36,189 nucleotides of DNA, taken from positions 1 through 36,189 of the forward strand of contig CACNCK010000015.1 in NCBI GenBank assembly GCA_902618945.1. The letters run 5' to 3'. Both the position numbers and the translations under genes were made by a program. The number at the start of each line of letters is the position of its first letter. Positions within the stretch are counted from its first letter, which is position 1. Below are positions 1 through 36,189 of the stretch, piece by piece. Under the pieces are notes generated by a model, which made no database searches, had not been told where the DNA came from, and saw only the letters and a list, made by a program, of their open reading frames with translations. Origin of the DNA: an uncultured SAR86 cluster bacterium. Lineage in GTDB: Bacteria; Pseudomonadota; Gammaproteobacteria; Magnimaribacterales; Magnimaribacteraceae.

Positions 1-692
1 AGTGCGCTTCTTATTCCATAAACACACTTTTCATTATCTTTCTCCTCCTGATAAGTTAAGAATAGTCTGTCCCAAATAATAAAAACACCACCATAATTCC
101 TATCTACGTATAAATCATTCTGGGCATGATGAACCCGATGATTTGAGGGAGTTACGAAGAACAACTCATACCACCCAAGTTTAGGAATATGCCTAGAATG
201 AACCCAGAACTGATAAACCAAATTAAGAGTACCAACTGAAACCATCACATAAGAAGGAACTCCAACTAAGAATAAGGGGATATAGAAAATCCAAGATATA
301 AAAAATCCTGTACCAGTCTGTCTCAAAGCAGTCGATAAATTATATTCTTCGCTTTGATGATGAGCTACGTGCGATGCCCAAAATATTTGTCTCTCATGAC
401 TTATACGGTGAAACCAATAATAAAAGAAATCGTATGCAATAAATGCAAATATCCAAGTAATCCAAAGACTATTATCCATTCTCCAGAGGGAAAAGTGTGT
501 TTCAATTTGATAGTACACATAGCCACTAAAACCTATCTTAAGAATCCCGCTCGTACCTCTTATAGAACCCATGAATAGACTACTGATCGTGTCATTTAAT
601 CTATAGGTATTCTTGCCAATAAGTTTCCCGTAAGCTAATTCGAGGACAAGAGCAAGTAAAAAAAATGGTATAGCTATTTCAACATAGTCCAT
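1..692 (-). CDS. Fatty acid hydroxylase / sterol desaturase family protein (3' end cut by window)
   Basis: Reading the minus strand from the ATG at 692 gives 230 open codons to the window edge. It encodes a membrane protein of the fatty-acid-hydroxylase superfamily, non-haem di-iron enzymes that hydroxylate or desaturate lipids. The histidine clusters are visible: HRISHE at residues 95-100, HVAHH at 108-112, HSRH at 165-168 and HRVHH at 185-189. Hydrophobic segments lie at about 5-20, 76-93 and 130-160. The start is 3 bp downstream of the stop of the GST at 696-1475, so the two are probably co-transcribed. The C-terminus is missing. The substrate (sterol-like, carotenoid or fatty acid) cannot be told from the sequence. 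The histidine pattern makes the family assignment firm. Confidence 0.8.
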   Translation of the reverse strand, partial: MDYVEIAIPFFLLALVLELAYGKLIGKNTYRLNDTISSLFMGSIRGTSGILKIGFSGYVYYQIETHFSLWRMDNSLWITWIFAFIAYDFFYYWFHRISHERQIFWASHVAHHQSEEYNLSTALRQTGTGFFISWIFYIPLFLVGVPSYVMVSVGTLNLVYQFWVHSRHIPKLGWYELFFVTPSNHRVHHAQNDLYVDRNYGGVFIIWDRLFLTYQEEKDNEKCVYGIRSA

Positions 693-695
693 AAT

Positions 696-1475
696 TTACA
701 TTTCGTACCAGTCTAAATAAGATCCCATAACATCTAAAAACTCCTTTTTATTGCTTAAAGCCTTAAAGTGCTTAAATGTTAAAGGATAGTCTGTTTGAAA
801 ATTCATGCTTATCAAAGTTAAATCCTTTTTCTTCAATTGCTCTAGATAATGACCTTCTCTTAAAAACTGTGCAAATTCGCAGACGAATGAAATATCAGCA
901 ATAGTTAGCTGGTCTCCAGCAATAAAACTTGAGAGAGATAACGCTTTTTCCAAGCCATCAAGATAAAACTCATAGGAGGCTTTAGTTCTTTCATAAGTAT
1001 ATTTGGTTATATCTTCAAGCTCTAATAGATAGACTTGAAATTCTCTTGAGAAAACTAGATTAGCATCCAAAAAACTATCTATTCTGGATGTTAAATTTAG
1101 ATCATCGCCTCCATAAAGTGATTTATCTTTACACTCTCTAGCAACCGCTCTCAAGATACTATTAGATTCAAAAACTCCCAATCGACCCTCGCCAACGAAT
1201 CCTGCTGGTACAGTACCAAAAGGATGTTGATCCATAAATTCGTTTGTCTTGTATAGGGAGCCTTTAAAACCTCTTTTGCTTTTGATTTCGAATGACTTAA
1301 GTTTAGACTTATCTTCGTCTGTTATTGGCTTTGCATCAAAATCCCATAACCAATTTGGCATGTTATTTGGTTTATCTCCAATAACCTCCAGGTCAATACC
1401 ACCAATTTTGGCAGTAATAATCGACTTCCATACCCTGGGATTAGGAAGATAAGAGAATATCCTAATCTTGTTCAA
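696..1475 (-). CDS. Glutathione S-transferase-like protein (eEF1B-gamma-like N-domain)
   Basis: The 259-residue protein has a GST layout. The thioredoxin-like N-domain ends with the cis-Pro motif FGTVPAGF (about 86-93) and the glutathione-contact motif FESNSI (102-107), as in eEF1B-gamma-type GSTs. An all-helical C-domain follows, with SSFIAGDQLTIADISF (the GST N-capping region) around residues 187-202. A charged stretch at about 43-78 lengthens the N-domain beyond the usual GST. No clear catalytic Ser, Tyr or Cys stands at the N-terminus (SYLPNPRVWK), so transferase activity is uncertain. It lies 2 bp downstream of another GST and 3 bp upstream of the hydroxylase. GST fold is confident; substrate is unknown. 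Confidence 0.75.
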   Translation of the reverse strand: MNKIRIFSYLPNPRVWKSIITAKIGGIDLEVIGDKPNNMPNWLWDFDAKPITDEDKSKLKSFEIKSKRGFKGSLYKTNEFMDQHPFGTVPAGFVGEGRLGVFESNSILRAVARECKDKSLYGGDDLNLTSRIDSFLDANLVFSREFQVYLLELEDITKYTYERTKASYEFYLDGLEKALSLSSFIAGDQLTIADISFVCEFAQFLREGHYLEQLKKKDLTLISMNFQTDYPLTFKHFKALSNKKEFLDVMGSYLDWYEM

Positions 1476-1477
1476 GC

Positions 1478-2089
1478 TTATTGAGTCTCAATAGCCTTTT
1501 TAAAAGCCGGTCTGTTTTCTAATTTCTCTACATAAGCCTTAATATTGATCATCTCATCTGAGACACAGCCCAATCTATTACTCATAAAACAGGAATGTCC
1601 AAGCATTATGTCAGCCCCTGAGAAATCACCTATCAAATAGTCTTTGCCTTCTAAATTTTCATTAACAGGCTTCAAGGCATTAGAAAGAAGTCTTTGAGCT
1701 TGACCTAAAACTGTTTCGTCTCTCCTCTCCGGAGGAAGTAGGACTGTATGAACTACGATTGTATTCATTGGCGGCATTACCATGCCTTCACAGTAGTGAA
1801 ACCACTGTAAATATTTAGCAAAGTGTTCTGAATCAACAGGGGGTTTTAATCCTCCATTCTTATGTTTCTCTAAGATGTAATCGGTTATTGCTCCTGATTC
1901 CCATATTTGAGTATCTCCATCCTCAAGAACAGGAACTCTGCCTAATGGATGTCTTGCTCTATGCTCATCAGACTTTAAATCTGTTGGGCTAAACGCCATT
2001 TTATTTAGTTCATAAGGTAGCTCTAATTCTTCAAGAAGCCAAAGAATCCTTCCAGCTCTTGAATTTGGTGCAAAATGTAACTTCAACAT
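1478..2089 (-). CDS. Glutathione S-transferase
   Basis: A 203-residue protein of canonical GST length. The N-domain begins MLKLHFAPNSRAGRILWLL, with Ser10 as a plausible glutathione-activating residue. GRVPVLEDGD carries the cis-Pro at 53, and WESGAI supplies Glu64-Ser65 for the gamma-glutamyl moiety. The helical C-domain contains DYLIGDFSGADIMLG, the conserved GST C-domain capping motif. It would act in the cytosol, conjugating or isomerising electrophiles with glutathione. The ribosome-binding site AAGGAG lies close before the ATG (complement of ctcctt near 2097). The stop is 2 bp from the next GST, so the tandem pair is likely translated from one message. The particular GST class cannot be settled. 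Confidence 0.85.
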   Translation of the reverse strand: MLKLHFAPNSRAGRILWLLEELELPYELNKMAFSPTDLKSDEHRARHPLGRVPVLEDGDTQIWESGAITDYILEKHKNGGLKPPVDSEHFAKYLQWFHYCEGMVMPPMNTIVVHTVLLPPERRDETVLGQAQRLLSNALKPVNENLEGKDYLIGDFSGADIMLGHSCFMSNRLGCVSDEMINIKAYVEKLENRPAFKKAIETQ

Positions 2090-2144
2090 AAATCTCTCCT
2101 TTTAATAAGCCTCATTATAAGGGTAAACATAGTCATAAGAAATC

Positions 2145-2546
2145 TTAGGAATCCTCTAGTGAGGATATAACTTTTAATGCTTCTGCAGCCAAATTATTTT
2201 GAACAAAAATATGGTCATGAAAATATCCAGAGAAAATATTTGAAGATATTCTGTGCTTAGTTAACTCTCTTGTAATGGTTGAAATGAGTCCATGACTTTC
2301 CAGGCTTGAGTGAACTCCCAAGGATATACACTTGAAAATACCATCATATTGTAAAGAATGCGCATCCGCGTCCTTTTGATTAATCACTAAAGTAATGCCT
2401 TCATCTTCCAAAAAAGTTGCTTTTGGCTTAAGTGAGTTAAATAAATCCTCAAGAGGTTCGCTTGAAGTAATGAAAACAAAAGTCTCATCAAGCAAGCGAG
2501 GATTAATATTACGCAATATCTCTTTTAAATTAGTCTTACCTGGCAT
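2145..2546 (-). CDS. ACT domain-containing protein (DUF2241/ACT_3 type)
   Basis: A 133-residue cytosolic protein whose sequence resembles the small two-ACT-domain proteins of the DUF2241 (ACT_3) family. The N-terminal MPGKTNLKEILRNINPRLLD and the middle GIFKCISLGVHSSLESHGLI, followed by TRELTKHRISSNIFSGYFHDHIFV, are typical. The second half forms the beta-alpha-beta ACT fold that usually binds small effectors such as amino acids. No enzymatic residues are evident. It begins 2 bp after the DUF4396 gene's stop, placing it in the photolyase operon. A sensory or regulatory role is inference; the ligand is unknown. Confidence 0.7.
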   Translation of the reverse strand: MPGKTNLKEILRNINPRLLDETFVFITSSEPLEDLFNSLKPKATFLEDEGITLVINQKDADAHSLQYDGIFKCISLGVHSSLESHGLISTITRELTKHRISSNIFSGYFHDHIFVQNNLAAEALKVISSLEDS

Positions 2547-2548
2547 TC

Positions 2549-3004
2549 TTAGTGACAGGCAATATTATATTTTTTTAGTCTGTAGTAGTTATAAGGTAAG
2601 GGAGTTATAAAACCCGCCAATAGCATAAAAGGTATGATCCACCAGACTAGAACTCCTCCAGCGAATACTACATCAACAGTATTCATGGCTATCTCCATTG
2701 ACAACATAGAAATGAGAGACATTCCAGTAGCTGTACTGAATGCTTCTTTTAATCTCATCTGTCTGGAAAGAATTATAGTTTCTAGGATGATGGAAGTAAT
2801 CAAACCATTAATAATTGCCAAGGTCATTATTCCCAACATTGGAAATGGAATTTCATTTATTTGGAAAAAAAGAATAGTCCCAAAATCTCCAATAGAGCAC
2901 CCTAATAGGCACCAGAGAGTATTGATAGATGAACGCTTCCATGTATGCCTGCAAGTCCAAGAAATAGAATTATCTTGTTGATTCTGAATATTTAATTCAC
3001 TCAT
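2549..3004 (-). CDS. DUF4396 family membrane protein
   Basis: A 151-residue integral membrane protein with about four hydrophobic segments (roughly 28-48, 54-76, 88-110 and 114-135). The motif WCLLGCSIGDFGTILFF matches the signature of DUF4396 proteins, which have a conserved Cys-x-x-Gly-Cys-x-x-Gly turn in the first helix. The N-terminal 25 residues are hydrophilic and include a Cys/His patch (SWTCRHTWKRSS). Its ATG lies inside the end of the photolyase gene (8-bp overlap), so translation is probably coupled. Members of the family are sometimes found near copper or oxidase genes, but nothing here confirms metal transport. Function unknown. Confidence 0.65.
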   Translation of the reverse strand: MSELNIQNQQDNSISWTCRHTWKRSSINTLWCLLGCSIGDFGTILFFQINEIPFPMLGIMTLAIINGLITSIILETIILSRQMRLKEAFSTATGMSLISMLSMEIAMNTVDVVFAGGVLVWWIIPFMLLAGFITPLPYNYYRLKKYNIACH

Positions 3005-4436
3005 TTACTTCTTTTTTAGTTGTAGCAAAAGCTTCCAGGGCAAGTTCTCTAGAGATCTTCAAGTCTACGATAGGCTCTGGATAATCTACTCCTAATTCTA
3101 TACCAGCAGATTCTAAGATTTCCTTAGGAGCTTCCCAAGGGCTAAAAAGGTACTTATTTGGTAAATTCTTCAACTCAGGCACATATTTTTTTGTGTATTC
3201 TCCGTCTGGATCAAACTTCAATCCCTGTGTAATAGGATTAAAGATTCTAAAGTATGGAGCAGCATCAGCACCAGATCCTGCCACCCATTGCCACCCCGCG
3301 CTATTACTAGCTAAATCAGCATCCACAAGACAATCCCAAAACCATTTTTCACCTTCAAGCCAGTGTATTAGAAGATTTTTAACTAAAAAAGAACCGACAA
3401 TCATTCTCAGTCTATTGTGCATATAGCCTGTCTGCCATAGCTCTCTCATACCTGCATCAACAATAGGGTATCCAGTTTTTCCTGACTGCCAAAGTTTTAA
3501 AAGATCTTTATTTTCTTTCCAAGGAAATGAATCGAATTTCTTTTGAAAATTAACACTAGGAAAATCAGGAAAATGATAAAGAAGGTAATATGAGAACTCT
3601 CTCCAGCCTAACTCGCTATGAAAATGAGCAAGGCTCTTACCTATCCCTGAAATAGTTTCTTTTGTTTTAGCTCGATACCAAACTTCATTAGGTGATATTT
3701 CACCAAAATGTAAATGTGGAGATAATCTTGATACAAATTTTTGTGAAGGGAAGTTTCTACCTTCTTTGTAGTTCAATAAACCATGTTCAAGAAATTCTTC
3801 TAAATTCTGTTCTGCACCCTTTTCTCCTGGATTCCATTCCTCCTCGAAACCTGCATACCAATTAGACTTTGGCAGTAGGTCCAAACTTTCCAAGTTATCT
3901 GAAACATTATCTTTCTTAGAGATATTCTCAAGGCTAGGTTCGCTTATTGGGAGTCTTGGCTCACTAGCATTTAGGCATCCTTTTTTATAATAAGGGGTAA
4001 AAACTCTATATGGAGTCCCATCGTCTTTAGAAATATTCCAGGGTTCCCATAACAAAGAACCACATAAACTCTCTACAATTATATTATTTGTCTCTAGTTC
4101 GTTTTTTATTTTCTTGTCTCTATCGATCCTCCAGGGCTCATAACATCTATTCCAAAAAACATTAGAAACAGAATAATCCTCAATAAGTTTGGGCAATATT
4201 TCGCATGGGTCTCCTTTAAATAATCTCAAACTTCCACCTAAACTTTCATTAAGCTTATTTAAAGAGTGATATAACCACCATCTACTAGCGGAACCCATTT
4301 TGAATTCTCCAGAATTCGTATCATCCAAAATGTAGATGGGAATAAATGAGTCGAACTTGCTGGCTGCCTCAAGAGAAGGATTATCTTTAATTCTTAAATC
4401 TTGCCTAAACCAATGTACTGCAATTTTTTCTGACAT
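2997..4436 (-). CDS. phrB: Deoxyribodipyrimidine photolyase (class I)
   Basis: A 479-residue flavoprotein that repairs UV-induced cyclobutane pyrimidine dimers using blue light. The N-terminal antenna domain opens VHWFRQDLRIKDNPSL. The C-terminal FAD-binding domain contains WREFSYYLLYHFP, MHNRLRMIVGSFLVKNLLIHW and GWQWVAGSGADAAPYFRIFNP, which closely match E. coli PhrB, including tryptophans of the electron-transfer chain. Length is close to the 472 residues of E. coli. The ATG directly abuts the stop of the upstream SDR (4437) and the 3' end overlaps the DUF4396 gene by 8 bp, so it sits inside a dense operon. A (6-4) photolyase or cryptochrome role is less likely because the class I CPD motifs are intact. 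Confidence 0.93.
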   Translation of the reverse strand: MSEKIAVHWFRQDLRIKDNPSLEAASKFDSFIPIYILDDTNSGEFKMGSASRWWLYHSLNKLNESLGGSLRLFKGDPCEILPKLIEDYSVSNVFWNRCYEPWRIDRDKKIKNELETNNIIVESLCGSLLWEPWNISKDDGTPYRVFTPYYKKGCLNASEPRLPISEPSLENISKKDNVSDNLESLDLLPKSNWYAGFEEEWNPGEKGAEQNLEEFLEHGLLNYKEGRNFPSQKFVSRLSPHLHFGEISPNEVWYRAKTKETISGIGKSLAHFHSELGWREFSYYLLYHFPDFPSVNFQKKFDSFPWKENKDLLKLWQSGKTGYPIVDAGMRELWQTGYMHNRLRMIVGSFLVKNLLIHWLEGEKWFWDCLVDADLASNSAGWQWVAGSGADAAPYFRIFNPITQGLKFDPDGEYTKKYVPELKNLPNKYLFSPWEAPKEILESAGIELGVDYPEPIVDLKISRELALEAFATTKKEVNE

Positions 4437-5204
4437 TTATGCTGTGAAACCTCCATCAATTGTATGCACAGAGCCAGTGATAAAATCACTCTCATCACTA
4501 GAAAGAAATAACATCAACTTAGCTATTTCATCGGCTTCAGCATATCGACCTAAAGGTATTTGTTCTGCCAAAGAACCTTTAGAAGTTTCTTCTCCAGTAA
4601 TCACTGAGAAACCGTCTTCTAAAACCCTCATCATTGGTGTCTCTACAGGAGAAGGATTTACCGAATTAACCCTTATCTTCATCTCAGCGCATTCTTTAGC
4701 AGCAGATTTAGTTAAACCCACAACAGCATGTTTACTCATCACGTATGGGGATAACAGCGATGCTCCTGTAACCCCTGCTACACTTGAAGTTATAACCACA
4801 CTTCCTCCCCCTCTTTCATTTAAAGCTGGTATTACTGCCTTTAAGCCCAGAAAAGGGCCTTTTGCATTCACTGCCATTACACTATCAAATACCTCTTCAT
4901 CATAATCAACTATTGACTGAATTTCTCCAGCCACACCTGCATTAGCAATAAAGATATCTACACCTCCATATCTTTCAAGTGCCAAATCTACTGCTTTTTG
5001 ATTATCTGAAAGTAGTGACACATCTCCTTTAAAATAACTTACCTTGTTAGAATTAATCTCTTTAATTGCATTAACAAGATCGTCTTCACTTAAATCAACC
5101 ATTAAAACACTTGCACCTTCTTTAAGAAAAAGTTCTGTAGTAGCTCTTCCTATGCCCCCAGTTGCACCAGTGACTATAGCTACTTTGTCTTCTAATCTAT
5201 TCAT
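4437..5204 (-). CDS. Short-chain dehydrogenase/reductase (SDR)
   Basis: A 255-residue classical SDR. The Rossmann motif TGATGGIG is at 12-19 and the NAG motif at 88-90. The catalytic set is Ser140/141, Tyr154 and Lys158 (YVMSK). Asp37 after the second strand (LMVDL) suggests NAD(H) preference over NADP(H). The C-terminus ends with the family-typical FITGSVHTIDGGF. It would oxidise or reduce an alcohol/ketone substrate in the cytosol. The stop abuts the photolyase ATG, so it is co-transcribed with it. Substrate is not predictable; FabG-like activity is possible but there is no fatty-acid-synthesis context. Confidence 0.88.
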   Translation of the reverse strand: MNRLEDKVAIVTGATGGIGRATTELFLKEGASVLMVDLSEDDLVNAIKEINSNKVSYFKGDVSLLSDNQKAVDLALERYGGVDIFIANAGVAGEIQSIVDYDEEVFDSVMAVNAKGPFLGLKAVIPALNERGGGSVVITSSVAGVTGASLLSPYVMSKHAVVGLTKSAAKECAEMKIRVNSVNPSPVETPMMRVLEDGFSVITGEETSKGSLAEQIPLGRYAEADEIAKLMLFLSSDESDFITGSVHTIDGGFTA

Positions 5205-5236
5205 AAAACTACTTAATTGATTTTTTCAGCGGGTGT

Positions 5237-5986
5237 TTATTGTGAAATTAAAAAAATACCTCTACCAATAAAAACTGCTCCTACAGAAAGGACAATTCGT
5301 TGAGTCCATCTGAAAAAAATTTCATCATCTATTATATCTAAAACCTTCTTACCAAGAGTAGTACCTACTACGGAAAAAAATATTGCTAAGAGCAAGAATA
5401 TAGGTTCAGGCCAATTTTTTAGACTATATGTCAACAATCCTCCAAAAAAAATAATTTTGGAAATATGTCCAATAGTTTGTGCTACTGCCTTAGTGGCAAC
5501 GACTTGATGTCTCGTCATATCTACTCTTTGAAAGAAAACATCTAACAAAGGACCGCCAACACCAGCTACTAAGTTTGTTAGAACCACTACGCAACCTGCT
5601 AAAACTCCCGTACCTGCTTTTGTGATATCCAGAGCAAGTTCTTTTGGGACTATCCATGCAATATAAGGCAATAGTCCTAATGCAAATATTATTAAGATTT
5701 GACTAGGTTCGAAAGCTATAAAAAATAGAAAGATTAAAGCTATAGTACTGCCCAATAGCAGCATTGAAATGATCTTCCAATTGATATCTGTTCTATTGAG
5801 CCATGCTCTATATCCATTTGATGTTGCTTGAATTAGACCATGAAGCACCATCGCAGGTCCTACGGAAAGGAAACTAATCAATATACCCATAAGAATAAGG
5901 CCACCGAGCATACCAAAAATAGAGGATAAAAAAGCTGTTGCCAAGGTTGCAAATAGTATAAAAATGAGAATTAAATCTAATTCCAT
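5237..5986 (-). CDS. TauE/SafE family sulfite/organic-anion exporter
   Basis: A 249-residue polytopic inner-membrane protein with about seven or eight hydrophobic helices. It has the repeated glycine-rich start typical of TauE/SafE (DUF81) permeases: ATAFLSSIFGMLGGLILMGIL in the first half and LAGCVVVLTNLVAGVGGPLL in the second. Family members export sulfite, sulfoacetate or other small anions or take up related compounds. Its ATG is immediately adjacent to the stop of the upstream GST (5987), and a 32-bp gap separates it from the SDR. With an aminotransferase two genes upstream, export of a sulfonate or carboxylate product is conceivable, but that is inference. Confidence 0.82.
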   Translation of the reverse strand: MELDLILIFILFATLATAFLSSIFGMLGGLILMGILISFLSVGPAMVLHGLIQATSNGYRAWLNRTDINWKIISMLLLGSTIALIFLFFIAFEPSQILIIFALGLLPYIAWIVPKELALDITKAGTGVLAGCVVVLTNLVAGVGGPLLDVFFQRVDMTRHQVVATKAVAQTIGHISKIIFFGGLLTYSLKNWPEPIFLLLAIFFSVVGTTLGKKVLDIIDDEIFFRWTQRIVLSVGAVFIGRGIFLISQ

Positions 5987-6841
5987 TTATTGATCTAAAA
6001 GAAAATCTTCGATTGATCTACCTTTCAAACGCAAGATCAAAGAATGAACATACAATACAAACTGCATTATCAAAGGTCTTCTTACTTCTTTTCTAAAGAG
6101 AACATTTGCATATAGTCTTTCATACCAACCAGACACATTAGGGTGTAATCTTTGGAGCGGATAATTTGCATGTTGTATTCTCGTTGCGTAAATGAACCAG
6201 GCAATATCGACTAAAGATAGCTCAGCACCTAAAATATATGGACTATCCTCTAATTGATCATTGAGATCTTCCAAAGCAGTCCTAAAACGAATCAAAGACC
6301 TGCTTGCATCTTCATCTTTTATTCCATGCTTTTCGTACTCCTCCCAAAAATTTCTATTTACATCGTCCATAGAGTCTAATTCTCCATTTAAAGTAGCTTT
6401 ATTTTTTGCTTTAGGCTGAACAGACTTTCCTTTATTTAAAAATCTTGGAACCAAAAACTTAAAGGTAATATTTCTTATATCAACATGCAGATTATCTTCA
6501 AATTTTAATAATTCTTTAATCCTCTCTTCCATGTTCTCTGGAATTAAAGGGGATTCTTTGAAGCATCCCTCTAGATACTCAAGAATATCATTGCTCTCTA
6601 TATGAACCTCTCCATCATGTATTAGAACTGGCACTAGAGATCTTGGGTTGATGCCCTGAAACCATTCAGAGAAGTTCTCGCCAGCAGAAAGATTTATTTG
6701 ATGTGATGTAAATGGTATTTTTTTTAAATTTAGATAAATTCTAGTTTTCATCGAACAAGCTGAAAACTGGTAATTTAAAAGGTGAACGCCCTTCCAATCC
6801 AAGATTTCCTTTGTTTTGATGTCAGAACTCAATAATTTCAT
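5987..6841 (-). CDS. Glutathione S-transferase with extended C-terminus
   Basis: A 284-residue GST-like protein, longer than the usual 200-230. After an unusual 20-residue lead, the thioredoxin-like domain shows FSACSMKTRIYL (Cys29/Ser30 at the catalytic position), SLVPVL with cis-Pro71, and the gamma-Glu contact IESNDI (81-86). The helical C-domain contains SPYILGAELSLVDIAWF. The final about 35 residues are arginine-rich and hydrophobic (RRPLIMQFVLYVHSLILRLKG), which might associate with the membrane, as in GDAP1-like GSTs. The ATG overlaps the PhoD-like gene's stop by 4 bp and the stop abuts the TauE gene. Function is not known beyond the GST fold. Confidence 0.78.
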   Translation of the reverse strand: MKLLSSDIKTKEILDWKGVHLLNYQFSACSMKTRIYLNLKKIPFTSHQINLSAGENFSEWFQGINPRSLVPVLIHDGEVHIESNDILEYLEGCFKESPLIPENMEERIKELLKFEDNLHVDIRNITFKFLVPRFLNKGKSVQPKAKNKATLNGELDSMDDVNRNFWEEYEKHGIKDEDASRSLIRFRTALEDLNDQLEDSPYILGAELSLVDIAWFIYATRIQHANYPLQRLHPNVSGWYERLYANVLFRKEVRRPLIMQFVLYVHSLILRLKGRSIEDFLLDQ

Positions 6842-8433
6842 ATGTAAATCTTTTCACTGGAAATCACCTCTCCAGTTTCCAAATTATCTGGATTGTGACC
6901 ACCACAAGAATTGATCTCAGCAACTGCTTGTTCATTTTCTATAGTAAAGAAAGTAAAGCCATTTTCTTCTTTGGTTCTATACATAGATTCACAGATAAGT
7001 TGATTAGGATTATCAGCTGTAATACCTCGGGCAAAAGAGGGCCAAGTTCCTGTTGAGCTACTTATGGGCCCAACCAAAAAGGTTTTGACCTCTCTTTGTA
7101 ATTTTATTGTATCTGATTGAAGGATCGAGGTGGCACCCAATGCATGTATATCTCCTGAGAAGATAAACCTTGAACCAGCTCTTTCTGAAATACTTTGAAG
7201 TAAACGCTGATGTTGTAAAAACCATCCCTCTTGCCAAAGGTATTTATTTGCATCGATTGTTAGAGATCCTTTTCTACCTGATAGTAATTCATTTATTACT
7301 GTGCCAGATGTCCCTTCCTCGGCGACAACATCGGGATACCACTCCCTCCATTTTCCTGCAGTATATCCTAGTGGATGTGATGGGATAAAAGCTAGATGCT
7401 TTGCTTTTGAGTCGGTTATTCGGGATATAAGCCATTTTTCATCTTCACTAGAAATTAAAACTGCTTTTTCTTCGCCAAGAGTCATATTTCCTGCGCAATC
7501 TGCTATAAGTCCCTCAAAAGCATTTCCATATCTTATTCGGCCAGTCCTTCTTCCAGGCTTATTATCTGGAGTATCGATAAAAGGAGGATAAAAAAGATCA
7601 GCCATTTTTTGAAAAGCACCTTTACTGAATGCATCAGCCGGAAAGGTTACCAAATCTTCTTCTGCATCATCATTCTCAAAATAGTCATGATCATCAGGAA
7701 TAAAGAAAATTGGAGTACTTTTAAATTTAGTACCATAAAGAGCTGCTATTTGTTCATTACCGATTTTTTTTAAGATTGTTTCATTATTTTCACTGTCTGC
7801 GCTTTCAGATCTATTAAAAACACCGTACCTAAATTTTAAATACCCTCCCACAAAAAACTTTATCAACTTACTGTTTCGTCCAACTGGAGGAAAATTTTCC
7901 CCTCTAAGATCGAAATAGATATGATCTCCTATCGAGATGGCGAAATCAGGATTTTTGGATAGGCCTTCATCAAAAATCTTTTGTCTAAACTCAAAAGACT
8001 TAAAAAACTCTTTACCAGACGCTTTAAAACCATCTCCGCCACCAGCACATGTAAAGGCCATCATAGAGATATTTTTTACTTCTGATTCAGGATCAGGAAA
8101 AGTCTTCAACTGCCAAGGCTTAAAAATTGATTCTTTCTCAGAAAATAACTCAAGTTCATAAGATGTATCTGAAAGAAGTTTATCTGAAATAAATTGCCAA
8201 TGTTTGCCTTCACGATCAATAGGTCTTCCAGTAACAAGAATTTGATTATTAAGGATAAGATCAAGATTTTCGACACCTTTTGATAATGATAATGAAACAG
8301 CAAGTTTTTCATGACTTGCTGAAGATAAAATATGCTTTACTTCAGTAAAACTTGAATTGCGAAAGATATAACCACCTGCTAAAAGCGTAGCAAGCACTCC
8401 GGAAATCTTCAGAAAAGTTCTTCTTGAGTACAC
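6838..8433 (-). CDS. PhoD-like alkaline phosphatase/phosphodiesterase, Tat-exported
   Basis: A 531-residue protein opening with a twin-arginine signal, SRRTFLK at residues 3-9, then a hydrophobic segment to about 24. It should be exported folded to the periplasm. The metallophosphatase core resembles PhoD: GDHIYFD at 169-175, PDDHDYFEND at 246-255 and FSGDIHALG at 425-433, which supply Asp and His metal ligands. A beta-rich N-domain (about 45-112) precedes it. PhoD enzymes hydrolyse phosphomonoesters or diesters using Fe/Ca. It lies 5 bp after the aminotransferase and overlaps the GST by 4 bp. This unusual company argues against a simple phosphate-starvation gene; the true substrate is unknown. 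Confidence 0.85.
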   Translation of the reverse strand: MYSRRTFLKISGVLATLLAGGYIFRNSSFTEVKHILSSASHEKLAVSLSLSKGVENLDLILNNQILVTGRPIDREGKHWQFISDKLLSDTSYELELFSEKESIFKPWQLKTFPDPESEVKNISMMAFTCAGGGDGFKASGKEFFKSFEFRQKIFDEGLSKNPDFAISIGDHIYFDLRGENFPPVGRNSKLIKFFVGGYLKFRYGVFNRSESADSENNETILKKIGNEQIAALYGTKFKSTPIFFIPDDHDYFENDDAEEDLVTFPADAFSKGAFQKMADLFYPPFIDTPDNKPGRRTGRIRYGNAFEGLIADCAGNMTLGEEKAVLISSEDEKWLISRITDSKAKHLAFIPSHPLGYTAGKWREWYPDVVAEEGTSGTVINELLSGRKGSLTIDANKYLWQEGWFLQHQRLLQSISERAGSRFIFSGDIHALGATSILQSDTIKLQREVKTFLVGPISSSTGTWPSFARGITADNPNQLICESMYRTKEENGFTFFTIENEQAVAEINSCGGHNPDNLETGEVISSEKIYI

Positions 8434-8438
8434 CCTCT

Positions 8439-9659
8439 TTATAAGCTTTGAAAGGCCTGTTTTGCAGTATTCTCTATGAAATCAATGTCTTCATTGCGAT
8501 GAGCTAGAGAAATAAAATGATTATGGTATCCAAGCATGTAAACACCTCTCCTCACACATTCATCAATCCATCTGAAATGGGTTTCAAAGTCTACATCCTC
8601 CAATCGATAATAAGGCATAGAAGGTATTCCTGAGGCTATTAAGTTAAAACCTTCTTTCTCAGCAACTTTAACGAGTCTTCTATTAAGATTCTCACCATAC
8701 TCAATCAGTTTATTTGGAGCATTTACCTTTTGTAATTGATCGAGAGTTGCGAGTGCTGCAGCCATGGGGGGTGCACTAAAAAACTGAGTACCAGTAAAAT
8801 AAACTTTCTCAGCAGAATGCTTCAGCTTTTCTGTACCGACCAACGATGCCAGGGGGTGGCCATTAGCAATAGCCTTGCCAAAACAAATCATATCCGGTGA
8901 AAAATCAAAAGCTACATTAGAGCCGGCTAGATTTATTCTAAATCCAGCCCTCACATCATCAACAATAGTCAAAACTTCATATTGTTTGCATAATGATGTG
9001 ATTTTCTTCCAGTAGCCCTCTTCTGGCAGAGTATTATCTCGAGAGACGGGATGATCGTATGGTGAAGAAATAAAACAAGCAATATCATTTCCGTGCATGT
9101 TGAGCAATTCTTCTAAACCTTCAATGTCATTCCATTTAATTTTCAACACATGTTCATTATCAGAGTCAATAATACCTGGCCTACTTTTATCTTGCATCCA
9201 AGGGGCAACGCCGTGATAACCGTCATCAATTTTTACTATCTTCTTCTTTGAAGTGTATTCACGAGCTATCATTACAGCTAAGCTTGTTGCATCTCCTCCA
9301 TTCTTTCCAAACAAGGCCCAATCTGCAATATCTACCATTTCAACTAACTTAGTTGCAAGGTCAACCATAATTGGTGAAGCTAAACTGACAGTATTTCCTT
9401 TTTCAGAAGAGGTCTTGAATGCTTCTTCTACTTCGGGATGGTTATAGCCTAAAATTGAAGGACCATATCCACACATTAAATCTATGTATCGGTTATCATC
9501 AAGATCCCAAAAATAGGCTCCTTCGGATCTAGAAAAAAATTTAGGTCCAGTATCTCTTACCGCATATTTATAATGCCCAAAAATGCCCCCAGGAATTACT
9601 TCCTTAGCCTTCTTGAAGTATTCATTAGATTTGGTTACTTCGTAAGTAGTATTTTTCAT
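8439..9659 (-). CDS. Class III aminotransferase (glutamate-1-semialdehyde aminomutase-like)
   Basis: A 406-residue PLP enzyme of fold type I, class III. The PLP lysine is Lys262 in DMICFGKAIANGHPLASLVG, preceded by the cofactor-ring motif VDDVRAGFRI (233-242), where the usual DEV is DDV. YHGVAPW at 148-154 and KNGGDATSLA at 119-128 form the phosphate-binding site. It resembles GSA aminomutase-like proteins used in secondary or catabolic metabolism rather than HemL itself, because the HemL substrate signatures are not obvious. It sits 7 bp after the CmcJ-like gene and 5 bp before the PhoD-like gene. It probably transfers an amino group in an uncharacterised pathway. Confidence 0.85.
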   Translation of the reverse strand: MKNTTYEVTKSNEYFKKAKEVIPGGIFGHYKYAVRDTGPKFFSRSEGAYFWDLDDNRYIDLMCGYGPSILGYNHPEVEEAFKTSSEKGNTVSLASPIMVDLATKLVEMVDIADWALFGKNGGDATSLAVMIAREYTSKKKIVKIDDGYHGVAPWMQDKSRPGIIDSDNEHVLKIKWNDIEGLEELLNMHGNDIACFISSPYDHPVSRDNTLPEEGYWKKITSLCKQYEVLTIVDDVRAGFRINLAGSNVAFDFSPDMICFGKAIANGHPLASLVGTEKLKHSAEKVYFTGTQFFSAPPMAAALATLDQLQKVNAPNKLIEYGENLNRRLVKVAEKEGFNLIASGIPSMPYYRLEDVDFETHFRWIDECVRRGVYMLGYHNHFISLAHRNEDIDFIENTAKQAFQSL

Positions 9660-9666
9660 CTGAAAG

Positions 9667-10473
9667 CTAATCGAAGAAACAAACTGCTCTGACTTCTATG
9701 CTTTCTCTTGGTGAAACTCCCTCAGGAGTATCTGGATAATCAAATGCACTATGTAATGTTGGTATAAAAGGCTTCTCTTCTGAGTCATAAGTCTTAAACA
9801 TGAGAACTTCATCTCTATTCATTTCTGGATAGAAATACCATTTATGAGAATCACTGTGGGAAGACTGACAGATTTCAACCGTCAAGGCATTCGGTTGATC
9901 TGGAAGATAGTTAAATAAGTCAGTAGGTATCAATTCTTTATCAGAAACTGATCTTTTATCGCAAACAGCAAACGGTGTGTCTACGCCGTCCTTATCAAAC
10001 CTCCTCCAAAGGTTATAAACAACAATTCTTTTAGGACTGATTCCTGTCTCTCTTAAAAAAGGATCAAGTGTTGCTCCGAAACTAGTTGTGAAATCATTAT
10101 GGACCAACCTATGTCCTCCCTTTCTCTCTCCTGTTTCAGCCTGAGCCTCATTTCGAGTGATATGAGAAAAAATTTGTACAGTGTCCGCACCTACTTTTTC
10201 TTTCACATGAGTAGCCATCTCTTGATAATAAATATTTACTACCTCTTCATCATCATAAAAATCTTCAACCGAAGATATGTGATTAATTAACTCGAATCCA
10301 CCCATTGTTATATCAAAGTTGGATTCTCTAGCATTATGAACTGTTTTCTTAAATGCTTTTAAGTAGTCTGGTAAAGTATTTTTATCTTCAGAATCATTAT
10401 CTAGTCCATAAGCTGGCTTAGCTTCATTCTCTTTTAAAGGTTTTCTGTAATTAAATTCAGCTTCAATATTCAT
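9667..10473 (-). CDS. CmcJ/NvfI family oxygenase-like protein
   Basis: A 268-residue cytosolic protein matching the CmcJ/NvfI family, which includes CmcJ of cephamycin 7-alpha-methoxylation and the fungal Fe(II)/2-oxoglutarate endoperoxidase NvfI. Family blocks are present in order: HRLVHNDF (121-128, with the His-x-Asp iron-ligand pattern His125/Asp127), YNLWRRF (153-159), FAVCDKRSV (168-176), SHKWYFYPEM (209-218), DEVLMFKTYDS (221-231), LHSAF (240-244, candidate distal His241) and PRESIEVRAVCF. It is the first gene of a long minus-strand operon and is followed at 7 bp by a class III aminotransferase. Hydroxylation of a small molecule is the likely chemistry; the substrate is unknown. Confidence 0.8.
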   Translation of the reverse strand: MNIEAEFNYRKPLKENEAKPAYGLDNDSEDKNTLPDYLKAFKKTVHNARESNFDITMGGFELINHISSVEDFYDDEEVVNIYYQEMATHVKEKVGADTVQIFSHITRNEAQAETGERKGGHRLVHNDFTTSFGATLDPFLRETGISPKRIVVYNLWRRFDKDGVDTPFAVCDKRSVSDKELIPTDLFNYLPDQPNALTVEICQSSHSDSHKWYFYPEMNRDEVLMFKTYDSEEKPFIPTLHSAFDYPDTPEGVSPRESIEVRAVCFFD

Positions 10474-10558
10474 AGGTCAAAAATAAAGTTTATAGAAAGC
10501 ATATTACAACATTTTTTATTGAAAGATTATTAATATAAGAAAGATAGACTTAGCTCAA
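10474..10558 (-). promoter_or_regulatory. Probable promoter region of the 10473-to-1 operon
   Basis: The 85-bp gap between the OYE stop and the CmcJ-like ATG is very AT-rich. On the minus strand a TTGAGC (about 10549-10554) is followed after 17 bp by TATTAA (about 10526-10531), an acceptable but weak sigma-70 match. No operator-like dyad was noticed. As the largest gap upstream of this gene run, it is the best place for the operon promoter. Confidence 0.3.
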
Positions 10559-11878
10559 TTAATTCAAAGATTGGTTACTCTCCCAATATTCTTTGTAACT
10601 AATTGCAGCGTTCTTTTCGTTTTTCTGATACTGAAAGAATGCTTTCAGGACACCTAGATTTAGATCTGGATCTAAATCTTCTCCCATCCTGATAAGATTC
10701 AGGCACCAAAAGGCTTGATGACCCCAACCATTTATACCTTTTACAACAGATAAAGGAGAATTAAGACCGAACCAGCCTGGGCCCACTTGCATAGTTTTTT
10801 CCAAGACAGGAGTCTCGATTAAATCGCTATCAATTAATTTATTAGCTATATTTGGATCAATGCAAAATGGTCTTGCTATGCCTATAACATCACATGCATC
10901 TTTATTTAATGCATTATTCATTCCTTTAGTACTTCTAAATCCTCCAGTTACCATCAGAGGGCCCTTGAACACAGATCTAATATCATTTGCATAATCTAAA
11001 AAATAAGCTTCACGTGCAATTGTACTCTCCCTTCTCTTTTCAGCTCTTTCTGGATTAAGGCCCATATCAATTCCAACCAAATGAGGTTGCTCATAAGTTC
11101 CACCAGAGACTTCTAGAAGATCTAATCCTTCCTCATTTAACCAAGCTGCAACTTGAATAGCATCCTCATGAGTAAATCCACCTTTTTGAAAGTCTGCAGA
11201 GTTTAACTTAAGCGATACTGGAAAATCTGTTCCTACTGATACTCTCACTGCCCTTACTATTTCAAGAAGAAATTTTGCCCTATGTTCTAAGCTTCCTCCC
11301 CATTCATCTTCTCTTAAGTTGATATCAGGTGAAAGGAACTCAGATATTAAATATCCATGGGCTCCATGTATCTGTACACCAGTGAAACCAGTATCTTTTG
11401 CAATGCTAGCGCAATGAGAAAATCTCTGAATGATATCTAAAATTTCTTCATGTGTTAAAGGTCTAGGTTTACCAAATTGTGCGCCAGGCATTTGAAGCTG
11501 TACATCCGAAGGTGCCACCGGAATCTCTGCAACTGATGCCGGGGTTTGCCTTCCTGCATGAGAAATCTGCATCCATAAATGAGTATTATTTTTTGTACCA
11601 GCTTCAGCATACGAAGTTAATCTAGATAATTGTTCATTTGTTTGTTTTCCCTCTATAACAACATTACCTGGTCTCTCAAGATAACGATGATCAACTTGAA
11701 CATTACCAGTTAATAGGATCCCAGCTCCTCCAGAGGACCATTTATCATATAAATTTACGTGCTTATAGGTCGCTCTATTTTGTTCATCCGCTAAGCCTTC
11801 AGTCATTGCGCCTTTACAAATACGATTTTTAATTTGCACTCCGCAAGGGAGCTCGAGTGTATCTGATATGTCTACCAT
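10559..11878 (-). CDS. NADH:flavin oxidoreductase, Old Yellow Enzyme family
   Basis: A 439-residue TIM-barrel flavoprotein that uses FMN and NAD(P)H to reduce alkenes or nitro/enone compounds. Visible motifs are CKGAMTEGLAD near the N-terminus, WMQISHAGRQTP, VQIHGAHGYLISEFLSP (substrate/flavin histidines), REDEWGGSLEHRAKFLLEIV, and VTGGFRS then IGIARPF for the flavin phosphate. The length fits a barrel-only OYE without the Fe-S/FAD extension of dienoyl-CoA reductase. I choose the ATG at 11878 (MVDISDTLELP) because it lies 4 bp past the SDR stop. The frame stays open to 11977, but that part overlaps the SDR coding region and does not look like OYE. Co-transcribed with the SDR and GST upstream. 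Confidence 0.87.
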   Translation of the reverse strand: MVDISDTLELPCGVQIKNRICKGAMTEGLADEQNRATYKHVNLYDKWSSGGAGILLTGNVQVDHRYLERPGNVVIEGKQTNEQLSRLTSYAEAGTKNNTHLWMQISHAGRQTPASVAEIPVAPSDVQLQMPGAQFGKPRPLTHEEILDIIQRFSHCASIAKDTGFTGVQIHGAHGYLISEFLSPDINLREDEWGGSLEHRAKFLLEIVRAVRVSVGTDFPVSLKLNSADFQKGGFTHEDAIQVAAWLNEEGLDLLEVSGGTYEQPHLVGIDMGLNPERAEKRRESTIAREAYFLDYANDIRSVFKGPLMVTGGFRSTKGMNNALNKDACDVIGIARPFCIDPNIANKLIDSDLIETPVLEKTMQVGPGWFGLNSPLSVVKGINGWGHQAFWCLNLIRMGEDLDPDLNLGVLKAFFQYQKNEKNAAISYKEYWESNQSLN

Positions 11879-11882
11879 AGAT

Positions 11883-12767
11883 CTAATATTTCTCTCCATC
11901 CTCTCTAGGAGAAAAGAATTTTGCCATTTCCTCCTCTGAATTCGGAAGTATCTCTTTTCTTGATAATATATTGTCAAAGTGAGACCTTAAAGAATCATCC
12001 CAAGCAGGATGAGATAAAATATAAAAAATGTTCTTTTTTATAGCTTCGAGAACAATTTCTGCTATTTTATTAGGCTTCTTCCCCTGTCGAAGCATTGCTG
12101 ACATGATTTCCGCATCTATTTCATTAGTTGTTTCTCGTTCATCGCCTAAATGACTAGGTCGATTTCTTTCTGACTTATCTATGTTTGTATCAACAAAACC
12201 GGGGCATAAAACAGACGCATTAATTTTGGTTTGTCGAGTAATTAAATCTCTACTTAGAGCCTCCGTTAAAGCCATGACAGCATGTTTGCTAACTCCATAG
12301 GTGCCTGCTCCAGGCAGTAATCCTGCCATTGAAACGGTTGTCAGCACATGTCCCTCTTCACCATGTTCCACCATATGCGGAAGGAATATTTGAATGCCCT
12401 TTAGAACACCCTGATAATTTACCCCCATGACCCAATCCCAATCATGCTTATCAATCTCCCAGATAGGTTTATTTCCTGAATTAGCTCCTATGCCAGCGTT
12501 ATTACATAGAATATGAATGTTCCCGTATTCTTCTGTTGCCTTTGCATATAACTCTTTAATAGATTCTTCGACTAAAACATCAGTTTTGACACCGATAACC
12601 CTATGTTGATATTGCCTTAAACTCTCAACAGTTTTCTCTAGAACATCTTCTTCTATATCGGCAAGTACAACTTGCATTTTTTCTTGTGCAAATCTTTCAG
12701 CAAGTGCTTTGCCTATTCCACTTGCGGCTCCAGTTATGACAGCTGTTTTTCCTTCGAATTGCTCCAT
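11883..12767 (-). CDS. Short-chain dehydrogenase/reductase (SDR)
   Basis: A 294-residue classical SDR with TGAASGIG at 12-19, NNAG at 89-92, Ser146, Tyr157 and Lys161 (TYGVSK). Asp37 (VLADIEE) suggests NAD(H). It has an extended C-terminal region of about 45 residues (KKNIFYILSHPAWDDSLRSHFD), typical of SDRs acting on larger hydrophobic or steroid-like substrates. It lies 8 bp downstream of the theta-like GST and 4 bp upstream of the chosen OYE start. The GST, SDR, OYE order suggests sequential redox and glutathione chemistry on one substrate; the substrate is not identifiable. Confidence 0.88.
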   Translation of the reverse strand: MEQFEGKTAVITGAASGIGKALAERFAQEKMQVVLADIEEDVLEKTVESLRQYQHRVIGVKTDVLVEESIKELYAKATEEYGNIHILCNNAGIGANSGNKPIWEIDKHDWDWVMGVNYQGVLKGIQIFLPHMVEHGEEGHVLTTVSMAGLLPGAGTYGVSKHAVMALTEALSRDLITRQTKINASVLCPGFVDTNIDKSERNRPSHLGDERETTNEIDAEIMSAMLRQGKKPNKIAEIVLEAIKKNIFYILSHPAWDDSLRSHFDNILSRKEILPNSEEEMAKFFSPREDGEKY

Positions 12768-12775
12768 GATATTTA

Positions 12776-13534
12776 TTAGATATTGATTAACTTTTCCTGA
12801 ATAACCTGAAAAGCTTTCTTGTTTGCATTAATTATTACCTTCATAGGTGGAGCCTCCTTACTGATATCACCCAGCTCATACAAGGCGATATGTATATCGT
12901 CATGATAATCTACATTTTGCATCTCCTTTAGCCACTTTCGTATATTAGGATATGGCTCAAAATTATAGACATTGGTAAACATACTTTGCAGTTGGCCTAT
13001 CTCAACATATGCCGAGATATCAGCAATTGTCATACTATCTCCGATCAAAAATCTTGAGTCTTTTAACCAGCCAGTTTCTATTGCCTCAAAAGCTTTTTCT
13101 ATATTAGATTTAGATGTGATTAAGAATTCTTCTGAAAAGTTTAAGTCTTTTCTGACTTTAGGGGCAACAAGACCTATTGAAGCTTCTCTCACATTTCTGT
13201 GATGTAGATGTAAATAAGAATCTACTTTTGCTCTTTTTTCTGGATTAACTGGATATAAATCATCCCAATTATATTTATTACACAAGTAACACATAATGGC
13301 ATGCGATTCTGATATGACAAATCCTGTATCTGGATCCTCTAAACTCGGAATAGTCCCGGTAGGAAACTTTTTCAAGAAGTCAGGATGACGACTTCCACCT
13401 TCTGATGAAGAACCTGGGTTTGTTAACTTCAACTCAAAGGGAAATTTCTTTATTAACATCAACCACATTACAGCTCGAACGGGTTGTGAAAAAGGAACTC
13501 CATAAATTAGAATATTTTTATTCGTTTCAGCCAT
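12776..13534 (-). CDS. Theta-like glutathione S-transferase
   Basis: A 252-residue GST. The N-domain ILIYGVPFSQPVRAVMWL places Ser16 where theta-class enzymes carry the catalytic serine. It is followed by TIPSLED (cis-Pro63) and the Glu77 contact in ISESHAI (75-81). The C-domain begins with theta-like YLHLHHRNVREA and contains RFLIGDSMTIADISAYVE. Theta GSTs often act in dehalogenation, ether cleavage or peroxide reduction. It heads a tight GST-SDR-OYE set (8-bp gap to the SDR). A ribosome-binding site AGGGAG precedes the ATG. Substrate unknown. Confidence 0.85.
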   Translation of the reverse strand: MAETNKNILIYGVPFSQPVRAVMWLMLIKKFPFELKLTNPGSSSEGGSRHPDFLKKFPTGTIPSLEDPDTGFVISESHAIMCYLCNKYNWDDLYPVNPEKRAKVDSYLHLHHRNVREASIGLVAPKVRKDLNFSEEFLITSKSNIEKAFEAIETGWLKDSRFLIGDSMTIADISAYVEIGQLQSMFTNVYNFEPYPNIRKWLKEMQNVDYHDDIHIALYELGDISKEAPPMKVIINANKKAFQVIQEKLINI

Positions 13535-13576
13535 GTATTCTCCCTAAGTGCATATTAGCATTCAGAAAGAAATAAT

Positions 13577-14140
13577 TTAAAGTTTTGGAGTGATTTTATC
13601 TAATAAATCTTTTAATTCAGGCTTATTTCTGACTATCTCTTCAGCAGACAAACCTTCAAGTTCATGCGGAAAAACAAGCCACTTATCTGTCTCATGAAGA
13701 TAATAATCTGGATTTCTTTCTGTTTTATTTTGAGCAGGTTTAAAATAGGGAGTTGCTATCCTGATTTCAGGTGTATTTTTCTTACATGCAGCTTGTATAT
13801 CTGTAATAATTTGATTAATTGAATTGCCTGTATCAAAAACATCATCAACAATTAATAAGGAATCTTCGGATTCAAGCTTTTTAATGAGATAGCTCAATCC
13901 ATAGACTTGGACCTTATCATTACGTTGTCCCATGCTCGAATAGTAAGAAGTTCTTATCGCTATATGATCTGATTCAACTCCTAAAACATCAAACAGCTCT
14001 TGTACGGCTATACCAATTGGAGCTCCACCTCTCCATACACCGACTATATAGTTTGGTCGATATCCACTTTCATAGACTTCCCATGCCAATTTAAAAGAAT
14101 CTTCCAATAGTTCCGTTGCGCCAATGTAATGTTTATCCAT
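13577..14140 (-). CDS. Phosphoribosyltransferase (purine/hypoxanthine-type)
   Basis: A 187-residue type I phosphoribosyltransferase. The PRPP-binding loop is LLIVDDVFDTGNSI at 95-108, and the upstream VGVWRGGAPIG (33-43) gives the pyrophosphate-binding loop. The flexible-loop region carries TSYYSSMGQRN (64-74). The layout is that of xanthine/hypoxanthine PRTases that recycle nucleobases into nucleotides in the cytosol. Gene context supports purine salvage: an AzgA-type permease lies about 2.6 kb away, with a TonB receptor between them, and GuaC and GuaA occur further on. Base specificity cannot be assigned, and a non-salvage PRTase-like role remains possible. Confidence 0.78.
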   Translation of the reverse strand: MDKHYIGATELLEDSFKLAWEVYESGYRPNYIVGVWRGGAPIGIAVQELFDVLGVESDHIAIRTSYYSSMGQRNDKVQVYGLSYLIKKLESEDSLLIVDDVFDTGNSINQIITDIQAACKKNTPEIRIATPYFKPAQNKTERNPDYYLHETDKWLVFPHELEGLSAEEIVRNKPELKDLLDKITPKL

Positions 14141-14202
14141 AATTGATAACTGCTAGCAATGGATAATACATCAAAAGGTTCTAATTATTATTGAGATCAA
14201 TG

Positions 14203-14231
14203 GCCTTCCTCATTTAAAAAACAAGGAAGGC
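14203..14231 (-). terminator. Stem-loop downstream of the TonB receptor gene
   Basis: A perfect 8-bp inverted repeat, GCCTTCCT...AGGAAGGC with a 13-nt loop, begins 11 bp past the receptor stop. No U-run follows on the minus strand, so it may be a weak terminator or an mRNA 3'-protecting hairpin. Confidence 0.5.
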
Positions 14232-14241
14232 TTATAGATAT

Positions 14242-16581
14242 TTAGAATTGGTAACTAACTCTGCCCATGATTTGTCTCGGAGGAATATACTCTATACCTG
14301 TACCGGCAACTCCAAAAACATCAGTCATACTAGAGTTCATGCCATCTTTATCACCAGCATTTAATAGCATCAAATCGATACCCCACTGATCTCCTGGAAG
14401 ATCTAAGCTAGCCGTAAAATTTGTTATTGTGTAGGAATCTACTTGATCAACTATTGAATTGTTAAAAACTCTTTGCTGAAAATCACCACGATAGATAAGT
14501 TCAGCAGTAGTTGTTAACAATCCATAGGCAGTATCAGTAGTATATTCAATGCCTACATTTGCAGTTAATTCAGGACTTTTTGCTAGTTCGTTACCTTGTA
14601 GGTTTTCTCTTAAAGAATAGCGTATTGGTTCTTCTCCAAAGAAATAGAGTTCTGCTTGCAAGTTATCAAGAGCCTCATAAGAGGAAGTGATTTCTGTGTC
14701 AAGATATGCAACCCTTAAGTCAAAGGATAAAGACTCTGAGACTAGACCAATAAGCTCAAGCTCTAACCCCTTCATTTCTGATTCAGGTATGTTAGCTACA
14801 CCACCTCTGTAAATATCCGGATCAGTTGACTGAAATTGTAAGTTTTCATATTCATAAGTAAAAGCAGAAACATTTGCCCTCATACGTCCATCCATAAAGT
14901 CTGTTTTTAGTCCAACCTCATAAGCATCAATCATCTCACTTTCAAAGATTGGAAAAATCAATTGAGGTGCTGGAGCTGCTCCAAAACCTTCAGCGTCCAT
15001 AGGATAGCCGAAAGTTAAGTTACTTCCTCCTGGTTTAAAACCTTTAGTGTAAGAGATATAAACCATAGTGTCCTCATCGACATCATATTCATAAGCAAGT
15101 CTTCCTGTGGTTTCATCTAAATCATCTGAAATGAGAAATGTTTGAAGTCCAAAGAAATTAGTTACATCACTTGAAAATTCATCTTCAGTATATCTCAAAC
15201 CAAAAACAACTCTATTGGCTTCATTTATATTGACAGTTGCCTGACCATAGACAGATTGTGATTCCCTTGTAGGATAAGCTTCTGAGACAAAACCTAGCTC
15301 AGCATCGTATGCAGCAAAACAAATTCCTTCAAATGGATTAGTTGCACAAACTGGTGCATGAGTATAAGGAGTAAACTGACCATCCATAAGAGCAGCCTGT
15401 TTATTGTTATTAACATCTTTTACTTCGTAAATGTTATTTTCAATCTCATGATCAAAATAGAACGCTCCAAGAATCCAGTCTGTATTGCCAAATAAAGGTT
15501 CATTAGAAATTAAGTTAATTTCAAAAGTTGAAGTTTCAACCAAAGAAGTTTCAGGTCTATATTCTGCTCTATTGTAAGGAAAACCTTCCATGGGGCCATT
15601 AGCGTGAACATCTCCGAAATTATGCCTATCATTATCTCTGCTGACATAGATGTCATCTTCTTGCATGCTTGCAAGTATTTTTAAATTGGCAAAACCTAAG
15701 TCACTATTGAAGATTCCAGCAACAATTTCTGAAGTAAGTTCATAAACTGAAGCAGAGTCTTGTCTGAGTTGCCTTGGATCAGGAGTAGGATCATCTAACC
15801 CTTTCATAGCTGCACCATTATTTTCTGCTTCAAAGAATTGGGCAAACAATCTCAAACTAGAAGTGTCGCTTAAGTCAAAGAGCCAATCTGATCTAAAAGT
15901 AGTATGAAATGTATCATCCAAATCTTGTCCATTCACAAGGTTTTCAGAAAAACCATCATGATCTGTAGTAATCCATGAAAAACGTGTAGCAACAGTATCT
16001 GACAGAGGTATATTTATTCCTCCGCGAGCTTTGGTCAGATCATAGTCTCCCAAAGTGAGATCAACTTTACCAGTTAAGGCATCAAACGATGGGGCTGTAT
16101 TAATTACATTTACCGTTCCACCTGTTGAATTTTGACCGAATAGTGTTCCTTGAGGACCTCTGAGTACTTCAATTCTATCTAAATCAATAAAATCTGTTCT
16201 TAAAGAAAACTTAGACGCAATAAAGATACCATCCATATGCAATGCAACAGAAGGCGCTGCTATAGCATTCTGGTTAGTTTCATCACCCACACCACGAATA
16301 GAGATAATAGTTTTATATCCTTCGTTCTTGGCGACTGTAACTCCTGGGGCTATTGCGCTTAAACCTACAAAATCGACTATGTTCTTTCTCTCTATTTCGT
16401 CACTGCTTAATGCAGTTACTGCTTTAGAGACATCTTGTAAACTTTCTACTCTTTTCTCTGCAGTAACAATAACTTCATCGATGACTAACTCATTTGAGTA
16501 GGCATTTGAACTAATGGAGATTATTGAAAGCGCAAGCGAGATTGAGAGGAAAGACCTGAAAAGGGAATTTGATAATTTCAT
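14242..16581 (-). CDS. TonB-dependent outer-membrane receptor
   Basis: A 779-residue outer-membrane beta-barrel receptor. It has a signal peptide (MKLSNSLFRSFLSISLALSI, cleavage likely after SNA-YS). The TonB-box-like IDEVIVTAEKR follows the mature N-terminus. The plug domain has SIRGVGDE and DRIEVLRGPQGTLFGQNSTGG, and the barrel ends with the terminal aromatic signature GRVSYQF. I choose the ATG at 16581 because AAGGA stands 6 bp before it; an upstream in-frame start at 16605 has no such site and would add eight non-signal residues. It imports a scarce ligand using TonB energy. The family resembles the broad group often annotated as siderophore or carbohydrate receptors. Flanking purine genes hint at a nucleobase-related ligand, which is only inference. 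Confidence 0.92.
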   Translation of the reverse strand: MKLSNSLFRSFLSISLALSIISISSNAYSNELVIDEVIVTAEKRVESLQDVSKAVTALSSDEIERKNIVDFVGLSAIAPGVTVAKNEGYKTIISIRGVGDETNQNAIAAPSVALHMDGIFIASKFSLRTDFIDLDRIEVLRGPQGTLFGQNSTGGTVNVINTAPSFDALTGKVDLTLGDYDLTKARGGINIPLSDTVATRFSWITTDHDGFSENLVNGQDLDDTFHTTFRSDWLFDLSDTSSLRLFAQFFEAENNGAAMKGLDDPTPDPRQLRQDSASVYELTSEIVAGIFNSDLGFANLKILASMQEDDIYVSRDNDRHNFGDVHANGPMEGFPYNRAEYRPETSLVETSTFEINLISNEPLFGNTDWILGAFYFDHEIENNIYEVKDVNNNKQAALMDGQFTPYTHAPVCATNPFEGICFAAYDAELGFVSEAYPTRESQSVYGQATVNINEANRVVFGLRYTEDEFSSDVTNFFGLQTFLISDDLDETTGRLAYEYDVDEDTMVYISYTKGFKPGGSNLTFGYPMDAEGFGAAPAPQLIFPIFESEMIDAYEVGLKTDFMDGRMRANVSAFTYEYENLQFQSTDPDIYRGGVANIPESEMKGLELELIGLVSESLSFDLRVAYLDTEITSSYEALDNLQAELYFFGEEPIRYSLRENLQGNELAKSPELTANVGIEYTTDTAYGLLTTTAELIYRGDFQQRVFNNSIVDQVDSYTITNFTASLDLPGDQWGIDLMLLNAGDKDGMNSSMTDVFGVAGTGIEYIPPRQIMGRVSYQF

Positions 16582-16611
16582 TAAAAATCCTTGTCTTGCA
16601 ACCAAAATGAC

Positions 16612-16639
16612 ATTCTACCGTTGAATATTTGACATGCAA
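16612..16639 (-). promoter_or_regulatory. Candidate sigma-70 promoter for the TonB receptor gene
   Basis: On the minus strand TTGCAT (complement of 16634-16639) and TAGAAT (complement of 16612-16617) are separated by 16 bp. This would start the transcript about 20-25 nt before the receptor ATG at 16581. Pattern match only. Confidence 0.4.
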
Positions 16640-16766
16640 GAGATCGTTAAAAGAAAGGTAAAAATTTTTATAAATAAACCCTAAAAAACTCTTTTTTTAA
16701 CCTTTTTACACTTTTTTAATAAGAATTAGATAGTATCCAATCAATAAATCTTTAAAGTAGTGTCAT

Positions 16767-16772
16767 AGGAGA
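16767..16772 (+). promoter_or_regulatory. Ribosome-binding site of the purine permease
   Basis: AGGAGA lies 12 bp before the ATG at 16785, a long but usable spacing, and supports that start. A TTTACA at 16705-16710 with TAGATA at 16727-16732 (16-bp spacer) could be the promoter. Confidence 0.45.
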
Positions 16773-16784
16773 TTTCAATAAATA

Positions 16785-18083
16785 ATGAAAATTGCACTGG
16801 AAAAAATTTTTTCTACTGAGTCGAACAATACGACAATCGAAAAGGAAATATTAGCTGGTATAACCACGTTTATAACTATGGCCTATATCATCTTTGTTAA
16901 CCCGCAAATGATGGCTCAATCAGGTATGGATCATGGAGCAATTTTCGTGGGAACTTGCCTGGCTGCTGCCATAGCATGTTTTGTTATGGGTCTATTTGCA
17001 AACTGGCCTGTTGGACTTGCTCCAGGGATGGGGCTTAATGCTTTCTTTACTTATACAGTTGTTGGCGAGATGGGCTACTCGTGGGAAGTTGCCTTAGGAT
17101 CAGTTTTTATTGCAGGTGTCCTATTTTTTATCATGAGTATTACACCCTTACGGAGATGGATGTTAGATAGCATACCGATGAATCTCAGAATTGCTATGGG
17201 TGCAGGTGTAGGTTTATTCATAGGTTTTATAGGACTCAAAAATGGAGGGATCATTGAAGCCAATGGTGCCACATTTTTAAGTTTAGGTGACTTTACAAAT
17301 CCAGCTACATTACTAGCTGGTCTTGGATTTTTATTGATATCAATCCTTTCCATTAGAAAAACACCTGGGGCAATAATAATTGGAATACTGGCTGTAACTT
17401 TAATGAGTATATTTTTGGGCCTTGTGAAATTTGAGGGAGTGTTTGCTTTACCTCCTGATATTTCTCCAGTTTTCCTAAAGTTAGATATCATTGGTGCCTT
17501 AGATATATCCATGTTGAGTATTATTATGTCTTTTCTTTTTGTTAACCTTTTTGATACAGCAGGAACGCTTTTCGGAGTAGCTTCAAGAGCAGGTCTAATA
17601 TCAGATTCAGGAAAAATAAAAAATTTGGATAAAGCACTTAAGGCAGATAGTAGTTCAAGTTTTTTTGGAGCTTTTCTAGGTTGTGCACCTGTGACGAGCT
17701 ATGTTGAAAGTTCTGCAGGTATAGAGGCAGGAGGGAGAACGGGAATAACAGCAATTGTGGTAGGACTTCTTTTTCTTCTAGCTACTTTCTTATCTCCTCT
17801 TGCTGCAGCTGTACCACCATTTGCCACGGCAGGTGCATTAATTTATGTTGCAATATTAATGCTAAGTGGAATGGAAACACTTGATTGGAATGACCAATCA
17901 GAATTACTGCCTGCCTTAGTTATGATTGTCATGATTCCTCTTACTTTCTCTATAGCGAATGGAATAGCTTTAGGATTCCTAGCTTATATAGCAATTAAAA
18001 CCTTTATCGGTCAAATAAAACAAATATCATCAGGAGCATGGTTCCTTTCATTGATTTTTGTTGCTAAATTTATCTTTCTCTAG
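16785..18083 (+). CDS. NCS2-type purine (adenine/guanine/hypoxanthine) permease, AzgA family
   Basis: A 432-residue inner-membrane transporter with about 12-14 helices. The opening EKEILAGITTFITMAYIIFVNP is diagnostic of AzgA-like NCS2 proteins (GhxP, PurP, PbuG). It is followed by GLAPGMGLNAFFTYTVV and, centrally, FVNLFDTAGTLFGVASRAGL. The substrate-site block APVTSYVESSAGIEAGGRTG matches the family closely. It imports purine bases by proton symport. The gene is divergent from the TonB receptor across about 200 bp of AT-rich DNA and convergent with yghU, with only 2 bp between the stops. It is the clearest sign of purine salvage here, with the phosphoribosyltransferase nearby. Confidence 0.92.
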   Translation: MKIALEKIFSTESNNTTIEKEILAGITTFITMAYIIFVNPQMMAQSGMDHGAIFVGTCLAAAIACFVMGLFANWPVGLAPGMGLNAFFTYTVVGEMGYSWEVALGSVFIAGVLFFIMSITPLRRWMLDSIPMNLRIAMGAGVGLFIGFIGLKNGGIIEANGATFLSLGDFTNPATLLAGLGFLLISILSIRKTPGAIIIGILAVTLMSIFLGLVKFEGVFALPPDISPVFLKLDIIGALDISMLSIIMSFLFVNLFDTAGTLFGVASRAGLISDSGKIKNLDKALKADSSSSFFGAFLGCAPVTSYVESSAGIEAGGRTGITAIVVGLLFLLATFLSPLAAAVPPFATAGALIYVAILMLSGMETLDWNDQSELLPALVMIVMIPLTFSIANGIALGFLAYIAIKTFIGQIKQISSGAWFLSLIFVAKFIFL

Positions 18084-18085
18084 AA

Positions 18086-18931
18086 CTAAAGCTTGATATC
18101 GCTTGCATCGTGTCGCTCCAAGATTGATTTATCATCCGGTCCATTCGGTTTTTTATTGACCAAAGAACCTCTTTTGTAAGCAGGCCTTTCAATAATTTGC
18201 TTTGCCCATCGTCCTACATGTTTATAAGATTCTACTTCCAAGAATTCTGAAGCATTGTAAGTATTATTCAAAACTAATGTTCCATACCAAGAATGTACAG
18301 CTATATCTGAAATATTATATTCACTTCCACATAGATATTCTCTGGATTCTAAATTTCTATCTAAAACATCTAATTGTCTTTTTACTTCCATTGCAAATCT
18401 ATTTATAGGATATTCATACTTCTGCGGAGCATATGCATAAAAATGGCCAAAACCACCTCCTAGATAGGGGGCACTTCCCATTTGCCAAAATAGCCAAGAC
18501 ATGCACTCAGCTCTATCTGAAGGATCTGTAGGTAAAAATTCTCCAAATTTCTCCGCCAAATACACCAATATTGCTCCCGATTCAAAGACACGAGTGGAAG
18601 GATCTGTGCTTGTATCTAATAATGCAGGTATTTTTGAATTTGGATTTATTTCAACAAAACCGCTTCCAAATTGAGAACCATCACCTATGTTAATTAAGAA
18701 TGCATCGTATTCAGCTCCTTCATGACCCAGGGCTAACAATTCTTCTAGTAAAATTGTCACTTTAATTCCATTTGGAGTACCTAATGAATAAAGTTGTAAA
18801 GGATGCTTGCCAATAGGAAGTTCCTTTTCATGAGTTGCACCTGAAATGGGCCTATTAATCTTTGCAAACCTTTCTCCGCTTTCTTTGTCCCATGTCCAAA
18901 CTTTGGGAGGTACATATTCAGAATCACTCAT
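18086..18931 (-). CDS. yghU: Disulfide-bond oxidoreductase / GST YghU
   Basis: A 281-residue Nu-class GST very similar along its length to E. coli YghU. It shares PKVWTWDKESGERFAKINRP, THEKELPIGKHPLQLYSLGTPNG and GFVEINPNSKIPALLD at the start. FGHFYAYAP and the C-terminal LERHDASD are also conserved. Thr52 and Asn54 lie at the glutathione-thiolate site (TPN). YghU binds two glutathione molecules and shows disulfide-bond reductase and organic hydroperoxidase activity. The ribosome-binding site AAGGAG precedes the ATG. It converges on the purine permease with 2 bp between stops and no terminator hairpin seen. Confidence 0.93.
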   Translation of the reverse strand: MSDSEYVPPKVWTWDKESGERFAKINRPISGATHEKELPIGKHPLQLYSLGTPNGIKVTILLEELLALGHEGAEYDAFLINIGDGSQFGSGFVEINPNSKIPALLDTSTDPSTRVFESGAILVYLAEKFGEFLPTDPSDRAECMSWLFWQMGSAPYLGGGFGHFYAYAPQKYEYPINRFAMEVKRQLDVLDRNLESREYLCGSEYNISDIAVHSWYGTLVLNNTYNASEFLEVESYKHVGRWAKQIIERPAYKRGSLVNKKPNGPDDKSILERHDASDIKL

Positions 18932-19025
18932 AAAATCTCCTTTATAATCTATTTAGCATTGATATTTTACTTACATAATGAATTAAGTATAAATTAAAGT
19001 TTAAGCTAATAAAAAATATACAGAT

Positions 19026-19472
19026 ATGAGGAAAGAAATAATTAAAAAATTTTTAAATTCATGGAAACAAGGCGTAATCGAGATTGGCAAGGCATATCAA
19101 GAAAATGGTGATTTTAAAAAACTTGCAGAAATTTTTATTGAAAAACACTATGCGTTTTCTGAGGAAAATGTTTTGTTTAAGCCTACCTTTACTTCAGAAA
19201 AAGTTTTCAGAAATACTAAAGCTGATGCCATATCTTATTTTGTAAAGGGTGATATTTCCGAAGATAAGGGGTTTGCACTAAAACCTTGGGAGACCATTGA
19301 GGTCGATGAACTCAACTTTCTTCTGGAGGATAGCTTTTTAGCATCAATGGGAACACTTTTGTTTAAACCTGCAAATGAAGATGAAGTTACTAAGGTCGCT
19401 TTTACATTTATTTTTACTGAGATTAATAATTCTATAAAAATCAAAGTTCATCACTCTTCTCCGGTCTTTTAG
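19026..19472 (+). CDS. Conserved hypothetical protein, possible SnoaL/NTF2-like
   Basis: A 148-residue soluble protein without signal or membrane segments. It begins with a charged helix (KEIIKKFLNSWKQGVIEIGKAY). The following blocks VLFKPTFTSEKVFR, DAISYFVKGD, DKGFALKPWETIEVDE, ASMGTLLFKP and IKVHHSSPVF are arranged like the cone-shaped SnoaL/NTF2 fold, with strand-rich C-terminal half and a terminal HHSS motif. I recall related marine proteins that are often mis-named phosphoribosyl-AMP cyclohydrolase, but no such catalytic motif is seen. It is divergent from yghU and no ribosome-binding site is obvious. Function not known. Confidence 0.6.
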   Translation: MRKEIIKKFLNSWKQGVIEIGKAYQENGDFKKLAEIFIEKHYAFSEENVLFKPTFTSEKVFRNTKADAISYFVKGDISEDKGFALKPWETIEVDELNFLLEDSFLASMGTLLFKPANEDEVTKVAFTFIFTEINNSIKIKVHHSSPVF

Positions 19473-19516
19473 ACTCACAGAGATTAAAAATATAGTTAAT
19501 ATGTTGTTTTTCAAGT

Positions 19517-20296
19517 TTACTTATTAAATTGAGGTTTTCTCTTTTCTAGAAAAGCCATCATTCCTTCCTGCGAGTCTTTCGTATTATTATTTTCATGTAC
19601 TGCTTTTCTTTCAGCAATTAAAAGCTCATCTAAATTTTTTTCTGAACTGTTAACCAAAACTTTCATCATGCTTGCTACAGCTACCGCCGGCTGAGAAGCA
19701 AGTTCATGGCCCAAAGCAATGGCTGCATCTTTCAATTCATCGATTGGATAAATTTCATGAACAAGACCAATCTCCAAAGCTCTTTTACCAGATATCTTCT
19801 TAGATCTTAGTATCATATCCATAGCATGGTTCTCACCTACACATTTAGCTAAACGAGCACTCCCTCCCCATGCAGGAACTGCTCCAAGATCTAGTTCAGG
19901 CAATCCTATTTGCGCATCATCAGCTGCAAGGCGAAAATGACAGCCTAAAGGAACTTCTAGTCCTCCGCCAAGACAGTAGCCAAACAAAGTTACTATCCAA
20001 GGTTTGTGCATTCTCTCAATTGCGTCTATGACTTTTAGCCTTTGATCAAAAAGAGCATCGGAACTGCCCTTTTTTTTGATACCTTCTTGAAACTGCTTAA
20101 GATTCATTCCTACTGAAAAATTATCTAATCCAGCTGCTGTTAAAACCACTGCTCTAATGGCATTATCTTTTGAAATCTTATCAACAGTTTCTTCCAACGC
20201 GTCCATAAAGTCTAGGGACATGCGGTTATAAGGTGCATCATTAATGGTCAATATCGCTACAGCACCATCGATTTGAAACAAAAGGTTTTTATCCAT
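19517..20296 (-). CDS. Enoyl-CoA hydratase/isomerase family protein
   Basis: A 259-residue crotonase-fold enzyme. The oxyanion-hole residues lie around FSVGMNLKQF and FGYCLGGGLE. Both hydratase glutamates appear present: Glu in GGGLEVPLG and Glu in GLPELDLGAVPAWGG. It would add water across a trans-2-enoyl-CoA double bond, or act on a related CoA thioester. It is the last gene of a run extending from 24547, following a small membrane protein by 25 bp. The C-terminus MMAFLEKRKPQFNK is shared in form with the paralogue at 21063-21863 (GAFLEKRKPNFKK). Specific substrate unknown. Confidence 0.88.
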   Translation of the reverse strand: MDKNLLFQIDGAVAILTINDAPYNRMSLDFMDALEETVDKISKDNAIRAVVLTAAGLDNFSVGMNLKQFQEGIKKKGSSDALFDQRLKVIDAIERMHKPWIVTLFGYCLGGGLEVPLGCHFRLAADDAQIGLPELDLGAVPAWGGSARLAKCVGENHAMDMILRSKKISGKRALEIGLVHEIYPIDELKDAAIALGHELASQPAVAVASMMKVLVNSSEKNLDELLIAERKAVHENNNTKDSQEGMMAFLEKRKPQFNK

Positions 20297-20321
20297 CCTA
20301 TTCTCCTAATTGAAAATTTTC

Positions 20322-20609
20322 CTAAAATTTTTCATTATCTTGATCACCTTCATTAGTTATATCCCCAGTACTTCTATTTTTAAAGTATCCTCTCAAGGCT
20401 ATATAGGTCTGAATCAAATTAGCTATGACAAAGGCAAATAGATCAACAAATAAAAATATTACAGCACCTGAAAATCTACTTAAGGCAGTAACCAAGTAGC
20501 CTTTCAATCTTGTTTCATGATTAACCGAACTTACCTGATATAAGGCCAAAATGCTTATAACCAATATTAGCCATTGACCGTATTGAAGCACAAAAAAATA
20601 ATCTATCAT
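20322..20609 (-). CDS. Small membrane protein of unknown function
   Basis: A 95-residue protein with hydrophobic segments at about 9-26 and 43-70 and a polar, acidic C-tail (DITNEGDQDNEKF). I do not recognise a family. It is placed 18 bp after the DoxX-family gene and 25 bp before the enoyl-CoA hydratase gene, so it is probably expressed with them. Good spacing, a reasonable start and consistent coding character between two real genes support it as real. Confidence 0.55.
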   Translation of the reverse strand: MIDYFFVLQYGQWLILVISILALYQVSSVNHETRLKGYLVTALSRFSGAVIFLFVDLFAFVIANLIQTYIALRGYFKNRSTGDITNEGDQDNEKF

Positions 20610-20627
20610 GGTGATAACCTCATAAGT

Positions 20628-21053
20628 TTAAATGAAATTTTTAGATGGATTGAAAGCTGGCCTTGTCAAGGAGTAGGCCCAGAAGAAGAAGATAAATTGC
20701 AAGGCGAGACGCAAGTAAAGTGCATAAATTGAAACTTCAGGAAAGGCTTCTGGCGTCATAGCCATATAAATATTTGCAGGGTAAACAGCAATTAAAAGGG
20801 CCAATAGGCCCCATCCTGATATTTTTCTAAAGCGGGATAGTAATAGACCAAGACCTCCCAAAATTTCAAAAAAACCGCTTACGTATACCGCCTCGAGATG
20901 CAAAGGCAACATAGGAGGCATGATAGCCAGATAGAAATCTGGATTAATAAAATGATCAATTCCAACAGTAATAAAAAAGGACGAAAAAGCCAATAGAGCT
21001 AGTTTCCTCCATAAAGCCTTAGGAAAATTCAGTAACCTTAATAAGTATGACAA
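20628..21053 (-). CDS. DoxX family membrane protein
   Basis: A 141-residue protein with four predicted membrane helices and the DoxX/DoxD-like pattern. The first helix is followed by GIDHFINPDFYLAIMPPMLP. The second motif is VYVSGFFEILGGLGLLLSRFRKISGW, and an ANIYMAMTP loop comes before the last helix. DoxX-like proteins are linked to quinone or thiosulfate redox and to membrane oxidative-stress complexes, but most are uncharacterised. It starts 9 bp after the ECHDC3-like gene and lies within the same minus-strand run. Function is uncertain beyond the family. Confidence 0.8.
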   Translation of the reverse strand: MSYLLRLLNFPKALWRKLALLAFSSFFITVGIDHFINPDFYLAIMPPMLPLHLEAVYVSGFFEILGGLGLLLSRFRKISGWGLLALLIAVYPANIYMAMTPEAFPEVSIYALYLRLALQFIFFFWAYSLTRPAFNPSKNFI

Positions 21054-21062
21054 AAGATAAAG

Positions 21063-21863
21063 TTATTTTTTAAAGTTTGGTTTACGCTTCTCTAAAAAAG
21101 CTCCTATCCCTTCTTTAGCGTCATCTTTCAATAAATTTTCTACCATGACTTTTGAAGTAAAGTCATAAGCTTCAGGTAAGTCATAATCAGATTGAGTATA
21201 AAAGGCATTTTTACCCGTTGATACAGCCACTGAAGATTTATTGGCAATTTTGTATGCAATATCCAAAGTTTCTTTTTCTAACTCATCGATTTCATAAAAA
21301 TTATTTATTAATCCTATTTCTTTTGCTTTTATTGAGTCAATAAAGTCTCCGGTGAGTAGCATTTCCATAGCATGCTTATTTTTAACTGCTCTGGTAAGAG
21401 CTACCATGGGAGTAGAACAAAAAAGTCCCAAGTTGACTCCCGGTGTAGCGAATTTAGCTGTGCTTGAAGCATAAGCAAGATCACAAGTAGCAACCAACTG
21501 ACAGCCCGCTGCGGTAGCTATTCCAGATATTTGTGCAATGACAGGTTTTGGACAATTAACTACAAGCTGCATCAAAGAAGAACATTGGTTAAATAATTCC
21601 TTGAAGTAGGGTTCACCATCTTCACTTTGCTCTCTTGCATCAGTAATTTGCTTTAAATTATGTCCTGAACTAAATATGCTCCCCTCAGAAGTTAAAATGA
21701 TGACTTTAACTGAGTCATCAACTGAAGCCCTTTTTATCGCCTTTATTAATTTACTCATCATTTCCTCTGATAAAGCATTGCCACTTTTTTGATCATCCAT
21801 AACAAGGCGAAGAATACCCTCTCTGGGGATATCACTAACGAGTATATTCATTTCATTTTTCAT
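21063..21863 (-). CDS. Enoyl-CoA hydratase-like protein (ECHDC3 type, catalytic Glu absent)
   Basis: A 266-residue crotonase-fold protein close in pattern to ECHDC3-type proteins: IIKKAIKRASVDDSVKVIIL-like start, FSSGHNLKQITDAR, GIATAAGCQLVATCDLAYAS, FATPGVNLGLFCSTPMVAL, and the C-terminal KEGIGAFLEKRKPNFKK. The two catalytic glutamates of true enoyl-CoA hydratases are replaced: Gln in GCQLVA and Gly in TPGVNLG. It may therefore act on another CoA ester or bind rather than hydrate. It begins 22 bp after the CoA-binding protein gene and ends 9 bp before doxX. Family call secure; reaction unknown. Confidence 0.85.
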   Translation of the reverse strand: MKNEMNILVSDIPREGILRLVMDDQKSGNALSEEMMSKLIKAIKRASVDDSVKVIILTSEGSIFSSGHNLKQITDAREQSEDGEPYFKELFNQCSSLMQLVVNCPKPVIAQISGIATAAGCQLVATCDLAYASSTAKFATPGVNLGLFCSTPMVALTRAVKNKHAMEMLLTGDFIDSIKAKEIGLINNFYEIDELEKETLDIAYKIANKSSVAVSTGKNAFYTQSDYDLPEAYDFTSKVMVENLLKDDAKEGIGAFLEKRKPNFKK

Positions 21864-21885
21864 TTTTTAGACCTTAAATAAGTTT

Positions 21886-22302
21886 CTATTTTTTTAATTC
21901 AATTTTAGGACATCGATTCATGACAACTTTCAGGCCCTCATTTTTTGCAATTTTGAAAGCTTCTTTATCAATTATACCCAATTGAGTCCAAAGAACTTTT
22001 GAGCCAATATTGATTGCCTCCTTGGTAATGCTAAGAACTTCTTCAGACTTTCTAAAGACTTCTACCATGTCTATGGGCAAGCCTATGGACTGAAGATCTC
22101 CATAACAATATTGACCTAAAATACTTTTCCCTTTTTTGTTAGGGTTTACAGGAAATACCTCATAGTTTTTTTCCAATAAGAATTTCATAACCTTGTAACT
22201 ATCTTTCTTTGGATTAGAACTTGCTCCAACAAGAGCGATAGTCTTAACTTCTTCTAGAATTTCTTTAATATAAAGGTCAGAGTGAACAAACTGTTCTTCC
22301 AT
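21886..22302 (-). CDS. CoA-binding domain protein (YccU-like)
   Basis: A 138-residue Rossmann-fold protein of the CoA-binding family found as small stand-alone proteins such as E. coli YccU. Motifs are IALVGASSNPKKDSYKVMKFL (nucleotide loop, about 17-37), NYEVFPVNPNKKGKSILG, DMVEVFRKSEE, KVLWTQLGIIDKEAF and the terminal VVMNRCPKIE. It resembles the N-domain of succinyl-CoA synthetase alpha but lacks the catalytic part. It sits between the GST-like gene (9 bp) and the ECHDC3-like gene (22 bp), consistent with a CoA-thioester theme. Precise role unknown. Confidence 0.85.
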   Translation of the reverse strand: MEEQFVHSDLYIKEILEEVKTIALVGASSNPKKDSYKVMKFLLEKNYEVFPVNPNKKGKSILGQYCYGDLQSIGLPIDMVEVFRKSEEVLSITKEAINIGSKVLWTQLGIIDKEAFKIAKNEGLKVVMNRCPKIELKK

Positions 22303-22311
22303 ATTTATAAC

Positions 22312-23127
22312 CTATAAAGGTTCACCTCCAAGGATGGCAGGAGTCTCGCAATAAGTCTTAAGAATATTTCTTTGATGATCGCGCATTAGAGGTGAAATTA
22401 TATTAGCAAAATCTGGTATTTTAGAGATTGCTTCAAAGCCAGCTAACATACCCTGATTTTGTTTTGTTTTAGGCATGATATCCTCAGTTGCCGGTATCAT
22501 GCACATACTCATAGTTGCCCAATAAATGTCTACTGCTGAGAGTTCATCTCCTATCAGAAACTTTGAATTAAGTTTTTCTTGGGTTTTTAATTTTGCATCG
22601 ATAACTTTAAGGGCATTTATAATTTTGGAAGGAGCCGATGAGCTGGCAGCTTCGCTGTAGCCATATTTTCTCCCTAAAGGACCATCATTCAAGATCCTCA
22701 TATTCCAAACCAATCCATCCTCTGCAAGAATAATAGCGCATAGTCCATACATTTCTGCTCTGAGTTCAAAACTTTCTGGAATAATCGAAGGACTGTCTTC
22801 TGCTCCAATTTGCTCAGCAAGAGCGAGTTGCTCTATCCAAACATTTCTTGGCCTTTCTTCTTCATGGAGCATAGTTGGTAAACTTGTCTGTTTAGTTAAG
22901 TTGTATAGATTTGCCTGTCTGTCCTCTCCAGTTTCTTTATCTATTCCCATTAAAGGATGTAAAACACGTGTAATAGGGATCTGTTTTACAAAACAAATAT
23001 TCTTCAGCGCCTCAGCATAAAGCGCTTGGACGCCGGGAACAAAAGTTATCCTTGTTCCAGTTTTCATTTCTGCTGCTGCTTCAAGTGTTATAAAAGTTGG
23101 TTTTTGTGAGTCTTCTCTGTTGTTCAT
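22312..23127 (-). CDS. Glutathione S-transferase-like protein
   Basis: A 271-residue protein with a divergent GST architecture. A thioredoxin-like region spans about 25-90 (TRITFVPGVQALYAEALKNI; TSLPTMLHEEERPRNVWIEQLALAE, with a cis-Pro-like LPTML). The all-helical C-domain carries SKFLIGDELSAVDIYWATM, the GST capping motif. The N-terminal catalytic Ser/Cys/Tyr is not evident. It follows the second class III aminotransferase by 49 bp and precedes the CoA-binding protein by 9 bp. GST fold likely; catalytic class and substrate unknown. Confidence 0.68.
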   Translation of the reverse strand: MNNREDSQKPTFITLEAAAEMKTGTRITFVPGVQALYAEALKNICFVKQIPITRVLHPLMGIDKETGEDRQANLYNLTKQTSLPTMLHEEERPRNVWIEQLALAEQIGAEDSPSIIPESFELRAEMYGLCAIILAEDGLVWNMRILNDGPLGRKYGYSEAASSSAPSKIINALKVIDAKLKTQEKLNSKFLIGDELSAVDIYWATMSMCMIPATEDIMPKTKQNQGMLAGFEAISKIPDFANIISPLMRDHQRNILKTYCETPAILGGEPL

Positions 23128-23176
23128 TAATTTTTATGTTTTACGAAATCAATCTTTTTCCTAAATCAGTTATTTC

Positions 23177-24547
23177 TTAAATATATCCGTCTGCCCTGAG
23201 ATCTTCAAAAGTGTTTTTAAATGCGGAAATAACTTGATCAACTACTTCTGGAGTATGGGCATAGGACAGAAATGCTAAATGGATGCCAGGAACAATAACA
23301 TTATGACCTAAAAGATGAAGATAAAATTCGTTTTCTAAATGATAGTGACGTCTTTCTATATCTCTGGAAGATTTAATTTCGTTATCACCAAAAATTAAAT
23401 GCATCATAGATCCAGCATTCATTAACTTTGCAGGTATCTTGGACATCAGACAAAATTCATTTATTTCTTTAGCAAGCCGATCACCCTGTTCATGCAAATA
23501 AGGATATATGTGTTCTTTATTTTCTTTTAGATACTCCAAAGCACCAATACCTCCAGCCATAGTGAGAGGATTACCGCTAAATGTGCCACCGGCAAATATT
23601 GCAGGAGTATCTTCAGCTCCAGAAAAACTATTCATAATTTTTTTTGGTCCTGCAACGACACCGATCGGCATTCCTCCACCTACAGCTTTACCATATGTAA
23701 TCACATCGGGTTTTATACTGTAATATTCTTGACATCCTCCATACTCTATTCGGAAACCAGTTATGACTTCATCAAACATTAAAAGAACATCACACTCAGT
23801 ACAGACATCTCTTAAACCTTCTAAAAATTCTTGACTATCTAGCCTTGGGTTTGAGCTCTGAACGGGCTCAATAACAACCATGGCCAGATCATTTTTAAAC
23901 TTTCGGATTAATTCATAGGCATTTTTATCTCGATATGGAAGCATCATCATTAGATTTTGGGAAACTTCATTTGGAATACCTGATCCAAGGGTAAGGCTTG
24001 TGGGTGTTGATCTTTCGCTCTTTGAGTCAGCTCGTAACAAAGCATAGTCATGTATCCCATGATAAGAACCGTCAAATAATGCAACCACTTTCTTGCCAGT
24101 AATGGCCCTGGCTGCACGAAAAGCAAACATAGTCGCTTCACTACCAGAGTTACAAAACATCACTTCATCCACAGAAGGTGAAGATTCTTTTATTAATTCA
24201 GCTAATTGGGCCTGTCCACTTCCAGGAATTCCGTAATGCCAACCTTTTTTGATTTGAGAAGAAAGCGCATCTTCAATTGGTTTAGGTTTGTTTCCAAGTA
24301 CATTTGGACCAAATCCACCGGTTAAGTCTATATATTTATTTCCATCAAGATCAGTTAAATAGGGTCCTTCAGCTGAATCTATATAAATTGGATGAGGTAG
24401 ATCGACCGTCTGAACAACCTCTTGTGCTAGAGCAGCTTGCCCTCTTTTAGCAAGCGATTCACATTTTGCGGTTCTACTTATTAACTTCGCTCTTACTGCA
24501 TCAGATTTAGTTCCCAATTTTAGTTTTGCTTGGTTAGAAGATTTCAT
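23177..24547 (-). CDS. Class III aminotransferase (glutamate-1-semialdehyde aminomutase-like)
   Basis: A 456-residue PLP-dependent enzyme. Motifs: FCNSGSEATMFAFRAARA (131-148) at the cofactor phosphate, DGSYHGIHDYAL (159-170), MFDEVITGFRI (257-267) and the PLP lysine Lys287 in DVITYGKAVGGGMPIGVVAG. The DEV motif is canonical here, unlike the aminotransferase at 8439-9659. It resembles GSA-aminomutase-like transaminases with a 50-residue N-terminal extension. HemL is possible but the extension and context (GST-like, CoA-binding, crotonase genes) favour a catabolic transaminase. It is the first gene of a seven-gene run and lies 104 bp after the MetF-type gene. Confidence 0.85.
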   Translation of the reverse strand: MKSSNQAKLKLGTKSDAVRAKLISRTAKCESLAKRGQAALAQEVVQTVDLPHPIYIDSAEGPYLTDLDGNKYIDLTGGFGPNVLGNKPKPIEDALSSQIKKGWHYGIPGSGQAQLAELIKESSPSVDEVMFCNSGSEATMFAFRAARAITGKKVVALFDGSYHGIHDYALLRADSKSERSTPTSLTLGSGIPNEVSQNLMMMLPYRDKNAYELIRKFKNDLAMVVIEPVQSSNPRLDSQEFLEGLRDVCTECDVLLMFDEVITGFRIEYGGCQEYYSIKPDVITYGKAVGGGMPIGVVAGPKKIMNSFSGAEDTPAIFAGGTFSGNPLTMAGGIGALEYLKENKEHIYPYLHEQGDRLAKEINEFCLMSKIPAKLMNAGSMMHLIFGDNEIKSSRDIERRHYHLENEFYLHLLGHNVIVPGIHLAFLSYAHTPEVVDQVISAFKNTFEDLRADGYI

Positions 24548-24651
24548 CCTACCTCTCCATATTGACTACTTTTGTTTTACCTTAAATTAAAAATACCAAA
24601 TCATCAATTGATTGTATCTTCACGCAAAGGTGAACAATGTAAAAAAAGATA

Positions 24652-25512
24652 TTATTTAAAATTTGATATGACTCTAGCAGATCCTTTTTCACAGTTGGGG
24701 CCCATTAAATGGACTCCGTCTATGCAAGGAAGAGACATAATCCTTTCAATTAAATCTATACAAATCTCTTCACCTGTCTCTTCAGGATTATCGCTGCATT
24801 CTAATTGATAAATAATCTCATCAGAAATATTTATCCCCCAGAGATTCTTCCTCATCCAATCTGCCTGTTTCGCAGATTTTAGTGGTCCCATTCCTATAAA
24901 TACCTTGCAATCATTGAATATACCTTGGTCATTTAATTTTTCTGAATATTGCTTTATTACATCAAAGTCAAAGCAGTATTGTGTCTGAATAAAGCTCGCA
25001 CCTTGTTTCATCTTTCCGATCAAAGAATTCATTGCTTTTGGATTTGATAACTGTACATATATGTCATCTGCAGCACCTGAATATAATGGTAAAGGATTTT
25101 TGATTTCTGTGCCGTCGGTTAAAGATCCTTCAGATATAGTCTTACAGAGCTGAATCAAACCGCTACTATTTAATTCATTTACAGCCGTTGGTCCATCTTC
25201 ATCTGGCTGATCTCCACTGAGACAAAGAACTTTATCAATCTGAACTGATAAAGCACCTAAAAGTTCTGACTCTAAAGCTACCCTATTTCTGTCTCTGCCT
25301 GTTAATTGCAAAATAACATCCAAACCACTTTTCTTAATTTCTGATGCTACTAATAAGCTATTTAAGCGAGTTTTACAATTGGGAGAATCTGTTACATTTA
25401 CTGCATCAGCAAGACCCAATAGAGCTTCAATTTTTTTTGAACTTCCAGAAAGATCGGTACTTACTTCAGGTGTTGTTTCTGAAGTGAATAAAAAATTCTT
25501 TTTTTCTAGCAT
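24652..25512 (-). CDS. Methylenetetrahydrofolate reductase family protein (short, MetF-like)
   Basis: A 286-residue TIM-barrel flavoprotein of the MTHFR family. It opens FTSETTPEVSTD and contains ADAVNVTDSPNCKTRLNSL, DVILQLTGRDRNRVALESEL, KVLCLSGDQPDEDG (FAD/folate site) and the C-terminal GVHLMGPNCEKG. It interconverts 5,10-methylene- and 5-methyl-tetrahydrofolate. Its ATG shares one base with the stop of the GcvT-like gene (TAATG), a classic coupled arrangement. In this partnership it may run oxidatively on methyl-THF released by demethylation rather than supplying methionine synthesis. The substrate direction is inference; the family call is strong. Confidence 0.87.
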   Translation of the reverse strand: MLEKKNFLFTSETTPEVSTDLSGSSKKIEALLGLADAVNVTDSPNCKTRLNSLLVASEIKKSGLDVILQLTGRDRNRVALESELLGALSVQIDKVLCLSGDQPDEDGPTAVNELNSSGLIQLCKTISEGSLTDGTEIKNPLPLYSGAADDIYVQLSNPKAMNSLIGKMKQGASFIQTQYCFDFDVIKQYSEKLNDQGIFNDCKVFIGMGPLKSAKQADWMRKNLWGINISDEIIYQLECSDNPEETGEEICIDLIERIMSLPCIDGVHLMGPNCEKGSARVISNFK

Positions 25513-26627
25513 TACCTTACCAATAACTTTTCTTTGTCATAGAATGGTAAGTCAACTACTTTAGCATCAAACTCACCAGATGAAGTGATGACTTTCACTT
25601 CATAATCACAAGGTCTTGTCTCGTTTAGACGTATCAAACCGACCCCAGATTCTAAATATGGAGACCATGCGCCAGCGCTAACAAAACCAATATCTTTACC
25701 GGAATCTACTACTTTATCTCCTCTAATCAATGAAGCCTCACCACAAAGCAAGCCTTTTAACCTTAGAGATTTATGATTTGTCTCCATGAGCGCCTTTCGT
25801 CCAATAAAATCAACTTTATCTAGATGAACTAAACGATCAAGGCCTATTTCGAAAGGATTGAGCGACTGATCTATATCTGTTCCATAATCAAAAATACCAG
25901 CCTCTATTCTTCTTATATGCATAGAAGATACATCTGAGGGCATCAAACCCGCAGGCGATCCTTTTTCGAGCAGAAAGTTCCATAGTTTTACCCCATCAAA
26001 ATCTGAATTTTTCGAATATATTTCAAACCCTCTTTCGCCAGTCCAACCAGAACGAGATATATAGAAAGAATTTCCATTTATATCTACTTCGGCCACTGCA
26101 TAATAAGGAAAATCATCTATGGACCTATCGCAAACTGCTTCTAAAACGTCTAGAGACGTGGGTCCTTGAATTTGCAAGACCCAAGAATCGAAATCCTCTA
26201 TGGATGCATCAAAATTATCCAATATGGCATGAGCCCAATTCAAAAAGTCTCCATTTGCTTGTACATAAATAAATTCCTCTTCATTGGGTCTCATCAAGAC
26301 ACCATCCATCATAATGCCTCCACTATGATTACAAGCAATAGCATAGCCAGCTTTTCCAACTGCTATCTTGCTGACATCTCTGGTGAATAACATGTTAAGC
26401 AATTCAATTCTGTCTTTACCAGTAATCTTTAAAGGCGTTTCAGGTACATCATATAGGCAGCAATTTGAGCGCATATGCTCGTAATGCTTTATTTCGTCAT
26501 TTCCTGAATTTATTGGATATAGTCTATTATTGTAAAGACCATACAAAGTATCTTCTCTATTATTGCACTCAAAAAAAGGTGACTTTTTAAATCTGTGATC
26601 TGAAACAGGTAAGTAAGATATCCCCAT
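25512..26627 (-). CDS. GcvT/DmdA-like folate-dependent aminomethyl- or demethyltransferase
   Basis: A 371-residue protein of the glycine-cleavage T-protein superfamily. It starts like DMSP demethylase (RFKKSPFFE, then LYGLYNNRLYPIN). Later blocks are ITGKDRIELLNMLFTRDVSK, VLQIQGPTSLDVLE, SGWTGERGFEIY and RRIEAGIFDYGTDIDQSLNPFEIGLDRLV. At the site where GcvT carries a catalytic Asp (GGxLDDL) it reads GGIMMD (103-108), so ordinary glycine cleavage is unlikely; P. ubique DmdA as I recall it has Asn there. GGGGAG precedes the ATG. It is coupled to the MTHFR-family gene. It likely moves a methyl group from a DMSP- or betaine-like osmolyte to tetrahydrofolate; the actual substrate is unproven. Confidence 0.75.
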   Translation of the reverse strand: MGISYLPVSDHRFKKSPFFECNNREDTLYGLYNNRLYPINSGNDEIKHYEHMRSNCCLYDVPETPLKITGKDRIELLNMLFTRDVSKIAVGKAGYAIACNHSGGIMMDGVLMRPNEEEFIYVQANGDFLNWAHAILDNFDASIEDFDSWVLQIQGPTSLDVLEAVCDRSIDDFPYYAVAEVDINGNSFYISRSGWTGERGFEIYSKNSDFDGVKLWNFLLEKGSPAGLMPSDVSSMHIRRIEAGIFDYGTDIDQSLNPFEIGLDRLVHLDKVDFIGRKALMETNHKSLRLKGLLCGEASLIRGDKVVDSGKDIGFVSAGAWSPYLESGVGLIRLNETRPCDYEVKVITSSGEFDAKVVDLPFYDKEKLLVR

Positions 26628-26724
26628 AACTCCCCTTATTATTCTTAAGTTAATTTTTGAACTATATTTTACTTAGCTTTAGCTTGTGCAGCTATGTTTT
26701 TAGCTTAATTTACGAGTATGTAAT

Positions 26725-27216
26725 CTAATTGACAATGAAACGACTCAGTACAAATTTACCTTTTTCTTGGATTCCTGCTTCGCCAATTGGCCTTCTTACA
26801 GCACTCGGGACATTTCCTACATAAAGTTGATAAGAACCAGGCTTTATAGGAACAAAGCTAACATGTGCCTTACCAATCTCATCACATTCAATTGCATTAA
26901 AACTTAATCCTTGTAGATGAATCTCAATATCTCCGACTGTCACAAGCCTTAAATGAGAATTTCTAAGTAAGTCAGGCATTTCAATTCTCCAACCCGACAA
27001 GTCATCTTTAACATCTGGGCAATTAATATTTAAACGATAATACTGACCTGTATTAAGGGAAATTTCTGAAGGTGTAAGACTAGGAAAGCCTTCTTGAGTA
27101 GTGCTTATAGTCAAATCCACTCCCATGGGTGGATACTGAGCTAGGTTTCCCAAAGATTCGCTATAAACGAAACTTTGGGAAACAATTAAAATAAAGGTAG
27201 TTAAGAATTTACGCAC
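26725..27216 (-). CDS. Secreted protein of unknown function
   Basis: A 163-residue protein with an N-terminal signal peptide (MRKFLTTFILIVSQSFVYS, cleavage likely before ESLGN), so periplasmic or extracellular. The mature part is beta-rich. A C-terminal half reading ECDEIGKAHVSFVPIKPGSYQLYVGNVP recalls small cupredoxin-like folds, but the full copper-ligand set (His-Cys-Met) is not clear. Cys85-like and Cys-x-Asp positions (INCPDV, IECDE) may form a disulfide. Gap to the GcvT-like gene is 97 bp and to guaC 48 bp. Not recognised. Confidence 0.55.
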   Translation of the reverse strand: MRKFLTTFILIVSQSFVYSESLGNLAQYPPMGVDLTISTTQEGFPSLTPSEISLNTGQYYRLNINCPDVKDDLSGWRIEMPDLLRNSHLRLVTVGDIEIHLQGLSFNAIECDEIGKAHVSFVPIKPGSYQLYVGNVPSAVRRPIGEAGIQEKGKFVLSRFIVN

Positions 27217-27264
27217 TTCTATTGTATCGATATTTGTTATTTACTTTTCGCCTGCAAAGGCCAT

Positions 27265-28257
27265 TTACTCTGTACCGAATATTGTGTTATGAGTATTATT
27301 GACTCGCACAAAAGTTGTACATTTAGAGAGAGTTTTTAGTCTTGTTGCTCCAACATAAGTACAAGCAGATCTTATTCCACTAAGAATATCTTTAATCGTG
27401 TCATCTGCCTTTCCACGATATTCCACTTCCACGGTCTTACCTTCCACTCCTCTGTAAGCATTATGATTGCCATGTCTACTCATGGCAGATTCAGATGCCA
27501 TGCCATAAAATTTCATAACTCCATTTTCAACTTTTCCATCACATTCATCATGCCCCGCAAGCATACCTCCGAGCATTACAAAATCAGCTCCTGCAGCAAA
27601 GGCTTTAACAATATCTCCAGAATTTACGCAACCGCCGTCAGCTATGATATGTGCGTCAAGTCCGTGAGCGGCATCTGCACACTCTATGACAGCACTTAGT
27701 TGAGGATAGCCAATACCAGTTTTGATCCTGGTCGTGCAAACAGATCCTGGTCCTATGCCCACCTTTACAATATCTGCACCGGCTAAAATTAGCTCTTGAG
27801 TCATATCTGCAGTTACAACATTACCCGCAGCAATCGTTGCATCTGGACATTTATCCCTGAGTTTCTTCACAGCATCGACAAACTTTATTGTGTATCCATT
27901 GGCAACATCCAAGCCGATAAATCCCGAGGCAGTCTTAGCCAAGTTGTTAATATCATCAATCCCTCCAAACCAACATATGTTGGCTTTGCCCTTTTTGAAT
28001 TTACCTTGATCTTTCTTTAGATGATGTTTAGCAGGACAAGTTATTAACTTATATTTGGATAAAACTTTGTGCATAGCTGGTGTACCAACTGTGTCCATAT
28101 TTGACGACATGATAGGTATCCCAGTCCACTTCTTCTTACTCCATAAAAAATTATGAGTACGTTCCAAATTAACCTCACCTCTAGAACTCATGGTTGATCT
28201 TTTAGGCCGAATTAAAACATCAGAGTAATCTAGCTTTATTTCCTCATTTACTAACAA
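27265..28257 (-). CDS. guaC: GMP reductase
   Basis: A 330-residue enzyme that deaminates GMP to IMP with NADPH, linking guanine nucleotides back to the purine pool. It closely follows E. coli GuaC: KLDYSDVLIRPKRSTMSSR, SSNMDTVGT, FIGLDVANGYT, GNVVTADMTQELILAGADIVKVG, GIGPGSVCTTR with catalytic Cys174, GYPQLSAVIECADAAHGL, FVMLGGMLAGH and FYGMASESAM. The start is TTG at 28257. It aligns exactly with E. coli GuaC's N-terminus (same 20 residues before KRS), and no ATG lies nearby upstream in frame. GuaA occurs 8 kb away, giving both directions of GMP metabolism. Confidence 0.95.
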   Translation of the reverse strand: MLVNEEIKLDYSDVLIRPKRSTMSSRGEVNLERTHNFLWSKKKWTGIPIMSSNMDTVGTPAMHKVLSKYKLITCPAKHHLKKDQGKFKKGKANICWFGGIDDINNLAKTASGFIGLDVANGYTIKFVDAVKKLRDKCPDATIAAGNVVTADMTQELILAGADIVKVGIGPGSVCTTRIKTGIGYPQLSAVIECADAAHGLDAHIIADGGCVNSGDIVKAFAAGADFVMLGGMLAGHDECDGKVENGVMKFYGMASESAMSRHGNHNAYRGVEGKTVEVEYRGKADDTIKDILSGIRSACTYVGATRLKTLSKCTTFVRVNNTHNTIFGTE

Positions 28258-28310
28258 TATTTTCTCTCAATTTTTCTATGACTTTATATCAATTAGATAC
28301 TAATTTGAAA

Positions 28311-28338
28311 AGTCCTAAGTTTGAACATCTTTAGGACT
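28311..28338 (-). terminator. Terminator overlapping the LCMT-type methyltransferase stop
   Basis: Minus-strand stem AGTCCTAA / TTAGGACT (8 bp, 12-nt loop) followed by TTTTC. The TAA stop at 28331-28333 is part of the stem. It separates the methyltransferase from guaC. Confidence 0.5.
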
Positions 28339-29233
28339 CAGCCACAATAAAATGTTCAAGCTTGAAAATTTGACTTTCATGGAGCTTTCTCCCCACCGGA
28401 GTGAAGTAAAGAGAGTTTAGGTCTTCTAAAGTGACATTTTCTTTTACAGAATAACCATTTTCAAAAAGTAAACCTTCTAACTCTTCATCTGTATAGAAAG
28501 ATATCCAAGGCTCACCAACTTTAGCTGATAAGCTTTTAATCAAGTAAGCTTTTTTTACAGGGTTCGGATAACCCTCTCCGAAACAAGCTGCAGGATCTTT
28601 TTCCATAAGTTCATCAACATAAGACATAAAGAAAATAGATCTAGAATCTTTAGTAATCGTGGCTATTTCTTTAACCGTTGAACTTACTGCATCTTTAGAA
28701 ATGTATTGCGAAACACCCTCAAGTGTGAAAATAGTCGATTTAGTTTGATCAAATCCCGCAGCCAAAAGTTGTTCGCTTAAAGATTGATAGGAGAAATCTA
28801 CATTTACATAAGTTATATTCTCTAGATTTGGCAAATCCTTGGGCAACTTAGAAAGTTTTATGTCTGAAACTTCAGGTTGATCTACTTCAAAGATTTTCAA
28901 TGAAGCTGGTAGATTGAGTCGAATAGCTCGAGAGTCATATCCTGCCCCGAGGATTACATATTGCTCTATACCATCCTTTGTACTTTTCTCTATCAGATCA
29001 TCAATAAAACGGGTGCGTGCTATCAGATGTTCATGAAAACCAGGAGCAAGTTTACTGCTCAACCAAACATTTAACTTGTGTCCCATAAGCTTAATTACAC
29101 CGGAACCTATAACAAACTTATCAGCGTAGGGATCATTTATCACACGCTTTTCAGGACCTGCTATTGTTTCAATTAAGCGTTGTTTTGCCACGCCTTGAGC
29201 AGTACCATCTTTCACAAAAATTGAGTAACTCAC
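28331..29233 (-). CDS. SAM-dependent methyltransferase, LCMT/TIGR00027 type
   Basis: A 300-residue class I methyltransferase of the leucine-carboxyl-methyltransferase-like group. Motifs: GTAQGVAKQRLIETIAG at the N-terminus, RTRFIDDL (73-80), YVILGAGYDSRAIRL with the SAM-binding LGAGYDSR at 95-102, FEVDQPEVSDIK, TIFTLEGVSQYI and FTPVGRKL. Bacterial members are mostly uncharacterised methylases of small molecules or polyketide/osmolyte-like substrates. The start is GTG at 29233, with AAGGAG about 12 bp upstream. It is 30 bp downstream of the tyrosine phosphatase gene. Substrate unknown. Confidence 0.87.
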   Translation of the reverse strand: MSYSIFVKDGTAQGVAKQRLIETIAGPEKRVINDPYADKFVIGSGVIKLMGHKLNVWLSSKLAPGFHEHLIARTRFIDDLIEKSTKDGIEQYVILGAGYDSRAIRLNLPASLKIFEVDQPEVSDIKLSKLPKDLPNLENITYVNVDFSYQSLSEQLLAAGFDQTKSTIFTLEGVSQYISKDAVSSTVKEIATITKDSRSIFFMSYVDELMEKDPAACFGEGYPNPVKKAYLIKSLSAKVGEPWISFYTDEELEGLLFENGYSVKENVTLEDLNSLYFTPVGRKLHESQIFKLEHFIVAES

Positions 29234-29263
29234 AATTTATTATGTCTCCTTATTAAAATTATC

Positions 29264-30022
29264 TTATATTGTTTCCAGAAAATTCTGACGGATTTTATCC
29301 ATCTGGTTCTTAGTAATTCCTATTTTTTCAAGATACTCCACAACGCTTCCCCACTTAGACTCCACACCGTCTAAAAAATCTTTCATAGCATCGTGAGGTA
29401 CTCCTGCTATATTGATCATTTTTTTTCTATCATATCCATCAGGGTAACCAACAGTCCTCTCAATAAAGTCTGCCTGTCTTTCAGTATCAAGATTAGTTAA
29501 TAAATAATCTTCTTCTATTACATCTCGACTCACACCCAGAATAGAAAGTAAGAAAGCAGTTGAAACACCGGTTCTATCTTTACCAGCTGTGCAATGTAAA
29601 ACAACAGGCAAGTTAGACTTATCGGCTAATATTCCAAATAACCTAAGCCAAGAAGTAGGTCCGAATTCTAAGTAGCCTAAGTATCTCTTTCCTGAGATGC
29701 CTGTATCACCAACTAGTCTACTTAATTGATCACTCCCTCCCTCAGGAATAACCGCTATATTAATGTATTTAGCCCCCATGGCTTCCAAAGGACCTTTTCC
29801 TTGATCCGCAACCTCGTCAGGTTTACGCAGATCTATTTGTGTGGAGATCTTTAATTCAGATAGCTTTAATAAATCTCTATCTGTCATCCTGTCTTGTCTT
29901 CCAGTACGAAAGTAAAGCCCTTTTTTTACCTGTTGCCCGTCTTGATTTAAGTAACCGCCTATATCTCTGAAGTTAAAACAACCTTCAAAGGGATAATGTC
30001 TTTCTGTATAGTCGTTAATCAT
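29264..30022 (-). CDS. Tyrosine-specific phosphatase (Y_phosphatase3 family)
   Basis: A roughly 252-residue cytosolic protein-tyrosine or phosphoinositide phosphatase of the Y_phosphatase3 type (as in mycobacterial MptpB). The catalytic P-loop VVLHCTAGKDRTGVS contains the nucleophile Cys and the Arg six residues on. The N-terminal FNFRDIGGYLNQDGQQVKKG and LYFRTGRQDRMTD are the standard family lead. I place the start at the ATG at 30022; a TTG at 30028 would add two residues, and neither has a convincing ribosome-binding site. It lies 28 bp downstream of the FAD-oxidoreductase remnant. Substrate unknown; it could act on phospholipid- or protein-derived targets. Confidence 0.87.
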   Translation of the reverse strand: MINDYTERHYPFEGCFNFRDIGGYLNQDGQQVKKGLYFRTGRQDRMTDRDLLKLSELKISTQIDLRKPDEVADQGKGPLEAMGAKYINIAVIPEGGSDQLSRLVGDTGISGKRYLGYLEFGPTSWLRLFGILADKSNLPVVLHCTAGKDRTGVSTAFLLSILGVSRDVIEEDYLLTNLDTERQADFIERTVGYPDGYDRKKMINIAGVPHDAMKDFLDGVESKWGSVVEYLEKIGITKNQMDKIRQNFLETI

Positions 30023-30050
30023 TTTCAAATTTTTTTTAATGAATTCTAAA

Positions 30051-30233
30051 TTAGTGAATTCGTGCCCCTTGTTTAAGTAATGTTTGCTGAACTTTTTTTA
30101 TATCAACCGCTGAAACATCAGAATTAGTCTCAATTGAGACTGCTGCTAAACCTCCTGGACCGCTACCAACAACCAATACTTCCGTTCGATGGATAATTGG
30201 TGTTTCTCTTGCTAATTCATTTATAGTTTCCAT
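30051..30233 (-). pseudogene. Collapsed FAD-dependent oxidoreductase (N- and C-ends joined in frame)
   Basis: A 60-codon frame that starts normally (GGGAG then ATG) as an FAD-dependent oxidoreductase of the FAD_oxidored type: RETPIIHRTEVLVVGSGPGG carries the dinucleotide-binding GxGxxG at 22-27. After residue 31 the text becomes the family's carboxy-terminal tail: SNSDVSAVDIKKVQQ-like helix and TLLKQGARIH, then a stop. About 400 central residues that such enzymes normally have are missing, yet the frame is kept. The join lies at GCAGCA (complement of 30141-30146), beside a 16-bp palindrome. It cannot bind FAD productively. Either a true decayed gene or an assembly collapse. Confidence 0.7.
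30126..30141. repeat. 16-bp perfect palindrome at the deletion junction
   Basis: AGTCTCAATTGAGACT reads the same on both strands. It ends exactly where the tgctgc microhomology of the joined FAD-oxidoreductase ends begins (30141-30146). Confidence 0.85.
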
Positions 30234-30292
30234 AAACTCCCTTCTCCGTCATTAAAGTATATCCTCCTTACACTTCGTCTTCATCTCTAATA

Positions 30293-31303
30293 TCAAGATC
30301 GAACTTTGCATTCTTTACCGCCTAGCATCTTAACGAATAAATCCCACTGACTTTCATCTAAATCGCGTCCCGTCCACCAAATTGCATGTTCATTTGTATC
30401 TCGCAGATTATCAATTACTAGGCCCCACATCGGCTCAATTTGATTTGGTAGCATTGAGTAGCGAACATCTGTTACAAGACTTTTTTCTTGATCAAAGCCT
30501 AAATAGTCCTGAGAAAACCATCTAAACCTTTCAATATCTAAAGCCTGCTGACTCTCTTTATCAAGATCAGGTAGATGTTCCTGATAGTCGAAAATCTTGA
30601 TACTCTCACCCAAACACACAGTAGACGTTTGAACTGTTCTAATTGCATCAACATAAAAAGTCTTTTCGTGTTCATAAATAGATTTCCACAAAATTAAATT
30701 TCCAAAAGAGGGCTTAAGTGTAAGGCGCTCAGGATTATGCCCTCTTGACTCAGCAAGATCATTCGCCGTCGACAATGCTCTTTCATATTGAATAAAGCCC
30801 AAGGAGAGATAAAAAATAATCCATCCAATTGAAAAAAAGCTATAAATTTTTCTTTTGGTTTTTATTGCAGCTCCAATAAGGACTAGAACAGGAATCGTAA
30901 AGATAGGATCAACTATAGATATATTATTCCAAGTCACTCTCTCATTTGAGAAAGGCCAAAAAAGTAAAGTTCCATAGGAAGTGCATGCATCAAGTAATCC
31001 GTGGGTCGCATAACCCAAGAAACTTGCTATATAAATAGTCTTAAAATTCATGGATTTTTTAAATAAAGGAAAAATAATTGCTGAAACAATTAAAGATCCA
31101 AAGGGGATAAAAAAAAGTGAGTGAGAGAACTGCCTATGGTATTCGAGAAACAGAATTGGGTCAGTTGATGATTGAATCAAGACATCTAAATCGGGTGCTA
31201 ATCCTGCAAGGAAACCAATAACGCTAATCTTTAGTATATTTTTCTTATCCGCAGATGACTGTGAGAAAGCGGCACCTACTGTTCCTTGAGTTAGTGGATC
31301 CAT
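30293..31303 (-). CDS. YdjM/DUF457-like membrane-bound metal-dependent hydrolase
   Basis: A 336-residue inner-membrane protein. The N-terminal half matches the YdjM/DUF457 family: MDPLTQGTVGAAFSQ, GFLAGLAPDLDVLIQ, FLEYHRQFSHSLFFIPFG and GYATHGLLDACTSYGTLLFWPFS. These contain the Asp and His residues that give a phospholipase-C-like metal site. Four or five helices lie between about 27 and 175, followed by a soluble C-domain of about 160 residues (AESRGHNPERLTLKPSFGN...). Family members are linked to LexA-regulated or membrane hydrolase functions but are little characterised. It is 59 bp upstream of the pseudogene. Function uncertain. Confidence 0.82.
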   Translation of the reverse strand: MDPLTQGTVGAAFSQSSADKKNILKISVIGFLAGLAPDLDVLIQSSTDPILFLEYHRQFSHSLFFIPFGSLIVSAIIFPLFKKSMNFKTIYIASFLGYATHGLLDACTSYGTLLFWPFSNERVTWNNISIVDPIFTIPVLVLIGAAIKTKRKIYSFFSIGWIIFYLSLGFIQYERALSTANDLAESRGHNPERLTLKPSFGNLILWKSIYEHEKTFYVDAIRTVQTSTVCLGESIKIFDYQEHLPDLDKESQQALDIERFRWFSQDYLGFDQEKSLVTDVRYSMLPNQIEPMWGLVIDNLRDTNEHAIWWTGRDLDESQWDLFVKMLGGKECKVRS

Positions 31304-31368
31304 TTTTTTAGCTAGAGATAGATTTTATTTAAAATAATATGTATGCGAAGTTATAAAACCTTTTAAAG

Positions 31369-31752
31369 TTATACTACTTTCTCAAATAGCATTTCACGTA
31401 ATTCTTTCACACCTTCAGTTTTTGTAAAACAACTAAAAGAAATACTATTGATGATTTCTGTAAGATCATCCTCTGTCTCCCCAATGACACAAGGAAATGC
31501 ATAATTTTTTTCTAAAAATCTTCCTGGTATTTCATTGCGATGTAAGACTTCTACTTTGAATTCTTTTTTTAGTTCTTTTATAAATTCTAACCATTCAGAT
31601 CTCACAAAGATCTTGCTATGAGAAATATCGCATAGTTCACAATTAGTATTTTTTTTTAAAAGATTCTTATTGATCCAATATTTGATTTCATTCAATAATC
31701 CACCATCAGCATTGTAAATGAAATAAATTGTCTTAAATTTTTTTATTGTCAT
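31369..31752 (-). CDS. Conserved CxxC protein of unknown function
   Basis: A 127-residue soluble protein. The opening FKTIYFIYNADGGLLNEIKYWINK, a Cys-x-x-Cys followed by Asp-Ile-Ser-His (NCELCDISH, about 37-45) and SEWLEFIKELKK are features I recall from a small widespread family with a motif YNADxGLFN and CxLCxLTH, sometimes mis-named GTPase. The paired cysteines suggest metal binding or a redox disulfide. It is divergent from the enoyl-CoA isomerase gene, with about 100 bp between them holding the shared promoter region. Function not known. Confidence 0.6.
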   Translation of the reverse strand: MTIKKFKTIYFIYNADGGLLNEIKYWINKNLLKKNTNCELCDISHSKIFVRSEWLEFIKELKKEFKVEVLHRNEIPGRFLEKNYAFPCVIGETEDDLTEIINSISFSCFTKTEGVKELREMLFEKVV

Positions 31753-31852
31753 AAGGTTATTGATATTAAAGTATCTAACAAAAGTTTGTCTTTAGTTTCG
31801 ACCATTTTTTTATGTATAGTGTTTTGATCTTTAAACTTTTTAGGGAAATGTT

Positions 31853-32575
31853 GTGATAATACTAGAAAAAAAAGAGTCTATTTATTTTTTAACAATGGAT
31901 GCCGGGGAGAATCGTTGGAATACGACATTCGTGAGAGAAATTGCTAAAGCTCTAGATACAATTGAAGATGATGAAGGTCCAGGAGCATTAATTACATCTG
32001 CTACTGATTCAAAGTTTTTTTCAAATGGACTAGATCTAGATTGGATGCAAGCTCCCGAAGACTATCCAGATGGAGGTGATAGAGAAGTGTTCGGCGAAGA
32101 ATTCATGTATTTAATGGGAAGGTTTATCACATTACCAATTCCCACTATATGTGCGCTTAATGGACATACATTCGGTGCTGGTTTTATGTTTGCCCTTTCT
32201 CATGACTTCAGGATTATGAGAGAGGATAGAGGATTTTTATGCGCCAATGAAATGCAACTAGGTCTACCAATTCCAAGGCCAGAGCTTGCTTTGTTTAAGC
32301 ATAAAATTCCTGCAAATGCTTTCTTTGAAACTGTTCAATTATCTAAACGATGGACTGGTACTGATGCTCTTGAAGCTGGAATTGTTCAAGAGGTAAGCTC
32401 ATTTGAAGAGCTTTCTAATGTAGCCTTGATAAAAGCAAAAGAATTATCTCCCCTTGCGAATAATAGAAAAAACTTTGGCCATCAAAAGGAAATGTTATAT
32501 GGTGAGAATGCAGCCATTAATTTGTCCCATGGTCCTGCTTTTATGCTAAAAAATTCAAAAGATTTTGAAGTATAA
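31853..32575 (+). CDS. Enoyl-CoA delta-isomerase-like protein (ECI/PECI type)
   Basis: A 240-residue crotonase-fold enzyme resembling plant and peroxisomal delta3,delta2-enoyl-CoA isomerases: GENRWNTTFV, FFSNGLDLDWM (oxyanion hole and characteristic FSNGLDLxW), GHTFGAGFMFALSHDFRIM, and LCANEMQLGLPIP, where the Glu of ANEMQLGLP sits at the family's catalytic site. It shifts double bonds in unsaturated acyl-CoA during beta-oxidation. The start is GTG at 31853; the nearby ATG at 31848 is out of frame. AGGG precedes it at 31842-31845. The stop is embedded in a strong terminator hairpin. Confidence 0.86.
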   Translation: MIILEKKESIYFLTMDAGENRWNTTFVREIAKALDTIEDDEGPGALITSATDSKFFSNGLDLDWMQAPEDYPDGGDREVFGEEFMYLMGRFITLPIPTICALNGHTFGAGFMFALSHDFRIMREDRGFLCANEMQLGLPIPRPELALFKHKIPANAFFETVQLSKRWTGTDALEAGIVQEVSSFEELSNVALIKAKELSPLANNRKNFGHQKEMLYGENAAINLSHGPAFMLKNSKDFEV

Positions 32576-32607
32576 GCACAAAAGCGGCCTTGCCGCTTTT
32601 GTGCTTA
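32573..32607. terminator. Perfect 16-bp hairpin serving convergent genes
   Basis: The arms taagcacaaaagcggc and gccgcttttgtgctta (16 bp each, loop CTT) form a perfect stem with A- and T-rich runs on both sides of the core, so it can terminate transcription from either side. The TAA stop of the isomerase (32573-32575) is in the left arm. Confidence 0.88.
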
Positions 32608-32615
32608 CGAAGCAT

Positions 32616-33038
32616 TTACTCTACTTTAAACACTTCTGCTACCGCTTCACCTGCAATTAAATCAATAGTTCCACTTAGAAAATTTATTCCATCAGTTACA
32701 CTATCGACTGACTTAATGTTTATTTTAGTGCCATCCATAGTCCAAACACCCATTAAATCACCTCTCGATAGAACACCATCTGGGCTAATTCCTCTCCCAT
32801 AACCGATCCATGTTCCCGAATTTGGAATATTCGGATTAGATGTCAAAGTATATGAAAGATAGACTTTTCCGTATTGACCAATATCTGTATCTGGACTAGA
32901 TAAATTTATGGTACTTTCTAATTTACCAACAGTAATTGAATCAATATTCCATTTTCCAGTGAAGCTATCACCTGTAACTTCAAATGAATGCGCAGAAACT
33001 GCAAACATTAGAGTTAAAGCAAAAATATATTTCTTCAT
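32616..33038 (-). CDS. Secreted protein of unknown function
   Basis: A 140-residue protein with a Sec signal peptide (MKKYIFALTLMFAVSAHS, cleavage likely before FEVTG). The mature part is strand-rich with repeated glycine and serine patches: TGKWNIDSITVGK, GTWIGYGRGIS, RGDLMGVWTMDG, DGINFLSGTIDL. The final VAEVFKVE is a strand. The pattern looks like a small extracellular beta-barrel, but I do not recognise a family. AAGGAG stands close before the ATG. It converges on the isomerase gene and is divergent from the MAPEG gene. Function not known. Confidence 0.6.
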   Translation of the reverse strand: MKKYIFALTLMFAVSAHSFEVTGDSFTGKWNIDSITVGKLESTINLSSPDTDIGQYGKVYLSYTLTSNPNIPNSGTWIGYGRGISPDGVLSRGDLMGVWTMDGTKINIKSVDSVTDGINFLSGTIDLIAGEAVAEVFKVE

Positions 33039-33162
33039 TTTTTCTCCTTTATATTATGAATGAAATTTATTGTAACTTTTTTTTTGCCACTCACTAAATA
33101 TGGCTTAATGAATAAACTTAAATTTAAAATTAACATACAATGATTGAAAAAATGGAGAGGTT

Positions 33163-33564
33163 ATGAATCAAGCAGCACTTTTAACACCAGTATTTATATT
33201 AATACTATGGACCTTTGCTATCACCGCAATTATGGCCTACGGTCGAGTAAAATTTACAAAAGATCCACAGGATGCAGCTCACACAAAAGATTTAAAAGGA
33301 TTGATGCCTGCTTGGGTTGAGAGAACTTCAGATAACTATAATCATCTTTTTGAACAACCCGTGGCTTTTTATGTTGTTACTTTATCGATTGCACTAATCA
33401 ATAATATTGAACCTTTGATGGTTCAATTAGCATGGGCATTCGTTGCAGTAAGAATAGTACATTCACTTGTTCAGCTAACTATAAATATTGTCTTACTGAG
33501 ATTTGTTATTTTTGCAATTGGTTGGTTAATTATTGCCTATATGGCATTTTCTCAACTCCTGTAA
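33163..33564 (+). CDS. MAPEG family membrane protein
   Basis: A 133-residue inner-membrane protein with four helices. The cytoplasmic loop after helix 1 ends in DNYNHLFEQPVAFYVVTLSIAL, matching the family block NxFExPVxFY. Later helices carry VQLAWAFVAVRIVHSLVQLTINIVLLRF. MAPEG members include microsomal GST-type and leukotriene synthases that use glutathione at the membrane; bacterial versions are mostly uncharacterised. GGAGAGG lies about 4 bp before the ATG, and a TACAAT -10 (33136-33141) may be the promoter. It may serve membrane glutathione chemistry alongside the soluble GSTs. Confidence 0.85.
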   Translation: MNQAALLTPVFILILWTFAITAIMAYGRVKFTKDPQDAAHTKDLKGLMPAWVERTSDNYNHLFEQPVAFYVVTLSIALINNIEPLMVQLAWAFVAVRIVHSLVQLTINIVLLRFVIFAIGWLIIAYMAFSQLL

Positions 33565-33579
33565 TTTGTTTCACTCTAG

Positions 33580-34482
33580 ATGCAAATTTGGAGTTATTTT
33601 AGACCTTTTAACTTTCGTGGATATGAATGTCTAGTCAAGGTGACTTTAACATTCAGCAAAGTCACTTCAAGCTTATATGTAAATGAAAGACTCATAGATG
33701 AACAGTCAATGAGTTATATGGAAGGAACTACTACTTTCACTCATTCTCTAGAAGCATTAGATAAATCAGAAGCTCACGTTGAGTCTGGCTATTTTAATTC
33801 GTGGAATACTGGTATCGCTGTAATTGAAGATGGGCAGGTGGTATATGAAAGTCACCCTGGTGAGGATGTTCGCTATGGCGAAAAATTAGTTAAGAAAATT
33901 TACGGGGAAAATTCAGATATAAACCAAAAGGATAAATGGAGAGAAAATAAGTATTCTGTTTATGCAGATCTAGGGTTAGGAGCTTTATTTTTTATAGTTG
34001 GGAAAATCACAGGGGATTTAGTTTTTGCAACAATAGTGGGTATAGTTGCAGGTTTAAGCCTTATTCTTTTGCAACGGTTTGTTAAGGTTGACCTTTTGGG
34101 CGGCTTCGCAGTTTTTGGCACAATCATGTTACTCATATCAGGTATTTTCTCTCTGATTTTACAAGATGAATACTGGGTACAAATGAAAGGAACCTTGCTT
34201 GGGCTAATGATAGCATTGGTGTTTTTTCTTGATGGGGTGTTCAGGCAAGGAACTTACTTCGGAGCTAGGTTCGAGCGTTATATACCAGGAGGAGCGCTCC
34301 ATCAAAATAGGCTTGCCATAGGAATGAGTTTCACAGGTGTTTTTGGGGCTTTGAGTAACTATTTCGTAGCAGAAAATTTCTCGGAGGACTTTTGGCTGAC
34401 CTACACCACCTTTCTAGATTTTCCTATATTCATCGTATTATTTTTATTGGTTCTCAGATGGTCGCGTAAGAAAAGTAAGTAA
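33580..34482 (+). CDS. Two-part membrane protein, C-terminal septation-protein-A-like (YciB/IspZ)
   Basis: A 300-residue protein with an unusual layout. The first about 125 residues are soluble and beta-rich, with VESGYFNSWNTGIAVIEDGQVVYESHPG around 67-94. The last about 170 residues hold five or so helices arranged like YciB/IspZ, with KMTGDLVFAT-like and FLDGVFRQGTYFGARFER blocks. A lone YciB is about 180 residues, so this looks like a fusion. It begins 15 bp after the MAPEG stop without an obvious ribosome-binding site, so it may be coupled to it. Function unknown; a role in cell-envelope or division spacing is conceivable. Confidence 0.6.
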   Translation: MQIWSYFRPFNFRGYECLVKVTLTFSKVTSSLYVNERLIDEQSMSYMEGTTTFTHSLEALDKSEAHVESGYFNSWNTGIAVIEDGQVVYESHPGEDVRYGEKLVKKIYGENSDINQKDKWRENKYSVYADLGLGALFFIVGKITGDLVFATIVGIVAGLSLILLQRFVKVDLLGGFAVFGTIMLLISGIFSLILQDEYWVQMKGTLLGLMIALVFFLDGVFRQGTYFGARFERYIPGGALHQNRLAIGMSFTGVFGALSNYFVAENFSEDFWLTYTTFLDFPIFIVLFLLVLRWSRKKSK

Positions 34483-34553
34483 TTTTAAGATTCCTAGTTA
34501 CTCTTATTAAAAATATACACTTCACGAGCCTTTAAACTCTAGATCTCGTTTTT

Positions 34554-35201
34554 TTAGTTAAGAAGTTTACCCATCCTAAATTCTATTGGCACTCCAAATT
34601 CAGCTGGTTTTGGAGCCTTCGTTTCAGCAAGTACTTCTAAACCAAGGGAACGATAAAATCCCACGGCGGGGTTATCGGATAGAACATCAAGTTGAAATTC
34701 TTGATAGCCAAGCTCTTTAGCTTCCTCAAATAAGTACTCCATCATTGAGTAACCTACTCCTTTACCTCTCGCTTCTGGTTTTACTGCCAAGGCATGAACA
34801 TAAAAGGTATTAGAATAGATTACGGGATTTAACCAACTGGCTAATTTTGCCCTTTCGGTAACACCGGCTATCTCTTCAGTAGTAACTTCATCAGCTTTTA
34901 ACATTTCTTCCCATAAAGGTCCTCCTGCCCTGATGCGTTCTCTGTATTTGCCTCCATTAAAAGCAATTGCAACTCCAAGTAATTCACCTTCTTCAATGCT
35001 CAATATTGCCGAGTCAGAACTAAAAAGTGTACCAGGAGTTCGCCATAAGCGTTGTACCCAAGCATCAAACAGGGATCGACGTTTCATGTAGTATTCGTAA
35101 GACACTGGTCCTGTTGACCAAGCTAATTCAGGGATTTCATCGGCATACAATTCTACGAGTTCGCCCTCTGCTTTGATGATATCAATATTCTCTTTATTCA
35201 T
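34554..35201 (-). CDS. GNAT family N-acetyltransferase
   Basis: A 215-residue acetyltransferase. The acetyl-CoA motif A reads VHALAVKPEARGKGVGYSMM, with RGKGVG at 145-150. It is followed by LDVLSDNPAVGFYRSLGLEVL, the typical motif B with Asn for the amide contact. The N-terminal half is longer than in minimal GNATs, and the C-terminal strand ends with EFRMGKLLN. It would move acetyl from acetyl-CoA to an amine. It ends near a window of + strand text without genes. The start lies only about 10 bp from the duplicated guaA 3' sequence, and no clear ribosome-binding site is seen. Substrate unknown. Confidence 0.85.
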   Translation of the reverse strand: MNKENIDIIKAEGELVELYADEIPELAWSTGPVSYEYYMKRRSLFDAWVQRLWRTPGTLFSSDSAILSIEEGELLGVAIAFNGGKYRERIRAGGPLWEEMLKADEVTTEEIAGVTERAKLASWLNPVIYSNTFYVHALAVKPEARGKGVGYSMMEYLFEEAKELGYQEFQLDVLSDNPAVGFYRSLGLEVLAETKAPKPAEFGVPIEFRMGKLLN

Positions 35202-35211
35202 AATTCATTTT

Positions 35212-35224
35212 ATTCCCACTCAAT
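35212..35224. repeat. Outer att-like copy of ATTCCCACTCAAT
   Basis: Reads on the minus strand as ATTGAGTGGGAAT plus A, coding IEWE and stop like the displaced end of a guaA gene. It lies about 10 bp from the GNAT start. Confidence 0.85.
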
Positions 35225-35318
35225 GAGTAATACCCTCTGAAACCCTTTGTTTATAGTATTTTCAAAAAAGTTTCTATCAAGGAGATTATATATTTTTTTT
35301 TGGAGTGAATAGTTGAGT

Positions 35319-35356
35319 CTGACACAGAAAGTTGTGTCTCCCTGTGTCAGTTTTTT
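35319..35356 (+). terminator. Hairpin plus T-run inside the candidate element
   Basis: On the plus strand CTGACACAG (35319-35327) pairs with CTGTGTCAG (35342-35350), followed by six T. GACACA (35321-35326) can instead pair with TGTGTC (35333-35338), giving two mutually exclusive stems. No plus-strand gene precedes it. Confidence 0.55.
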
Positions 35357-35436
35357 AGAACATCAGAAAATGGTTTTGAGATGAGTTCGATTAACTTGTG
35401 CTTATGTTTTGCAGTAAGTGACCAAACTTTGCACTA

Positions 35437-35509
35437 AAGTTTGTATCTACAGAACACTAATCAAATAAGAATAAGGGTATTGTCATAAGTTTGTATTAAG
35501 TTTGTATCT
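35437..35509. repeat. Three AAGTTTGTAT direct repeats
   Basis: AAGTTTGTAT occurs at 35437-35446, 35487-35496 and 35498-35507; the first and third extend by CT and are followed by similar AGAAC text. An adjoining AAACTTT/AAAGTTT dyad spans 35424-35442. Confidence 0.75.
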
Positions 35510-35547
35510 GAAGAACCCCTATTTTATATGGGTTTCAGAGTCACCCT

Positions 35548-36189
35548 TCATTCCCACTCAATTGTAGCTGGTGGTTTACTAGAAATATCATAAGTTACCC
35601 GAGATACTTCAGGAATTTCATTGATAATTCTATTAGAAACTTTTTCTAAGAAAGTATGAGGGAGTTTAGCTGACTTAGCTGTCATAAAATCTATAGTTTC
35701 AACTGCTCTTAGGGCAATGACATATTCATACCGCCTAGAATCCCCTACTACTCCAACGGATTTAACCGGTAAAAATACTGCAAAAGCTTGGCTTACCTTT
35801 TCATAATAGCCGTCTTTAACCAACTCACTAATAAAAATGTCATCGGCTAACTGAAGGATTTTTATATAAGGTCTTTTAATTTCACCAAGAATTCGGACAC
35901 CTAAACCTGGACCTGGAAAAGGGTGTCTAAATAATATCTCTTTTGGTAAACCAAGCTCTAAACCAATCTTTCTGACTTCATCTTTAAATAGATCCTTTAA
36001 GGGCTCTATCACAGGGAGATTAAGATAACTCGGCAGACCTCCTACATTGTGATGAGATTTTATTACATGCGCTGACCCATTCTTTGTGCCAGCTGATTCA
36101 ATAACATCAGGATAAATTGTTCCCTGTGCTAACCATTGAATTTTTGTATTTCTTTTTGCCTCTTTAAGAAAGACATCTATAAAAGTTTT
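35548..36189 (-). CDS. guaA: GMP synthase (glutamine-hydrolysing), C-terminal part
   Basis: 213 residues of the C-terminal ATP-pyrophosphatase and dimerisation domain; the N-terminal glutaminase and the P-loop lie outside the window. The frame is open at the right edge, entering as [14 protein letters not shown]. Recognisable blocks are [61 protein letters not shown] and the terminal PPATIEWE. GuaA aminates XMP to GMP using glutamine, completing guanine nucleotide synthesis in the cytosol. Its 3' end is duplicated 338 bp downstream, a sign of insertion. The internal Met at 36012 is not the start. With GuaC in the window, both arms of GMP interconversion are present. Confidence 0.96.
35550..35562. 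repeat. guaA-side att-like copy of ATTCCCACTCAAT
   Basis: The last codons of guaA (IEWE, stop TGA) on the minus strand; exact match to 35212-35224. Confidence 0.85.

Follow-up and report, generated by a model that had tools for sequence, protein, structure and literature searches.

The window, by which is meant the whole stretch of DNA analyzed here (36,189 bp), is one entire contig of assembly G000 (1.37 Mb, 81.6% complete), which represents a member of the SAR86 cluster. It ends in the 3′ part of guaA, a minus-strand ORF at 35548-36189 that is truncated by the contig end and has the C-terminus KPPATIEWE-stop. An exact pair of ATTCCCACTCAAT lies on the same strand at 35212-35224 and 35550-35562, with a spacing of 338 bp from start to start. 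In the guaA direction the 13-mer reads ATTGAGTGGGAAT and spans the final four codons of the gene and the first base of its stop. The coordinates bear out the original prediction that the guaA end is exactly duplicated in direct orientation. The ORF stops at the inner copy, which had been taken for the true gene end, and the outer copy encodes IEWE-stop in its reading frame on the same strand, as had also been claimed. The following features were distinguished:

35548-36189, minus strand: 3′ part of guaA (GMP synthase), the target gene, cut by the contig end (ORF, guaA matches)
35550-35562, minus strand: inner core copy ATTGAGTGGGAAT, the guaA end, attL-type junction
35212-35224, minus strand: outer core copy ATTGAGTGGGAAT, attR-type junction, Glu-stop retained
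35402-35562, minus strand: left module, 161 bp, with core, inverted-repeat arm, arm-type repeats and leader
35530-35540, minus strand: left arm of the 11-bp terminal inverted repeat, CTCTGAAACCC
35235-35245, minus strand: right arm of the 11-bp terminal inverted repeat, GGGTTTCAGAG
35498-35507, minus strand: arm-type repeat ATACAAACTT, copy 1
35487-35496, minus strand: arm-type repeat ATACAAACTT, copy 2, 11 bp from copy 1
35437-35446, minus strand: arm-type repeat ATACAAACTT, copy 3
35285-35375, minus strand: middle segment, of which two copies flank a cargo gene in genome G150 (comparison with G150)
35319-35350, no strand assigned: hairpin CTGACACAG...CTGTGTCAG within the middle segment, unchanged in genome G108
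35212-35280, minus strand: right module, 69 bp, ending in the outer core
34554-35201, minus strand: GNAT acetyltransferase gene, chromosomal flank beyond the outer core (Pfam Acetyltransf_1, 7e-13)

The exact 13-mer occurs three times in the whole assembly, as the pair in the window and once on contig C19, and the reversed pattern, used as a control, does not occur in it. With up to two mismatches, four copies were found in the window against 1.63 expected, and 7 of 100 shuffles reach four, which is near chance; the signal therefore lies in exactness, position, strand and recurrence. The copy on C19 (12627-12639, L050) immediately precedes the start of a thrH-like (HAD-type) gene, with no unit seen there, and is possibly a secondary site.

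Both modules recur in other genomes, the left one at 88% identity in G010 and G054, 83% in G107 and 88% in a Glaciecola MAG (L272), and the right one at 86-90% in G070, G091, G047, G160, G098, G065, G106 and others. Once excised and joined end to end, the unit would have its inverted-repeat arms 13 and 12 bp from GAGTGGG. The unit has no ORF above 24 aa, in agreement with the earlier judgement that it is too short for an integrase. Rfam gave no family at curated cut-offs on 34900-35800 (two matches, both far below them), and a promoter and terminator scan gave nothing exceeding chance. The RNA folding z-score was -1.54 on the plus strand and -4.15 on the minus strand; the latter is attributed to the hairpin together with the terminal inverted repeat, and no RNA gene is deduced from it. 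A MAPEG-family gene in the chromosome flank of the window (33163-33564) has a 74% relative that is cassette cargo in G034 (L051:3765-4169).

guaA loci of the order

A guaA query matched 34 of the 41 genomes searched first (G000 and 40 relatives), and several of the 41 have a further core behind guaA, at varying distances. In the whole order guaA was matched in 153 of 203 genomes and 137 loci were read, 132 of them countable after five short loci without a hit had been dropped. A further same-strand TTGAGTGGGA is present within 6 kb behind guaA at 59 of the 132 loci, as one copy at 38, two at 16, three at four and four at one. The first 77 loci were picked partly for showing left ends and 60 more were added afterwards; further cores occur at 38 of the 75 countable loci of the first set and at 21 of 57 in the later set, which was not chosen for left ends. 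Within 6 kb behind the 137 guaA genes (744,246 bp), TTGAGTGGGA has 86 same-strand copies and none on the opposite strand, as compared with seven copies together for three other guaA 10-mers per locus. The gene's own end deviates from TTGAGTGGGA at 17 of the 137 loci.

The inserts bounded by these cores are different and are stacked up to four deep. Genome G054 has five further cores in 13.1 kb, the last of which (at 13074) is probably due to chance. In the first set of stretches, 68 of 70 extra core copies keep the Glu codon and the stop in frame, as would be expected if guaA has to be able to use every cassette end as its own terminus.

It is hardly credible that the copies arose by chance or by local tandem duplication of the guaA tail. 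The 13-mer is short, its mismatched copies in the window are near chance as given above, and a genuine tail duplication exists in G174, but the strand bias of 86 to 0, the conserved stop, and the cross-family units and insert-free sites described below speak against both. Two guaA C-terminal matches are present in some genomes, namely G174 (L139, G174:C2), G160, G099, G112, G129 and G181; in G174 the tail is tandemly duplicated, the first copy ending early and the second being intact.

The window unit was found elsewhere at full length in G108, a genome of another family, with 93.7% identity against only 69.6% for guaA, and its left 278 bp in G150 (94%). Other pairs of genomes share units in the same way. 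For example, the unit of G008 and G109 is identical at 582 of 582 positions (guaA 71.9%), and that of G054 and G107 is 97.8% identical over 2.6 kb (guaA 68.3%). Contamination is unlikely for these two pairs, since each junction includes the host's own guaA. The array of G108 does not follow guaA, which is on another contig, and lies behind a short relic reading MIGIIYDASSKLMVTIEWE-stop. This relic of a guaA tail carrying tandem cassettes is on the reverse strand of L120 (G108:C1), at about 5520-5590. Besides G000, a class-wide search with the unit in 369 sampled genomes gave only two 31-bp hits.

Sites with and without insert can be paired by their flanks. In G144 and G155 guaA is followed at once by the flank that in G153 and G028 lies beyond the last core, with 88-92% likeness over some 400 bp beginning at the first base, and flanks shared from the first base likewise pair G122 with insert-free G152 and G016, and G034 with insert-free G174. 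For G132 and G154, as compared with insert-free G161 and G157, the shared flank begins 15-32 bp past the core of the occupied genomes. A core-like sequence with one mismatch lies 390 to 1468 bp downstream at insert-free G152, G016, G155 and G161, and the insert-free site of G174 sits behind the second, duplicated guaA tail; G144 and G157 have neither feature. The GNAT flank of the window also lies behind other inserts in G012 and G017. The empty sites that were to be looked for exist for other flanks, but the guaA loci compared gave none with the GNAT flank of the window. The gap behind guaA is not single-copy sequence in all relatives, and the 13-mer is present in relatives.

Cassettes, arm-type repeats and integrases

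Core-to-core units (67, from 40 array stretches, first locus set only) were compared in size and content; they include one with a chance outer core (G054 at 13074) and exclude the G108 unit, the core of which is decayed. Their length is 119 to 5493 bp with a median of 1240 bp. ORFs of at least 70 aa are absent from four units, single in 39 and two or more in 24, and 82 of the 109 ORFs run in the guaA direction. Pfam covered 84 of the 109 ORFs (near-duplicates merged to 95, 11 of the shortest left out) and gave 71 families; among the 25 families listed, nine match more than one ORF and none more than three. Phage integrase and serine resolvase were each found in two ORFs, which are adjoining genes in G041 and G055, and integrase is absent from 65 of the 67 units (HMM scan, ORFs of 60 aa or more). 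In each of the two complete units that bear an integrase, the serine resolvase gene comes immediately after it (L137:13622-14230, L138:1644-2249).

The ends of the units carry short repeats. A 9-bp direct repeat at a period of 11 bp is present at 43 of 65 right ends, or 21 of 34 after merging of related ends, as compared with at most 3 of 65 at other periods and 3 of 177 internal stretches. At left ends the periodicity is less sharp, with periods of 11 bp in 17 of 65, 10 bp in eight and 12 bp in 10. The repeat motif varies between units, and a matching pair at both ends occurs in 14 of 67. These repeats are read as putative arm-type sites of different integrases that have one common core.

The mostly one- or two-gene units, the prevailing guaA-directed orientation of their ORFs and the few integrases in the arrays would all suit an integron-type system with IntI and attC sites. 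Such a system is nevertheless very improbable here, because the units are bounded on either side by 13-bp direct repeats, many of them have left-end modules, arm repeats are present, and the integrases behind guaA are of the phage type; the one tyrosine recombinase found in the 81.6% complete G000 assembly is Xer-like.

In the scanned SAR86 stretches integrases were found in G006, G041 and G055 only, and relatives of the G006 integrase in six of the 203 genomes, G006 included. Together with the Glaciecola MAG, these three genomes have integrase-bearing elements at guaA, that is, fuller islands of the kind that were to be looked for. Five integrases have R265, R380 and Y412 in common, which we take to be catalytic residues. 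G000 has one tyrosine recombinase found in its 81.6% complete assembly, of Xer-like size and score. With so few integrases found, the helper may be rare, passing, or missed in incomplete assemblies.

Movement by host XerC/XerD, as in IMEX-type elements, instead of by a dedicated integrase would accord with the 29 of 41 genomes that have only Xer-like tyrosine-recombinase matches (10 have others and two none). It is improbable, since a dedicated integrase is indicated by the arm-type repeats and by the relatives that have both an integrase and matching left ends; the core, moreover, is presumably unlike a dif site.

A phage helper was considered as well and is unsupported by the searches of IMG/VR and phage records: one weak relative of the integrases was found in IMG/VR, and the G055 integrase matches none of 50,697 phage records. 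The left-end pattern found 66 stretches in IMG/VR with a single core each, and no array was seen. In L180, L193, L196, L204 and similar stretches an IIEWE-stop core is followed by a terminator-like AAACCCTCTG hairpin; these viral contigs are perhaps prophage ends at guaA in other bacteria.

History of the 338-bp unit

The closest form with cargo is in G150. There guaA (ending ATCGAGTGGGAAT, 180 of 263 identical) is followed by the left end of the window unit with 206 of 207 bases identical, the sole mismatch being in the ATC codon of guaA. The left end is followed by a 297-aa ORF with no Pfam family, a second copy of the middle segment and the right end of the window unit. The two middle-segment copies of G150 are 84% alike over 90 bp, and deletion between them and between two copies of TTGATACAAACTTT close to the right end would produce the arrangement seen in the window unit. 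The same cargo-less short form is found in G108, which suggests that the cargo was probably lost once, before transfer. The last 91 bp of G108 and G000 are identical at only 73 positions and the outer core of G108 is decayed, so that the right end may have a separate history.

An integrase-bearing relative is found in the Glaciecola MAG, L272, in which the left 161 bp (88%) lie behind guaA and an integrase ORF starts at offset 165. This ORF (83 aa, cut by the contig end) matches the G055 integrase with E 4.8e-33. The left module of the window stops 4 bp short of the position of the integrase ATG. In G054 and G107 a 769-aa cargo ORF begins at the same ATG position, and the likeness to L272 extends some 40 bases into it; it would seem that cargo occupies the place of the integrase gene. 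The window unit has the ends of an autonomous relative without the recombinase; the right end of the L272 element is beyond its contig.

The duplicated cores, the conserved ends, the varied inserts before one flank, the insert-free sites, the near-identical units in distant genomes and the integrase-bearing relatives, all read from sequence, together argue that the unit is very probably a non-autonomous tyrosine-recombinase cassette in the guaA 3′ end, emptied by deletion, transmitted since, and in need of an integrase supplied in trans. The original prediction had offered a mini-element moved in trans and a shrunken island as two options, and both appear to be true.

In the proposed mechanism, a tyrosine recombinase supplied in trans would join the circular cassette (attP) to guaA (attB) inside ATTGAGTGGGA. 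The left end of the cassette would supply the last bases of the Glu codon and the stop, leaving guaA intact, and each insertion would regenerate the site for the next cassette, giving tandem arrays. G147 and G150 deviate from the common core to the left of TGGGA (ATAGAA and ATC, respectively) and not to the right; if the deviating bases are those of the host, the exchange takes place within or after TGGGA. The cassette would formerly have held a cargo gene, as in G150, in a lineage from an element with an integrase behind the left module. The cargo may have been lost through recombination between the flanking middle-segment copies, and a further short stretch through a second event between arm repeats; the unit emptied in this way would then have been transmitted again.

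The unit might instead be a decayed relic, a once-mobile cassette that is now an inert spacer. In favor of this, the repeat scan found no paired repeat at the right end of the window unit, so that this copy may be no longer mobile; the lack of any longer ORF and of a helper integrase found in the incomplete G000 assembly fits as well. A relic is nonetheless unlikely, though far from a negligible possibility, because the cargo-less form is shared with another family at 93.7% where guaA has 69.6%, and the hollow form has thus probably moved after the deletion. Decay is compatible with the transmitted, emptied cassette favored here as regards the unit's past, not its present.

Known systems and loci beyond SAR86

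The guaA 3′ end had been named as an island target of tyrosine recombinases, and GIsul2 provides the precedent, in that its record describes insertion at GAGTGGGA (PMC9376610). According to the same record, GIsul2 is about 15 kb long, carries resistance genes and a gene named resG, and its integrase moves a smaller CR2-sul2 unit, bounded by an internal att site, in recA-deficient E. coli; this movement requires the integrase and the att sites (PMC9376610). As far as GIsul2 is described there, the window unit resembles it in lying in the guaA 3′ end within GAGTGGGA with direct-repeat flanks, and the two complete integrase-bearing SAR86 units, with a serine resolvase gene behind the integrase, parallel its resG. 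The SAR86 units differ in being 0.1-5.5 kb long, integrase-less in 65 of 67 cases and often stacked, and the window unit is empty.

Additive flexible genomic islands of aquatic bacteria are described in summary as varying by site-directed addition of gene cassettes; from 330 bp upward, they are preceded by repeats of the 3′ end of the target, which is a tRNA gene (PMC10872708, PMC7771536, PMC5217437). On that description, the guaA cassettes likewise vary in content at one locus and have target 3′-end repeats as bounds, whereas their target is the protein-coding guaA, with a stop codon supplied by the cassette. CALIN and MITE-like hitchers, as outlined in their source, are likewise non-autonomous, helper-dependent and with recombination ends kept, and differ in their recombinases and sites (PMC11389934). 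Relative to what is outlined for additive islands, the arm repeats, matching integrases, cross-family units and cargo loss are worked out here.

Tycheposons as originally described are said to be 4-200 kb long and tRNA-bound. The window unit differs in its 338 bp and in having no tRNA and no recombinase ORF; no tRNA was found anywhere in the window. Tycheposons, so far as the source summarizes them, share with the guaA elements the marine setting, a tyrosine recombinase, cargo and Prochlorococcus among the hosts (PMC10872708).

A pattern scan of named genomes found 118 stretches, of which 80 loci were listed. At least 27 of the loci listed are from Prochlorococcus, including two pairs from the same genome; at least 10 Prochlorococcus loci have two or more cores, and the guaA locus of MIT 9302 has three. 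Glu-stop is kept in 43 of 43 cores of the listed Prochlorococcus loci, which the scan pattern favors, and in 13 of 13 core copies outside the scan pattern among the loci listed. A related integrase is present in at least two Prochlorococcus loci. L256, L275, L294, L297, L302 and other Prochlorococcus loci, that of MIT 9302 included, have guaA-end copies in tandem that belong to a separate end family (AAACCCAGT...). Among the loci listed from beyond SAR86, stretches of 120-205 bp resemble SAR86 cassette ends. They are left ends in the single-cell genome of an alphaproteobacterium (L306) and in the MAGs of a gammaproteobacterium (L264), a member of the Pseudomonadales (L295) and Glaciecola (L272); a second Pseudomonadales MAG (L293) has such a stretch at a right end.

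A limited literature search (titles and abstract openings) found no guaA cassette arrays in SAR86 or Prochlorococcus. What is new is the integron-like scale: across SAR86, a protein-coding gene is the site of cassettes that mostly hold one or two genes and seldom an integrase, and Prochlorococcus has similar arrays.

A broader picture can be proposed tentatively, with chances a little short of even. The guaA 3′ end may be an integron-like shared cassette port of open-ocean bacteria, used by several integrases with different arm codes and one core (GAGTGGG). Mostly integrase-less one- or two-gene cassettes would be exchanged among SAR86 families, with other gamma- and alphaproteobacteria, and also with Prochlorococcus, which has an end family of its own. 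The cassettes would stack, the first being read from the guaA transcript and each bringing a replacement guaA stop. Cargo would be swapped into the integrase slot or lost, and hollow cassettes would still travel.

In sunlit ocean waters SAR86 bacteria belong to the most abundant groups, and their genomes are small, with few known mobile elements. With a fixed port downstream of an essential gene and near-identical cassettes across families, gene exchange in streamlined cells becomes directly testable. The locus with three cores in Prochlorococcus marinus MIT 9302, which we take to be a cultured strain, makes the question accessible at the bench, and the hollow unit of the window indicates how small a transmissible cassette can be.
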